A stretch of DNA of 64,000 nucleotides, taken from Pseudomonadales bacterium. Its GTDB lineage: Bacteria; Pseudomonadota; Gammaproteobacteria; Pseudomonadales; Azotimanducaceae. This document shows positions 1 to 64,000 of the stretch, one piece after another. Position 1 is the stretch's first letter. The number at the start of each line of letters is the position of its first letter. The stretch is taken from contig JANQKS010000078.1 in the NCBI GenBank assembly GCA_028281005.1, positions 1 through 64,000 on the forward strand, written 5' to 3'. The position numbers and the translations under genes are program-made. Below the pieces are notes generated by a model that saw nothing but the letters and a program-made list of their open reading frames with translations, was not told the DNA's origin and ran no database searches.

Positions 1-216
1 GAGACCGTATTGCCGTCGTAGTCAACGAGCCGTGAGTTGGAGATGGCGATTCGATGGGTATACAGAGAGAGGTAGCCGAGTACAGCCTCTGGCCCAGCAC
101 AGGGCCGTTTGGCATAGACCACCCACTCGGTCTGTTTGAGCGGCGTGAGAGACTCGTTGAAGGCGTCTGGATCCGCGAGGTGTTCTAAGGGTACCGCAAA
201 ACTTGAGTGGCTTGTG
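1..216 (-). mobile_element. IS91-family (HUH) transposase fragment, cut by window edge
   Basis: Reverse-strand reading ...FAVPLEHLADPDAFNESLTPLKQTEWVVYAKRPCAGPEAVLGYLSLYTHRIAISNSRLVDYDGNTVS; 'TEWVVYAKRP..GPE.VL.YL..YTHR.AISN.RL' is typical of IS91-type transposases. Confidence 0.75.
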
Positions 217-303
217 CTATCAAGGTGGGTTTAGATCGGCCTCGCTAACCCGTACCGCGCGAGCGGTTTAGTGCTTCGCCCAAAGCAGACGGTTCGTCGA
301 GCG

Positions 304-1483
304 CTAAACTTCGATGCTGCTCCACTCCTCACGCTGCCAGACGTAGGCGAACATCAACGCAGCAGCCGCTGTTGAAAACAAGAAGATCATCATGGCTTCA
401 CTGAGACCGTACCCCAGAAAAATGGACACAGCGAGCAATGGAAGCAGCAAAAGCCATTGTGGAAGCAGCGTGAGTCGCATAGCAGACGGTGTAGCACCCG
501 CCCCGATTAGGGCGGAACCAAGAACTTTGCCATAGCCATCTAGTGCTCAAACCCAATATTGTTTGAGGAAAGAAAGCGACTGCTAGTCCTGACGCCAGCA
601 AGACCACGAGACCAACGTTTGATACCTGCCACCCCCAAATCTTTGCATCGCGAACATCCCTTCGCCCCAAAGACTCGCCGACCAAGGTTATTGCCGCTCC
701 GCCGATTCCGATGTGCGGCATGTACGCAATCAAACAAATACTGATAACGACATGAAACCCGGCAAGTTCTCTAGTCCCGATTTGACCTATCAATACATAC
801 ATCAATAGGACACCCACGCTGAACAGCGCCTGACGCAGGCTCTCAGGATAGGACATCTTCACCATCGTTTTTACCTGTTCCTGCTCTGGCAAACCTTCCA
901 AGAATCCATTGGCCAGTGCAAATTTGAACGCTAGGCCAATGTTTACTAGAAGCCCGACAAGGACCGCGAGCGTACTTCCCAAGCCAGCACCCGCAACCTC
1001 CAATCGTGGTGCGCCGAAATTGCCGAAGATCAGGATGTAGTTAAATAGGATATTGGCTAGTGACAGGGTGACGATAGAAATCATGGACCATTTGGCCAAG
1101 CTAACGCCGATCCAGTAAGAGCGAAAAGCCACATTGATTGCTATGAAAAGCAGGGACGGTATACGAGTCGATAAGTATTCCCAACCCTCCTCGACCACCA
1201 AGGCATCATCGTTTAGCCGTTCGAAGATCAGGGGCATGAGCAGGTAACTGGTGGCGACCAGTAAGAGACCAACCAGTGCAGCTAGCAGGATTCCCGCATT
1301 GAGCACTTTACCGGTGGCCTCGATACGATCTCCCCCTACACGTCTCGCCACCATCGCTTGCACGCCGGCTGCAAGACCTAGGGCTACTGCTAGGAAGAGG
1401 AAGAAAAGCTGCTCTCCGATCCCGACCCCAGCCAATGCTGGACTACCCAGTTGGCCCACCATCAGGGTATCCACAAAGGTCAT
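304..1483 (-). pseudogene. MATE family efflux transporter, degraded (frameshift plus internal deletion near 540; N-terminus missing)
   Basis: ORF 398..1483 begins MTFVDTLMVGQLG (MATE TM1). The MATE C-terminus continues in another frame (DGYGKVLGSALIGAGATPSAMRLTLLPQWLLLLPLL...WSSIEV*) down to 304. Confidence 0.8.
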
Positions 1484-2052
1484 CAGATTTGTTGCGACGG
1501 CTCCTCTAGTTTGTCCCTTGCTCTACTGATAAGCGATTGAACGGTGCCAAGCGGTAGATTTAGCGCCTCGGCAATATTTTTGTAGCTCTGCCCCCTTAGG
1601 TGAAATAGTCGAATAGGATCGCGATACTTTTCAGGTAGTTCGTTAATCGCGGCCATAACCGCTTCTTCTCGCTCCTTAGCGATGGCTTCACTTTCGGGAT
1701 CGTTGTGTTCATCTTGGAGTCGCTCTAACGTCGCTTCATAGTCAGCCATATCAAGTAACTCGGGGTGTACTCGACGAACTTTGGACACGCAGCACGAGAC
1801 GACTATGCGATCCAGCCAGCCCCCGAAGCTTTCAGGATTTTCTAGCTGGTCTAGTTTCAGCAGCGCGCGGACTAACGCATCCTGTACCGCATCCTCGGCA
1901 TCGGCTGGTTCACTTAATATCGCGTGTGCCCGACGAAAGCATCGGTTGTAGTGACGCTTGATCAGCTCCGCATAGGTTCCTGGTGCTGAGCCATTTCGAG
2001 ACAGTTCAACAAGTTCGAAATCAGTCCTTTCATCGAGTTTTTTTGTATCCAT
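1483..2052 (-). CDS. ECF-type RNA polymerase sigma factor
   Basis: Sigma-70 regions 2 and 4: DAEDAVQDALVRALLKLDQL..., INELPEKYRDPIRLFHLRGQSYKNIAEALNLPLGTVQSLISRARDKL. Confidence 0.85.
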   Translation of the reverse strand: MDTKKLDERTDFELVELSRNGSAPGTYAELIKRHYNRCFRRAHAILSEPADAEDAVQDALVRALLKLDQLENPESFGGWLDRIVVSCCVSKVRRVHPELLDMADYEATLERLQDEHNDPESEAIAKEREEAVMAAINELPEKYRDPIRLFHLRGQSYKNIAEALNLPLGTVQSLISRARDKLEEPSQQI

Positions 2053-2059
2053 AAGCTAT

Positions 2060-2239
2060 AGACGCTTTACGGCAAGACACTTGGCTCAGTCGTTTATCCA
2101 CCAAACCGTCCAGTCCGTCTTCTTCATATCGATCGATGTGACGCCTGAAACTGCGTGCACATAACCCCAGAAGCGATGCCGCTTCTTCTTGTGTCAGGCG
2201 CTTACAGCGCCAGCCTTCGTAGGCTTCTTCCCATCTCAT
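2060..2239 (-). mobile_element. Truncated transposase N-terminus (helix-turn-helix, ISNCY/IS1202-like)
   Basis: MRWEEAYEGWRCKRLTQEEAASLLGLCARSFRRHIDRYEEDGLDGLVDKRLSQVS then loss of homology. Confidence 0.65.
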
Positions 2240-2373
2240 GAGTCGTGTCTCCTGTCACCACTCTGTCCGTCTCACGAGGCCCTCCAACGACCAAATCATG
2301 AAACCGGACAGTTCTATGTGTTACGAACACACGGATACGCTGAGCGGTTAATTTTCTGCGTTCTATTTCCTAA

Positions 2374-2392
2374 TTGATAATAATTATCATTG
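2374..2392. promoter_or_regulatory. Fur box
   Basis: ttgataataattatcattg, close to GATAATGATAATCATTATC. Confidence 0.75.
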
Positions 2393-2409
2393 ACAAATTT
2401 ACACTTTAT

Positions 2410-2430
2410 GAATAACAATCATTCTCATTC
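2410..2430. promoter_or_regulatory. Second Fur-like box
   Basis: gaataacaatcattctcattc. Confidence 0.7.
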
Positions 2431-2530
2431 GCATCAATACGCCTCTGCTCCCCCCTTGCTCCCCTTTGAGTATGCGTATTGGTGCGAGCACTAAAATTTT
2501 GACTGTGAAAAAACGAACGGGAAACAAGCT

Positions 2531-2800
2531 ATGAATCTGACGGCAGATCCGGATCTGGCGCATACTCAGCAAGCCATGCACATGTTGGAGGGATTGCTTG
2601 AAAGTATGCTTGAACAGTCTGAAGCAGCGGTGCGTGATCGTGTGGATAATGCGTTGCTCAACATTGCCGTCAATCGCATTATCGATGTTGAGGGGGAAGC
2701 CGTAACCGCCACGATTCTTTGGCGCCTGGCGGACGCCATCAACTCCGGGGTCAGCCCCAACCCCGAGCAGGCTATCGAATTAACGCAGCTGCACGGGTAA
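2531..2800 (+). CDS. Hypothetical protein (89 aa), first gene after Fur boxes
   Basis: Intact ORF, operon-like spacing with 2804. Confidence 0.7.
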   Translation: MNLTADPDLAHTQQAMHMLEGLLESMLEQSEAAVRDRVDNALLNIAVNRIIDVEGEAVTATILWRLADAINSGVSPNPEQAIELTQLHG

Positions 2801-2803
2801 GCG

Positions 2804-3307
2804 ATGTCTGTTCAACCCAATTTAAATATGGCTTGTGGCACCGCAGCGACTGTATCCGAACAGCCTACCTCTAGTTTGTCGTTAGGAGGGCAGCTGTTGG
2901 TCTGGAGCTTACGCCACGGGACGATGACCGCGCGCTACCAGATCGATGGCACCGCGACAGCGGAACATGTCTACAAGTCCCTTGGATGCCCTGATGCAGT
3001 ACCGTTGCTCGATGTGTGGATTGGACTGTTACCTAAGGTGGCTTATCGTCCTGTGCTCATTCGGCGCGTGTGTTTCCCGACCTTGGGCGAAGACGAATAC
3101 GCCATCCTCCAATGCATGCGCGCTCTGCAGCATGCCGACCAACGCCGCGCATTGGGTGCGTTGAGCCAGATACTCGCCGGGCCGTTCAGCACGTCGTTTT
3201 GCGATGCTGCATCTGCGTACGTTAAGGCGGTGACGTCGGCGGGTCTGTCATTCACCGGTGTCGACGCCTTGCGATCAGTGGATCAGCTGCGCCGAACAAC
3301 ACTCTAA
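2804..3307 (+). CDS. Hypothetical protein (167 aa)
   Basis: Intact ORF 3 nt after preceding stop. Confidence 0.65.
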   Translation: MSVQPNLNMACGTAATVSEQPTSSLSLGGQLLVWSLRHGTMTARYQIDGTATAEHVYKSLGCPDAVPLLDVWIGLLPKVAYRPVLIRRVCFPTLGEDEYAILQCMRALQHADQRRALGALSQILAGPFSTSFCDAASAYVKAVTSAGLSFTGVDALRSVDQLRRTTL

Positions 3308-3329
3308 CCTAGTGCTCAAACCACTTGAT

Positions 3330-3968
3330 ATGGCTGCGCAGCTCAAGGCCCCAAGCGGAGCCGACGGCCTCGCCGTGGCGAAACAAATGAACGAAAACAA
3401 TGGTGCCGCCAACCTTGCGGCCATCGAACTGCTCGGCTTGCAGTCTGGCCACCGTGTGTTGGAAATTGGACCTGGTAACGGCGGTTTTGTTGGTGCGATC
3501 GTCAGTCGGGCCGACCACATCAGCTATACAGGCGTTGACTGGTCAGCCGACATGGTGGGTGCGGCAACGGCGTTGAACCGCGTGCTGGTAGACAATGGTC
3601 GCGTTTGCTTCGAGCAGGCGAGCTCGGCAGCTTTGCCCTACGGCAACGCCAGCTTTGACCGCGCCGTTGCGGTACACACGCTGTATTTCTGGGACTCGCC
3701 GACGGCTCATCTAAAGGAAATTAGGCGGGTGTTAAGTCCCGGCGGTAAATTCTGCCTGGCCTTTGGGGATCGTCAGTTTATGGCCAAGCTGCCATTCACC
3801 GAACACGGTTTTAACCTCTACGATGACGTACAAGCCACTGCGCTGCTCACGGATTGTGGGTTTTCCGATTTGAACCACCACGTTCACCGCGAAACAGGCC
3901 GGAGTAACGACGGCAGTATGGTGGAAAAAACCATCAACATCATCTGCGCAGGCATCTCTGCGGCGTGA
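3330..3968 (+). CDS. Class I SAM-dependent methyltransferase
   Basis: Motif HRVLEIGPGNGGFVGAI, SAALPYGNASFDRAVAVHTLYFWDSP; ATG at 3330 is the likely start of ORF 3258..3968. Confidence 0.85.
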   Translation: MAAQLKAPSGADGLAVAKQMNENNGAANLAAIELLGLQSGHRVLEIGPGNGGFVGAIVSRADHISYTGVDWSADMVGAATALNRVLVDNGRVCFEQASSAALPYGNASFDRAVAVHTLYFWDSPTAHLKEIRRVLSPGGKFCLAFGDRQFMAKLPFTEHGFNLYDDVQATALLTDCGFSDLNHHVHRETGRSNDGSMVEKTINIICAGISAA

Positions 3969-4384
3969 TTCCGCCACCGCATCCCCAGACCCTTGAAGGT
4001 TGGGTGCGCTGGGCTTCACAACCCGACGATCCCCGCCTGCTGCTAACCTACCTGGATTTGTGTGACGAACAGTCGGATTGGAGCGTCTATCTGCGCGCCT
4101 ACGACGTGTTGGTCGCAGTGATCTGTGACCACAACCTGCCCCGCCACTGGCGCTGCCTATGCCTTGACCACGTTTATCGCGCACTCGCGGGTTTACATCG
4201 ACTGGCTTCAACAGCGCAGCAGCGGCGTACCCTGCGGCAGTGCAACCATGAGATCGGCGTTTTGAGCCACTTGCATCTACATCAGTTAGCACCACCGTCG
4301 TCTTCATCTCCCACACGTCCTGTTACCCAATCATCCGATCGAATATCCTCGCCTAATTCTCAGCCACCTTCCGGGAGACCGTAA
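3965..4384 (+). CDS. FagA-like protein (Fur-associated gene upstream of fumC)
   Basis: DDPRLLLTYLDLC...W...AYDVLVAV..DHNLPRHWRCLCLDHVYRALAGLHRLA resembles pseudomonad FagA, and lies directly before fumC as in fagA-fumC operons. Confidence 0.5.
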   Translation: MIPPPHPQTLEGWVRWASQPDDPRLLLTYLDLCDEQSDWSVYLRAYDVLVAVICDHNLPRHWRCLCLDHVYRALAGLHRLASTAQQRRTLRQCNHEIGVLSHLHLHQLAPPSSSSPTRPVTQSSDRISSPNSQPPSGRP

Positions 4385-5769
4385 TGCCTAACCACATTCG
4401 CATCGTTCAGGACAGTATGGGCGATGTAGAAATCGATGCTGAAGCGCTTTACGGCGCCCAGACTCAGCGAGCGATCAACAACTTCCCAGTCAGCGGCCAA
4501 ACCATGCCGCGTCGTTTCATTGAGGCACTCCTGCTGATCAAACAGACCGCCGCACTCACAAACGCCGAGCTCGGGTGTATTGAAACCGATATGGCGGAGG
4601 CGATAGCCGAGGTCAGCAGTTCGTTGACTGCTCAAGACGATCTGATGACTCATTTCCCCGTTGACGTTTTTCAGACCGGCTCAGGTACAAGCTCAAATAT
4701 GAACGCTAATGAGGTCATTGCCACTTTGGCCAGCAGACGGCTGGCGCGCACAGTAGACCCAAACGACCATGTAAACTTCGGGCAGAGTAGCAACGACGTT
4801 ATTCCCACTGCCATCCACGTCAGCGCCGCATTGAGCGTTAACGCCGAAATGATCCCCGCCTTCCAGCACTTAATCAGCGTCATCGAAAACAAAGCTGAAA
4901 ACACGCAAGGCCACTTCAAAACCGGACGGACGCATCTGATGGATGCCATGCCAATTGCGCTGAGCCAGAGTTTGCGCAGTTGGTCCGACCAACTGCGCAA
5001 CAACCTAACTCTGTTGGAAGGTGTCGTGCCGGGTGTCACGACACTGGCTTTGGGCGGTACGGCGGTGGGCACCGGTATCAATACGCACCCTGAGTTTGCG
5101 CGGCTGTTTGCGAGCCGTCTGTCAGACGCAACTGGTACCACCTTTCGCGCAGCCAACAATTTTTTTCCACTGATCAGTTCACAGGATGCGGCGGTAGCAC
5201 TGTCCGGTCAGCTCAAAACACTGGCGGTGGCAATGATGAAAATCGCCAACGACCTGCGCTGGATGAATTCCGGTCCACTTGCCGGTCTGGGTGAAATTAG
5301 CTTACAGCCGCTGCAGCCGGGCTCCTCCATCATGCCCGGCAAGGTCAACCCGGTGATACCTGAAGCGGCCGCTATGGTGGCGGCGCAGGTGATCGGCAAC
5401 GATGCCGCCATCACCATTGGCGGTCAATCCGGGAACTTCGAGCTGAACGTGATGCTGCCGATGATCGCCTTCAACCTGCTAACTAGCATTGAAATTCTGA
5501 GCAGTGGTGCGCGACTTTTGGCGGATCACGCAGTCGCCTCATTTGCGGTAAACGAAGATCGGCTCAAGGCGCCGCTGCATCGTAATCCCATACTGGTGAC
5601 GGCGCTGAATCCCGTCATTGGTTATGCTAAAGCAGCCGAAATTGCAAAGTCCGCTTATCGCGAGGGGCGCCCCATCTTGGAGGTCGCACAAGAGCAGACA
5701 GAACTGTCTAAACAGGAGCTTGAGGCGATCCTGGATCCGGTCAAGCTCACCCAAGGTGGGTTGTATTAA
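4384..5769 (+). CDS. fumC: Class II fumarate hydratase
   Basis: GSSIMPGKVNP signature; DSMGDVEIDAEALYGAQTQRAINNFPVSG; TGSGTSSNMNANEVIA. Confidence 0.97.
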   Translation: MPNHIRIVQDSMGDVEIDAEALYGAQTQRAINNFPVSGQTMPRRFIEALLLIKQTAALTNAELGCIETDMAEAIAEVSSSLTAQDDLMTHFPVDVFQTGSGTSSNMNANEVIATLASRRLARTVDPNDHVNFGQSSNDVIPTAIHVSAALSVNAEMIPAFQHLISVIENKAENTQGHFKTGRTHLMDAMPIALSQSLRSWSDQLRNNLTLLEGVVPGVTTLALGGTAVGTGINTHPEFARLFASRLSDATGTTFRAANNFFPLISSQDAAVALSGQLKTLAVAMMKIANDLRWMNSGPLAGLGEISLQPLQPGSSIMPGKVNPVIPEAAAMVAAQVIGNDAAITIGGQSGNFELNVMLPMIAFNLLTSIEILSSGARLLADHAVASFAVNEDRLKAPLHRNPILVTALNPVIGYAKAAEIAKSAYREGRPILEVAQEQTELSKQELEAILDPVKLTQGGLY

Positions 5770-5788
5770 CGCAGTGCCCGCAGCCTTT

Positions 5789-5825
5789 CGCAAATGAGCG
5801 CAGATTTACGCAAATGAGAATCAGT
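5789..5825. repeat. Two direct repeats cgcaaatgag spaced 20 bp, second overlapping a Fur-like half site
   Basis: cgcaaatgag at 5789 and 5809; aaatgagaatcagtt. Confidence 0.5.
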
Positions 5826-5885
5826 TAGGTTTAAGGCCGGCGGCGTGGTAACATCGCGGGTTGAAACACTCAGTTTCGTTGCCGC

Positions 5886-6239
5886 ATGCGCAAGCGAAAC
5901 TTAGATCAGTCAGCTTTGGGGACCCGGGAAGGAGTAATGGCAGGGCCACAAACCACATTCACCGCTGGTTATCGCTGGAACATTGCCGCGCGCTTCCTGC
6001 TTGCGTTTCTCGGCGGATTTGTGTGCGTGAGCACGTTTGGGGCACTGGCCGCAGCATTGTTCGCCAATGCCCAATGGATGCCGCTGCCCCAAGGCGTACA
6101 TGTCTTTACCTTATTCGGCTTTGTCGCCTGGTGCGGCATCGCCATGTGGGTGTTTTTTCATGAGCATCTGCGCCACGTGGCCTTGGGTGTTGTGGGCAGT
6201 GCAGCGTTGTTTTACGCCCTCTTCCTGTTAGTGAGGTAG
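5886..6239 (+). CDS. Small multi-pass membrane protein (DUF3649-like iron-uptake protein)
   Basis: AGYRWNIAARFLLAFLGGFVCVSTFGALAAALF plus operon context with PepSY proteins. Confidence 0.65.
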   Translation: MRKRNLDQSALGTREGVMAGPQTTFTAGYRWNIAARFLLAFLGGFVCVSTFGALAAALFANAQWMPLPQGVHVFTLFGFVAWCGIAMWVFFHEHLRHVALGVVGSAALFYALFLLVR

Positions 6240-6250
6240 TTGAGTAAGAG

Positions 6251-7852
6251 ATGTCAGCAAATGGTTTCCACGGCGCGTTCCGACAATCCATGGCCTGGCT
6301 GCACACCTGGGCCGGATTGGTATTGTCCGTGCTGCTTTATTTCATATTTGTGACCGGAACGTTCGGCTACTTCAACGCCGAGATAGACCACTGGATGCAG
6401 CCAGAGGCACCTAGCCCAAAACACAGCGTCTCCACCGCGGCCATGGCGCAAATGGGCTTCGACTACCTGCAGCGCGAACAACCCGACGCACGGCGCCACT
6501 TCGTAGGCTTGCCCACCGAGCGCGGCAATGCCATCCGCGTGTTTGCCAACCTCTCAGAGCCAACCCCTGCTGGGGACACCTTCATTGAAGCCTACATCGA
6601 CCCCAGCAGCGGTCAGCTTGTCGACGTGCGTGCCACTGGAGGGGGCGATGCGCTCTATAGAATGCACTACGCGCTGCACTATATGCCTTACGAAGTGGCC
6701 ATCTATATCGTTGGCGTGGCGACCCTCTTTATGTTACTTGCGATCCTCACCGGCATCGTCGTACACAAGAAGATTTTTACCGACTTTTTTACGTTGCGTT
6801 TGCGCAAAGGTCAGCGGTCCTGGCTCGACGGTCACAACATCTCCAGCGTGTTGGCGTTGCCATTTATGCTGATGATCACCTACTCAGGTCTGGTGTTTTA
6901 CACCTTCGAATATTCGCCGGGCACAATGTTTCTCACCATGGGCGTTGAACAGGAAGCCCGGGACGAGATGTACGGCTATCTTTATCCGGGCTTTGAGCAA
7001 CCGAAGCCTACCGGCGAGCCGGCGGTCATGGTCGACGTGCAAGGCCCGCTCAGCGTAGCTGCATCGCAGTGGCCAAACGCGGAGATTCGCTTTGTAGACA
7101 TATTTTTACCCGGCGACAGTGGTGCAATGATGCGTATCGGCAGCACTGTCGACGGCATAGCGCGCGGCGGCTCCCTGCTGCAGTTTAATGCCGTGTCCGG
7201 TCAAGTAATGGCGCAGACGCCCGACATGCCGGCGGACGCCGTGTTTTCCCAGAGTGTCTTGGCACTCCATGAAGGACGCTTCGCCAACTATGGCCTACGC
7301 TGGCTGTATTTCATCAGCGGCCTGCTCGGGGCTGCAATGGTCGCCACCGGTTTACTGTTGTGGGCGAAGAAGCGCCGCTCTAGCCTGCGTGGTCAAGCGG
7401 TGCCACGCCATCTGGCTTTTATCGAACGCACCAATCTCGGCATCATTGTCGGCTTGCCGCTCGGCGTGATGACTTACTTCTGGGCGAACCGCATCTTACC
7501 GGTGGCGATGGAGGGTCGCGCGGAATGGGAGTTACACTGCCTGTTTCTGGCTTGGGCATTGAGCTTTGCCCACGCAGGTGCCCGGGAACTGAGGCGAGCG
7601 TGGCGCGAGCAGGTGGCTTTGCTGGCCGCCATGTGTTTATTGCTGCCGATACTTAACGCAATCACCACCGACGTCCATTTGGGTAACACCCTTGTGCAGG
7701 GTGACTGGGTGCGCGCCGGCTTTGACTTGACCTCAATGACATTCGGCCTGCTGTGTTGCCTGACCTGGCGCTATCTCACAGTGCCGCAGCCACGCACTAT
7801 CAAAGCACCACTCACCTCCCAAGCAGCCACCGCACCCAAAGCCAGCGCTTGA
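6251..7852 (+). CDS. PepSY-associated TM helix protein
   Basis: SMAWLHTWAGLVLSVLLYFIFVTGTFGYFNAEIDHWM; MLLAILTGIVVHKKIFTDFFTLR...WLDGHNISSVLALPFMLMITYSGL. Confidence 0.85.
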   Translation: MSANGFHGAFRQSMAWLHTWAGLVLSVLLYFIFVTGTFGYFNAEIDHWMQPEAPSPKHSVSTAAMAQMGFDYLQREQPDARRHFVGLPTERGNAIRVFANLSEPTPAGDTFIEAYIDPSSGQLVDVRATGGGDALYRMHYALHYMPYEVAIYIVGVATLFMLLAILTGIVVHKKIFTDFFTLRLRKGQRSWLDGHNISSVLALPFMLMITYSGLVFYTFEYSPGTMFLTMGVEQEARDEMYGYLYPGFEQPKPTGEPAVMVDVQGPLSVAASQWPNAEIRFVDIFLPGDSGAMMRIGSTVDGIARGGSLLQFNAVSGQVMAQTPDMPADAVFSQSVLALHEGRFANYGLRWLYFISGLLGAAMVATGLLLWAKKRRSSLRGQAVPRHLAFIERTNLGIIVGLPLGVMTYFWANRILPVAMEGRAEWELHCLFLAWALSFAHAGARELRRAWREQVALLAAMCLLLPILNAITTDVHLGNTLVQGDWVRAGFDLTSMTFGLLCCLTWRYLTVPQPRTIKAPLTSQAATAPKASA

Positions 7853-8124
7853 TGATGATGGCCGGCTTTGTCGTAGCGTTGGGCGGCATGTTTTGCTTTG
7901 CAGCCAGCCAAAAGAAGCAGGCGCTGCTCATATTCGGTACCTCACCTGTGCATGGCTGGCGACGCCTGGCCATTATCGGCGGTACTGTTCTGCTTGGATT
8001 AAGTGCTTGGCTAGGTGTGAGTGTCTATGGATTCGGCGTCGGCCTGGTGACGTTTTTTGCCTGGGCATGTTTCGCCGCCTGGACTGTGGCGCTCACGGCC
8101 AGTTGGCAGCGCAGCAAGAAGTAG
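7852..8124 (+). CDS. Small membrane protein (DUF3325-like)
   Basis: MMMAGFVVALGGMFCFAASQKKQALLIFG...; ATG overlaps the stop of 6251..7852. Confidence 0.65.
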   Translation: MMMAGFVVALGGMFCFAASQKKQALLIFGTSPVHGWRRLAIIGGTVLLGLSAWLGVSVYGFGVGLVTFFAWACFAAWTVALTASWQRSKK

Positions 8125-8145
8125 ACGATCACTGGATGCGTTTTG

Positions 8146-9276
8146 ATGGCTGCCGAACCTGAAAAAAAATCTCGAGACCTGTTCTGGTTTCGTTTACATG
8201 CGTGGGTTGGACTGAAACTTTCGATATTCATGAGCTTTATTCTCATCACTGGCACCTTTGCCGTGCTGAGCCACGAAATCGATTGGCTTTTTAACCCGGA
8301 AATGCGCGCAGCACCGGTGGATGCCCAGGCAGTGGCATGGGGTGCCGCTTACGATGAACTCAAGCATCGTCATCCGCATGTTGATCTCGTCAGTCTGGAT
8401 CAATATCCGGACCCCTGGTTTAGCATTCAGGCTATGGTGAACACCCACTGGGGATCCATCGAGCGACTCTGGTTTAAACCCGCGGACGGCACCTACAAAG
8501 GGGCGACACGCTGGTACAACGTGCAACGTTTTTTCCGCATGACGCACCGGCACCTCATGTTGCCCACGCCGATTGGGATTCCAATTGTGACGCTGCTGGC
8601 GGTGCCTTTGCTGATTTCCATTGTTTCAGGATTGTTCAGTTACAAAAAATTTTGGCGCGGTTTCTTCCGCAGGCCACGGCTCGGCAAAGGCCAGCGCATC
8701 GCCTTTGGGGACCTGCATCGCCTCGCTGGGTTGTGGTGCATCTGGTTCATTGTTCTCATCGCCGCGACCAGCATCTGGTATTTCATTGAAGTGATGGGTG
8801 GTAATGCCGGGGCTTTCCCGAAGGTCCAAGATCCACAACCCCGCGCTCAGATCATCCCCGCAGAGCTTGACGGCGCCCGCGTGCAAGCCATGGTGGATGA
8901 CGCCTATCAACGCTACCCAGGATTGCTGGTACGCCGCATCGTCTTCCCACAAGCCCACACGGGTGCGGTGGTGGTCCAAGGCGACTGGACCGCGGTGCTG
9001 GTGCGTACCCGCGCAAACTCCCTAGCTTACGACCCACTCTCCGGGCAATTCCTGGGCGGGTATCGAGGTGAGGAGTTGTCGATACATCATCGTATATCCG
9101 AGGCCGCCGACCCTCTGCACTTTGGTACATTCGCCGGACTGTGGAGCAAAGTACCTTGGTTCTTGTTCGGTGTGTTCATGAGCTTTCTCTCCATCAGCGG
9201 TTGTGTGATCTACGGACAGCGAGCCTTCAAGTCGGTCAGTCGTGGCCGACCCCCCTCCCAGAGCCTGTCGGCATGA
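8146..9276 (+). CDS. PepSY domain-containing membrane protein
   Basis: FRLHAWVGLKLSIFMSFILITGTFAVLSHEIDWLFNP; GDLHRLAGLWCIWFIVLIAATSIWYFIE. Confidence 0.85.
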   Translation: MAAEPEKKSRDLFWFRLHAWVGLKLSIFMSFILITGTFAVLSHEIDWLFNPEMRAAPVDAQAVAWGAAYDELKHRHPHVDLVSLDQYPDPWFSIQAMVNTHWGSIERLWFKPADGTYKGATRWYNVQRFFRMTHRHLMLPTPIGIPIVTLLAVPLLISIVSGLFSYKKFWRGFFRRPRLGKGQRIAFGDLHRLAGLWCIWFIVLIAATSIWYFIEVMGGNAGAFPKVQDPQPRAQIIPAELDGARVQAMVDDAYQRYPGLLVRRIVFPQAHTGAVVVQGDWTAVLVRTRANSLAYDPLSGQFLGGYRGEELSIHHRISEAADPLHFGTFAGLWSKVPWFLFGVFMSFLSISGCVIYGQRAFKSVSRGRPPSQSLSA

Positions 9277-9668
9277 GCGCCACCAAGTTGTATTGGCGGT
9301 CGATGGGTTTCTGGAAGTGGATATGTTTGTTTCCGGTGGTCATGGCATTGCTGCTGTTCGCGGCGGCCGGACCGATGGTGGCACGCACCGAGAAAAACCA
9401 AGGTGAGCAGCAGCTTGGTGAACAGACCTTCACACTGTACACCACCGGTGCTGTCGAGCCCGGCGCACAGCTACAGCTGCGTTTGGAACCCGTCGTAACG
9501 GACGCGTCGTTTTTCTTAAAAGGTGCGCAAGACGCACCTCAAATGTCCGCTAACGGCATTGCGTTGTTTGAGGTGACCGAATCTTGTGAGGCTCTGGTCG
9601 CAGTGGTCGAATTTCAAGGCGCCAGCGCGGAGTGGCTGCTCGGCCGTAGCATCAGCGCTGACTGTTGA
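9273..9668 (+). CDS. Hypothetical membrane-anchored protein, last gene of PepSY operon
   Basis: ATG at 9273 overlaps preceding stop by 4 nt; one N-terminal TM segment. Confidence 0.6.
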   Translation: MSATKLYWRSMGFWKWICLFPVVMALLLFAAAGPMVARTEKNQGEQQLGEQTFTLYTTGAVEPGAQLQLRLEPVVTDASFFLKGAQDAPQMSANGIALFEVTESCEALVAVVEFQGASAEWLLGRSISADC

Positions 9669-9786
9669 CCAGAAATCGCGTGCAGCGTCGTGCAATTGGC
9701 TGAAGTCGCGTTCAACCTCTTGTGCATAAAGATGGTTATTCCCAAATGCCCGATCACGCCCGAAGAGCACATCTCAGCCCGGCTGC

Positions 9787-10506
9787 TCAACTGTCCTCCC
9801 GAGACCGCTGGTTGCTGTATAGATTTACGTTCCAAGTGATCAGTGTCGCCGCCAGAAACAATAGTGTGAACAGTGTTGTACCCCACGCCGGGCGTATAAA
9901 TCCTCCAAACGGCGCAGGTAACATTTCAATCAACGGTTGGGTCAGCGGTACGATCAAAGGCGTCAGGACAACCATCCAGCGGGGGAATAGCGTGCGCCCA
10001 GACATAATGGCAACCAGCAGCCACACACTGCCAACGACGCTCAACACGCCAATCACCATGATGAGAGAGTCGTGATAAGCGTGCATGCGCTCAGCCAATG
10101 TCGTGACCGTTTCGGACAACGCTGCAGGCGCGTCACGTTGGGCATGAAAGCCAGCGGCATACAACGCATAAGACCCGTGATAGCCGGGGAAGAGGCTGAA
10201 GAGCCAGCCGAGAAAGAACACCGGAGGTATAGAAAGCCAGCGACCGGCTGGGGCGAGCGCCACGTATAGTGGCAGGAAGCCCAGCAACCAGAACGGCAGC
10301 GCCACGTTGCCCATGATGCTGCCGAGCGCGATGAGATCATATGGGACAAACGCCAAGTGCTCGTATGTGTTGACGGCACTTCGGGCGATCACTCCACCTT
10401 GCAGGTAGTAGTCGCTGACCGCATTGACCAAACCTCCAGCGACCGCCAAAACACCCGCCGCCTGCACCACCGGGGGACTGACCCGAAAACCACCACATTC
10501 ATTCAT
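9787..10506 (-). CDS. Multi-pass membrane protein of unknown function
   Basis: Hydrophobic ORF; likely start MNECGGFRVS at 10506. Confidence 0.7.
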   Translation of the reverse strand: MNECGGFRVSPPVVQAAGVLAVAGGLVNAVSDYYLQGGVIARSAVNTYEHLAFVPYDLIALGSIMGNVALPFWLLGFLPLYVALAPAGRWLSIPPVFFLGWLFSLFPGYHGSYALYAAGFHAQRDAPAALSETVTTLAERMHAYHDSLIMVIGVLSVVGSVWLLVAIMSGRTLFPRWMVVLTPLIVPLTQPLIEMLPAPFGGFIRPAWGTTLFTLLFLAATLITWNVNLYSNQRSREDS

Positions 10507-10769
10507 TCTTCTACCCTCTAAAAAGCAGCCGGCAGGCGGTCGACTGGCTGCTGCTTGATTGGTGGTTGCTGCGCCGGTTGCAACCGCGCTGGTTAATCCC
10601 AAAGGATACAAACCCTTCCGCCTGGCGGGCCGCCTCACAATAAAAGCGTGATTTTCGCGGTTTTGTCATCGGCAGCCTGTTGGCTATAGAATGGGCAGGT
10701 CTGGTTGCACTCATTCTATTCTGAATAGCGCCAACAAATGACAAAGGGCGCCGCAGCGCCCGCGGCAAT

Positions 10770-11785
10770 CTGACCGTGTGCGCGTGCATCGTCGAGGATC
10801 TCCTTGACCTTTTCGTATTGCATTTTGTTCTGTAGCGGACCCAGTGCGGTACCTTGTTGCAGACCATCGCCAACGACCGTGTTGTTGGCAATCTCGGACA
10901 GCTCATCGACTACCTCGTCGTAGATCGACTCGTGCACATACAAGCGCTTGAGAGCAGCACACATCTGACCGGAATTCCAGAAGGCGCCCTGAAACAGCTG
11001 CGGCGCAACCTCCTTGGGGTCAACGTCAGCCATTACAATGCCGGCATCGTTACCACCAAGCTCCAGGGTGATACGCTTCAGCAGGCTAGCCGCACTTTCC
11101 ATTACTTTCTTGCCGGTGGCGGTGGAGCCAGTGAACGACACCTTGCGTACATCCGGATGTTGCGTCAGCGCGCCGCCCAGGTCATTGGCGTCCGCGACAA
11201 TGTTGACCACCCCTGCAGGCACAATGTCCTTGATGATCTCACCCAGCCTCAGCGTCGACAGTGGTGTGGTCGGCGCAGGTTTGACGACAATGGTATTGCC
11301 CGCAATCGGCGCGGCGGGCAACTTAAACCCCAGCAAAAGCAGCGGAAAGTTCCAAGGTAGAATCGCACCCCACAACACCCAATGGTGTTCGATGCGCCTC
11401 CACGCGACGCGCTTCGCTGTCGTCACGCACTTCTACGTCGAGGTTTAGAGAAGTGAAATAGCGAAAGAAGGCAGCGGTGCCATGCACTTCCATGGTGGCA
11501 TCCGCGAGGGGTTTACCCTGTTCCTGAACCAGAATCTGAGCAAGCTTTTCAGCCTGTCCCTCAATGGCATCCGCCATGGCCGGCCAACACCACCTGCTTG
11601 CGTTGGTCGATGGACTGCGCACTCCAGTTGGGGAAGGCCGCTTTGGCTGCGGCGACAGCCTCGTTGAGTTGTTTCTCCGAGCCCCGCGAGCAGGTCGCAT
11701 ATACCTCTTCGGTAGCGGGGTTGAGTACATCAAGCGTGGCGTCGCCTTCGACCAATTGTCCGTTGATGAGTAGGGGGGAAGTCAT
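10770..11785 (-). pseudogene. Aldehyde dehydrogenase, two frameshifts and C-terminal truncation
   Basis: Three frames give consecutive ALDH segments: MTSPLLINGQLVEGDATLDVLNPATEEV / EGQAEKLAQILVQEQGKPLADATMEVHGTAAFFRYF / AILPWNFPLLLLGFKLPAAPIAGNTIVVKPAPTTPLSTL...VSFTGSTATGKKVM...LELGGNDAGIV...FWNSGQMCAALKR. Confidence 0.9.
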
Positions 11786-11813
11786 GGTAAATCTCTCGTT
11801 GGTGGCGTTCTAT

Positions 11814-11845
11814 GAACGCACATTGTATAGAACGCATATTGTATA
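11814..11845. repeat. Tandem 16-bp repeat (one mismatch)
   Basis: gaacgcacattgtata / gaacgcatattgtata. Confidence 0.8.
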
Positions 11846-11847
11846 CG

Positions 11848-11860
11848 AATGAGTCTCATT
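11848..11860. promoter_or_regulatory. Palindrome AATGAGTCTCATT, Fur-like
   Basis: Perfect 13-bp palindrome resembling a Fur core. Confidence 0.4.
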
Positions 11861-11865
11861 TAGGT

Positions 11866-12462
11866 TTATGGTTTAATCAACTCGACGGTGATGAACAGCG
11901 TCACTTCATCGCCTACCACCGGCGCGTATTTGCCAAGCCCCCAGGCCGAACGTGAAAGCGTACCACTGGCCGACAGACCAATGGTTGGGATGTTTCGCAT
12001 GGGGTGATTGCCTACCTTGTTGATTGTGGCGTTCAGCGTGACCGGCTTAGTCACACCTTTGATCGTGAGGTTTCCGGTCACATCAAAGGTGTTGTCACCT
12101 GTCGCCACCATCTCAGTTGAGGCAAATGTGATTTCCGGATGATTTGCCGTATCAAAATACTCTGTACCGTTGAGATGCTTGTCAAATTCATCAACTCGAC
12201 TGTCGATGCTGGACGCATCAATGGTCACGTTCACCGAACTCTCGGCGGGATTGTCGATATTCGCGGTGAGTTCGACGTCAAAGCTATTGAAGCCTACGTG
12301 TGGCGTCGAAAATCCGAGGTGATCGTATGAAAACGTGATGTAGCCGTGCGTGTTTTCCAATTCATAGGTACCACTAGGCACATCAAATCCAACGGCGGAA
12401 TTTGCCGCACCCATGAGGCAGAGCCCCAGCATTGCTGCGCTAAGAAATTGACGTATTTGCAT
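11866..12462 (-). CDS. YceI family periplasmic protein
   Basis: Signal peptide, then YELENTHGYITFSYDHLGFSTPHVGFNSFD...VTIDASSIDSRVDEFDKHLNGTEYFDTANHPEITFAST. Confidence 0.9.
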   Translation of the reverse strand: MQIRQFLSAAMLGLCLMGAANSAVGFDVPSGTYELENTHGYITFSYDHLGFSTPHVGFNSFDVELTANIDNPAESSVNVTIDASSIDSRVDEFDKHLNGTEYFDTANHPEITFASTEMVATGDNTFDVTGNLTIKGVTKPVTLNATINKVGNHPMRNIPTIGLSASGTLSRSAWGLGKYAPVVGDEVTLFITVELIKP

Positions 12463-12519
12463 ATTGTCTCCTTGGTTTAGTCCGAACAGTTAATTTGCTG
12501 GTGTGTCACCCTGTGACTT

Positions 12520-13764
12520 TTAGGGCTGTGCGCTAACCCGCACCTGCACCTCCACAAACTGACCAACCCAGGTGGTATCTCGCCAATCACCTGTACCTAC
12601 GTTGAATGCCAGTCGATCGATGGTGGCGACGCCGGTTAATACTTTAACGGATTCAGTCTGAGTGACAGAAAAGCTGAATTCTACCGGCAGCCGCAGGGTT
12701 TTTATCTGTAGCTGACCGGTAGTGGTGAATCCTTCCGCTTGGGTTTTGAAGTCGGTGCTGACAAAGGTTGCCGTGTCGAATTGCTCGACGTCAAAAAACT
12801 CTACCCCACGCAGCGTATTGTCCCGTTCATCGTCATTTGAACTAACCGCACGGGTTACGATGGTCACGTCCGCACTGCTGTTTGCCAACTGTTTATCATC
12901 AAACCGTATATCGGCCTGCCAATCCAGCCAACGGCCGCTAAACGGCGCGCCCGCCTGTTGGCAGGTAAACTGAATGTAACTGTCGGCATAGTCAATTTGC
13001 CAAGATGGAATGTCCGTAGGTTGTGGACTCACTCGATCAGGCGACGTCTGCACAACAGCAGAGTCCGCCTGAGCTCGGCTGCCAGCGCCAGGAGACGTCG
13101 CAGTTGGTATCAGCAGGTATGTACCAAACACCACAACGCTCAAACTCGCGGCCACCGCGGGCCATGACAGCATACGCCGGAGGATGTCATCCCGGTCCCA
13201 CAATGCATGCTTTAGCGCTGCGCCCACGTGCAATACAGCCAGCGCTATCAGGCCTTTCGCCAAGCTCTCGTGAATGAATTGCAACTGTTCCTTGAGCGTT
13301 TCATCCGGACCGACCAGATCCGGCAGTTCGAGTTGGTTAAACCAGCTTACTGAGTATGCAGAGGCTGAAGACATCAGCCAGCCGCTGAGCGGCAGCAGAA
13401 ACATACAAAAATAAAACCCCCAATGAGTGGCGCGGGCTGCAATAAGTTGCCATGCGGTAGTGTCTTCCGCCGCAGCCGGGGGCGGGTGCCGAAAGCGCCA
13501 AACCAGACGCAATCCCGCCAACAGCAGTAGCGTCATGCCTACTGATTTGTGGTTTGCCAACAGCGCAAGCTGAGGCAATAGCCGCCCCGCTTCTGCTGCG
13601 CGAGAAGCAAACTCTGCCAGCACAAATTGCACCACAATCCCAGCCGCAATCAGCCAATGCAGCCACCGCGCGGTTTGGGTGTAAGCCACGCTCAATTCAA
13701 CAAGGAGCCAGACGGACAGGTGTGAGCAGCAATTAGGCGGTGCCTTCCGCGGCAAGCGCTTCAC
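12520..13764 (-). CDS. Cytochrome b561 / YceI domain fusion
   Basis: N-term YTQTARWLHWLIAAGIVVQFVLAEF (b561); C-term WQIDYADSYIQFTCQQAGAPFSGRWLDW...FFDVEQFDTATFVSTDF (YceI). True start probably a non-ATG codon near 13690. Confidence 0.85.
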   Translation of the reverse strand: MKRLPRKAPPNCCSHLSVWLLVELSVAYTQTARWLHWLIAAGIVVQFVLAEFASRAAEAGRLLPQLALLANHKSVGMTLLLLAGLRLVWRFRHPPPAAAEDTTAWQLIAARATHWGFYFCMFLLPLSGWLMSSASAYSVSWFNQLELPDLVGPDETLKEQLQFIHESLAKGLIALAVLHVGAALKHALWDRDDILRRMLSWPAVAASLSVVVFGTYLLIPTATSPGAGSRAQADSAVVQTSPDRVSPQPTDIPSWQIDYADSYIQFTCQQAGAPFSGRWLDWQADIRFDDKQLANSSADVTIVTRAVSSNDDERDNTLRGVEFFDVEQFDTATFVSTDFKTQAEGFTTTGQLQIKTLRLPVEFSFSVTQTESVKVLTGVATIDRLAFNVGTGDWRDTTWVGQFVEVQVRVSAQP

Positions 13765-14038
13765 GTGCCGCTATGGCCATCGACACCAACGTGTGGTGGG
13801 CATCTTCCGCGCTGGCTAGCGGCGCCGGAAAGGCGATCTTGATGTCCTGCTCCCCGGGTAACTCTTCTGCTTCAAATCGTAGCACCATATGTTCAGGGAA
13901 TACGTCCACCAAACGCGCCGCACACGCGCGCGGCTGTTTTCCGAAATGCCGTACGTAGGCGAGGCATGCGTCCGCGTGGTCTTCGTTCATGTGATTGATG
14001 ATGCGCGCTTTCGCGGCACCCGGAATAGCGGCAGACAT
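13733..14038 (-). CDS. DUF2470 protein (heme-utilisation HugZ-type C-terminal domain)
   Basis: RIINHMNEDHADACLAYVRHFGK...LVDVFPEHMVLRFE; within heme operon. Confidence 0.75.
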   Translation of the reverse strand: MSAAIPGAAKARIINHMNEDHADACLAYVRHFGKQPRACAARLVDVFPEHMVLRFEAEELPGEQDIKIAFPAPLASAEDAHHTLVSMAIAAREALAAEGTA

Positions 14039-14053
14039 ATAAATCCAGCCTAA

Positions 14054-14356
14054 TCAGAGGACCGATTCGAACGTTTCGAGATCCGGATGTCCAAGATAGG
14101 TCCCTTTTGGCGCACTGGTCTGAGCATGTGCCTTGCTGAATGCCTCTGACTCGGTCCACGCAATGAAGGCTTCTCGGGAATCCCACACAGAATGTGACGC
14201 GTACAGCACGTGATCGTCGTGCTCAGGCCCCTTAAGCAGGTTAAAGGTCTTAAAACCCGGCACTGTATTCAGATAGGAATCCCGTTCGCGCCAGATCTTC
14301 TCAAAACCCTCTTCAAATCCCGGCGCAATTTTGAAACGGTTCATTGCGATAAACAT
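14054..14356 (-). CDS. Antibiotic biosynthesis monooxygenase-fold protein, HmoA/IsdG-like heme-degrading candidate
   Basis: MFIAMNRFKIAPGFEEGFEKIWRERDSYLNTVPGFKTFNLLKG...YASHSVWDSREAFIAWTESEAF. Confidence 0.8.
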   Translation of the reverse strand: MFIAMNRFKIAPGFEEGFEKIWRERDSYLNTVPGFKTFNLLKGPEHDDHVLYASHSVWDSREAFIAWTESEAFSKAHAQTSAPKGTYLGHPDLETFESVL

Positions 14357-14365
14357 AGTGTCTCC

Positions 14366-15160
14366 TTATGAATAGACCACGAGTCGATTAAGTTGTTGGT
14401 GACGCTCCACTCGCATGGGAGTGGCGTACGTCGCGGTTAATAGTTCGTCACGCAGCACCTCTTGCGGTGAACCCGCTCCGACCACTGTACCCGCTTTCAA
14501 CATCACCAGGCGATCAGCAAACCGGCTGGCCAGATTCAAGTCGTGCATAACAACAACCACGCCAATGTTACGCGCCGCGGCTTGGCGGGCAAGGTCCAAC
14601 ACCAAGAGTTCGTGCGCCACATCCAAACTTGACGTGGGTTCGTCCAGCAGCATATAGCGCGCCTGCTCAACTGGCGATAGCGGATCAATTTGCAACAGAG
14701 CTCGCGCAAACTGTACCCGCTGTTGTTCACCCCCAGATAGCGTATTAAAGCGACGGCCAAGCAAAGCTTCCAAGTCACAGACCTGCACTACCCAGGCAAA
14801 GCGCTCCTGCAATTCCACCCAACGGCCGATCCAGCCCATGGCGAGAATCTCATCCACGGTGAAATCAAATACAACCTGACTGTTTTGCGTCATCACGCAG
14901 CGCTGTCTGGCACGCTCGGCGAGACTCAGCTTAGCCAAGGCTTGCCCGTTAATCACCACGCTGCCGCTGACGGGATTCAACTCACCGCTTAGCAGCCGCA
15001 ACAACGTGGTTTTACCTGCGCCATTGGGGCCCACAATAGCCGTCAATTGGCCCGCATGGAACGTTGCGTCCACACCAGACACCACCTGCTTGCCGCGGTG
15101 CGCAAACTGCAGGGCTGTTGCCACCAAACTCATACCGGCCGCACGCGTGCAATCAGCCAC
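14366..15160 (-). CDS. hmuV: Hemin ABC transporter ATP-binding protein
   Basis: Walker A GPNGAGKTT, signature LSGGEQQR, Walker B MLLDEPTSSLD; heme operon. Confidence 0.93.
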   Translation of the reverse strand: MADCTRAAGMSLVATALQFAHRGKQVVSGVDATFHAGQLTAIVGPNGAGKTTLLRLLSGELNPVSGSVVINGQALAKLSLAERARQRCVMTQNSQVVFDFTVDEILAMGWIGRWVELQERFAWVVQVCDLEALLGRRFNTLSGGEQQRVQFARALLQIDPLSPVEQARYMLLDEPTSSLDVAHELLVLDLARQAAARNIGVVVVMHDLNLASRFADRLVMLKAGTVVGAGSPQEVLRDELLTATYATPMRVERHQQLNRLVVYS

Positions 15161-16164
15161 AAAAAGAAAGGCGCGCCCAGCGCGCTGGTCACCAAGCTGA
15201 CAGGAATTTCAGCGGGAGAGACCACTGTGCGGGACACCAAGTCCGCCGCAACCATCAAGGCGGCGCCCAACAGGACCGCATTAGGTAGCAGGTACTTGTG
15301 CACGGGACCCAGCAACAAGCGCACCAGATGCGGCACCACCAGGCCAACAAAGCCGATAATACCCGACAAGGCAACCCCTGCCCCAACACCCGCGGCCGTA
15401 CACAGAATTACAACCCGTTTTAGACGCGCAACGTCTACTCCTAGAAAAGCAGCATCAGCCTCGCCAAGTTGCAACAAGTCCAAACCCCGCGCTTGACGCA
15501 ACAGAAACACCCCCGCGACCGTGATGATGGCAAAGGCTGGTAATACCGTTTGCCAACCCGCGCGGCCAAAACTCCCCATCATCCAGAACACCAACGTTCG
15601 CAATTGCGCATCGTCGCTTAAATACTGAAACGCTCCGATACCAACCGTGGCCAAGGCGTTAATCGCAATACCCACCAACAACAGCGTGACAATGCTGAAA
15701 TGCCCAAACCAAGCCGCGAAGGCGTAGAGAAATACCGTCACCAACAACGCGCCCGCCACTGCCGCTAACGGCAATGCATAGGGACGCACCGATTCCGGCA
15801 AAGACAGCGCATCGCCAATCACAATCATCGAAATTGCGCCTAAGGCGGCTCCGGCAGACACACCGATGAGACCAGGATCGGCGAGGGGATTGCGAAACAA
15901 ACCCTGCAGCGCCGCGCCCGCAACACCCAAAATGCCGCCGACAAAGGCGGCTAACAGCACTCGCGGTGCGCGTATTTCAGTGAATACGGTGCGTTCCAAA
16001 GTGCTGGCCTCACCAGACAACAGCGCCGGCAAAGGCACATGTATTGCCCCAAGGGAGAAGCCGACTAACAAAGTGCCGACAAACACCAGTGCCAGAATCC
16101 ACGTGCGGTTTGTCCGCACGCCCAACTCTACTCCCGCACCGGCCTGCAGAGTTTCGGTGTTCAT
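15130..16164 (-). CDS. hmuU: Hemin ABC transporter permease (FecCD/BtuC family)
   Basis: RAPRVLLAAFVGGILGVAGAALQGLFRNPLADPGLIGVSAGAALGA; GIIGFVGLVVPHLVRLLLGPVH. Confidence 0.95.
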   Translation of the reverse strand: MNTETLQAGAGVELGVRTNRTWILALVFVGTLLVGFSLGAIHVPLPALLSGEASTLERTVFTEIRAPRVLLAAFVGGILGVAGAALQGLFRNPLADPGLIGVSAGAALGAISMIVIGDALSLPESVRPYALPLAAVAGALLVTVFLYAFAAWFGHFSIVTLLLVGIAINALATVGIGAFQYLSDDAQLRTLVFWMMGSFGRAGWQTVLPAFAIITVAGVFLLRQARGLDLLQLGEADAAFLGVDVARLKRVVILCTAAGVGAGVALSGIIGFVGLVVPHLVRLLLGPVHKYLLPNAVLLGAALMVAADLVSRTVVSPAEIPVSLVTSALGAPFFLWLIARVRPV

Positions 16165-17030
16165 CCTTCCGCGGAGGGGAGTGTCCCGAGCTGCATGGCC
16201 AGATCCACGGCAGTCGCCAGCGTGCGGGGACCAAAACCGAGGAGCGACATACCGTCAAATACGATTAGAGCTTGTGAGCGACCGGCGTCCGTCAGGCGGA
16301 TACCCGGATGGCTAAGAACCTTATCTATACCGCCTGCTCCGTCTACCGCTCTTTGGGTCAGCACAAGGTACTCGGGATTTGATCGCGCCATGGCTTCCAG
16401 CGAAATTGGCTTCCAGCCCTCAAATCCGCCAAAAACGTTCTGCGCCCCAACCATGTCCAACATGTTCTGCGCCGACGTGTCGGCGCCGCCCCCAACCGGA
16501 CCCGCTTCACCCAGCGTGAGCAACACAGCCACCCGCGGGGCACGGTCTGTTTGCACCTGATTAAGTGCGTCCGCCTGCCCGGCCAAACGTGCCGCCAGCG
16601 CATCGGCAGCCGCTGTGGGCGCACCCATGACAGTTGCAACACAGTCAACTTTCGCGCGGATGTCTGCCGCAGTAAGGGATTGAGCCACGCGCACAACCTG
16701 TAGGCCGGCATTAGCAACCTGTGTCACCACTTCATCTGGACCCATGTCGTGCTCACCCATTAGCAGTGTGGGATCCAGTGACAGCAGCCCTTCTGCCGAC
16801 AGCGTGCGCACGTAGCCGATGGACGGCAGTTCGGTTGCAGCCGGTGGGTAGTTGGAGGTTCTATCAACCCCGACGACGCGATGTTCAATGCCGAGCTCGT
16901 ACGCAATTTCAGTCAACGACCCACCGGCAATGACAACGCGACTGGCGTCTTCAGCTGCATCGTCACACGCCCACGCCGGCAGGCCCAAGCCGAGCAACAC
17001 CAGCACGCTAAAACGCAATTTATGCATCAA
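16161..17030 (-). CDS. hmuT: Hemin ABC transporter substrate-binding protein
   Basis: Signal peptide; RVVIAGGSLTEIAYELGIEHRVVGVDRTSNYPPAATELPSIGYVRTLSAEGLLSLDPTLLM. Confidence 0.93.
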   Translation of the reverse strand: MMHKLRFSVLVLLGLGLPAWACDDAAEDASRVVIAGGSLTEIAYELGIEHRVVGVDRTSNYPPAATELPSIGYVRTLSAEGLLSLDPTLLMGEHDMGPDEVVTQVANAGLQVVRVAQSLTAADIRAKVDCVATVMGAPTAAADALAARLAGQADALNQVQTDRAPRVAVLLTLGEAGPVGGGADTSAQNMLDMVGAQNVFGGFEGWKPISLEAMARSNPEYLVLTQRAVDGAGGIDKVLSHPGIRLTDAGRSQALIVFDGMSLLGFGPRTLATAVDLAMQLGTLPSAEG

Positions 17031-19291
17031 AATACCACGCGGATGCTGGCGCCCGCGTTAAAACCCGGTTGCGTGAAGCGTTCCGGCGCGTCACCTTGAA
17101 TCGCCACTGTGTCTGCCCAACGGGTGTACTCTTTGTCAGTCAAGTTAAACAAGCCAACGTTAACAGTTACGGTTTCTGAAAAATCGAAGTAGGCCAACAG
17201 ATCGATGATGCCGTAGCCGGAAGTTTGGGAGCGGGAACTCCCAACCGGAATATCTGAGTCATCCTTGCCTTCTACCAGTGTAAAAATCAGTTGCCCGCCC
17301 CAGTTGCGATTCGGCGCGTCGTACTGCAAACCAACAACACCGGTCAGCGGGTTGATGGATTCCAGCGGCTCATCCAGATCGGTGTCTTCACCGTCTGCAT
17401 ACGCAATGGCGTAACGAACACCAAAGTCCTGCAGAGCGTCGCCGAAGGCCGCCAATGGCATATATCCACCCAGTTCTACCCCTTCGATCTCCACTTCAGC
17501 ACGGTTTACAGACTGAAACACCGGCAAAAAATCTGCCGGGTCAATACCCACCAATGAGCGAGGATCGATAAAATCTTCGTACTCGTTACGGAACACCGTG
17601 AGGTTGTGGCTACCAAAGCGGCTATTCAAGCGGATACCAAACTCCACCCCCTGACTGGTTTCCGACTTGAGGTTTGGATTAGAAATGGCTTTGTAGCGCC
17701 CCGGATTAGTAAAGCCAATATTGACATCGTCATACGGTGGCGCGCGGAAACCTTCCGCATAACGCGCAAAACCGCTGACGTTATCCGTAAATTGGTATAC
17801 GGCTGAAAAGGCAAATGTGAGCTCGGCATCGTCATAGTCTTCTGGAAGCACGGTGCCTGGATTGCCCGCCAGATAAATGGCGTCAGCCTCGGTGTCCGCA
17901 TCGTAGTCGTCATAGCGCAGACCCGGAGTCAAGCGTAGACGCTCATCCATGAGCACTATTTCATCCTGAACAAAGTACGCCAAGTGATCAATTTCCGTCA
18001 TCGGAAAATCTCTGGTGGGTAACCCCTCCGGAATTGGCGTTCCGTCTAGCCTGAAACTACCCCCATCACGCAACGACACACTGTCGGTGGTGTAGTATTC
18101 GACCCCGTAGGTCAGACTGTGCGAGACACCCCCTGTCTTGAAGTCTGACCCCAACTGTAAATAAAAGCCGTCGATTTCCTGTTCAAACTCTGAATAACGA
18201 AAACGCGTGCGAGGGCCATCAAAGTAGGTTCTCAGATCCTCCGTGAGCTGGGCATTATCCGACTCTTGGTGGTAGACCCGGACGACGCCACGATCCAGCC
18301 AGTTGTCCCCGACCGAAGAGTACCGATACTCCAGCGCCCACTTTTGCCGTTCTCTTTCGTCTCGCGCATCAGAGGTATTGACGATAACAGGCGGACCGAA
18401 GGGGCTGACAATCACCGCCCCATAGTCTGAAAGGACTTGCGTGTCGATGTCGGTCTCAAAGCGATCGTAGGAGACGATGAATTTATGCGCTTCACCCGGC
18501 ATAAACACCAGTTTGGCCGAAACGTTATCCACCTCTATGTCTTGCGGATCAGCTTCTTGGCGGGCTGCGGCCACACCACCCGACGAACCGGAACTTTCCG
18601 TTTCTTCGCCATCTCGGTGGGTAAAGGTGAGCATTCCGGCAACCACATCATTGCCTGCCGCAACCGTGGCCGTGCCGACCATGGACGCATCATCACTGGA
18701 ATATCCGCCCTTGATGCTGGCATAGAACGGATCGTCGCTGGACACATAGCGCTCAGGTCCCTTGGTAGTGAACGACACCACGCCACCTAAGGCATCGCTG
18801 CCATATAGCGAAGACACCGGGCCGCGGGCAATTTCAACCATCTCCAAGCTATCGACGTCTACAAAGTCGCGGCGTGCGTTTAGGAAGGGGCCAAAGCTGA
18901 ACTCATCGGAGATGCGCACTCCATCGACAATCGTGAGTACGCGATCACCTTCAATACCGCGGATGTTGAACCCGCTCAAGCCAAAGCGGCTACCGGTACC
19001 ACTCACGCTGACCCCCGGCTCAAAGCGCACCAAGTCAGCAATATCACGGGTGATCTGGCGCTCCATCTCTTCTTCGTCAATGACAGAAATGGTCGCGCCC
19101 ACTTGATTAAGAGTACGTTCGGTTTTTGTGCCGATCACGGTAATAGTTTCTTCAATTTCTGCGTCGCTGCCCGCATCGGCAGCGGCATGCGCATGGATGG
19201 CAGAGGTCGCCCCGAGCAGGGCGATTGGTATCAAGCTTAGCTGTCGAAATATGACCACAACGCGACTCCTTTTCAAAAATGTCATGTTCAA
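17027..19291 (-). CDS. TonB-dependent heme/hemoglobin receptor
   Basis: Plug IEETITVIGTKTERTLNQVGATISVIDEEEMERQITRDIADLVRFEPGVSVSG; C-term F; first gene of hmu operon. Confidence 0.93.
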   Translation of the reverse strand: MNMTFLKRSRVVVIFRQLSLIPIALLGATSAIHAHAAADAGSDAEIEETITVIGTKTERTLNQVGATISVIDEEEMERQITRDIADLVRFEPGVSVSGTGSRFGLSGFNIRGIEGDRVLTIVDGVRISDEFSFGPFLNARRDFVDVDSLEMVEIARGPVSSLYGSDALGGVVSFTTKGPERYVSSDDPFYASIKGGYSSDDASMVGTATVAAGNDVVAGMLTFTHRDGEETESSGSSGGVAAARQEADPQDIEVDNVSAKLVFMPGEAHKFIVSYDRFETDIDTQVLSDYGAVIVSPFGPPVIVNTSDARDERERQKWALEYRYSSVGDNWLDRGVVRVYHQESDNAQLTEDLRTYFDGPRTRFRYSEFEQEIDGFYLQLGSDFKTGGVSHSLTYGVEYYTTDSVSLRDGGSFRLDGTPIPEGLPTRDFPMTEIDHLAYFVQDEIVLMDERLRLTPGLRYDDYDADTEADAIYLAGNPGTVLPEDYDDAELTFAFSAVYQFTDNVSGFARYAEGFRAPPYDDVNIGFTNPGRYKAISNPNLKSETSQGVEFGIRLNSRFGSHNLTVFRNEYEDFIDPRSLVGIDPADFLPVFQSVNRAEVEIEGVELGGYMPLAAFGDALQDFGVRYAIAYADGEDTDLDEPLESINPLTGVVGLQYDAPNRNWGGQLIFTLVEGKDDSDIPVGSSRSQTSGYGIIDLLAYFDFSETVTVNVGLFNLTDKEYTRWADTVAIQGDAPERFTQPGFNAGASIRVVF

Positions 19292-19344
19292 GCTTGCACG
19301 CTTGTTTCAGCGTGGAACGCTTCGCAATAATGATTGCTAACATT

Positions 19345-19367
19345 AATGATAATTGTTCTTATTATCA
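19345..19367. promoter_or_regulatory. Fur box upstream of heme receptor
   Basis: aatgataattgttcttattatca, about 55 bp before the receptor start. Confidence 0.7.
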
Positions 19368-19589
19368 ATACGTACTGAAAACAATATACTGAGAACAAAT
19401 CGGAGATGTGCTTCTTTGGCAGGGTCGTAGGAAGTGCAGACAGGGAAATAAAAGCGGACGGCACACAATGCGCAGGCGCTAACGATACACCGCGTTGTTC
19501 ACGCCCACATGAATTTACGCGGAGTGCCCAGGCGTTAGCGCGCGACCGCCGGGAGGCGTGTTACGTTAGGCCGTAATCCGTGTAGATGA

Positions 19590-20483
19590 TCAGCGACTAA
19601 GGTTAAATGCAGCAACCTGAACCGCAGCGGCTGCGCCAAACAACTGCGCGGCATCACTCTCCACCGTGTCTGTTGGATTCAAGCTGGGCCACATCGGGTC
19701 TAATCCAGTGATAATGTCCTGTAATTGTCCGGCCACCGCCGCGGCACGCTCATCCTGTAGAAAAGCCTCAGATCGTGCCCAAACACCGGCAATCTGCGTA
19801 AAGCCCCAAGCGTCCTGATACTCGTGGAGGTTATTCACCGCGCCATCAACAATACCAATCTGGTATTCCACGCCGCCGGTGCGTAGCAAATTTTCTACAA
19901 CCTTGGCGATGACTTGCGGATCCTTTGTAGCAGCCCCACCTTCACACGCTGTGATCGCCGCCGTCAGTTCGGCATACACCGCCTCCACATCAGACTGGCT
20001 CTGACGTTCCACCACAGCTGCGGTCAGGGCACTGAGATTGTCGCCAAAGCCGCCACAGCCACGGGCTTCAAAGGCGGGCACCACCGACGAGTAGATTTCT
20101 TCCCGTGGATGCTTCATGTGAGTCTCTGCGAGCTCCGGAAGGTCTTGACGGTACAGTTCATATCCCACCGCGAGGTGACCACGTATAAGGCCAAGTTGTG
20201 TTAGGTAGGCGGCATCGTCGGTAGTCAAATCGGCGCCCGCAGTAGCGGCACCTTCGCCCTCGCCTTCTCCTCCACCACCTTCTCCTTCGCCACCTTCTCC
20301 TTCGCCGCCACTCATTGTGGGCACGGCCACCTCTTCCATTTCTGCCTCGGTTTGCGTTGCAGGCTCTGAGGTCTCCGCGCACCCAGAGAGTTGCGTGCTG
20401 ACCAACCAGGTAGCGGCTCCAATGGCGGTGACGGTGCGCCATTGAAAGCGCTTGTTGTCAGAGGAATGTATACTGTCGCTCAT
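19590..20483 (-). CDS. Lipoprotein with Gly/Glu-rich repeat linker and unknown soluble domain
   Basis: Start MSDSIHSSDNKRFQWRTV at 20483, lipobox LSGC, SGGEGEGGEGEGGGGEGEGEGAA, then AYLTQLGLIRGHLAVGYELY...ETHMKHPREEIYSSVVPAFE. Confidence 0.75.
   Translation of the reverse strand: MSDSIHSSDNKRFQWRTVTAIGAATWLVSTQLSGCAETSEPATQTEAEMEEVAVPTMSGGEGEGGEGEGGGGEGEGEGAATAGADLTTDDAAYLTQLGLIRGHLAVGYELYRQDLPELAETHMKHPREEIYSSVVPAFEARGCGGFGDNLSALTAAVVERQSQSDVEAVYAELTAAITACEGGAATKDPQVIAKVVENLLRTGGVEYQIGIVDGAVNNLHEYQDAWGFTQIAGVWARSEAFLQDERAAAVAGQLQDIITGLDPMWPSLNPTDTVESDAAQLFGAAAAVQVAAFNLSR
20250..20313. repeat. Low-complexity DNA encoding the GEGEGG repeats
   Basis: ccttcgccctcgccttctcctccaccaccttctccttcgccaccttctccttcgccgcc. 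Confidence 0.8.
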
Positions 20484-21147
20484 GATTGTTTTCCTAGAGA
20501 ACGTGTTAAGCCCAGACCATGTGGGCGCGTTTGTTAATATACTCGACGATGCCGAGCTGTTCGAGTCCGGCGCAATAACTGCCGGACGTACCGCCAAAGC
20601 GCATAAACAAAACCTGCAGGCATTGCATGCCAAACCCGAAGTTGAGCGCATTCTTAAGCAGGTGCGGGAAGACCTCACAAAACATAGCGTGTTTAGACAC
20701 TTTGCGATCCCCGCCAAGTTTGGCCGGGTCATGATCAGCCGCTACGAACCGGGCATGAAATACGGCAGCCATTTCGACGAGGCGTTTATTGACGGCGTGC
20801 GCACGGATCTTTCGTTTACTCTGTTTCTCTCCGACCCGGACACATACGTTGGCGGGGAATTGGAATTGACGACACCCTCCGGCAGTCAAGCCATCAAGCT
20901 GCCGCCGGGATGCGCCATCGTCTATCCCAGCGATCACTTGCACGCGGTCTTGCCAGTTACTGATGGCGTGCGTTTAGCCGTGGTCGGTTGGGTCCAGAGC
21001 CGCGTTCGCGCCAGCGCCCAACGCCAACTGCTGTATGAATTATATGAAGGCATCCGAGACGCCGAAGCAGCCCCTGGCAACGCAAAAGACGCCATTACAC
21101 GCCTGAAGCTGGTGCGCAACAACCTCATCAGAATGTGGGCCGATTGA
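20482..21147 (+). CDS. piuC: Fe2+/2-oxoglutarate-dependent PKHD-type hydroxylase (PiuC/YbiX)
   Basis: MIVFLENVLSPDHV...; ISRYEPGMKYGSHFDEAF...RTDLSFTLFLSDPDTYVGGELEL...GCAIVYPSDHLHAVLPVTDGVRLAVVGWVQS. Confidence 0.93.
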   Translation: MIVFLENVLSPDHVGAFVNILDDAELFESGAITAGRTAKAHKQNLQALHAKPEVERILKQVREDLTKHSVFRHFAIPAKFGRVMISRYEPGMKYGSHFDEAFIDGVRTDLSFTLFLSDPDTYVGGELELTTPSGSQAIKLPPGCAIVYPSDHLHAVLPVTDGVRLAVVGWVQSRVRASAQRQLLYELYEGIRDAEAAPGNAKDAITRLKLVRNNLIRMWAD

Positions 21148-21204
21148 GTCAGCAAAGCAGTAAGACCCCCGCCGCTGGACACTCTAGATGAATACTTTGC
21201 GCCA

Positions 21205-22281
21205 TCAGCGCCACCCGGCCTTGTCGTAGAGTCGTACCGCCTGGGCTTGATTGGTACCGAGCAAGGCCGCGTTGATCGAATCTTCCGTAAAGGTGCCCAA
21301 TTGTGTGATTGGACCAGTGGCCTCGCCAACCACGGGGTATTCGTTGTTGCCTTCGGCAAACAACTTTTGAGCAAACTCGCCGCTGAGATACTCAATGAAC
21401 TTGATGGCGTTGTCCCGGTTTGGTGCGTGCTTCGTCACTCCGGCACCACTGATGTTGATGTGGGTACCACGCCCGGATTGGTTGGGGAATATAATTTGAA
21501 GTGCATCTACGATGTCCTGCGCACCCGCATCGTCGCTGTTTAACCAACGCCCAATATAGTAAGTGTTAGCGATCGTGATGCCGCATTCGCCGGACGCCAC
21601 GGCGGCCAGGTTGCTGGTGTCATTTCCTTGTGCTGAACGCGCAAAATTTGCGACTACGCCGCTGGCCCAATCTTGCGCCGCCTGCTCGCCGTTGGCATCG
21701 ATGAGCGCCGCGAGCAGGGACAGGTTATAGATGTTGGACGAACTCCGCATACAGACCATGCCGCGCAATGCAGGATCGGACAATTGTTCGTAATCGGTTA
21801 GCTCAATGGGTAGTTCTTTGTCACGCTGGTGCACAATTACGCGCGCACGTTTTGACAAGCCGAACCAATGACCTTCCGGTTCGCGTAGGTGCTCAGGTAC
21901 ACGTTCGTTTAAAAGTTGCGACTCCACCGGCTGAAAAATCCCCTTGGACTGAGCCCGCCACAGCCGCCCGGCATCCACCGTGATCAATACATCAGCGGGC
22001 GTGTATTGACCTTCGTTAACGATGCGTTCAATCAAGGCGTCGCTGCCGCCTTCAATGAGGTTGACTTGAATGCCGGTCTGTTCGGTAAATTCATCGTACA
22101 GAGCAATATCAGTGTCGTAGTGACGCGCGGAGTAGACATTGACCTGCTGCGCGGACACAGCGGTGCTCACGAACGTTGTAAGCACCAACACGGCTACCCC
22201 CATCGTTCGGCCAAGATTTGCGCTGGTCATTTTTGCGCCGGTCATTATTGGGAGTCTGTTTTGCTTCAGATACTGCTTCAT
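21205..22281 (-). CDS. Fe(3+) ABC transporter substrate-binding protein
   Basis: QVNVYSARHYDTDIALYDEFTEQTGIQVNLIEGGSDALIERIVNEG; GVTKHAPNRDNAIKFIEYLSG. Confidence 0.93.
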   Translation of the reverse strand: MKQYLKQNRLPIMTGAKMTSANLGRTMGVAVLVLTTFVSTAVSAQQVNVYSARHYDTDIALYDEFTEQTGIQVNLIEGGSDALIERIVNEGQYTPADVLITVDAGRLWRAQSKGIFQPVESQLLNERVPEHLREPEGHWFGLSKRARVIVHQRDKELPIELTDYEQLSDPALRGMVCMRSSSNIYNLSLLAALIDANGEQAAQDWASGVVANFARSAQGNDTSNLAAVASGECGITIANTYYIGRWLNSDDAGAQDIVDALQIIFPNQSGRGTHINISGAGVTKHAPNRDNAIKFIEYLSGEFAQKLFAEGNNEYPVVGEATGPITQLGTFTEDSINAALLGTNQAQAVRLYDKAGWR

Positions 22282-22336
22282 TGTGTTTGCTCTGTGTTTG
22301 CTCTCAACTTTGCTACTGCGTGTGGCTCACTCATCA

Positions 22337-22357
22337 ACTGAGAATCATTCTCATCAA
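22337..22357. promoter_or_regulatory. Fur box between ferric ABC ATPase stop and binding-protein start
   Basis: actgagaatcattctcatcaa; GAGAATCATTCTC palindrome. Confidence 0.8.
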
Positions 22358-23400
22358 CCCGATGGGCGAACGTACACCAGTAGGCCGGCTGAGTCAAAAC
22401 TTGCCTGCACATGTGTGCCTATCGCCAGATTTGGGGCATCCGCTAAGTCGACGCGCAAGCGCTCACCTTGGGCCTGCAGCACCACCAGGTAGCGGCCACC
22501 AAGGAAGCGGATATCTTCTACCAGAATTCCAGCGTCCGGCCGCTCGGTGAGGGTCACAGAATGACGGCGCACAATAACGTCATAAACGGTCTCGTCGAGC
22601 GGTACGGGCACGGTGGGACTGATAGGGCCAAAGGCCGTGACGATCTCACCCGCCTGTGCTCGACCGACTATCGCATCGGTTCCCCCGAACAATTCGGCGA
22701 CAAACCGATTCACCGGGTGTCGCCAGACTTCCCCAGGCGTACCGAGCTGTACAATTTTGCCGGCATCGATCACCGCGATGCGATCAGCGAGTTCCATCGC
22801 CTCTTCTGCATCGTGCGTTACGACAATGGCCGGGATACCCGCAGTACGCAAGGCGCGCCGGGTTTCTTCGCGCAGTTGCCGTCGCAGCGTGCTATCGACA
22901 CTGGCAAACGGTTCGTCGAGTAACATCAGACGTGGCTGCGGCGCCAACGCGCGCGCCAACGCTACACGCTGCTGCTGACCGCCAGACAGCGTGTGCGGAT
23001 AGCGTTTGGCAAAACTCGCCAAGCCGACCGCCTGCAGTTGTTGCTGCACACGAACATCACGCTCTGTGCTAGGTAATTCGTTTAAGCCGAAGCCAATATT
23101 GTCGGCCACCGACAGGTGCGGGAATAAAACATGGTCTTGAAACACTAAGCCAAAGCACCGCTGTTCCGCTGGAGGCTCGTCTCCCGGCGTAGCCAAAGCA
23201 TCCCCGGCAAACAACACTCTGCCCTGTTGCAAAGGTTCTAATCCCGCCACGACCCGCAACAATGTGCTTTTGCCGCTGCCGGAAGCACCCAACAGGCAAA
23301 GGATCTCACCGTCGTCAACAGACAGATCGACACCATCAAGCACCACGGTACCGTCAAATTGGTGATGGACTGCTTCGAGCTCTAGCATGGTAACTGACAA
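22354..23400 (-). CDS. Fe(3+) ABC transporter ATP-binding protein (FbpC-type)
   Basis: GASGSGKSTLLRVVAGLEPLQQGRV; LSGGQQQRVALARALAPQPRLMLLDEPFASVD; TOBE-like C-terminus. Confidence 0.93.
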   Translation of the reverse strand: MSVTMLELEAVHHQFDGTVVLDGVDLSVDDGEILCLLGASGSGKSTLLRVVAGLEPLQQGRVLFAGDALATPGDEPPAEQRCFGLVFQDHVLFPHLSVADNIGFGLNELPSTERDVRVQQQLQAVGLASFAKRYPHTLSGGQQQRVALARALAPQPRLMLLDEPFASVDSTLRRQLREETRRALRTAGIPAIVVTHDAEEAMELADRIAVIDAGKIVQLGTPGEVWRHPVNRFVAELFGGTDAIVGRAQAGEIVTAFGPISPTVPVPLDETVYDVIVRRHSVTLTERPDAGILVEDIRFLGGRYLVVLQAQGERLRVDLADAPNLAIGTHVQASFDSAGLLVYVRPSG

Positions 23401-23451
23401 ATGCTCCTGGAGCGCTCAGAGAGGGAATGTTTTAGCGTAGAATGATCGCGC

Positions 23452-25131
23452 ATGACAACCGGCGCAACGTTTAGTACGCAAAACAAATCCAGGCACAGCA
23501 GATGGCCATCCATCTGGACTTGGGGCGCTACGGCTATCGCGCTACCCGTGGCTGTCCCCATCATCACCATACTGCTGACTTTTTTCAGCCCAACCAGCGA
23601 GGTTTGGCAACACCTGCGCGATTCGGTGTTGTTGGAATACATCGGCAACACGGTGTTGCTGCTGCTGTCCGTAGCAGTGCTGGTTGCCTTAATTGGTATC
23701 AGCAGCGCTTGGTTGGTGGCCACCAAGGATTTCCCCGGGCGGACACTGTTCAGCTGGGCATTGATCGCCCCTATTGCAACCCCCGCGTACGTGGTGGCTT
23801 ACGCCTATGCCGACCTGCTGTCCTTTACCGGTCCGTTGCAAAGCCTATTACGCGAGTGGGGCCTGTTAGAGAGCGCTCTACCTTCCATTCGCTCCTTACC
23901 GGGCGCAGCCTTTGTCCTAGGGCTCACGCTTTACCCGTACGTTTACTTGTTTGCATTTAATGCGTTCAGCGAACAGGCCCGCCCCCTGACAGAAGCCGCT
24001 CGCAGCCTGGGCGCCGGACCACACCGCGCCTTTTTTCAAATTGCGCTACCCCATGCACGGCCTGCTATCGCCGGCGGTATCGCGCTTGCGCTGATGGAAA
24101 CCGCCGCCGATTTCGGTGTGGTGGATTTTTTTGGCGTACCCACGCTAACGAACGGCATCTTCCGCACTTGGTACGCCCAAGGTGAACACCAAGCAGCCAT
24201 GCAACTGGCGGCATGGTTGTTTGTGGTGGTCGCCGCACTGGTGGTGTTCGAACAACTGGCGCGCCGAGGTTCCCACGCTAACCCCGTGTCCCGCAACGCC
24301 GCAGCCACCCGCGTTCGCCAACGCGGCGCGTCCGGATTGGTATCTTCACTGGTCTGTCTCATTCCCATCACTTTCGGGTTTTTAGTACCCGGCGCGGTTT
24401 TGTTGGATCACACCCTCAATGTGGGGGATCCCATGCTGGGACGGCAATTCACAGACTATTTAGGAAACAGTTTGACGGTTGCCGGTTGTGCCGCGCTAAT
24501 AGCGGCTGGTTGTGGGGTTTGGCTCACCTATGCGGTGCGCTTACATGGCGCATCGGCAAGCCGGGGGCTGCTCACCGTCAGCGTACGCGTAGCAACCCTG
24601 GGTTACGCCATCCCCGGCATGGTGCTGGCTGTGGGTTTAATCGGACCGCTCACCAGCTTAGATAAGTGGTTGGCGGAAACCATTAATCCAGCCTTGGGAT
24701 TGCCCCGCGGGCTGTTGATTACCGGGTCGATCGCAGCCCTCATATTTGTATATTTGGCTCGTTTTCTCACAGTGGCGTACAACAGCTGTGAAGGCGGCAT
24801 GGCACGCATACACCGCCACTACGACGATGCCGCGCGAAGTCTAGGCGCCGGTCCGTTTAGTCTATTGTCCAAAATTCACTTACCTATCATGACACCTGCT
24901 GTGCTGACCGCGGCATTATTGGTATTTGTGGATGTGGTCAAGGAACTGCCGGCCACACTCATCCTGCGGCCTTTTAACTTTGAGACGCTGGCGACACGCA
25001 CCTATCGGCTGGCTTCTGACGAACGCATCGCCGAAGCTTCAACGGCTGCGTTGATGATCGTTGCTGTCGGATTGTTACCTGCTGCTCTCATCGCCTGGCA
25101 AAACTTCAGCCACACGGCAGCTCGGCGCTAG
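23452..25131 (+). CDS. Fe(3+) ABC transporter permease (FbpB-type, fused double permease)
   Basis: Two BPD_transp EAA-loop regions: EAARSLGAGPHRAFFQIALPHARPAIAGG and DAARSLGAGPFSLLSKIHLPIMTPAVL. Confidence 0.93.
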   Translation: MTTGATFSTQNKSRHSRWPSIWTWGATAIALPVAVPIITILLTFFSPTSEVWQHLRDSVLLEYIGNTVLLLLSVAVLVALIGISSAWLVATKDFPGRTLFSWALIAPIATPAYVVAYAYADLLSFTGPLQSLLREWGLLESALPSIRSLPGAAFVLGLTLYPYVYLFAFNAFSEQARPLTEAARSLGAGPHRAFFQIALPHARPAIAGGIALALMETAADFGVVDFFGVPTLTNGIFRTWYAQGEHQAAMQLAAWLFVVVAALVVFEQLARRGSHANPVSRNAAATRVRQRGASGLVSSLVCLIPITFGFLVPGAVLLDHTLNVGDPMLGRQFTDYLGNSLTVAGCAALIAAGCGVWLTYAVRLHGASASRGLLTVSVRVATLGYAIPGMVLAVGLIGPLTSLDKWLAETINPALGLPRGLLITGSIAALIFVYLARFLTVAYNSCEGGMARIHRHYDDAARSLGAGPFSLLSKIHLPIMTPAVLTAALLVFVDVVKELPATLILRPFNFETLATRTYRLASDERIAEASTAALMIVAVGLLPAALIAWQNFSHTAARR

Positions 25132-25168
25132 CCGACTCGTACTGTAACGTTCGCGAAAGTTCGTACAC

Positions 25169-25189
25169 TAGTGATAACCATTCTTATCC
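25169..25189. promoter_or_regulatory. Possible Fur box in intergenic region
   Basis: tagtgataaccattcttatcc. Confidence 0.45.
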
Positions 25190-25218
25190 GCTACCCCTAT
25201 CCTCCTATCCTTGTGTTG

Positions 25219-25533
25219 CTAGTTACCCCGCTCCACCTCGTCAATACTGATGACCGGATCTTGGTCTTCCACCTCCACGTCGGGCCCATCAAACGGGTGT
25301 GGTTCCTTAGGTAGGAAAAAAGGCCGCCAATGGGTGATGGGCACCTGTTTCCCGCGCCCTTCGACCATGCGCACAAACTCGCCGTCGTCGGTCAACACCG
25401 CATAGCTAATCTCGGGATCTTCGGGTCGCGTTTGTGACACAACGTAATCACCATCCTGGTTGGTGTAGCTGTAGATTTCCGCATGCCCGGTTAAAGCAAT
25501 CAAAGTCAAACAGATCGCGAGGAGGCTGCGCAT
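25219..25533 (-). CDS. DUF4124-like secreted small protein
   Basis: MRSLLAICLTLIALTGHAEIYSYTNQDGDYVVSQTRPEDPE; start at 25533. Confidence 0.7.
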   Translation of the reverse strand: MRSLLAICLTLIALTGHAEIYSYTNQDGDYVVSQTRPEDPEISYAVLTDDGEFVRMVEGRGKQVPITHWRPFFLPKEPHPFDGPDVEVEDQDPVISIDEVERGN

Positions 25534-25623
25534 GATGGCGTCCTTTCTGGTAACTCCGCACCAGTCTAGGATGAAGTGGCAGCCGGCACCAGTCTCTCCA
25601 CCGCGTGACATCAATCCCATTGA

Positions 25624-26298
25624 TTGCACTGGCGCCCAGGAACGACTAACGTTCTCGCCCCAAACCTGAGAGCCATATTGACCTTGTTCAGCTTGACCTT
25701 TGCCGCGCTCTCCGCCGCTTGTTTGGCCAACGCCATCGGCGACGTTTTTATGCTCTACGGTGTTCGCTACACAAATTGGGAACCCGGTGTGGAAGCCATG
25801 CAACAGACCCCCGAACGCTACATAAAGTGGGGCGCACTCAGTGGTCTGGTCACCGTTTCCGCCTGGTTTCTGCTGGTACCTGCCGCAGCACAGGTAGGCG
25901 GCGGCATCGGTTGGGCGCTGGCTCTGGCGTTCTGTTTCTACGTCGGTGTGACGTTGTCCTTTCACGTGTCGTACTTGTTTGTTGGCCTCGGTGTGAAAGC
26001 TGACAACACCTTAGCGGAGCCTTTTGCAGGTCTGCTTGGCTTGATCTCCGCGGCAAGCTTCCTCGGTGCTGTGAGTGTGAGCGTGCTGTGGGCCGTCGAC
26101 TTGTTCATGCGGAGCGCCAGCCTGTTTTACTTAGCTTGCACTCCCGCGTTCACCATTTTGTTTTTTCAAATGTTTATGGGGCGTTTCCTCGGCCGGGCGC
26201 CTTACTACAAAGTAGTAGCAGGTCCTATCGCAATGGTGGCGTTTTTTGCCGGTTTCCTACACTACACGGAGGCGGTGATTGGTTGGCACGTACCCTAG
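25624..26298 (+). CDS. Multi-pass membrane protein of unknown function
   Basis: Hydrophobic ORF, ACLANAIGDVFMLYGVRYTNWEPGVEAM... Confidence 0.7.
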   Translation: MHWRPGTTNVLAPNLRAILTLFSLTFAALSAACLANAIGDVFMLYGVRYTNWEPGVEAMQQTPERYIKWGALSGLVTVSAWFLLVPAAAQVGGGIGWALALAFCFYVGVTLSFHVSYLFVGLGVKADNTLAEPFAGLLGLISAASFLGAVSVSVLWAVDLFMRSASLFYLACTPAFTILFFQMFMGRFLGRAPYYKVVAGPIAMVAFFAGFLHYTEAVIGWHVP

Positions 26299-26392
26299 GG
26301 AGCCTCTGCATAATTTAACCGCCTACTGCGGTCGCCGAGAGCGGCAACACGGCAGCCACGGGATTGTCTTGCTGCCGCCAAACGGCATCAAC

Positions 26393-28276
26393 TCACAAAA
26401 AAACCAAGATATTCCAGTAATAACAAAGCCACACATACATCAAGCTGGTGATACAGAAAACTCCCGCGCCGAGGCGTCCGCTTAGCGTACCGACACCCCT
26501 AGCTAAGAGGAGGCCGCCGGCGAAAGCACAGGCCAACATTCCCGCGCACACAACACTCGATAAAACCAAGGCTGCAACAATGCGCGGTGGAATGCCAAAA
26601 TACATGTCGTCGGTGTTCTGCAAACCCTGGATCAGCATAAAGAGATTGACGAGAACGCCAAGTGCCAGCAGAAAGAGAAGCCCATTAAACCACGCCGGTA
26701 GTGGCGGTATATCACCCGCTCCTCCCTTCCCTAGCCTGCGACGCAAAACTGCCAACGGTATGCTCACGATGGTGATCAATGCAACGAGACCCACCACGGC
26801 AAAGAGATACTGGTGTAGTGTCGGGTTGGCGAACCAGGCCAACTTGTCCATCGTACTGGCGGCAAACCCCGAACGGTGCAGATGGCTCACATCGCCGTTC
26901 TCATCGCGCACAAATTGAATCACTTCATGGTCGTAACGGGCCACGAAACGATCATCGCCAACTGATGAAAATTGCTTGGTACCATTCCCCGACGACAGCG
27001 TTAAGTAGCCATCATCATTGGTGTCAACCTGCACATGACCAATCAGTAACGCCAGCTTGGAGAAATCGCTAAAGTTACGGCGCAGACCGGCATATGCGCC
27101 GTGCAATGCTTCCTGCATTTGTAGCGCATCGGCAGACGGCCGCGGCACAGAGGGCGGTGCTTGGGGAAAATGATAGTCGAGCAGCGCATCGATCAGATGC
27201 ATGCCAAAATTTGCTGATGGGTCGGTATTAACGGCGACAAACACACCTAGATTGAGCTCAGGGAACAAGGCGAGTTCCGAGTGATAGCCGTTCAAATCGC
27301 CACCATGCCCATAAGAAACGACACCGTTGGCATTACGCTCTACATAGCCATGTAGCCAGGCGTTGGCCGCATCGAAGGGGCGATACACCGGCTGCAGCAT
27401 GAGCTGGTGGGTGGCTTCGCTTAACAGTGGCGGCCCACCCGCCAATTGGCTCAACATGAACCGCGCCATATCAGCGCCGGTAGTACTCATCATTCCTGCG
27501 GGATAGATGAACCAATGCAGAAATTCTTGGGGACGCCATTCGCCGCCGCGCAAGCTATATGAGGTCGCAAGGCTTGTTCGTAACTTCTCCGCCATCGGGT
27601 GGCGCGCCGAGGTCCGCTCCATCTGTAATGGCACCAATACGTTTTGCTCAATGTAGGTGGACCAATCTAGCCCGCTGATGGCTTCCACCACATGCGCGGC
27701 TATTGCCGTGCTGTGGTTGGAGTAAGAGGAAAACACGCCGGGCGGGCGCATGCGTCGCGGTAGATGATCCGCCAAGTACTCACCGAGCGGCTGTAATTCG
27801 GCCGCGCTGCGCCGGCCCAAATCAATCACTACATCTTCGAATCCCGCGTTGTGGCTCATAAGGTGGCGCATGGTGATGGGTTCGGGAAACGTCGCGGGAA
27901 TCTGGAAAGCGCTCAAGTAAGCGTTTACATCTTCGTCCAGATCTAGGCGTCCTTGCTCCACTAACTGCATGGCAGCAATCCACGTAAAGGGTTTGGAAAT
28001 AGACGCAATCCGAAACAAAGACTGCTCGGCATCCACACGGGTCTGGGTGTCCCAATCCGCCCAGCCGTACCCTTTGTTCAGCCAGATCTCCCCGTCTTTA
28101 ACGACGGTCACCACAGCACCCATGGAAGGATGACTTTGTTTCTGCGAGTACCAGACACCGTCGATGAAGTGTTCCAGCGCAACGGGATCTTGCGGGGCCG
28201 CGTTTGCGGCAGCGGCTAGACCGATACCCGCCACTAGATGTGCAAGATATTTAACCAAGCGGAAAAGCGAAATCAT
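26393..28276 (-). CDS. Serine hydrolase (beta-lactamase class C-like) with C-terminal TM segments
   Basis: Signal peptide from M at 28276; SxxK in RIASISKPFTWIAAMQ; YSNHS motif; HGGDLNGYHS; C-terminal hydrophobic helices. Confidence 0.88.
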   Translation of the reverse strand: MISLFRLVKYLAHLVAGIGLAAAANAAPQDPVALEHFIDGVWYSQKQSHPSMGAVVTVVKDGEIWLNKGYGWADWDTQTRVDAEQSLFRIASISKPFTWIAAMQLVEQGRLDLDEDVNAYLSAFQIPATFPEPITMRHLMSHNAGFEDVVIDLGRRSAAELQPLGEYLADHLPRRMRPPGVFSSYSNHSTAIAAHVVEAISGLDWSTYIEQNVLVPLQMERTSARHPMAEKLRTSLATSYSLRGGEWRPQEFLHWFIYPAGMMSTTGADMARFMLSQLAGGPPLLSEATHQLMLQPVYRPFDAANAWLHGYVERNANGVVSYGHGGDLNGYHSELALFPELNLGVFVAVNTDPSANFGMHLIDALLDYHFPQAPPSVPRPSADALQMQEALHGAYAGLRRNFSDFSKLALLIGHVQVDTNDDGYLTLSSGNGTKQFSSVGDDRFVARYDHEVIQFVRDENGDVSHLHRSGFAASTMDKLAWFANPTLHQYLFAVVGLVALITIVSIPLAVLRRRLGKGGAGDIPPLPAWFNGLLFLLALGVLVNLFMLIQGLQNTDDMYFGIPPRIVAALVLSSVVCAGMLACAFAGGLLLARGVGTLSGRLGAGVFCITSLMYVWLCYYWNILVFL

Positions 28277-28329
28277 GACTTTTTGTGGTTCAAACAGATA
28301 GATAGGGTCGCACTCAACCTGCCTGGCTG

Positions 28330-29565
28330 TCATGCGAACGATTCGCGCAGCAAGCGTCGATTCTGCAATAGCCAAATGCCAATCAGCGCAGCAGCCGTAC
28401 ATGCCGCCGCCGTTGCAAGAATGGCGGCATAGCTGCGGTCAAACTCGTAGATGGTCGTTGCGCTCACCGGCCCGATGACAAACCCGGCCGACATCGTGGC
28501 TTGCATAATGCCTGCCACCCGGCCTTGTTCCTCGCTACCGGCCAGCAACGAAGCCGCTGACATCAAACCCGGAGTGGCAAGTCCAAAACCTATACCCATC
28601 ACCGCCGCGGCAAATAACAATCCGGCAAATCCGCTGGCAGTGCTGTAGATCACAAACCCAGCCACTACCAGCGGCAAACCAATTTGCAGCAGTGTGATTG
28701 GCGAGGGCTTAAACACCTGAATCACACCACCTTGCATTGCCAGCGTGGCGATGGCAATGGTCATGAAGCAAAAGCCCGTCAAACGTGCAGATTCGGCTAC
28801 ATCAGTCTGCAGTAAATCCTGCAAGTTAAACGCCAATGTTTGTTGAACTGCGGACATCGCGGTGTAGATCATCAATGTCCCAAGCAACAACAGCAACAGC
28901 GTTGCAATCGGTAAAGGTGGTTTAGCGGCTGCCGCGTCATTTACGGCACGCCTAGTTTGTTTAGGTAGGTAGATTGCCGCGAGCAGAGCGCCCAATAAAC
29001 CCAACCCAGCTATCGCATACAGCGGCGTCAACACGCCAAATCCAACCAACAAGGCGGCAGAAGCAGGCCCCAACACCATGCCGATGCCAAACGCCGCACC
29101 TACCACGGCTACCGCCGAAGAACGTTCAGCCTCGCTGGATACATCGGCCATCAAAGCCACAGAGGCCGGCTGAATTCCAGCCCCCAATGCAGCGTACAAG
29201 AGGCGCAGCACTAACAAAGTGAGAAACACAGCGCCTACCGCTAATTGCTGGGTTAACCCTAGCTGCATCACCCAAGCAAATAGCAAGCTGATCACACCAT
29301 AAGTAGTTAAGCCAAATACAATCGTCTGTTTCCTACCCCAGCGGTCTGAAACGCGCCCCCAGATGCCGGAGGAGAAGACAAAAATCACGGCAGCAGCGGA
29401 AATGATGATGCCAAGTTGGGATTCGCTCATCCCAATATCCCGGAAGACGGGACCGGCAATGGCAAACAACACCGTTTGCCCCATCGAATAGGCAATGAGT
29501 CCCGGCACCAGGACGGCCACCAGAGTTTTACGGCTGACGCCGCTGTGCAATATTTGTTCAGTCAT
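28330..29565 (-). CDS. MFS transporter (drug/metabolite exporter type)
   Basis: 12-TM pattern; GIWGRVSDRWGRKQTIVFGL loop. Confidence 0.9.
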   Translation of the reverse strand: MTEQILHSGVSRKTLVAVLVPGLIAYSMGQTVLFAIAGPVFRDIGMSESQLGIIISAAAVIFVFSSGIWGRVSDRWGRKQTIVFGLTTYGVISLLFAWVMQLGLTQQLAVGAVFLTLLVLRLLYAALGAGIQPASVALMADVSSEAERSSAVAVVGAAFGIGMVLGPASAALLVGFGVLTPLYAIAGLGLLGALLAAIYLPKQTRRAVNDAAAAKPPLPIATLLLLLLGTLMIYTAMSAVQQTLAFNLQDLLQTDVAESARLTGFCFMTIAIATLAMQGGVIQVFKPSPITLLQIGLPLVVAGFVIYSTASGFAGLLFAAAVMGIGFGLATPGLMSAASLLAGSEEQGRVAGIMQATMSAGFVIGPVSATTIYEFDRSYAAILATAAACTAAALIGIWLLQNRRLLRESFA

Positions 29566-29604
29566 CGTTAGACCTCCCTTCGGACGGTCTAGCCAGATTA
29601 CTTT

Positions 29605-29625
29605 AAATGAGAATCATTCTCAATT
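29605..29625. promoter_or_regulatory. Fur box upstream of MFS/serine hydrolase operon
   Basis: aaatgagaatcattctcaatt. Confidence 0.85.
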
Positions 29626-29705
29626 AGTTTTTTTAGTCCGTCAGATCAACCAAAACTGGCGCTTACAGATGCCCTATTCAGAAGGTTCAAAGCGGCTAGG
29701 GCTTC

Positions 29706-30875
29706 CTAGGCGGTAAACAGACCAGGTAACAGCGGCAATCGACGATCGCTAAACACCAACGCATCCACCGCATTCTCATCCTGGCCGAGATGTAGTAAAA
29801 GCACGGATTTGAAGATGGAGCGAACGTCTGTTGTTGGCTGTAGATCACGCCCCTCATACAACTTATCCCGCGCCAAACCCGGCCAATCCGCCAACACTTG
29901 ACCACCACGCACACCGCCGCCGGCCACAAAGGCTACACCGCCCACACCATGATCCGACCCACGGGTGCCATTCATAGCTACGGTACGGCCAAACTCCGTG
30001 GCAAGCACAATCACCGTATCATCCCACACACTGTCCAAGCTTTCCCGCAAAGTGCCAATCACCCGGCTCAGGCGCTGCAAGCGCGCGTTCAGCTGACCCG
30101 GCTGGTTGGCATGTGTGTCCCACCCTCCGCTTTCCATGACTGCAATTCTGGGTCCATCTACGTGGGTCAAGAACTGTGCCGCAGCCGCCGCACTTTGCTG
30201 TAGGCCATCCCTTGAGCGCCTGCGGGCTAATCCTGCAACCATGTCTTCAGTGTCAAAGGCTGCGTTTAGGCGTGGACCCAGAACAGCGTCGTCCTGATAC
30301 AAACGCGCGACCCGGGCCAACGTGTCGGCGTCTGCATCGGGTAAACGATCCGGTGCCCAAGCACCGACGCTGCGTGTGCCACGTAAGACAAGGGGGATCG
30401 CACCGCCTAATGCCATAGCGCGAGACTCCAAAGCGCCGCCGCCCGGCTCACCTTGCAATGCACGGTACAGCCATCCTGTGGCTGACGCGCTTGGATCGAG
30501 TAGGCCACTTTCCAACACGTCCTGGGCATCAAAGTGTGAACGTGCACGGTACGGTGGTGCTACCGCGTGCACCACCGCCAAGTCCCCAGCCTGATACAAG
30601 CTGTGAAATTCCTCTAAACCACCGTGCAGGCCAAACAAATCATCAAGTTCAAACATATCGATGTTGTTGCCCAACGATGCTAATCCGCCGCGAGCCCGGT
30701 GATAAGCGCTGTCTCCAGGTGCGGGCACCGCGGCCAAGCCATCCAGTCCACCGCGCAAAATGACAAAGATCAAACGCGGATCGCGGCCCTGAGCATCGCT
30801 GGCAAGTAACGGTTGCCCACCCACCACAAAGGTGGTTGTTATTGCACCCTTAAGCAGAAATCTACGGGTTAACAT
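29706..30875 (-). CDS. DUF1501 domain-containing protein
   Basis: RDPRLIFVILRGGLDGLAAVPAPGD; SGGWDTHANQ; VLATEFGRTVAMNGTRGSDHGVGGVAFVAGGGVRGG. Confidence 0.93.
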   Translation of the reverse strand: MLTRRFLLKGAITTTFVVGGQPLLASDAQGRDPRLIFVILRGGLDGLAAVPAPGDSAYHRARGGLASLGNNIDMFELDDLFGLHGGLEEFHSLYQAGDLAVVHAVAPPYRARSHFDAQDVLESGLLDPSASATGWLYRALQGEPGGGALESRAMALGGAIPLVLRGTRSVGAWAPDRLPDADADTLARVARLYQDDAVLGPRLNAAFDTEDMVAGLARRRSRDGLQQSAAAAAQFLTHVDGPRIAVMESGGWDTHANQPGQLNARLQRLSRVIGTLRESLDSVWDDTVIVLATEFGRTVAMNGTRGSDHGVGGVAFVAGGGVRGGQVLADWPGLARDKLYEGRDLQPTTDVRSIFKSVLLLHLGQDENAVDALVFSDRRLPLLPGLFTA

Positions 30876-30911
30876 GGGGTTTGCTCCTCGTCGTATGGTG
30901 CACGCGGCACA

Positions 30912-32294
30912 CTAGCGCCATTGGAACGTCGGCGATGCCAACATCATGCCCAACGCTTGACCGGGGCTTTCGGCACCGCGTAATGCCGAGCGCAGACCGG
31001 TGGCCTCCGTGGGCACCAAACCTTCAGCCAGGCGGCGTACCGGCAGTCGCGCAGCGATGGCGTTACCAAACGCCACCGCCCATTCCACCCGCTGTTTCAG
31101 CGCAGCAGGCGAACCCCAATGCGCCACGCTATCCGGCCATCCTTGAGGAGAAGGTGCGTTAAACGGCAGGTGATTCATTGTCGTCAGCGTCTGCACCAAG
31201 CGTGGCGCCCGGCGTTCGGTAACACCGAGCGATCGGTACACGGACACCAGATATTCATAGGGTGACTTAAACTTGACGTTGTCGGGCTGCCACGCGGCGC
31301 GCTCTTTGACCAGGGCTACGTGTACGCTGGGCAGATGCCCATCCGTCTTCCTAAATACCTTGGCAATACGCTTAACCGCGCTCGCGGGCGGCACATCGGC
31401 AATAAAGTGCCGAGCGAGTTTGCTGGCAAGGAAGTCTGCCGTGGCCGGATGCACCGCCAAATCGGTTAACGCACGCTGCGCCTGCTGCGCACCATCGGCA
31501 GCATAAGTTTTACCCAAGAGGCGAAAGCGGCCGGGTTGATGCATGGGTTCCACAAAAACAAACTTGCCCGGCTCGGCACCAAAACGCTGTAAGCGGCTGT
31601 TGCCCACTGTCCAACCGGTCAACATATTGGCCAGCGCGGTCACATCATCCTGACTGTAACCGCCATGCACACCCACGGTGTGGAGTTCGAGAATTTCACG
31701 GGCGAGGTTTTCATTGAGCCCACGTTTACGCCGGCGGCCGATGCGCGAATCAGGCCCAATCGACTGCACGTTGTCGAGGTAGTGCAGCATCACCGGATGG
31801 GCCACGACACGCACTAACACTTCCCCGAAGTGACCATCCATGCCGGTGCGGATGGCTTCGTTTTCATAAGCCAAACAGGAACCAACGATTTGCGGTTTAC
31901 CACGGCGAGAGACCGCAAAGTGATTCGACCAGAAATGGACCAAACGCTCACGGAACGGTGTTGGCGTGTCTACCGCGTATTCAAAACGCCCCAGAGTTTG
32001 CGCCATCGTGGTTCCTCTCACCTGGCGACGAAAGCGGCGATTTGCAGTTTCCAAATGCGCAATCTTGTCCGTATCGCCACCGGCGTCACGCTGTGCTGCC
32101 CGGCGCTGCGCTACTGCCGAGGTATACTCCGCGATAGATTGGTGACTCGCGGGCACATTAAAGCCGGGGTCAGTTTTCTGTGGAGCCACTTGATCTAGGA
32201 GCCAGCCACCCGGATCACCGCCCATGTGCTGGGCATCTTGCGCGGCGGCGCCTAAACCGAAACGGTTGGCAGCCCGATACTGCTGCGCGCGCAT
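30912..32294 (-). CDS. DUF1800 domain-containing protein
   Basis: RFGLGAAAQDA; ERLVHFWSNHFAVS; GLNENLAREILELHTVGVHGGYSQDDVTALANMLTGWTV. Confidence 0.95.
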   Translation of the reverse strand: MRAQQYRAANRFGLGAAAQDAQHMGGDPGGWLLDQVAPQKTDPGFNVPASHQSIAEYTSAVAQRRAAQRDAGGDTDKIAHLETANRRFRRQVRGTTMAQTLGRFEYAVDTPTPFRERLVHFWSNHFAVSRRGKPQIVGSCLAYENEAIRTGMDGHFGEVLVRVVAHPVMLHYLDNVQSIGPDSRIGRRRKRGLNENLAREILELHTVGVHGGYSQDDVTALANMLTGWTVGNSRLQRFGAEPGKFVFVEPMHQPGRFRLLGKTYAADGAQQAQRALTDLAVHPATADFLASKLARHFIADVPPASAVKRIAKVFRKTDGHLPSVHVALVKERAAWQPDNVKFKSPYEYLVSVYRSLGVTERRAPRLVQTLTTMNHLPFNAPSPQGWPDSVAHWGSPAALKQRVEWAVAFGNAIAARLPVRRLAEGLVPTEATGLRSALRGAESPGQALGMMLASPTFQWR

Positions 32295-32387
32295 ACCCGT
32301 TCTCCTATCTAAGTTGTTTCCTGCTTGATATACGAGTCAGTCGGCCGTTCCCGTCGCCTTCCCCAACGTAAGTTGCAAGCAAGAGAA

Positions 32388-34217
32388 CTAAAACGACACT
32401 CTCATGCGCTGACTAATGGCTTCCGCCTCATTCAGCCAGGTGGTGATGCTGGCATCGATACCCTTACGCCAAAAATCTGCATCGCGCGGATCCAAGCCAA
32501 ACGGCGCCATCAATTCCACCGCGTTTTTACTGCCGCCTGCGCGTAACAGATCCAAGTACATGGCTTCAAAGTCTTCGCCAAAATCGTCTTTGCAGGCGTA
32601 CAAAGACTGCGTGAAGAGCTCACCAAAGGCGTAGGCATAGACGTAAAACGGCCGCAGGAAATGGGTCACGTAGGCCCACAGATTATCAACGTTGGCGTAG
32701 GTGAACAGGTCTCCCTCTTCTCCGTAAAACGCGGTGGTTACATCCAACCAAGCCTGATTGAAGTCTTCCACCATCAACTTGCCGTCCTTGCGGGCGGTGT
32801 GGATGTGGCGCTCAAAATTGGAAAAAGAGATCTGCCGCACCACGGTGTTCACGTGGTCCGCGGACTTCTCCATGAGCAGCGCTAGTTTGTCCTCGTCACT
32901 GGTGGTGCGCTCCAACACATACTGGAAGGTGGTCATCTCCCCAAAGATGGAAGCGGTCTCAGCATAAGCCATGGGCGCACGAAACATGAGCGCGCCCTGA
33001 CTCTCCGCTGCCAACATACCGTGCACACCGTGACCGGCTTCGTGGGCCATGGTCATGATGTCGCGGTTAGAGCCCATGTAGTTCAAGAAGTTGTAGGCAC
33101 GCGGCTCTCCGTTCGGCAGCAACACCGCATAGTTGAACGCGCCGCCACCCTTGCCTTCGTAAGGCGGTGCATCCACCCATTTACGCTCCAGCATACGCGC
33201 TACCAGATCGCGCAACGTCGGGCTGAAAGATTCATAGGCGGACAACACGGTATCCACACAGGTGTCCCAAGAAACGCTGGTTTGATCCGCAAACGGCATT
33301 GGCGCGTTGCGGTCCGACCACTTCAGCGGACGCCAACCTAGGTGGGCAGACAATAGGCGGTAATAACGCTGGCTTTGCACCGCCCCCACTTCAGCCACGG
33401 CCTGGTGCAACGCTTCCACCGTCTCATCATCAACTTGATTGCCGATGTTGCGCGCGGACATCGGGTTGGCGTAGCCGCGCTCCCGGTCTTCCACCCCTTT
33501 GGCACCCAACACCACGTTTAAGGTGCGCGCCATCAGTTTGTCAAAACCCTGTTCGGTCAAACCCTCACTGAACACCTTAAGCGCCTCTGCGCGGCGCTCG
33601 GCATCTGCATCGTTACTTAACACATGCAGCGTCTCCGGCAGCGTGAGGGATTTACTATCCAGCTCAAAACGCAATTCGGCCTCGCGTTCATCAATCAGAT
33701 CCGACCATTCTGAGGCGCCAAACGGCGCACGCAGCTGCAGCGCGCGCTCGACATTTTGTTCCAACAGATAACGCCGGTTTTCGCGGATATGGTCGAGCAT
33801 GGGTTTGTGCCGCGCGACACGCTCATCAGAGCCCAGCAGCGCCGCATAAACTTCGTCAGCAAGCGCGGACAGCTCGTGCTCAAAAAAGGTCAGGTAATTG
33901 GCACTGGCTTCACTGAACGCTTCCTGGACCTGGCCCAGACGTTGCTGAATTTGTTGATTGGTGGCGTCGGTACTGCGGCGCAAAAATAGATAGACCATCA
34001 GCTGATCCGCGCGGCAGGAAATGTCTGCCTGGGCGTCCAACGCATCGCCTAACGTAGTCGCAAGCTTGCCGGCGTGGTTTGCATGAAAACTCTGCATGGC
34101 ACCTAACAATGCCTGTAAGTCATCCTCCAGGCTCGGGTCGTCCAGATCTTTATAAAGATCCGTGAGGTCCCAGCGTACGTCGGCGGCAGAGCTGTCGATC
34201 ACTTCCTGTTGCGCCAT
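32388..34217 (-). CDS. pepF: M3 family oligoendopeptidase F
   Basis: Zinc motif TMAHEAGHGVHGMLA; M3 C-terminal DYFRLLRAGGS-like region. Confidence 0.95.
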   Translation of the reverse strand: MAQQEVIDSSAADVRWDLTDLYKDLDDPSLEDDLQALLGAMQSFHANHAGKLATTLGDALDAQADISCRADQLMVYLFLRRSTDATNQQIQQRLGQVQEAFSEASANYLTFFEHELSALADEVYAALLGSDERVARHKPMLDHIRENRRYLLEQNVERALQLRAPFGASEWSDLIDEREAELRFELDSKSLTLPETLHVLSNDADAERRAEALKVFSEGLTEQGFDKLMARTLNVVLGAKGVEDRERGYANPMSARNIGNQVDDETVEALHQAVAEVGAVQSQRYYRLLSAHLGWRPLKWSDRNAPMPFADQTSVSWDTCVDTVLSAYESFSPTLRDLVARMLERKWVDAPPYEGKGGGAFNYAVLLPNGEPRAYNFLNYMGSNRDIMTMAHEAGHGVHGMLAAESQGALMFRAPMAYAETASIFGEMTTFQYVLERTTSDEDKLALLMEKSADHVNTVVRQISFSNFERHIHTARKDGKLMVEDFNQAWLDVTTAFYGEEGDLFTYANVDNLWAYVTHFLRPFYVYAYAFGELFTQSLYACKDDFGEDFEAMYLDLLRAGGSKNAVELMAPFGLDPRDADFWRKGIDASITTWLNEAEAISQRMRVSF

Positions 34218-35222
34218 CTACAGCAGCTCCTCAGCAAAAAAGCGTAACGTGTCGGCATCTGCAGCGCCAACGTTCAGCTGGGTCACGGGGCTGTCTTTCC
34301 AGCCTTGCAGACGTTCGCGTATACGCTCTTTAGGGCCACACAACGCAATCTCATCAACCAGCTCATCCGGCACCGCGGCAAACGCCTGTTCGCGTTGGCC
34401 GGACATGAAGAGATCCTGGATTTCCTGGGCCGCGTCGGCATACCCCATGCGGCCAACGTGGTCTTTGTGTACGTTAAAGGTCTTGGCCCCCATGCCGCCG
34501 ACATAAAAGCCAACGTTTTGCTTAATTTGGGCGCGGGCTTTGTCGACGTCATCATCAATCACCACGGGCACGGCCGCGGCGATTTCGAAGTCCGCGGATT
34601 TGATGCGCATGGCGTCGGCATACTGGTCAAACATGCGATACGGCGACAAAAACATGGGGATCCAGCCGTCACAAATTTCTGCGCTCAAGGCAACGTTTTT
34701 GGGTCCCTCGGCGCCTAAGTACAGGGGAATATGATCGCGAACGGGATGTTGCATGAGTTTTAGGGGTTTACCCAAACCAGTACCACCCTGCAGCGGCAGC
34801 TGGTAGTGCTCGCCGTCAAACGCCACCGGCGCTTCGCGCGCAACAATTTGGCGAAATATCTGCACCCATTCGCGCGTGCGCGCCAACGGTTTTGGGTATG
34901 GTTGCCCATACCAACCTTCTACGACCTGCGGCCCGGACACACCGATGCCGAGCATGAGACGGCCGTTGGAGAGGTAGTCCATGGCCACCGCGTGCATGGC
35001 AGCGCTGGCCGGCGTGCGCGCAGAGATCTGCATAATGGAAGTGCCGAGATTGATCTTCGAGGTGTGGGCACCGATCCACGCCAGCGGCGAAAAACAATCC
35101 ATGCCGTAGATTTCCGGACACCAGATGGTGTCGTAACCGAGGTTTTCGGCCGCCTGGGCCAGTTTGATGATGCGTTCTCCGCCGGGAGGCCCCATGGGAC
35201 CAATACCAACTCCGAGTTTCAT
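34218..35222 (-). CDS. LLM class F420-dependent oxidoreductase
   Basis: MKLGVGIGPMGPPGGERIIKLAQAAENLGYDTIWCPEIYGMDCFSPLAWIGAHTSKINLGTSI. Confidence 0.92.
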   Translation of the reverse strand: MKLGVGIGPMGPPGGERIIKLAQAAENLGYDTIWCPEIYGMDCFSPLAWIGAHTSKINLGTSIMQISARTPASAAMHAVAMDYLSNGRLMLGIGVSGPQVVEGWYGQPYPKPLARTREWVQIFRQIVAREAPVAFDGEHYQLPLQGGTGLGKPLKLMQHPVRDHIPLYLGAEGPKNVALSAEICDGWIPMFLSPYRMFDQYADAMRIKSADFEIAAAVPVVIDDDVDKARAQIKQNVGFYVGGMGAKTFNVHKDHVGRMGYADAAQEIQDLFMSGQREQAFAAVPDELVDEIALCGPKERIRERLQGWKDSPVTQLNVGAADADTLRFFAEELL

Positions 35223-35233
35223 GCATACTCCTT

Positions 35234-35266
35234 AGGTTGCTTGAAGGTTGCTTGAAGGTTGCTTGA
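35234..35266. repeat. Three perfect tandem 11-bp repeats (aggttgcttga) in 5' leader of the LLM oxidoreductase gene
   Basis: aggttgcttgaaggttgcttgaaggttgcttga. Confidence 0.9.
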
Positions 35267-35288
35267 AGAAAAATGGTCCGCCCGGTAA

Positions 35289-36746
35289 TTAAAATCCGGG
35301 CGGTGGTGTAAAGCCGCCGATCTCCTGGCTGAGCAAACGCGCCACCTCAATACTCTGATGGTCTCGATAGGGACCGCTCACCGCTTGCAGACCAATGGGT
35401 AAGCCACTGCTCGACACCCCGGTAGGAAACACCGTGCTGGGTAAATACGAAGCAATGATGAGCCCCGCCCAGAATATCGGTTCAAAGTAAGGCCGCACGT
35501 CACCATCGACCTCAATACTGCGTTCACTCATGGGCCGATGGTCATGTTGGATGGCGGGTACAGTGAACTGCGGACAGATCAGCACATCCCACTCTTTAAA
35601 AAATTCATCCCACGCGCGGCGCACGCGTTCACGGCGAAAGTTGTGCCGGATCCAGTCGCGGTGCAACATCACCGCGGCGCGGGCGTTGACCGCTTCCGAC
35701 GAGCTGTCATCGTCGGCAAAAGCTGCGGCAAAACCCTGCATTTCCGGCACCCGTTCCGCCGGTTGCGCGCTGGACATCACCGCTGTTAACAAACTCTGGT
35801 AGGTCATATGGGCGCTGCGCACGTCAAAGTCCGGCCGTGCGGTATCGGACACCGTGGCGCCTAGCGCGGCTAAACGATCCGCCACGTTGGAGACGCGCCC
35901 CGCGGTTTCCGCGCTGACCGGCGCCATCTCGTCGCTACTCCATACTGCAACTCGCAGATCACTAAGATTAGAGAAGCCGGGGTTGGGTAGATCCAACTGC
36001 CAACCAATGGCTTCGCGCTCGGTGGGACCCGCCATGACATCCAGCGCCGTTGCCAGGTCTGCCGCATCACGCGCCATCGGCCCACACACCGACAGATCCG
36101 AATCCGGCACACCGGGAAACAGCTCATGGCCTTGCTGCGGCACAATTCCCCAGGTGGGCTTGTGCCCAAACACGCCGCAAAAGTGAGCCGGGGTACGAAT
36201 CGAGCCGCCTATGTCCGAACCGGCTTCCAGCGCCGCAAAACCAGCCGCCAGCGATGCCGCGCTACCACCGGAGGAACCACCGGGCACATGCTCTAGGTTC
36301 CAAGGGTTATTGGTGGTGCCGTAGATGTCGTTGTAACTTTGAAAATCTGCCAGATCAATCGGTACATTGGTTTTACCCAAAAACACCGCCCCTGCCTGCC
36401 GAAAGCGCTGCACCGCCAGGCCATCTGTGGCGGACACATTGTCTTTGTAGGCGGGAATACCCCAGGTCGAGGGGGTATCTTGCATCACATAAGACTCTTT
36501 GATGGTCATGGGTACACCGTGTAACGGACCCAGGGCCTCCCCCTTGGCCACTGCCGCATCTGACGCTGCTGCATCATCTAACGCGCGATCAAAGGTGCGC
36601 ACCACCACCGCATTCACAGCATCGTCCAGGCGCTCGATTCGTTCGATAAAGTGCTGCGTCAGTTCCACTGAACTGATTTGTTTATCAGATATCTTTTTCG
36701 CCAGCTCCGTCGCGGAACTGAAGGCTAACTCATCACTCATTGGCAT
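35289..36746 (-). CDS. Amidase (amidase signature family)
   Basis: GVPMTIKESYVM; PGGSSGGSAASLAAGFAALEAGSDIGGSIRTPAHFCGVFGHKPT. Confidence 0.95.
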   Translation of the reverse strand: MPMSDELAFSSATELAKKISDKQISSVELTQHFIERIERLDDAVNAVVVRTFDRALDDAAASDAAVAKGEALGPLHGVPMTIKESYVMQDTPSTWGIPAYKDNVSATDGLAVQRFRQAGAVFLGKTNVPIDLADFQSYNDIYGTTNNPWNLEHVPGGSSGGSAASLAAGFAALEAGSDIGGSIRTPAHFCGVFGHKPTWGIVPQQGHELFPGVPDSDLSVCGPMARDAADLATALDVMAGPTEREAIGWQLDLPNPGFSNLSDLRVAVWSSDEMAPVSAETAGRVSNVADRLAALGATVSDTARPDFDVRSAHMTYQSLLTAVMSSAQPAERVPEMQGFAAAFADDDSSSEAVNARAAVMLHRDWIRHNFRRERVRRAWDEFFKEWDVLICPQFTVPAIQHDHRPMSERSIEVDGDVRPYFEPIFWAGLIIASYLPSTVFPTGVSSSGLPIGLQAVSGPYRDHQSIEVARLLSQEIGGFTPPPGF

Positions 36747-36782
36747 CCCCCGATGTTGACCATCGAGTGTAGCCGATATGTG

Positions 36783-37688
36783 TTAAGCCGGCACCGTCAC
36801 ATCGCGTAGCATCTGTGCGTAGCTGCCCGGGAAATTCACGCCATCGTAAACCCCTTTGGCGCGCAACATGCGGTGCATCTTAGGCAGGTTGTAGATCGGC
36901 ACCGAGGCCATCATGTGGTGTTCAAGATGATAGTTCACACCCAGCGGGCAGAAGATCAGCCGGTCGTACCACGGGGCTTCGATGGTGCGCGTATTCAGCC
37001 GTGGATCGAGGTCGAAGAGATCCGGCACGTGGGCGTGTTCGGCCACCTGGCGTAAACGGGTCACCACGCGAAAGCTGGTAAGAAACGCCACCCACCAGAC
37101 AAGGTACAACCACGCCGCATCAAAAAATACAAAGGTGCCAAACATCAAGCCATGCACCACCAGCCCACGGGCCAAGGCGTAGCGTCGCTGCTGGGGTTGC
37201 TGATTAAACGTGCGCAGGGCCTTAAACAAGGCACGGGTTTGTTTGATGCCGGTTTGACCGGATATATCACGCCACAGTTTACGGCGCAGGCGCTCGCGAC
37301 TAATGGGGTAATCTTGATAATTCGGCAGGTCCGGATCTTCATGCGTGCCGGCCAACCGATGGTGGGCCAAGTGTCCGCGCGCATAACGTCGCATATCTTC
37401 AAAATTTACCGCAGCGCCAAGCCAATCACCCAGCACTTCATTCAACTTTTTGCTGTCGAAGAACGTGCCGTGGCCACACTCGTGGACCAGCACGGCAAAC
37501 CCGAGCTGTCGGCCACCCAGCAATACAATCCCTAATAAAATAGTCAGCGGGTTTGGCCAAATAGCCATCATTGCAAAAATGGCGGCAAAGATGGCGAAGT
37601 TGCTGATCACTACCCAGGCGGCGCGCAGGTTGTCACGCCGGCCTATTTCATCAAGTTCTTCGCGGGTAAGGACATCTTGTATATTCAT
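36783..37688 (-). CDS. Fatty acid desaturase family protein
   Basis: Histidine boxes [18 protein letters not shown]. Confidence 0.93.
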
Positions 37689-37717
37689 GGCTCTTACAAC
37701 ACTTCTCAGGAAACGTA

Positions 37718-38239
37718 ATGCCCCAATTTTACCTGTTCTTTGCGCTAAAAACCTGTCTGTTCATCACCCTGGCCGGCGCGTTGGCATTACCCTCGCACAC
37801 CCGTGCAGAGGAAATTGGCAGCGTCGATACCGCGTTTAAACTGCTGGGACCCGATCACAAAATCAAAGTAGAGGCGTTTGATGATGAGAAAGTTGCCGGT
37901 GTAGCGTGCCACGTGAGCCGCGCTGTGACCGGTGGCATCAAGGGCGCGGTGGGGTTGGCGGAAGATACCTCCGATGCCTCCATTGCCTGTCGCCAAGTGG
38001 GTCCGGTACGCTTCACCGCAGCACTTGACGCCGGTGAACAGGTGTTCAGCGAGCGGCGCTCCATCTTATTTAAAAAACTACAGGTGGTGCGCTTCTGCGA
38101 CGAGACTCGCAATACCTTGGTGTATTTAGTATATAGCGACAAATTGGTGGACGGCTCGCCAAAGAACGCCATCTCTACCGTGCCGCTGCGCCCCTGGTCG
38201 CCCCAGCAACCGGCGCCGCGGTGTAACGACGAACGTTAG
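37718..38239 (+). CDS. creA: CreA family protein
   Basis: [65 protein letters not shown]. Confidence 0.93.
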
Positions 38240-38247
38240 CCGCGGGC

Positions 38248-38478
38248 TTAAGAATGGCCTCCGCCGCGCGCAATTTCATAGACACCACCACTGCCGAGGC
38301 TGTCCATTTCGTATTGCAGAATCCCGCGCACGTAATCGGGACCTTTTGCCTCTTTCAGTGCCTGCACCAACATGACAATGGTCGCTTCATGCACATCCGC
38401 GCTGTCTAAACTGTGTTCTGCTGCCAAGGGAGAAACTTGCGCGATAAGGTCATTGGCTATGCCGTATTTTGAGGCCAT
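38248..38478 (-). CDS. Small hypothetical protein (76 aa)
   Basis: Intact ORF between creA and the permease genes. Confidence 0.55.
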   Translation of the reverse strand: MASKYGIANDLIAQVSPLAAEHSLDSADVHEATIVMLVQALKEAKGPDYVRGILQYEMDSLGSGGVYEIARGGGHS

Positions 38479-38607
38479 CTGGTTTCCTGAAGTCTTGTAT
38501 ACGCTAAATTGCCTGAATTAGCCTCTACATACACTACGTACAACTACGCATCCGGATGGCTTGGATAGGGCTAGACAAGCCAGCCTTAGCGATCTAGCGT
38601 TAAGTTC

Positions 38608-39897
38608 ATGGCCGAAACCACTGTCACTACCGCGCCACCGCGGGCACCTTCAGCGGGCCACGAGTGGGTTTTGCCTGTGCGCCTCGCTGCCATCGCTTGG
38701 CGCAATTTGTGGCGTAATCGCCGGCGCACGTGGCTCACCGTAGCTGGCATCGCATTTGCCGTGTGGCTGCTGGTGGTTGCCCGATCCATGCAGGACGGCA
38801 CCTTTGGCACCATGGTAGACAACGGCGCCCGCCTGTTGCCCGGCCATATCCAAGTACAACATTTAGATTACGCCGACGCGCCGCACATGGAGTACACCCT
38901 GTCTGGCGGCGGCATTTTGCAGGCGCTCCAAGCAACCGGTGACTTTGAGTATCTGAGCCAGCGCGTCCAAGGTTTTGCGCTGGTTTCAGCGGGCGAAAAA
39001 AGTTTCGGCGCCCAGGTGATCGGCGTGGAAGCCGCTAGCGAAGCGCAGTGGTCGACGCTGGCCACCAGTCACATGCAGGGGCGTTATTTAGAAAATCCAG
39101 GCGAAGCGTTTATCGGCGAGATCCTGGCACGCAACATCGGTGTTGGCGTGGGTGATGAGTTGGTAGTGCTTGGCACCGCGAAGGAAGGTGGCGTCGCCGC
39201 GCTGGCGCTGGACGTCGTCGGTGTGGTCACCAGCAGTATTACCGAACTGGATCGCAGCATCTTGCTGGTAGACATCAACGACTTCCGCGACGCTTGGCAT
39301 CTTAAGGCGCACGAGGCCCACGCCGTGGTAGGTATCGGCAAAACGCTGAATCGCAGCGAAAGCGGCTTGGCGGAGGTGGCTGCAAAAGATCCGGCGCACA
39401 ACTATCGCAACTGGCGGGATCTCATGCCGGAAGCGGAGCAAATGTGGAACATGAAGGTGGTCACTACCGAGGGAATGTTCTACATCATCGCCATCATTGT
39501 TGGCTTCTCTGTCATCAACACCTTCATGATGCTGGTGTTTGAGCGCACGCCTGAGATGGGCATGCTGATGGCAGTGGGCATGAAACCCGGATACCTGATT
39601 GTGCAGCTCCAGGTAGAGGCGTTGTTGGTGGCCCTGCTCGGCATTGTAACCGGTGGCCTGATTGCTGCTGCCATCGTTCTGCCGTTGGGCTCGGTAGGCA
39701 TCCCCTACCCGCTTGAAGGGCTAGAAGGGTTAATGCAAACCATGACCATCCCCGAGCGTTTGTACCCACAGTTTGAACTGCAGCCGCTGTGGATCGCCGG
39801 GTTGATTATGATCCTCGGCACCCAGGTTGCTGCCCTCATTCCCGGTACGCGTATCCTCCGCCTAAAACCCGTCGAGGCGCTGCGCCAAGAAGCGTAA
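38608..39897 (+). CDS. ABC transporter permease (FtsX/MacB type)
   Basis: AWRNLWRNRRRTWLTVAGIAFAVWLLV; C-terminal FtsX helices; ALIPGTRILRLKPVEALRQE. Confidence 0.9.
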   Translation: MAETTVTTAPPRAPSAGHEWVLPVRLAAIAWRNLWRNRRRTWLTVAGIAFAVWLLVVARSMQDGTFGTMVDNGARLLPGHIQVQHLDYADAPHMEYTLSGGGILQALQATGDFEYLSQRVQGFALVSAGEKSFGAQVIGVEAASEAQWSTLATSHMQGRYLENPGEAFIGEILARNIGVGVGDELVVLGTAKEGGVAALALDVVGVVTSSITELDRSILLVDINDFRDAWHLKAHEAHAVVGIGKTLNRSESGLAEVAAKDPAHNYRNWRDLMPEAEQMWNMKVVTTEGMFYIIAIIVGFSVINTFMMLVFERTPEMGMLMAVGMKPGYLIVQLQVEALLVALLGIVTGGLIAAAIVLPLGSVGIPYPLEGLEGLMQTMTIPERLYPQFELQPLWIAGLIMILGTQVAALIPGTRILRLKPVEALRQEA

Positions 39898-39904
39898 GCG
39901 AGGC

Positions 39905-41113
39905 TTGCCAGTGAAGGTCATCTTACAATTGAGCCTACGCAACATTCTGCGCTACAAACGGCGCAACCTCATGCTGTTTGCCGCGATTGCCGTCGCGGTG
40001 GCCTTTGTTTCAGCGTCCAACACCCTCATCCGCGGCTTTCAAGTCAACATGCAAGACGCCGCCATCTCCAACCTCACCGGACACATGAAGGTCCACCAGC
40101 CCGGTTATCGGGAAGACCCCACCATCGCCAACGCCTTTGAATTGGCCGAAGACTTTGAACCCGACGTACCCGCGGAAGATCTACTGGGCTGGGCGCCGCG
40201 CATCCTGGTACCGGCGGTGATCATGAGCGAGCGCGAAACTCGCGGCATACAACTGGTGGGGGTGGATCCCGCAGCGGAGCATATTTCATTTCTCGGTGAC
40301 GCCGCCATCGATGGCAAACGCCTGGCCGGGGTAAACGACGGCGGTGTATTAATTGGTGCCGAACTGGCCCATCAATTAGAAACCAAGGTAGGTCGGCGGT
40401 TGGTCATCAACACCCAAGGAGCCGACGGTCTGGCCCGGGAGCGCGGGTTTCGCATCATCGGGACTTACGACGTCGACGGCACCGGTTTGGAAAAGATATA
40501 CGTTTTCGCCGGATTGGCCACCATCCAGCAGTTGTTGGACAGCACCGGCGTAACCGAAGTTTCGGTGCGCCTGCGCGAGGAGCCGAGTTCATGGGGTATC
40601 AAAGACCAGCTCATCGACTTTTTCATCGGCCTGGAAGTGCTGAACTGGCGTGAGTTGAATCCGCAAGCGGCAGTAATGGATGTGGCCGCGAACAGCGCTG
40701 TTTTTATTTGGTTTGCGCTGATGATGAGCGCGCTGATTTTTGGCCTCATGAACACCCTGATTGCATCGGTGATGGAGCGGGTCAAAGAGTTTGGGCTGTT
40801 GCGCGCCGTCGGCATGGATAACAAGTTGGTGGTCTGCCAAGTGGTGGTGGAGTCCACCATCCTCATGATCATCGGTGTGAGCGTCGGGCTGAGCGCCGGT
40901 TATCTCATCTACCTTGCGCTTGAAGATGGCCTGGATTTGAGTGCGTTTGCTGAGGGAATGGAGGGTTTTGGTGGCTCAGTGCTGGTGCCGGTGCTAATCC
41001 CTTGGGATGTTGTCTTGGTGGCGCTGCTCAGCCTCAGCCTGGGGATTGTGGCGAGCCTTTATCCTGCCTGGCGCGCCGTCAAGATCGCCCCCCTCAACGC
41101 GATGAGGCGTTGA
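39905..41113 (+). CDS. ABC transporter permease (FtsX/MacB type)
   Basis: LSLRNILRYKRRNLMLFAAIAVAVAFVSASNTLIRG; ASLYPAWRAVKIAPLNAMRR. Confidence 0.9.
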   Translation: MPVKVILQLSLRNILRYKRRNLMLFAAIAVAVAFVSASNTLIRGFQVNMQDAAISNLTGHMKVHQPGYREDPTIANAFELAEDFEPDVPAEDLLGWAPRILVPAVIMSERETRGIQLVGVDPAAEHISFLGDAAIDGKRLAGVNDGGVLIGAELAHQLETKVGRRLVINTQGADGLARERGFRIIGTYDVDGTGLEKIYVFAGLATIQQLLDSTGVTEVSVRLREEPSSWGIKDQLIDFFIGLEVLNWRELNPQAAVMDVAANSAVFIWFALMMSALIFGLMNTLIASVMERVKEFGLLRAVGMDNKLVVCQVVVESTILMIIGVSVGLSAGYLIYLALEDGLDLSAFAEGMEGFGGSVLVPVLIPWDVVLVALLSLSLGIVASLYPAWRAVKIAPLNAMRR

Positions 41114-41141
41114 GGACTTAACCGCCTTGCGGCGTTGAGGC

Positions 41142-41909
41142 TCAGCCATGATTCCACCAAGGCGTGTCTGAGAAAGCACGCATATCCAGCTCAAAAGTCC
41201 ACGCTGACCGGTGTTGCTGGGCGACGTGAAAATAAGTGTCGGCAATCTCTTCTGGCAGCAACAGACCATCATGCTGCATGCCTCGTGCTTCCCGCAGTTT
41301 CTGAAAGCCTTCTTCTCCCAACATCTTGCCTAAGGTGTCTGGTGCATCCACCGCGCCGTCGATGATGATGTGGGCAATATGAACATTTTTGCTCGAAAAC
41401 TCGGCGTTTAGGGTCTGACAGAGTAGCCGTCGTCCTGCCATGGCCGCCGCATGGGAGTGTTGCCCGGCATTACCTCTAACCGCAGCAGTGGCCGAGGTCA
41501 CCAATAGGGTGCCTTTGCCACGCTCCACCATGCCCGGTGTCACCGCCTGGGCAAGACGAAACAGGCCAAACGTACCCAAACGCCAGCCCATCTCAAACTG
41601 TTTGTAACTGGTGTCGGCCAAGGCGTGATTGCCGATCTGAGCGCCGAGGTTGTAAACCGCCACCTCGATGGCACCGATGTCCGCTTGCACTGCCGCCACG
41701 CGCTCCTCAATCGCGCCCTCCTCAATGGCGTTGAGAATAAATCCCGAAGCACTTCCCCCAGCAGCTTCGATGTCGCCCACCATACGCTCCAAGCCTTCGG
41801 CATCACTGCGCCGACACAACACCGCGTGATAACCCTCAAGGGCAAATTTTTTGGCGACGTTGCCGCCGATGCCGGCACCCGCGCCGATGACCAAACAGAC
41901 CGGTTTCAT
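41142..41909 (-). CDS. SDR family oxidoreductase
   Basis: CLVIGAGAGIGGNVAKKFALEGYHAVLCRR; YNLGAQ; atypical AAAMAGRRL in catalytic region. Confidence 0.88.
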   Translation of the reverse strand: MKPVCLVIGAGAGIGGNVAKKFALEGYHAVLCRRSDAEGLERMVGDIEAAGGSASGFILNAIEEGAIEERVAAVQADIGAIEVAVYNLGAQIGNHALADTSYKQFEMGWRLGTFGLFRLAQAVTPGMVERGKGTLLVTSATAAVRGNAGQHSHAAAMAGRRLLCQTLNAEFSSKNVHIAHIIIDGAVDAPDTLGKMLGEEGFQKLREARGMQHDGLLLPEEIADTYFHVAQQHRSAWTFELDMRAFSDTPWWNHG

Positions 41910-42022
41910 ATGTCCTACTTCCTCGAGTTTTGCGATAGCGTATATCAGGCGCGAACTAAATCAGCCCCGAACGTGCACTTCGGTGTGCAGAAAAGACCGC
42001 GCCCATGGTCGAGGCCTTCGCG

Positions 42023-42706
42023 CTAATCTTCGCCCGCGGATGGATTGTTTAAAGGGTGCTCACGGTCGAGCAAGCGCGCGCCGCGTATGATGTTTCCCAG
42101 CGCGTAATTACCTTCATGACACGCGTATTTATAGACCTTCTCGTCCGTCTGCGGCCACGAATATTCACCACCCCAGGGTCCTGCCCACACGGTCTCGTTG
42201 TAAACCATAAAGTTGCACATCAGGGTATCTGCATCCACGCGTCGAAACGTCTCCACCACATGTAGATTGCGGTCAGCTGAGGTCAAGGCGGGTTGGTCGG
42301 TGAAGTTGGTGGTATCCACCATCAGGGTGTCACCTTCCCAATGTCCCACAGAGTCGCCCATCCAGGTGCGGATAGGGTTCGGCCGATGTTCCGCGTTCAT
42401 GCAAATGATGCGCGCGTCGTGCACCATTTCCGCAAAAATCATGACGTAATCTTTCGTATGAACAATGCGTTTGTGGTTGTTGTACACCGAAGGCAACGCC
42501 GGCGGCCCAGCGACCGGCCCAAAACCCGGCAGACAACGTTCGCGCAGCGGGCGCTGCTCCATATTGTCGAATGGCGTGATGGTCGCGACATCAAACACGC
42601 CTGACAGACTTGATTTGCCGTTGGTAAGCCGGGGTATATCTCCGGCAGCATGCGGCGTTGTCAACATGAAGGCGGCAGCGATAAGCACTGGTATAAAGAG
42701 GTGCAT
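42023..42706 (-). CDS. Secreted conserved hypothetical protein
   Basis: Signal peptide; YVMIFAEMVHDARII...WMGDSVGHWEGDTLMVDTTNFTDQPALT...VVETFRRVDADTL. Confidence 0.8.
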   Translation of the reverse strand: MHLFIPVLIAAAFMLTTPHAAGDIPRLTNGKSSLSGVFDVATITPFDNMEQRPLRERCLPGFGPVAGPPALPSVYNNHKRIVHTKDYVMIFAEMVHDARIICMNAEHRPNPIRTWMGDSVGHWEGDTLMVDTTNFTDQPALTSADRNLHVVETFRRVDADTLMCNFMVYNETVWAGPWGGEYSWPQTDEKVYKYACHEGNYALGNIIRGARLLDREHPLNNPSAGED

Positions 42707-42805
42707 AGGTTCTCTCCCCGATCACCTCAAAAGTCTATACGTCGCTCAAATTTAGCTTGCCAGCGTGTACACAAGGCTGCAGGGTGGTGCGCAAAGGAGG
42801 CAATT

Positions 42806-43723
42806 ATGGGTCAGTTAGTAGACGGCGTCTGGCACAGCAAGGACCTGCCGCGCAACGATGCCAACGGCGAATTTGTCAGGAAGGCATCGACGTTTCGCGC
42901 ATTTGTCGGCGACGATGCGTTTCCCGCTGAAGCTGGTCGTTATCATTTGTTTGTTAACGCCGGGTGTCCGTGGGCCTATCGCACCGTGCTTTACCGCGCC
43001 ATCAAGGGTTTGACGCAACTGATCAGTATCTCCTATACGCAACCCGCGGCAGGCCCGCAGGGGTGGACGTTTGGCGAACCGGAAACGTTGCTAGGTGCGC
43101 TACACATGCACGACGTTTATACCGCCGCTGATCCGAGGTTTACCGGCCGCTGCACGGTGCCTGTGCTATGGGACAAACACAGCCACACCATCGTCAACAA
43201 CGAATCCGCTGACATCATTCGCATGTTAAACAGCGCATTTGACGCCTTCCCGGGGGTTAGCCAAGTGGACTACTACCCGGCAGCGCTGCGCGATCAGATC
43301 GATCATTTCAACGAGCACATCTACACCACGGTCAACAACGGCGTTTACCGGGTCGGTTTTGCCCAATCTCAGGAAGCCTACGAGGATGCGTTTGACACCT
43401 TGTTTGAGACACTGGACGGGCTAGACACGCACCTCGGCGAACAACGTTACCTATGTGGCGAGCAGATCACCGAGGCGGATTGGCGCTTGTTCGCAACGCT
43501 TGCGCGTTTTGATTTGGCGTACCACGGCCAATTCAAATGTAACCGGCAAATGCTGAAGGATTACGCAAACCTTTGGCCCTATTGCCGCGATCTATACCAA
43601 CAGCCCGGGGTGGCGGACACTGTGGATGTCCAAGCCATACGAGGGATTTACTATGGTAGCCGCCCTCCCCGGGTGTTACCCAAGGGACCGGAAGTCGACT
43701 TTGCAGAGCCGCACGGGCGTTAA
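42806..43723 (+). CDS. Glutathione S-transferase family protein (glutathionyl-hydroquinone reductase type)
   Basis: AGRYHLFVNAGCPWAYRTVLYRAIKGL; NNESADIIRMLN; RBS aaaggagg before ATG 42806. Confidence 0.93.
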   Translation: MGQLVDGVWHSKDLPRNDANGEFVRKASTFRAFVGDDAFPAEAGRYHLFVNAGCPWAYRTVLYRAIKGLTQLISISYTQPAAGPQGWTFGEPETLLGALHMHDVYTAADPRFTGRCTVPVLWDKHSHTIVNNESADIIRMLNSAFDAFPGVSQVDYYPAALRDQIDHFNEHIYTTVNNGVYRVGFAQSQEAYEDAFDTLFETLDGLDTHLGEQRYLCGEQITEADWRLFATLARFDLAYHGQFKCNRQMLKDYANLWPYCRDLYQQPGVADTVDVQAIRGIYYGSRPPRVLPKGPEVDFAEPHGR

Positions 43724-43824
43724 CAGTTAATCAACTTCGGTCAATGGGTCGCGGCCAGGGTATCAACCCCGGCAACGCGCCTTCAGTTAGAGTCTGCATC
43801 ACTTGATTCGCTTGCGGGTGAACG

Positions 43825-43959
43825 CTAGGGCTCTTCTTCCCTTGCAAGTCTCAACCTCAAACTGTCCTCCACGATAGCACGCAAAGGTTGACCGGTTTGC
43901 TTGGCAAGCTGCTTTGCTCTCAGTAAGAGATCGTCTTTGATATCGAGTGTTGTCTTCAT
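43825..43959 (-). CDS. VapB-like type II antitoxin (short), no toxin identified beside it
   Basis: MKTTLDIKDDLLLRAKQLAKQTGQPLRAIVEDSLRLRLAREEEP. Confidence 0.65.
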   Translation of the reverse strand: MKTTLDIKDDLLLRAKQLAKQTGQPLRAIVEDSLRLRLAREEEP

Positions 43960-44226
43960 ACTCTGAGGTGGTGTAAATACGTGCCATGTTTTATACATAC
44001 AAATATGGGTCGCCCGTATCAGGACGGACACAGTGGGTGGTTTGGCAAGACAAGCAATTCCCAGCTGCCCGCCGACGTAACCCGCAGCAGCACACCTAGG
44101 GTCAGTTGGGTAGTTTTGCGAATAATCCTGCGCATGGCCTGGTCCCCGATCATCATGGATTACTCCATGAGTCACGCCCAAGCCCGCGCAGGATCAATTC
44201 ATCTCAAATTGACCGAAGTCTGAGGT

Positions 44227-46824
44227 TTATGCCTCAACCACAATTTCTTTGGCCAGTGATTTACCTTGCTCAGCCGCTTGGAGGAATTCCGGTACCTGAT
44301 CGAAATTCAGATAGTTATAAATCTCCGGCGCCATGGAATCGATCTGATTGGTATATTCCAGGTACTCCTGCGGCGTTGGCAACTTGCCCATTACCGCGGC
44401 GATGGCGGCCAGCTCCGCTGAGGCTAAGAACACATCTGCGCCTTGCCCCAAGCGGTTGGGGAAGTTTCGCGTCGAAGTTGACACACAGGTTGAGCCGGGG
44501 GCAATCCGCGCCTGGTTACCCATACAGAGACTACAGCCCGGCATCTCAGTGCGGGCGCCGGCCTGGGCGTAGATGTTGTAGTAACCCTCTTCCATCAGCT
44601 GGTTTTCGTCCATCTTGGTCGGCGGCGCAATCCACAGCCGCGTGGGGATCACCTCACCCGCGGCCTGCAGCAGCTTACCGGCGGCACGGAAGTGGCCGAT
44701 GTTGGTCATGCAGGAGCCAATAAAAATCTCCTGGATGGGCGTTCCCGCAACTTCCGACAACGGTTTGACGTCGTCGGGATCGTTCGGGCACGCCAATAGC
44801 GGTTCTTTAATCTCCGACATGTTGATTTCAATGACTTCCGCATACTCTGCGTTGTCGTCCGCACGCAACAAGCTCGGATTGGCGAGCCATTCTTCCATGG
44901 CGCGGGCGCGGCGTTCCAGGGTACGCGCGTCATCGTAGCCATTGGCGATCATCCAGCGCAGCATGACCACATTGGAGCGCAGATATTCCGCCACCGAATC
45001 TTCCGATAGGTTAATGGTGCAACCCCCCGCGGAGCGTTCAGCGGAAGCATCCGACAGCTCAAAAGCTTGCTCCACGGTAAGATCTTCGAGGCCTTGGATC
45101 TCCAGGATGCGGCCGTTATAAACATTCTTTTTACCTGCCTTTTCCACCGTCAGCAGGCCACGTTGAAGGGCCGCGTAGGGAATGGCGTTCACCAGGTCGC
45201 GCAGGGTGATACCCGGCTGCATCTCGCCGGTGAATTTCACCAACACAGATTCCGGCATATCCAACGGAATCACGCCGAGTGCAGCGCCAAACGCCACCAA
45301 ACCGGAACCCGCCGGGAACGAAATACCCAGCGGGAAACGCGTATGTGAGTCCCCACCGGTACCCACCTGGTCCGGCAGCAGCATGCGGTTGAGCCAACTG
45401 TGAATGATACCGTCACCCGGTCGCAGCGATACGCCACCACGATTGGTGATGAAGTCCGGCAAAGTGTGTTGGGTATCGATGTCCACGGGTTTCGGGTACG
45501 CCGCGGTGTGGCAGAAGCTCTGCATCACCAGATCCGCGGAGAAACCGAGACAAGCCAGCTCTTTCAGTTCATCGCGGGTCATCGGACCGGTGGTGTCTTG
45601 TGAACCCACCGTACCCATACGTGGTTCGCAATAAGTGCCTGGGCGCATGCCCTGGCCTTCCGGCAAACCGCAGGCGCGGCCGACCATTTTTTGCGCCAGG
45701 GTAAACCCTTTGTCGCTGACAGAGGGGTCTTCAGGGCGGCGGAATACATCCGTTGGGCCCAAACCAAGCGCCTCACGAGCGCGCTCAGTCAGGCTGCGAC
45801 CGATGATCAACGGGATACGGCCACCGGCTTTAACCTCGTCTAAAATCACTTCGGTTTTTAGCTCAAATTCGCTGAGCAGTTCGCCGTCTTCAGTCTCGAT
45901 GCGGCCTTCGTAGGGTTTCACCACCACCACATCACCCATGGCGAGTTTTTCCACCGGCGCTTCTATCGGCAGCGCGCCGGAATCTTCCACCGTGTTGAAG
46001 AAGATCGGCGCAATTTTGCCGCCAATCACCACGCCGCCCTGACGCTTGTTGGGCACAAATGGAATGTCATCCCCCATGGTCCACAACACTGAATTGGTGG
46101 CGCTTTTGCGCGACGAACCGGTGCCTACCACGTCGCCCACATAAGCCACCCCATGGCCTTTATTCTTGAGCGCTTCAATCTGGCCTATGGCGTCGGTAAT
46201 ACCTTCGCGGGGGTTTTTCAGCATGGCCAACGAATGTAGCGGTATGTCCGGGCGCGACCAAGCATCCTGCGCCGGGGACAAGTCGTCAGTGTTGGTTTCG
46301 CCGGTGACTTTAAACACCGACAGCGTGATGGTTTCGGGCAGATCTTCTTTCTCGGTGAACCACTCCGCATCCGCCCAAGCCTGCATGACGGCCTGGGCAT
46401 GGGGGTTGCCGTTCTTGGCTTTTTCAGCCACATCATGGAACGCATCAAACATAAGCAGCGTGCCTTTCAACTCCTCAGCCGCCGCGGCCGCTAGTTCCGC
46501 ATCGTCTAACAGTTCCACCAAGGGCATGATGTTGTATCCACCTAACATAGTGCCGAGCAATTCAATGGCCTTCGTTTTGCTGATCAGACCGCAGGCGGTC
46601 TCACCCTTGGCGATGTCGGCCAAGAAGGCCGCCTTGACATACGCGGCGTCGTCAACACCCGGCGGCACACGATTGGTGAGCAGGTCCCTGAGGAAGCTGT
46701 CTTCCCCGGCAGGTGGATTTTTCAGCAGTTCAATCAGTTCGCTAACTTGTTCAGCAGACAGCGGCAGCGGGGGGATACCCTGTTCTGCACGTTCCGCCGC
46801 ATGGGCACGATAAGCATCTAGCAT
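44227..46824 (-). CDS. acnB: Bifunctional aconitate hydratase 2/2-methylisocitrate dehydratase
   Basis: [27 protein letters not shown] start; [67 protein letters not shown]. Confidence 0.98.
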
Positions 46825-46984
46825 GTTCACCTCGTTCGGTTGCTGGCTGAGTGGCGTTTTCAAAGGGCGGATAATCTAGCAAAGGCATTTGCATGCGTAA
46901 AATCGATAGTTTTAATGTTTAACATAGATTATCTTTATGCATAATCTACGGAAGTTAGCGCTAATAGCGTCCCGAGGCACACAT

Positions 46985-47887
46985 ATGGATCTCAGTTTAA
47001 TGCGCTCATTGGTGGCGGTGGCTGATGCCGGCGCCATCACTGAAGCCGCGACCCGCTTAAACCTCACCCAACCCGCACTCACCCGGCGCATTCAATTGCT
47101 GGAGGAGGAGTTTGCCGCGGAACTACTCAGCCGTAGCCGCAAAGGTGCTGAACTCACCGAGCTCGGCAGGCTGGTGGAACGCGAAGCGCGCGTGTTAATC
47201 GACCGCTACGAAAACTTAAAGCGCGAAATTGCCAGCCAGCAAAGCGTCACCGGGGGCACAATCCGCATCGGCGGTGGCGCAACCGCCGTTTCATTTGTGT
47301 TGCCCGACGCCATCGCCGAGTTTCAACGTGACTTTCCCAAAGTCCACTTTCACGTCAAAGAAGCCAGCTCCAGCGAAATCGCCAGCGATGTCGCAGACGG
47401 GCGCCTGGAATTGGGTCTGGTCACCCAGCCGGTACGCACCGCGGGTTTAGAAATACAGCCCCTGGTTGATGACCACATCGTGCTGATCGCCGCGGCGGAC
47501 AACCCGCTGGCCCGCGCCAACCGTATCCAGGTGGCGGATCTCGACGGGCAGAACTTTGTTGGCTTCGAAGGCGGCAGCGCCATTCGCCAGATTGTGGATG
47601 CCAGTCTGCGGGAGGCTGGCATTGAAATAAATGTGGTGATGGAATTGCGTTCGATCCCGGCCATTGTGCGCATGGTGGCCACCACGGGCAGTTTGGCCTT
47701 TGTGTCTCAGCTGGGTGTGCACGGCCAGGAGCTGGTGCGCGAAATCAAGGTTGCAGGCCTGACCATCACCCGCCGTCTAGGATTGGCGCGCCGCAAAGGG
47801 CATGTGTTATCCCCCGCTGCGACGCGTTTTCACGATATGCTAGGCGGACACTTCGTGCCCGAAGGCGCACCCGAGCGAGCGGCATAG
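46985..47887 (+). CDS. LysR family transcriptional regulator, divergent from acnB
   Basis: MDLSLMRSLVAVADAGAITEAATRLNLTQPALTRRIQLLEEEFAAELLSRSRKGAELTELG. Confidence 0.95.
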   Translation: MDLSLMRSLVAVADAGAITEAATRLNLTQPALTRRIQLLEEEFAAELLSRSRKGAELTELGRLVEREARVLIDRYENLKREIASQQSVTGGTIRIGGGATAVSFVLPDAIAEFQRDFPKVHFHVKEASSSEIASDVADGRLELGLVTQPVRTAGLEIQPLVDDHIVLIAAADNPLARANRIQVADLDGQNFVGFEGGSAIRQIVDASLREAGIEINVVMELRSIPAIVRMVATTGSLAFVSQLGVHGQELVREIKVAGLTITRRLGLARRKGHVLSPAATRFHDMLGGHFVPEGAPERAA

Positions 47888-47961
47888 GTGATGATCGATC
47901 TGATCAGATCCGCCTGAGTCAAACTCAGCAAGCTCGAATCGCACCTTCCGGCCAGAAAAGC

Positions 47962-48630
47962 TCAGCGCACCCTTCGTACGACTACACGGGCTACAGGATT
48001 GCGCCAGTCGTAGGTTTCCGCGGGCAGGTCACCAATACCGTGCATGCCGTTGGCGACATGGACAAAACCTTCACCATCCTCTTCCGGTGACGCACCCTGC
48101 CCACCACAGCGCGGTCCGGGAATGTTTGCACACCACTCATCATTGGGTTCACTGCCGGCGTCATAGCCAAGCGCGGTATATACCCTGCTGCCGTACCGTG
48201 GCAGCCGCACGCTGTTCAGCGCCACAAAGCTATCGTTAGTCGGCAGTATCATGGCGGCAAAGCTCAGGCGGGCCCTGCGTCCATCGGTTTCCAGCCGCAG
48301 GGTGACAGACTGGCCCGCAAACAGAAGCGGCGGAGATCCCAGTACATCTGCGCTGTTGGCTGCATCAAGAACTTTCCCGGTGGCGGTCAATTCTTCTGCC
48401 AACAGAGACACGTCCCCATCCTCTGCCATCAAGGCCAGCCCTGCACTTGCCGGCTCTCCGAGTTGAAAATAAGAGATGGAAGCGCGATGTGTGGCGGCCA
48501 GAATCGGTGTGAATTGAGATGCCTTGGTTAAGTTGGTAATCGTGACTTCGTATACCTGGGATTTGTAGTAATCCGCAGCCGCGCCCGCGGCAGAGAACAT
48601 CAACACAAACCCTATTGCTAGCTTCTTCAT
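47962..48630 (-). CDS. Spondin-domain secreted protein
   Basis: Signal peptide; YEVTITNLTKASQFTPILAATHRASISYFQLGEPASAGLALMAEDGD. Confidence 0.85.
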   Translation of the reverse strand: MKKLAIGFVLMFSAAGAAADYYKSQVYEVTITNLTKASQFTPILAATHRASISYFQLGEPASAGLALMAEDGDVSLLAEELTATGKVLDAANSADVLGSPPLLFAGQSVTLRLETDGRRARLSFAAMILPTNDSFVALNSVRLPRYGSRVYTALGYDAGSEPNDEWCANIPGPRCGGQGASPEEDGEGFVHVANGMHGIGDLPAETYDWRNPVARVVVRRVR

Positions 48631-48646
48631 AGTTACTCCTGAATTG

Positions 48647-48709
48647 GTTTGGCGTTAACACGCACAGGTTTAGCGTCATGACGCATAGATTTAGCGTTTA
48701 CACGCATGA
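48647..48709. repeat. Three 21-bp imperfect direct repeats each with GCGT-N4-ACGC palindrome
   Basis: gtttggcgttaacacgcacag / gtttagcgtcatgacgcatag / atttagcgtttacacgcatga. Confidence 0.9.
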
Positions 48710-48834
48710 AAGATGCTAAGCCGCAGCCTCGATTCGGGTCCTCACGAAACTCTCACAATCGGGGGGCGTCCACGGTGATATTTCTGTGAGAATTTCAGTT
48801 CAACATCCTCCAGGCAGCAGGAACTATCGAGCAC

Positions 48835-49629
48835 ATGCAACGTCAAACCAGCGCAGGGAAAGTAGGGGAGCATCGCACAGTGGAAGGCAAACGCGTACTG
48901 GTGGTCGAGGACGAGCCCGACATCGGCCAACTTCTGATCATGCACCTGACTGACATGGGCGTTGATGCACGGCTGTGCAGCGACGGCGAACTGGCGCTGC
49001 GTCTTCTGTTAAGCGAGTACTGGGATCTTGTGCTGCTCGATCTGCGCTTGCCCGGTATAGATGGTGTTGAAGTATGTCGCCGTCTGCGCGCCGAAGGTAT
49101 AGCAGTTCCGATTCTCATGCTGACCGCCAAAACCTCCGAGTTGGACAGGGTCATGGGTCTGGAAATCGGTGCGGACGACTACATTACGAAGCCCTTCAGT
49201 GTTATGGAAGTAATGGCACGCGTGCGCGCGACCGTGCGCCGGGTGGATCTGGAGCGCCGACAGGTCAGCGAGACTTCGGTGGTCACCACGGGCAATATCC
49301 GCATCGATGAAGCCCGCAGAGAAGTCACCGTGGCAGCACAGCCGGTCAGTCTGACCGCCAAGGAGTTTGACCTGCTTCTTTTTTTCGCCCAATCCCCCGG
49401 CCAGGTGTTCCGCCGTGTGCACCTCCTGGATCAGGTTTGGGGCTTTGGCTATGCCGGCTATGAACACACCGTCAATTCCCACATCAACCGTTTACGCAGC
49501 AAGTTGCAGAAAGCTGATCCGGCGAACGACTATATCGTTACCGTCTGGGGCGTGGGGTACAAATTTAATGATGCCCCCGCGGCTACAGACCAAAATTCGC
49601 TGAGCGCAGAGGAAGACCATGTCGCTTAA
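48835..49629 (+). CDS. OmpR-family response regulator
   Basis: VLVVEDEPDIGQLL, DLVLLDLRLPGIDGVEVCR, winged-helix C-terminus SLTAKEFDLLLFFAQSPGQVFRRVHLLDQVWG. Confidence 0.95.
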   Translation: MQRQTSAGKVGEHRTVEGKRVLVVEDEPDIGQLLIMHLTDMGVDARLCSDGELALRLLLSEYWDLVLLDLRLPGIDGVEVCRRLRAEGIAVPILMLTAKTSELDRVMGLEIGADDYITKPFSVMEVMARVRATVRRVDLERRQVSETSVVTTGNIRIDEARREVTVAAQPVSLTAKEFDLLLFFAQSPGQVFRRVHLLDQVWGFGYAGYEHTVNSHINRLRSKLQKADPANDYIVTVWGVGYKFNDAPAATDQNSLSAEEDHVA

Positions 49630-51073
49630 ATGGCGCCTGGGATGGACCCTAATGCTCACGTTGATCGGCGTGGGGATCGCCATCGCGTGGGCGGGGCGTT
49701 ATGCCTCCAACCTGTATTTCCAGGAGGTCAATCAAACTTTGAATGCCAGTCTGTCCATGTATGTGGTCGAGCGCCTGACGTTGATCGAAGACGGCACCAT
49801 CAACGAAGCCGCGTTTACCCGACTTGCGGACCAGGCCATGACGGTTAATCCAAGCGTCGAGGTTTACGTTCTGGACCCGACGGGTCTGATCGTTGCGCAC
49901 ACCATGCCGGAGGACTCTATCCTCCACCGCCGCATCCCAACAGCGCCGGTGGTCGAGTTCCTCGGCGGTGGTTTCGCGCGGCCGCTGCTCGGTCAGGATC
50001 CCCGCTCCGATTCCCCAAAGGCCTTCAGCGCGTCCGCGATCATGCACGGCGATCAATTGCAAGGATACCTGTATGTGGTGCTGGGCGGACGCTTGTTCGA
50101 TGAGGTGCAGGCTTCCTTCCTGGGCACGTTTATCGGACGGATCGGTGCCGCCACCTTGCTCGCGGTGTTGCTGCTGGGTGGGGTAGCGGGCTTGTTTGCT
50201 CTGCGCCGAACGACTCGACCCCTGGAGAACCTGCAGGCCGCTCTGTCGCGCTATACCCGCAGCGGGTTCACCGAGGACGCAGATATCCATGCCGTAGCTG
50301 AGAATACCGCGGAGGTAAAGGCGCTGAAGACGGAACTCACCCATATGACCACCACGCTGCAGGACCAGTTGCGTCAGATTGAAACCCATGACCGGCTGCG
50401 CCGGGAGCTGCTGGCCAACGTATCCCATGACCTGAGAACACCACTGGCATCGATGCAGGGCTACCTTGAGACCATGCTGATTAAAGACGCTGAACTAACC
50501 GTCGATGAGCGCAAAAAATACACGGAAATCGCTCATCAGCATGCACAACGCCTGAACCGGCTGGTGAGTCACTTGTTTGAGCTGGCCAAACTCGACAGCG
50601 GCGCGTTGAAAATCGATTGCGAGCCTTTTTCTGTGGCGGAACTGCTGAGCGATGTGATTCAGGAGTTCGCATTGCAAGCCATAGAAAAGCACATCACACT
50701 GAATCTGATAGGCGCAGAAAAACATGCCGAGGTGTTGGCTGTAGCGGACATCGGCATGATGCAACGTGTGTTCGAGAACCTGTTGAGCAATGCGCTGCGG
50801 CATACACCAGAGGGCGGCAGCATCGACATTGAAATCAATCCGCACGCCAGCCGGATTCTAGTGGAGGTCAGCGACACAGGGTGTGGCATCGACCCGGGTC
50901 TGTTACCTGATATCTTCGAGCGTTACGCCAGTGGAGACGGTGGCAGCGAAAGTACGGGGTTAGGGCTCGCCATCGTCAAACGCATACTTGAGTTGCACGA
51001 CAGCGATATCACCGTAACCTCCCGACCAAACCAAGGCACCGCCTTCTGTTTCCAACTCGACCGCGCCGCCTAA
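49619..51073 (+). CDS. Sensor histidine kinase
   Basis: H-box LLANVSHDLRTPLASMQGYLETM; N box NLLSNALRHTPEGG; G boxes; two TM segments and HAMP-like region. Confidence 0.95.
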   Translation: MSLKWRLGWTLMLTLIGVGIAIAWAGRYASNLYFQEVNQTLNASLSMYVVERLTLIEDGTINEAAFTRLADQAMTVNPSVEVYVLDPTGLIVAHTMPEDSILHRRIPTAPVVEFLGGGFARPLLGQDPRSDSPKAFSASAIMHGDQLQGYLYVVLGGRLFDEVQASFLGTFIGRIGAATLLAVLLLGGVAGLFALRRTTRPLENLQAALSRYTRSGFTEDADIHAVAENTAEVKALKTELTHMTTTLQDQLRQIETHDRLRRELLANVSHDLRTPLASMQGYLETMLIKDAELTVDERKKYTEIAHQHAQRLNRLVSHLFELAKLDSGALKIDCEPFSVAELLSDVIQEFALQAIEKHITLNLIGAEKHAEVLAVADIGMMQRVFENLLSNALRHTPEGGSIDIEINPHASRILVEVSDTGCGIDPGLLPDIFERYASGDGGSESTGLGLAIVKRILELHDSDITVTSRPNQGTAFCFQLDRAA

Positions 51074-51184
51074 TCCACGGCCGAACAGCTCGGCGTCTCC
51101 CCCGCCATGAACGGCGCAATCTCTCTGTTTGATCCGGACATCATCGATAAAATCTTAGAACACATCCGCACAATCCGTGGGGTG

Positions 51185-51420
51185 TCGTCTTTAACGTTGA
51201 TGATCTCAAAAGTTTGGGCCTAACGGTGCAGCGTGGTTAGCGCGCGGGCGGTACACAAAACATCTTCACTTTGGGCCTCGTCCTGTACGATCCCGAATAC
51301 ACAACCAACTACGAATTGGCCTACCGGTCAGAAAGTACCGACGACAGCCGCGGCTTCAATGCAAACGCGTTCTATACACAATGGATCGATCATCCGGTGG
51401 ACCGCTTTCTCTTGCGCTAG
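51185..51420 (+). pseudogene. TonB-dependent receptor remnant
   Basis: FNVDDLKSLGLTVQRG*RAGGTQNIFTLGLVLYDPEYTTNYELAYRSESTDDSRGFNANAFYTQWIDHPVDRFLLR*; aligns by eye with RGYRSGG...YEVFYRS...VNANVFYLDWTDQQV of the intact neighbour. Confidence 0.85.
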
Positions 51421-53888
51421 AGTTCCAGCGTCAATTCCACACCAAAGACCTGTGGATTGCCGATTACGGCAGAGCCGAGCCCGCCGCTGCGAAAGTCATC
51501 TTGGTTGATCAACAGTGCATACTCCTCATCGAAGGCATTGCGCGCAAAACCATACATGGCCCACCTTTCGCTGCGGAAACCGGCTTTGGCATTGAAGAGC
51601 ATGTAGGCGTCAAGCGTGTTGTCGCTTGGGTTGGAATCACTTGGGGAGTTGTCCGCACCCGAGAATGCTTCTGCAACCCAGGAGGCGTCGACGCTCAAGA
51701 AAAGACCGTGGGAGTTTTCGTAGATAACGCCAAGGCTGGCCTGCATGTCTGGGGATCGACCAAACTCGTTGCCATTCAAATCCTCATCCACAGCGTCGAA
51801 GTCGACAAACTCTGTGTCGTTGTATCCTACGGTGAGAAACGTTTTCAGGTTGGGCGTGAACTGCACCGTCACTTCACCCTCAAGACCCCACAGGCGCGAC
51901 TCCGCGGCGTTCTCAGTTGCAACGTCTAGACCAGTTCCGATACCGACTTGTTGGTCTGTCCAGTCGAGGTAGAAGACGTTGGCGTTCACCGACATGCGGC
52001 CATCCCACCAGGTAGAGCGGTAAAACACTTCGTAGCTCCAGAGATACTCTGAATCGAATTCGAAAGGTCTGCCGGCGGGGTTGATACCGGCGCCGCCGGA
52101 TCGATAACCGCGCTGAATGATCAGCCCAATGGTCTGGGTTGGGTCGATCTCGTAGCGTAAGCCAAGTTTGGGCAGGAACGCATCGAAGGTGGTGTCCACG
52201 TCCTGTTCCACCCCGATTGAGGTCACCAACCCGAAAGTGGGAAACTCTGGATCTAGAAACGTTGAGGCCTGGGACTGACTGGCATAACGCTCTCGGTCGT
52301 AGCGCAGCCCAAACAACACCGCAAGACGCTCTTGCAACGCAAACTCCCCGTCGATGTAGAGCGCGTAGTTTTCAATGTCTGAGCCACCCTGGGAAATCTG
52401 AGCGAAGTTTGTGTCGATCAATCCCCCGGCTAATATCAGTCGTCCGGAAAGATCGCGGTCGCTGGCTCGATCCCGCTCGAAGTAATATAGGCCCAACAGC
52501 ATGTCGAGATTAGCAAGGTCGATCAGCAGCCGCAGGTCGGTGGTGATTATTTCTTCGTTGTCACTGCCCAAATCAAGAAATCCGCCGTCGTTTGGATCGA
52601 TGCGAAAGCGTGGTTCCGAGACTTCCTTGGCATCGGAGTAGGTTGTTATCCAGTCGAACTTCATCTCGGGGCTGATTGTGTAGGTCGCCTTCGCAGACAG
52701 ATTATGGGAGTCGATGCTCTGCAGAACCGGATTGGCAACGCTGACTTCGCGAGCGAAGTAGTCCGGACCTTGCACGACCCCGGAGCTTAGTCCAGTGCTC
52801 GCATCGCCTTCGGAATAGACATACGTCAGCAGCGTGGAGAGCTTGTCGGTCGGCTCGAACAACACTTTCGTGCGGAGCGTCAGAGATTCATCTTCGTCCT
52901 GATTGTCCCGATCGGTGACGGGATTGCTGACGTAACCATCGGTGGTGCGAAAATCAGCGGCAATTCGAAATGCCAGCTGTTGGTCCACGATTGGGCCGCC
53001 AAAAGCGAGTCCGTAGCGCTGGGTATTATATTCGGCGACCTCGAGGCGGGCTTTGCCACTCCAAACGTACTCCGGATTGCGGGTATGCAGAACCACTGCG
53101 CCCATCAACGTGTTCCGACCCTGAATGGTTGACTGCGGCCCTCTGTAGATTTCAGCTTGATCCAAATCGAACACACCAGATGGTCCTGCTTCGATGCCGA
53201 GGTTGGATTGAAATATCTCGTCGATATAAAGCGACGAGGTGTTAGCAACGCCAGCGAACCCCAGCCCACCGATAGCCGGTACCCCACGGATCGAGAACGT
53301 GCCTTCGCTACTGTCGAGCTGATTGACATTGGGCGTGAATCGATAGAGATCGGTTAATTCGGTGAACGTGAGGTCTTCTAGCAGCGCAGCGTCGATTAAC
53401 GCGACGCTGGATGAGGTGTCGTAAATGGACCGCGCACGTTTCTGACCCAGGACGACGATGTTCTCAATCTCGATTGGTGAAGATATGTTGCTGCTCTGTG
53501 GCGACCGTGGCGATTTGCCCGAATTCGGAGGGGTATTTGAGGCGGGCGTATCCGCAGCTACCGTCACAACCACGATCCCTGAAGCGGCCACACTGGCAGT
53601 GAGACCGGTTCCCTGGAGCAATGCATCGAGTGAGCGCCCCAGGGTGTAGCTGCCGCGAAGTGCTGCGGCGCGCCGATCACCTACGACATTTGCCGGCGCA
53701 ATAATTTGAGTCTGATGTTGCCGGGCCAGAGCAACGAGAGAATCACCCAAATGCTGCGCCGGAATGTCAATCTCTACTTCAACCGCCTCGATTGCCGCGG
53801 CCAGCGTGGAAGGGCACGCAAGCAGCAGGGTCATGGCCAGGCAGCTACTGCCGAAGGCGGATTTGAACAAACGACTGACTTCCTTCAT
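51417..53888 (-). CDS. FecA-like TonB-dependent receptor with N-terminal STN signalling domain
   Basis: STN: VEIDIPAQHLGDSLVALARQHQTQIIAPANVVGDRRAAALRGSYTLGRSLDALLQGTGLTA; plug and barrel; C-terminal GVELTLEL. Confidence 0.93.
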   Translation of the reverse strand: MKEVSRLFKSAFGSSCLAMTLLLACPSTLAAAIEAVEVEIDIPAQHLGDSLVALARQHQTQIIAPANVVGDRRAAALRGSYTLGRSLDALLQGTGLTASVAASGIVVVTVAADTPASNTPPNSGKSPRSPQSSNISSPIEIENIVVLGQKRARSIYDTSSSVALIDAALLEDLTFTELTDLYRFTPNVNQLDSSEGTFSIRGVPAIGGLGFAGVANTSSLYIDEIFQSNLGIEAGPSGVFDLDQAEIYRGPQSTIQGRNTLMGAVVLHTRNPEYVWSGKARLEVAEYNTQRYGLAFGGPIVDQQLAFRIAADFRTTDGYVSNPVTDRDNQDEDESLTLRTKVLFEPTDKLSTLLTYVYSEGDASTGLSSGVVQGPDYFAREVSVANPVLQSIDSHNLSAKATYTISPEMKFDWITTYSDAKEVSEPRFRIDPNDGGFLDLGSDNEEIITTDLRLLIDLANLDMLLGLYYFERDRASDRDLSGRLILAGGLIDTNFAQISQGGSDIENYALYIDGEFALQERLAVLFGLRYDRERYASQSQASTFLDPEFPTFGLVTSIGVEQDVDTTFDAFLPKLGLRYEIDPTQTIGLIIQRGYRSGGAGINPAGRPFEFDSEYLWSYEVFYRSTWWDGRMSVNANVFYLDWTDQQVGIGTGLDVATENAAESRLWGLEGEVTVQFTPNLKTFLTVGYNDTEFVDFDAVDEDLNGNEFGRSPDMQASLGVIYENSHGLFLSVDASWVAEAFSGADNSPSDSNPSDNTLDAYMLFNAKAGFRSERWAMYGFARNAFDEEYALLINQDDFRSGGLGSAVIGNPQVFGVELTLEL

Positions 53889-53907
53889 TGAGCTCTCCTT
53901 TTAGATG

Positions 53908-53930
53908 ATGCGACTGAAAATCAGTCGCAT
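53908..53930. other. 10-bp perfect stem, 3-nt loop hairpin in the fecR-receptor intergenic region
   Basis: atgcgactga-aaa-tcagtcgcat. Confidence 0.75.
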
Positions 53931-53995
53931 TTCTAAATAAGACTCTCGTGGTGTTGAAAGCGTCGGTCTCGTGCCGAAATTTAACGTTTCGGGAT

Positions 53996-54988
53996 TCAGC
54001 GCATACGAATATCGATACGGTTGGCCCGCAGTTGCCTGACGCGGATTGGCAGCGCCTCCTCGAGCGTGTGTAATACGCCGGTGATATCGTCAGTGTTGAA
54101 CACAGCGTTGAGCGTCAGGTCAGCCGCTGCAGGGTCGGATATGGTGAGTTGTCCGTCGAAGTACCGGTTGACGTCTGCGATGATCTCGGCCAATGGCGCA
54201 TTGCGGTAGACCAACTCACCCCAACGCCAGGCTGCGATCTGCCGCGCATCTAGCGCTGATACTTCGGAGTGTCCAGATTTCAGGTTGGTCTCGACCTGTT
54301 CACCAGCGGATAGGTGCATGATCTTGTCAGTCTGCCCGTCTGCGGACACGGCAACCTCGCCCTCGGCAATGCCGACGCGCACTGAGCGATTGCTGCGGCG
54401 AACCGCGAAAGCGGTGCCGACAACCTCGATGGTCACCTGGCCGACCGTCACTAAGAACGGTGTGGTCGGATCTCGGGCTACATCAAAAAAAGCTTCGCCA
54501 TGTTGCAGCACCACGAGTCGTTCAGAAGATGATAAACTGGCCGTCAATCGAGTCTCTGCACCGAGGCTGACCTGAGTTCCGTCAGCCAGTGTCACATCTT
54601 CCGTCTGGGCAACCTGCGTGCGATACAGTGTCGGTTTTTGTGATGGGCTGATCAATATGATCGCCACCGCGAGCATTATGGCTGCTGCGATACTGATCGT
54701 CGCGCGGTGCCCTAAACGCCAGCCAAGCATCCATATCGTCGAAGGTTCGACTGCCTCAGCCAAGTCAGGCGGGGTCTTCCGATTGGTTGCCCAAGCCGAC
54801 GACCGCAAGCCTTCGAGCTTGAACCAAAGCAGCTCTGCGCGCTCAAAAGCTTGTCGATTGTGTTCGCTAGCCTTGAGCCACTGTTCGAAATCAGCACGAT
54901 CCTCAGGGCTGATATCTCCACCACCAATGCGCGCTTGCCAGCGACAGGCAGTCGTCAAGGCGGCTTCTTGTTCGGCGGATTTGGTCAT
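53996..54988 (-). CDS. FecR-family anti-sigma/signal transducer
   Basis: ACRWQARIGGGDISPEDRADFEQWLKASEHNRQAFERAELLW; TQVAQTEDVTLADGTQVSLGAETRL; C-terminal secretin/STN-like IIADVNRYFDGQLTI. Confidence 0.93.
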   Translation of the reverse strand: MTKSAEQEAALTTACRWQARIGGGDISPEDRADFEQWLKASEHNRQAFERAELLWFKLEGLRSSAWATNRKTPPDLAEAVEPSTIWMLGWRLGHRATISIAAAIMLAVAIILISPSQKPTLYRTQVAQTEDVTLADGTQVSLGAETRLTASLSSSERLVVLQHGEAFFDVARDPTTPFLVTVGQVTIEVVGTAFAVRRSNRSVRVGIAEGEVAVSADGQTDKIMHLSAGEQVETNLKSGHSEVSALDARQIAAWRWGELVYRNAPLAEIIADVNRYFDGQLTISDPAAADLTLNAVFNTDDITGVLHTLEEALPIRVRQLRANRIDIRMR

Positions 54989-55560
54989 AACCAGTCAGGC
55001 TCCTCATCGGGGTGCAGCGCGTGTTCGAGGTCTAGCAACGCGTTTGAAAGGTGCTCGGAAACAGTTGATCGCGCAAGCCCAAGTCGGCGCGCAATTTCCG
55101 CATTAGAGTAACCGTCGATACGACTCATCAGCAGAATGTCGCGGCGTTTGGGTTGCATGGCGTGCAATGCAGCGGTCACGGTTTCCAATTCGCTCCTTGC
55201 CAATAAGACGCGCTGCGGGTCGCTAGCGTCGGTAACGTCTTCAACAAACAGCGCTTCCAAAGTAGGCGCATTCGCCTTTCGAATCGCCGCGGCGCGCCGT
55301 TCAGAGCTTACGATGTTTTGCGCGGTTCGCCAGAGAAACGCCGGGAGGTGGTCGATGTCGTCAAGGTTCTCTCGGGCGGACAACCGAGCGAACGCGGTTT
55401 GCGCAACGTCGTCTGGGTCCGGTGGTCCAGAGCCGACTAGTTTCTGCAGATACCTGCGCAGGTTGTGGTATTGGCGCTCGTAAAGCTTCTGCAGGCGGCG
55501 ATCTCGATGTGTCCCGTGTCGAGCCGTCGATTGCTGGTGGCGCTCACGACTTGGCTTCAT
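54985..55560 (-). CDS. FecI-like ECF sigma factor
   Basis: QYHNLRRYLQKLVGSGPPDPDDVAQTAFARL; MQPKRRDILLMSRIDGYSNAEIARRLGLARSTVSEHLSNALLDLEHAL. Confidence 0.93.
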   Translation of the reverse strand: MKPSRERHQQSTARHGTHRDRRLQKLYERQYHNLRRYLQKLVGSGPPDPDDVAQTAFARLSARENLDDIDHLPAFLWRTAQNIVSSERRAAAIRKANAPTLEALFVEDVTDASDPQRVLLARSELETVTAALHAMQPKRRDILLMSRIDGYSNAEIARRLGLARSTVSEHLSNALLDLEHALHPDEEPDWL

Positions 55561-55815
55561 CGCCCGTCGATGCTCTGCAATTATGGTGGGGGCGTGAGTC
55601 TACCGGTGGGGTGTTAGACTCGCAAATAGTGCTTTTGCTCGCGAAGTTTCATCGTTTGCATTTGTGTTGCGACCCTGCATTTCGGGATTTTCCCGTGGAG
55701 ATGCAAGAATTGCCCTCGCTCTGGCCGAAACTGTCAAGCAAGGCGAATCGCTCGCAGGTACAAACTCTCCACGAACACGACCCGGCTTAGTCCGGTCTAG
55801 TGCGGCGTCAAGGCC

Positions 55816-56118
55816 CTAGAAATTTCTCGTCACGCTGAAATAGACAGTTCTCGGCAAGCCGACTTCAGAGGAGGCATTCATAAAACCATTGGCGCTCTCA
55901 ATGTCTTGCTCGGCGTTCCCCACACGTCACCTGCGGTTTCGGTGATCCTCAAGGGCATCGACACTGACGGACCAGTTTCCGACGAAGTACTGAGTTGCAC
56001 CAATAGCCGCAGTAATCGGTGACGCGCCTCCGGACTCCTGGCCGGTAAAGTCGTTCGTGCCTGAGGCCGTTTCTACGACGTAATCTGTGAACTCAGTATC
56101 CACATAGGCCGGTGATGC
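55816..56118 (-). pseudogene. TonB-dependent receptor C-terminal remnant
   Basis: Reverse strand: SPAYVDTEFTDYVVETASGTNDFTGQESGGASPITAAIGATQYFVGNWSVSVDALEDHRNRR*RVGNAEQDIESANGFMNASSEVGLPRTVYFSVTRNF*. Confidence 0.85.
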
Positions 56119-56270
56119 TGTAATCCCCCCCGTAAATTAAGGGAGGTTAGAAGTAGAATTTTCAATAGGATGAGATTCTACGGATGAAGAAAGGCAGACA
56201 TACACAAGCACAGATCTTTGCGATCTTGAAAGAGGCGGAATCGGGCGTGCCGGTTACAAGGGCTTTGGTT
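56119..56270 (+). mobile_element. IS3-family left end and truncated OrfA
   Basis: tgtaatcccccccgtaaattaaggg... then ATG at 56184: MKKGRHTQAQIFAILKEAESGVPVTRAL. Confidence 0.6.
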
Positions 56271-56404
56271 TCTGGGGATATAACGATTTTGGGCACACGG
56301 TGGCTGACGGGCCTGAGCAAACCGCTCCGCAGTTGCTTGAGCCAGTAGCGAGATGTCTTGCGTCAGCGCTTGAACAGATCGAGATGGTGTAGCCATTTAC
56401 CGCA

Positions 56405-56431
56405 CTGGACGCTTCTTGCCGCAGCGTCCAG
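56405..56431. other. Inverted repeat (9-bp perfect stem, 9-nt loop) upstream of peroxidase gene
   Basis: ctggacgct-tcttgccgc-agcgtccag. Confidence 0.65.
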
Positions 56432-56455
56432 CATCGGGATAATTTGGTGTCTCGC

Positions 56456-57598
56456 ATGATGAATAAATCAGCTGCTCAGGGCGTGGCTTCGGCCTTTTTG
56501 TTGTGTTGTGGAATCATGGGCTGCCATCTCGCCGTGGCCGCTACTGTGCCCGACGCCAAACTGGTGAAGTTCGGTGAAGCGTTATTTTTTGACGTCAACT
56601 TTTCCCTGCAACGCACCCAATCCTGCGCCACTTGCCACCTGCCGGGACAGGGTTTTGTCGACAAGCGGCCCAATCGCGCGGCAAATGCCGTTTCCCTCGG
56701 AGACGACAATGTCTCGCTGGGTACACGCAACGCGCCCACGCTTTCTTACGCGGCCAGTACACCTTCATTTCACGTGGACCGCAACGGCGAGTACCGGGGT
56801 GGGTTTTTTCTCGATGGCCGAGCCCACGACCTCGCCACCCAGGCTAAGGAGCCGTTTCTAAATCCCATCGAGATGGCGTTGCCGGATGCCCACCTGCTGG
56901 CGCAGCGCCTGCGCGAAAACCCCAACTACACGGCAGCCGTGACGATGCTATTTGGGGCAGAGGTGGTGCAAGATGACAACGCCGTGCACAGTGCGGTTGG
57001 GCAGGCCTTGGCCGCCTTCCAGAAAAGTCCACAATTTAGTCCGTTTGATTCTAAATACGACCGCTTCCTGCGCGGGGAGTACCGCATGACCGAAATGGAA
57101 GAACGCGGTCGCATTCTGTTTTTCTCCAGCCTGATCAATTGCAACTTGTGTCATCTGTTAGATAGTCCGGAACAGGAGACCTTCACCGACTACCGTTATC
57201 ACAACATCGGCACGCCACCTAACCCGCTGGTGCAGCAACACGGGACAGGTAAGCTGCCGGATCTGGGTTTACTCGCCAACCCGCTGGTTGAAGACACCCT
57301 GCAAGCAGGCAAGTTTAAAGTGCCGACTTTGCGCAACATCGCCGTCACCGGCCCGTATATGCACAACGGCGTGTTTGCTGAGCTACGCACCGTGCTTGAG
57401 TTTTACAACCAGTACATCATCGCTGACACCAAAAACCCGGAAACCGGCAAACCCTGGCGAGCACCGGAAGTGGCGGACAACATCAGCCAGGACCTATTGC
57501 AGCAGGGTCAACCCATGGACCGGTATCGGATCGAAACGCTGATCGCCTTTTTCAAAACCCTCACCGACCGCCAGTTTGAACACCTGTTAGAGGATTAA
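56456..57598 (+). CDS. Di-heme cytochrome c peroxidase / MauG family
   Basis: CXXCH motifs SCATCHLPG and NCNLCHLLD; KVPTLRNIAVTGPYMHNGVFAELRTVLEFYN. Confidence 0.94.
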   Translation: MMNKSAAQGVASAFLLCCGIMGCHLAVAATVPDAKLVKFGEALFFDVNFSLQRTQSCATCHLPGQGFVDKRPNRAANAVSLGDDNVSLGTRNAPTLSYAASTPSFHVDRNGEYRGGFFLDGRAHDLATQAKEPFLNPIEMALPDAHLLAQRLRENPNYTAAVTMLFGAEVVQDDNAVHSAVGQALAAFQKSPQFSPFDSKYDRFLRGEYRMTEMEERGRILFFSSLINCNLCHLLDSPEQETFTDYRYHNIGTPPNPLVQQHGTGKLPDLGLLANPLVEDTLQAGKFKVPTLRNIAVTGPYMHNGVFAELRTVLEFYNQYIIADTKNPETGKPWRAPEVADNISQDLLQQGQPMDRYRIETLIAFFKTLTDRQFEHLLED

Positions 57599-57623
57599 GC
57601 AGCTGAATCCTGGCCTTTTTTGG

Positions 57624-58562
57624 CTACAGCGGTTCACCATTCTCATAATCTCGACCGTTGATGTGTGCACGGCGCCGCTCACCGGTGACCTCCTCTAAAC
57701 CGGGCAGCTTAGGCTGCGTCATGAAGCGCGCAAACCAGTCAGCCAACAGGGCATCGTCCTGCAGCGCGGCCATCAGTTGTGTGCGCACTTGTTGGATGAA
57801 CGCCGCATCAATGTGGTTGCCGGCCATGGAGGGATCCAACGGCGGGTCAGCGTAGTAGGCGGCTTGCCCGGTGGCAGCCGTTTGTTCCGCAACACCCACC
57901 GCTAGTTCTGCCAACATATCTGCCACGCTCGGTGCGCGAAAGCCTACGGAAAAAGTCATACACTCGCTGCTCGCCACACCCCAATGGGCCATACGCGGTG
58001 GTAGGTACAACATGTCGCCAGGTTTCAGCAGCCACTCATCAGACGGCTTAAAGTCCGCGAGGATATCGAGATCTGTCCCTGCTACCGTGGCTTGTGCGCC
58101 ATCACATCGCTCGCCAATCTGCCAGCGCCGCTCTCCGGATACCTGCAGCAGAAAAACATCGTAGTGATCGTAGTGTGGGCCCACGCTACCCCCCGCCACG
58201 GCGTAGCTGGCCATGATGTCATCCACGCGCCAGCGCGGCAGAAAATCAAAATGATCTAATAGTTCCGCAACTTCTGGCACCCAAAGGTCCAGCGCCTGTA
58301 CCAACAAAGTCCAGCCGCTGGCGGGTAAGTGCTGAAAATCCTGCTCTACAAAGGGCCCGTGGCGTAGCTCCCAGGGGCCATGCTCCCCCTGCTCCAACAC
58401 CAGGCGAGATTCCACCTCGGGCTGCAGCGCCAACCCCGCTAATTCATTCGCGGACAGCGGCGGCACATAATCCGGCAAGGCATCACGAAACAAATGCGCT
58501 TTCTGCTGCCAATAGGTCCCTAAGAACTCGTCTGCCGCCAGCTCTCCCAGGATACCGGCCAT
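57624..58562 (-). CDS. roxA: JmjC/cupin ribosomal-protein oxygenase (RoxA/YcfD type)
   Basis: FLGTYWQQKAHLFRDALPDY; DDIMASYAVAGGSVGPHYDHYDVFLLQVSGERRWQIG; LLKPGDMLYLPPRMAHWGVA. Confidence 0.92.
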   Translation of the reverse strand: MAGILGELAADEFLGTYWQQKAHLFRDALPDYVPPLSANELAGLALQPEVESRLVLEQGEHGPWELRHGPFVEQDFQHLPASGWTLLVQALDLWVPEVAELLDHFDFLPRWRVDDIMASYAVAGGSVGPHYDHYDVFLLQVSGERRWQIGERCDGAQATVAGTDLDILADFKPSDEWLLKPGDMLYLPPRMAHWGVASSECMTFSVGFRAPSVADMLAELAVGVAEQTAATGQAAYYADPPLDPSMAGNHIDAAFIQQVRTQLMAALQDDALLADWFARFMTQPKLPGLEEVTGERRRAHINGRDYENGEPL

Positions 58563-58581
58563 GGGCTTACTGCCTGGTATG

Positions 58582-59208
58582 TTAAGCCGAAGCCAAGGCT
58601 TGGGCCGCAGCCGCCAGTTCAGCTTCGGCACCTTGCACCGCTTTTGACAATCCATCCGGACCCGCCAAAGTAGCCTGCACCAACACTTCGGTGACCGGTC
58701 CTAAACCGACCAGGCCCAACCAGGCGTTGAGGTACGGAGATTGAAAGTCAAACGGGTCTGGTTTGCCGTCTTTCGGGCTGTAATCGCCTCCGCGGGAATA
58801 GATCACCGTGGCGGGCCCCGCCGAAAGGCCACGAATGCCTTGAGCGTCACTGACAAAGGTCAAACCCGGGTGGGTAATCAGGTCTATGTACTGTTTCAGC
58901 TTGTAAGGTACGCTGAAGTTCCACATGGGCACGCCAAACAAGTAGCTGTCCGCGTTAACAAACTGTTCCACCAAACGAGTGACGTGTTGCCACTGTTCTT
59001 GTTGCGCATCACTCAACTCCGCGCCCATCATGGTGGCCTGCTTGGCACTGGCCAACACCGCTGTGTATTCCGGCAAATCCGCATCAAACAGATTTACTTG
59101 TTGTACCTGGACGCTGGCAGGCAGCGCCTGCAAAAAGGTGGTGGCTGCCTGGGTGGAGGCAGCGGCTTCCCCACGCGGGGACGCATTGATGTACAACAGT
59201 GTGCTCAT
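58582..59208 (-). CDS. azoR: FMN-dependent NADH-azoreductase
   Basis: LLYINASPRGEAAASTQAATTFL; FGVPMWNFSVPYKLKQYIDLITHPGLTF. Confidence 0.93.
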   Translation of the reverse strand: MSTLLYINASPRGEAAASTQAATTFLQALPASVQVQQVNLFDADLPEYTAVLASAKQATMMGAELSDAQQEQWQHVTRLVEQFVNADSYLFGVPMWNFSVPYKLKQYIDLITHPGLTFVSDAQGIRGLSAGPATVIYSRGGDYSPKDGKPDPFDFQSPYLNAWLGLVGLGPVTEVLVQATLAGPDGLSKAVQGAEAELAAAAQALASA

Positions 59209-59233
59209 GAAGTGTTCTCTTGTTAGTTAAAAG

Positions 59234-59275
59234 CTAGTTGTCAAAAACTATTTGTTCAAAGCTATTTGTTAAAAA
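59234..59275. repeat. Three imperfect 14-bp repeats at the 3' end of the flavin monooxygenase gene
   Basis: ctagttgtcaaaaa / ctatttgttcaaag / ctatttgttaaaaa. Confidence 0.7.
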
Positions 59276-61118
59276 CGTAAGGTTCCAAGGTGCCCTGGGC
59301 CTTGGTGCGGATCTTGTGCCAGATGCCGCCGCCGTAATACGCCAAACTACCAGGGTCCGCATCGCCGTGACCGTTGTAATACGACAAACAATCGCGCAAA
59401 GGCGCGGTGGTCTCATCAGCAATACGGCAGTGTTCCGCGTACTTTTCTTCGGGCTCTGAGTGGATGTCCACCGTCGTATCACCGCGCTCCCGCAAGGTTT
59501 GCAGCATCCACACCACATAGTCGGCGTGTTGGTCGATGGCATCGGTGAAGTTAAAGCTGCCGCCGCCACCTTGTGGCCCCGAAATAATGAACAGGTTAGG
59601 AAAGCCTTGGGAGTGAATCCCCAAAAAGGTCTTGGTGCCCTCTTGCTGCCATTTTTCGGTCAACGTCTGCCCGCCGCGGCCGGTGATCATGTTAAACGTT
59701 GAGGTGGCCATCCATTGAAACCCGGTGGCGTAAATCAACACATCCAACGGATATTCAGTACCGTCATGCACGACACCCCGTTCATTGATTTCCTGTACAC
59801 CTATGGGCGCGGTGTCCACCAAGTGAACGTGAGGTAAGTTGAACGTCGGCAGGTATTCGTCGTGGAACGTTGGCCGTTTACAGCCGTAGGGGTAAAAAGG
59901 TTTAAGCGCCGCAGCAGTCTGGGGGTCTTCCACAATGGCATCCACCCGGGCGCGTATCTGCTCCATAATGCGGAAATTGGATTCCAGCTGTTTCTCAATC
60001 ATCTCCTCGGCTGAGAGTTTGCGCTCGTGCTGTTTACGTTCTTTGAAATCCGGCACCTTACCGGCCAGATAATCGTCGTTGGCTTTGATGGCGGTACGCC
60101 CGGCGGAGATCTTGGCAAAACGCGCGCGTCGCGCCCGCGCCCAACCTGGTTCCTGGGCCCAGGTGTCACGCTCTTCTTCGGTGGTTTCACGCTGGTCTCG
60201 CACGTCTACGGAAGACGGTGTGCGTTGAAACACGTAGAGCTCACCCACTACTTTGGCAATCTCCGGGATCACCTGCACGGCGGTGGCGCCGGTGCCGATG
60301 ATGCCGACCCGTTTACCTTCTAATTCGATGTTGTAGTCCCAACGCGACGTGTGGAACGACTCCCCCTGAAACTTTTCCATCCCCGCGATGCGCGCAAGCT
60401 TCGGCGTGGTGAGAATACCGTTGGCCAAAATAACGTAGCGGGCACGCATGGCATCACCGCGATCGGTATGCACCACCCAGCGTTGGTCGGTTTCATCCCA
60501 GTCGGTGCGATCCACTGTAGTGTGGAACAGGCAGTGATCGTAGAAGCCAAATTTCTCCGCCATCTGCTGGCAGTACTCCATGATTTCGAACCCGGAAGCA
60601 AACTTCATGCTGGGCACATAACCCATCTCTTCCAGCAACGGTAAGTAGCTGTACGCCTCAACATCACAGGCGATCCCCGGGTAGCGATTCCAATACCAGG
60701 TGCCGCCGACATCGCCGCCCTTTTCACAAAAGCGCACGTCGTTGAAGCCCGCCTGGCTGAGCTTGTACCACAGCAACAAACCCGCAAAACCCGCACCCAC
60801 CACGAGGATCTCACACTCATCATCTAACGCTTCACGCGGGACCGGTGCGGCCGAGTAAACGTCTTTGAGATAACGCGCAAACTCCCCTTCCATGGCCATG
60901 TAGTCAGCAGCACCCCGCCGCGCTTCTTTGTAGGCGCGATATTTGGCCTGTTCTGCGGCGTCAAACACCGCGCCTGCGGGGGGCTCAGGCAGCGTTTTGA
61001 GCGACTCATCGGTCACCACGTCGTAACCCTTGCCGCGGATTTTTTCCGTGGCCATGGCCGCACGGGTGGCAAATATTTTTAGTCCGGTTTTTGGATCAAC
61101 AGACACAGACATCGTCAT
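59262..61118 (-). CDS. Flavin-containing (Baeyer-Villiger type) monooxygenase
   Basis: ILVVGAGFAGLLLWYKLSQAGFNDVRFCEKGGDVGGTWYWNRYPGIACDVEAYSYLPL; FxGxxxHTxxWD: FQGESFHTSRWDY. Confidence 0.95.
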   Translation of the reverse strand: MTMSVSVDPKTGLKIFATRAAMATEKIRGKGYDVVTDESLKTLPEPPAGAVFDAAEQAKYRAYKEARRGAADYMAMEGEFARYLKDVYSAAPVPREALDDECEILVVGAGFAGLLLWYKLSQAGFNDVRFCEKGGDVGGTWYWNRYPGIACDVEAYSYLPLLEEMGYVPSMKFASGFEIMEYCQQMAEKFGFYDHCLFHTTVDRTDWDETDQRWVVHTDRGDAMRARYVILANGILTTPKLARIAGMEKFQGESFHTSRWDYNIELEGKRVGIIGTGATAVQVIPEIAKVVGELYVFQRTPSSVDVRDQRETTEEERDTWAQEPGWARARRARFAKISAGRTAIKANDDYLAGKVPDFKERKQHERKLSAEEMIEKQLESNFRIMEQIRARVDAIVEDPQTAAALKPFYPYGCKRPTFHDEYLPTFNLPHVHLVDTAPIGVQEINERGVVHDGTEYPLDVLIYATGFQWMATSTFNMITGRGGQTLTEKWQQEGTKTFLGIHSQGFPNLFIISGPQGGGGSFNFTDAIDQHADYVVWMLQTLRERGDTTVDIHSEPEEKYAEHCRIADETTAPLRDCLSYYNGHGDADPGSLAYYGGGIWHKIRTKAQGTLEPYVFNK

Positions 61119-61146
61119 CCCCTTCAGGTGTACGTGCTTATCAGGT

Positions 61147-62454
61147 TTAAGAATTTACCACATCCAATTGGCCAAGCCGCGCGCGGGCTTTACCTTCGTC
61201 AAACAACAGCAGCAGGCTACCGGCAATCACCGCCAACACCGCCATAATGTAAAACGTCTGTGGGTGGGTGAGTTCCGCCGCCACCAAGGCAAACAAAGCG
61301 GCACCGATGGAGCGGCTCAAGTTTGCCAACGACATGTAGACGGCAAATTGGGTGGCGGCCACTTGTTTCCAACAGATATTCATAAACGCAGCAATCATGG
61401 CCACAAACATGAGGTGACCCAAAAGTTCATACGCTGCCATCATCGACAGCACCATGGGCGTGTGCGACCAAAACGCCTGCAGACTGGCAAAGCTGGCGGT
61501 GAGGCAGGCTTGACCAAAAAAGCCAATCAACAGCAGGCGTTTGGCGCCAAAGCGGTCAATCAACGGCCCGAACAAAATCCCCACCACCGCGCTCACCCCA
61601 CCCAACAAACCGACCCAGTAACTGTATTGATCCGCTCCAAACCCCAGCTCCTGGGTCGCCACTACCGGGAAGATGGTGATGGCGATGCCCGCATTGGCGC
61701 GCCAGAAAAATTCGACCAGCACCAGCATCAGCGCCATGGGTAAAAACAGCACCTTGATCAGGTCCTTAAAAATACCCACAAACGACTCCGGCTGTTGTCG
61801 CCGCTGGGGATAAGCTTGGCCGTCGCTCCAGGGTAATAGACGCTCGCCGGCGCGTTCGCGGATGATGGTGACAAAGATAAACACCAGCAATACGGTCAGC
61901 GCAGACACCAAGGCGGTCAGCGGCAGGCCGTACTGAACAAGCAGAAAGCCGTTTAGAGCCCCAAAGCCAGAGAATCCAGCCACCTGCCCACAAGCCATAA
62001 AGGCGTTTGCACGGCCACGTTCGTCTTCAGGCAAGACGTCGATCGCCATACCGTCCACGGCGACGTCCTGCAGCGCGCCAAAGGCGTTAATCACAAAGCC
62101 AATGACAATGACCGTCCACAGCTCGGTCACGGGATCACTCACCGTGCTCATCGATAACATGGCCAAAGTCAGGCCACCTTGCGCGGCCATCACCCAGGGA
62201 CGCCGCCAGCCCATGGCTGGAAAACTGAAGCGATCCATAAATGGCCCGGCAATCAGTTTCACCCCCCATGGGATACCGGTGATGGCCATCATCGAAGCAA
62301 TTTGCGCGGCCTCCACCCCTTGGGAGGCAAGCCACGCGGGCATGGCAATGGTCAACAAGCCAATGGGCACACCCTGGGCAAAATAGAAGGTAAAAAAACC
62401 GGCAAAACGCAGCGGCCGGGAGGCCGCCAAGTTGAGTTCTACGGACCCGTGCAA
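61147..62454 (-). CDS. MFS transporter (AmpG/PAT-like)
   Basis: FAGFFTFYFAQGVPIGLLTIAMPAWLASQGVEAAQIASMMAITGIPWGVKLIAGPFMDRF. Confidence 0.9.
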   Translation of the reverse strand: MHGSVELNLAASRPLRFAGFFTFYFAQGVPIGLLTIAMPAWLASQGVEAAQIASMMAITGIPWGVKLIAGPFMDRFSFPAMGWRRPWVMAAQGGLTLAMLSMSTVSDPVTELWTVIVIGFVINAFGALQDVAVDGMAIDVLPEDERGRANAFMACGQVAGFSGFGALNGFLLVQYGLPLTALVSALTVLLVFIFVTIIRERAGERLLPWSDGQAYPQRRQQPESFVGIFKDLIKVLFLPMALMLVLVEFFWRANAGIAITIFPVVATQELGFGADQYSYWVGLLGGVSAVVGILFGPLIDRFGAKRLLLIGFFGQACLTASFASLQAFWSHTPMVLSMMAAYELLGHLMFVAMIAAFMNICWKQVAATQFAVYMSLANLSRSIGAALFALVAAELTHPQTFYIMAVLAVIAGSLLLLFDEGKARARLGQLDVVNS

Positions 62455-62471
62455 TTCCCTAGAGTTGTCGA

Positions 62472-63986
62472 TTATTGGCCTTCCACCTCAGCTAAAAACG
62501 CCAACATCGCCTGATTGGTTTCCGACGCTGCTTCTTGTTGCACCCAGTGGCCGATGTTCGGCAACAACACCACATCGCGCAGATCACTGACCACCGGAGC
62601 CATACCGGCACGCAGTTGCTGTGCGTCCGCGCCACCAATGACGCCGTCTTTCTCCCCGGCAATAAACAACACCGGTGCTTTGATCACCGGGTCTGCAATG
62701 TTGGCCGAGGCTTCCCAATTCATTTCAAAGGTGCGGTAGTAGTTCACACCGCCGCGAAAGCCCGCACGCTCAAACTGGGCCACGTAATAATCCAACTCAG
62801 CCTGACTGAGCCAATCAGGTAAACCTTCAGGCTCGCCCATGCGCGGCACCCACCCGCCGGCGCTGCGTTTTGGATCCGTCACTTCAGGCGGCTGCCGGAT
62901 GGCATCCGGGGACTGATATATACGGCGCAGGAACGTGCGGGTGTTGGCATCGTATTCCGCTTCCGCCACACCGCCCGGCTCGTTGTGATAAACCATGTAA
63001 AAGAAGTTATCCCCGGTGCGCTCACGCATGGCGGCTAAGGGCGACACCGGTGAGCGCGGACCGTAGGGTACACTCATCAAGGTCAGGCTTTTGAAACGCT
63101 CGGGATAACGCACCACGGTGTGGCTCGCCACCGGCGATCCCCAATCGTGGCCGACCATATGAGCCTGCTCCACACCCAGCGCATCCAACACACCCACCAT
63201 ATCTGCCGACAGGGTATCCAACACGTAATCCGACGGATCAGCTGGCGCCGAGGACAAGCCATAGCCGCGCATATCCGGCGCCACGGCCCGGTAGCCGGCT
63301 GCGGCTAACGCCTGTAACTGGTGCCGCCAGGAGAACCAGGATTCCGGAAACCCATGGGCAAACAACACCACAGGGCCTTCACCCGCTTCGGCGATCCGCA
63401 AGGTGATGCCGTTACTGTCGATGAAGCTGAGCTTGATGCCGTCGATGGGTGGGTTATCGTCCGCGGCAGCCTGTGCGGCGGCGCTGCCTTCCTCCAGCAC
63501 CGTTGACGTATGACGCCATATGGCCCACTGGCCATCCGCCTTCTTACGCAATACATCAAAGTAGCGCGAGCGAGTGCGCTGGGCGGTTAACGCACCTTCT
63601 TGAGTAATACCGCTATCGGCGTCCTTCAGACGGATGTGTATCACGTAGTCATATTCAGCGATGGCTACGTCCCCCACCACCACTATATTTGGCGGGCTAA
63701 TCACTTCGACACCATAAGTGGCCGCGGCAAATACCTGCTCGAGGAAGTCGGCGTAACTTTGCGCGCCATCAATGGCGTCCGCCCCCGGCGGCAACAAACG
63801 CACCTGTGGATGGAGTACAGCCAGATAGCCGGCTACGCTGCCGCTTTCCACCGCCACCTGATAGTCGGCGTACAGCTGCTCAATTTTTGCGACCTCCGCC
63901 GCGTCATCCGCGGTAGTGACCGGTGGCTGCGCTCCGCTACAAGCACTCAAGGTCACCGCCAGCACGCTCAGCAAAAGAACACGCAT
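62472..63986 (-). CDS. Lipoprotein with N-terminal NTF2/SnoaL-like domain fused to epoxide-hydrolase-type alpha/beta hydrolase
   Basis: Lipobox LSAC; EIEQLYADYQVAVESGSVAGYLAVLHPQVRLLPPG...; then GPVVLFAHGFPESWFSWRHQLQALAAAGYRAVAPDMRGYG...VGHDWGSPVASHTV. Confidence 0.88.
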   Translation of the reverse strand: MRVLLLSVLAVTLSACSGAQPPVTTADDAAEVAKIEQLYADYQVAVESGSVAGYLAVLHPQVRLLPPGADAIDGAQSYADFLEQVFAAATYGVEVISPPNIVVVGDVAIAEYDYVIHIRLKDADSGITQEGALTAQRTRSRYFDVLRKKADGQWAIWRHTSTVLEEGSAAAQAAADDNPPIDGIKLSFIDSNGITLRIAEAGEGPVVLFAHGFPESWFSWRHQLQALAAAGYRAVAPDMRGYGLSSAPADPSDYVLDTLSADMVGVLDALGVEQAHMVGHDWGSPVASHTVVRYPERFKSLTLMSVPYGPRSPVSPLAAMRERTGDNFFYMVYHNEPGGVAEAEYDANTRTFLRRIYQSPDAIRQPPEVTDPKRSAGGWVPRMGEPEGLPDWLSQAELDYYVAQFERAGFRGGVNYYRTFEMNWEASANIADPVIKAPVLFIAGEKDGVIGGADAQQLRAGMAPVVSDLRDVVLLPNIGHWVQQEAASETNQAMLAFLAEVEGQ

Positions 63987-64000
63987 GTTCCCCCCTTTAA

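Follow-up and report, generated by a model that had tools for sequence, protein, structure and literature searches.

Conserved direct-repeat boxes predicted as operators of an OmpR-type regulator, and a private palindrome array, upstream of a bacterial spondin-domain gene

Response regulators of the OmpR family generally bind direct repeats, and a repeat of 11 bp is typical. Operators of the OmpR/PhoB family consist of head-to-tail half-sites with an 11-bp period located upstream of the -10 element, and they are found in autoregulated promoters, either divergent or co-directional. In these respects they resemble two boxes in the intergenic gap analysed here, from which they differ in the half-site, YGTGAT, which our searches linked to no characterised regulator. 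With regard to gene content, a set Spondin_N - Spondin_N - OmpR regulator - kinase was noted earlier in Pseudoalteromonas luteoviolacea (PMC6316408, Fig. 8). The association is the same, but there an L-amino acid oxidase belongs to the same putative operon, which includes two Spondin_N genes, whereas the spondin gene in our locus is single and divergent. The accessible part of that report describes neither an operator nor a function for the spondin-regulator-kinase set, and our literature searches on the palindrome and on bacterial spondin with two-component systems returned nothing beyond it. By the type of predicted targets, as far as the accessible parts of the sources go, the system can also be likened to the periplasmic methionine-oxidation and copper responses of E. 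coli, i.e. MsrPQ and CusF (PMC9302797), and to bufferins (PMC12452194): methionine sulfoxide reductase, Met-rich exported proteins and a DUF2282 bufferin are shared, while the spondin genes are an additional target here.

The features of the gap and its flanks are given below by their positions in the window, i.e. the whole analysed stretch of 64,000 nucleotides.

47962..48630, minus strand: spondin-domain protein of 222 aa (Pfam Spond_N, E=3e-10; NCBIfam NF038123, 150 bits, cut-off 40)
48633..48707, minus strand: leader ORF MRVNAKSMRHDAKPVRVNAKPIQE of 24 codons with heptapeptide repeats, in the array, with no evident ribosome-binding site
48648..48710, no strand assigned: palindrome array of three 21-bp units TTTRGCGTN4ACGCAY..., private to this genome
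48713..48718, minus strand: weak candidate -10 element TAGCAT for the spondin gene, which places the array in the 5' leader
48742..48757, minus strand: predicted response-regulator box facing the spondin gene, TGTGA-GAGTTT-CGTGA (matrix rank 1 of ~128,000 positions)
48774..48789, plus strand: predicted response-regulator box facing the regulator-kinase operon, GGTGA-TATTTC-TGTGA (matrix rank 2 of ~128,000)
48880..49629, plus strand: OmpR/PhoB-family response regulator (Response_reg and Trans_reg_C)
49619..51073, plus strand: sensor histidine kinase (HisKA and HATPase_c)

The spondin-domain protein exceeds the cut-offs of both NF038123 and Pfam Spond_N, which places it in the family, and its N-terminus, judged by eye, resembles a signal peptide. 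The regulator combines a receiver with a winged-helix Trans_reg_C domain, as expected of the OmpR/PhoB family; GTG 48880 appears a more likely start than the annotated ATG 48835, because alignments with proteins of solved structure set in near residue 19 of the longer ORF and because of the starts of orthologues. None of the 25 listed NCBIfam equivalogs (heavy-metal, MtrA, CreB, PhoB) reaches its cut-off with this protein, the best among the matches listed being MtrA (218 bits against 300). The membrane topology of the kinase was assigned by eye. Just past the kinase, a TonB-dependent receptor with an STN domain and a FecR-type regulator (51417-54988, minus strand) probably form a separate iron-type signalling unit. 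On the other flank (44227-47887), an 878-aa aconitase B-like ORF is divergent from a LysR-type regulator that adjoins the spondin gene, and no array-like near-match was seen between these two.

The palindrome array is the most conspicuous element of the gap, and a sequence-only reading had taken it for a cooperative operator of the adjacent response regulator. Its description of the array holds: the GCGT-N4-ACGC cores lie at 48652 (GCGTTAACACGC), 48673 (GCGTCATGACGC) and 48694 (GCGTTTACACGC), exactly 21 bp apart, and 17 bp separate the edge of the array at 48648 from the spondin ATG (48630). The distance of about 125 bp to the regulator is correct for the annotated ATG and grows to ~170 bp for the likelier GTG. 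TRF reports a tandem array of period 21 with 2.9 copies. The array is more than a product of chance, as matched random sequence does not produce such arrays (zero GCGTN4ACGC pairs within 40 bp in 40 Markov sequences of 64 kb each). The units vary in nine of their 21 columns, none of which belongs to the eight arm columns (hypergeometric p = 0.0024, with the arm columns picked post hoc from data already seen), which may be taken as mild evidence of past selection on the palindrome arms. The palindrome itself is just 4+4 bp long, with asymmetric TTTA/A flanks.

A homologue search with the sensor half of the kinase as query gave matches in 62 of 392 genomes of the order and in 71 of 369 genomes of the class. 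Among 97 regulator-kinase relatives, 40 have one to three spondin genes inside the fetched ~10 kb; the main layouts are spondin-spondin-regulator-kinase (18) and regulator-kinase-spondin (12), and the divergent layout of the window recurs in one locus (L166). The first sign of a shared operator was the recurrence of YGTGA at 11-bp steps upstream of spondin-first operons, and the element common to orthologue promoters is a set of 11-bp direct repeats, YGTGATANTTYGTGA. Of 57 relatives in the order, 35 have YGTGA-N6-YGTGA upstream of the first operon gene; shuffled sequences gave 0.19 and the reverse strand two, and matches with other spacings were few apart from the two-unit step. The remaining 22 relatives lack an exact match, and 16 of 56 have a matrix score below 10. 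In a sample dominated by other orders of the class, the exact box was found in 22 of 39 loci, and a matrix score of at least 10 in 29 of 38, where the reverse strand reached this score in 5 of 38. At a distance of exactly 27 nt from the first repeat, hexamers resembling a -10 element are overrepresented (10 of 35 relatives). Of 33 other spondin genes, 25, some of them far from the kinase, also have the box in front of them, and none of the 33 has the array there. In the L166 locus, from another order, each of the two divergent genes has a box facing it, and the array is absent.

Both boxes in the gap belong to this conserved type: they have the period of 10-11 bp and the conservation upstream of orthologues that characterize a direct-repeat operator, which the array does not. 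With a matrix built from 35 relatives, the window left out, and seeded by sites fitting the exact pattern, the boxes score 19.0 and 17.0, compared with 9.8 for the next best position in the window and -13.6 for the best position in the array. The spondin-facing box is the sole YGTGAN6YGTGA in 64 kb; the regulator-facing one starts with GGTGA rather than YGTGA. In the whole genome these two are the only box matches close together, and most of the eight others lie within larger ORFs; one of them (C33:23672, score 18.4) is located 49 bp ahead of a gene read as a methyltransferase-type enzyme. A consensus scan of the gap revealed no sigma-70 promoter and no terminator.

The array, for its part, has no counterpart in the sets searched. 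A genome scan of the kind proposed along with the operator reading returned, for exact TTTRGCGTN4ACGCAY in 5.1 Mb, these three units only, with no further intergenic near-matches; the seven one-mismatch matches and the three in-window cores examined were all covered by ORFs, and up to two mismatches the pattern gave 81/83 matches against 60/79 for a reversed-pattern control, i.e. little excess. We therefore discarded the idea of a repeated genomic element or a wider regulon of the array; a viral origin was likewise dismissed, as there was no viral match. Neither 39 further genomes of the genus nor the regions upstream of ~97 related two-component loci contain the array. Among about 85,000 species scanned, it had four chance-level matches, in unrelated phyla. 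In a Treponema MAG contig, an unrelated taxon, the two-unit palindrome pattern occurs twice, 105 bp apart (L149:6205-6342). The sample contained no closer relative of the same layout in which the array could be traced.

What, then, is the array? Helical phasing at 21 bp, the position between the spondin and regulator genes and the preservation of the arms among the units would all suit cooperative binding by the adjacent regulator. However, no relative with the same gene set carries the array, an outcome that the sequence-only reading itself had named as counting against its model, its matrix score is far below background, and regulators of the OmpR family usually bind direct repeats, a different one of which is conserved here. 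Moreover, the recognition helix of the regulator is invariant in 96 orthologues and unchanged in the window protein, and a change of specificity is therefore unlikely. On the matrix score and the absence in relatives we rejected this candidate: as judged from these comparisons, the neighbouring regulator almost certainly binds elsewhere than at the array, and we regard the cooperative-operator model as very improbable. Only slightly better placed, and still improbable, is a role in the transcript, through either a 24-codon leader ORF translationally coupled to the spondin gene or three small hairpins. The unit equals 7 codons, the frame is open and its stop lies 2 nt ahead of the spondin ATG, but no ribosome-binding site is visible for this ORF, the variable columns have no bias to third positions, and the predicted folding of the leader RNA is no more stable than that of shuffled sequences (z = 0.04), which gives no support to an RNA attenuator; nothing in the sequence suggests that the ORF is translated.

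The array could also have arisen recently as tandem copies of 21 bp that have no regulatory role and drift in a leader of otherwise normal length, a reading that we consider rather unlikely, yet considerably less so than the two preceding readings. It agrees with the occurrence in one genome only and with the similar box-to-start distances (~100-125 nt) in several relatives without the array, according to which the array seems to add nothing essential; the substitutions that all spare the palindrome arms speak against it. If the array is functional, it would most likely be a private operator for another dimeric regulator, acting as a roadblock or modulator, a role that we hold to be a real possibility, if short of an even chance. 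From the same box-to-start distances we infer that the array lies in the spondin 5' leader, with the weak -10 candidate on one side of it and the ribosome-binding site on the other.

In our proposal, the gap holds divergent promoters, very probably controlled by the adjacent OmpR-type regulator via the two direct-repeat boxes, and the array is, with the same confidence, not the conserved site of this regulator. The boxes are oppositely oriented, and one would drive the spondin gene while the other would drive the regulator-kinase operon, i.e. autoregulation. Once phosphorylated, the regulator would occupy each box in head-to-tail fashion and switch on transcription from the nearby -10 element, and the array would be a separate private element between the putative spondin transcription start and the ATG. 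The suggestion that the spondin gene is a direct target of the regulator is thus well supported, although via the boxes: by the spondin-linked loci and by the boxed spondin promoters counted above.

In relatives without spondin, the box near the kinase precedes genes for exported MsrA/MsrAB, for exported-looking proteins with about 20% methionine, for a DUF1223 protein (L155:1711-2490) and for a thioredoxin-like protein. In such relatives it is also found near the kinase ahead of DUF2282 bufferin-type genes, one of which (L182) is just under the Pfam cut-off. Elsewhere the box precedes spondin genes unlinked to the kinase, e.g. in L210, ~1.2 Mb away. Small exported-looking proteins with the box upstream stand beside the same kinase family at L106, L107, L117, L122, L123, L132 and L143; those measured contain about 20% methionine, and they gave no Pfam family where scanned. 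It is possible that they are methionine sinks or copper binders. Another box precedes an exported-looking protein of 144 aa without assignment to a family (L091:4611-5042). This gene content suggests an envelope response to methionine oxidation or copper. Tentatively, and with more doubt than confidence, we envisage a widespread, apparently undescribed regulon that groups spondin genes with MsrA/MsrAB, Met-rich exported proteins and bufferins, while in this genome a second regulator would act on the spondin gene through the array.

As operators, the conserved boxes are of a common kind, and what deserves testing is the predicted regulon together with the private array. The locus also teaches that an eye-catching palindrome array can mislead when a subtler conserved direct repeat adjoins it. 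We found no described function for bacterial spondin-domain proteins, and the operator that would tie them to methionine repair or copper buffering provides a first testable hypothesis on their function, in which the boxes name the promoter bases open to mutation.
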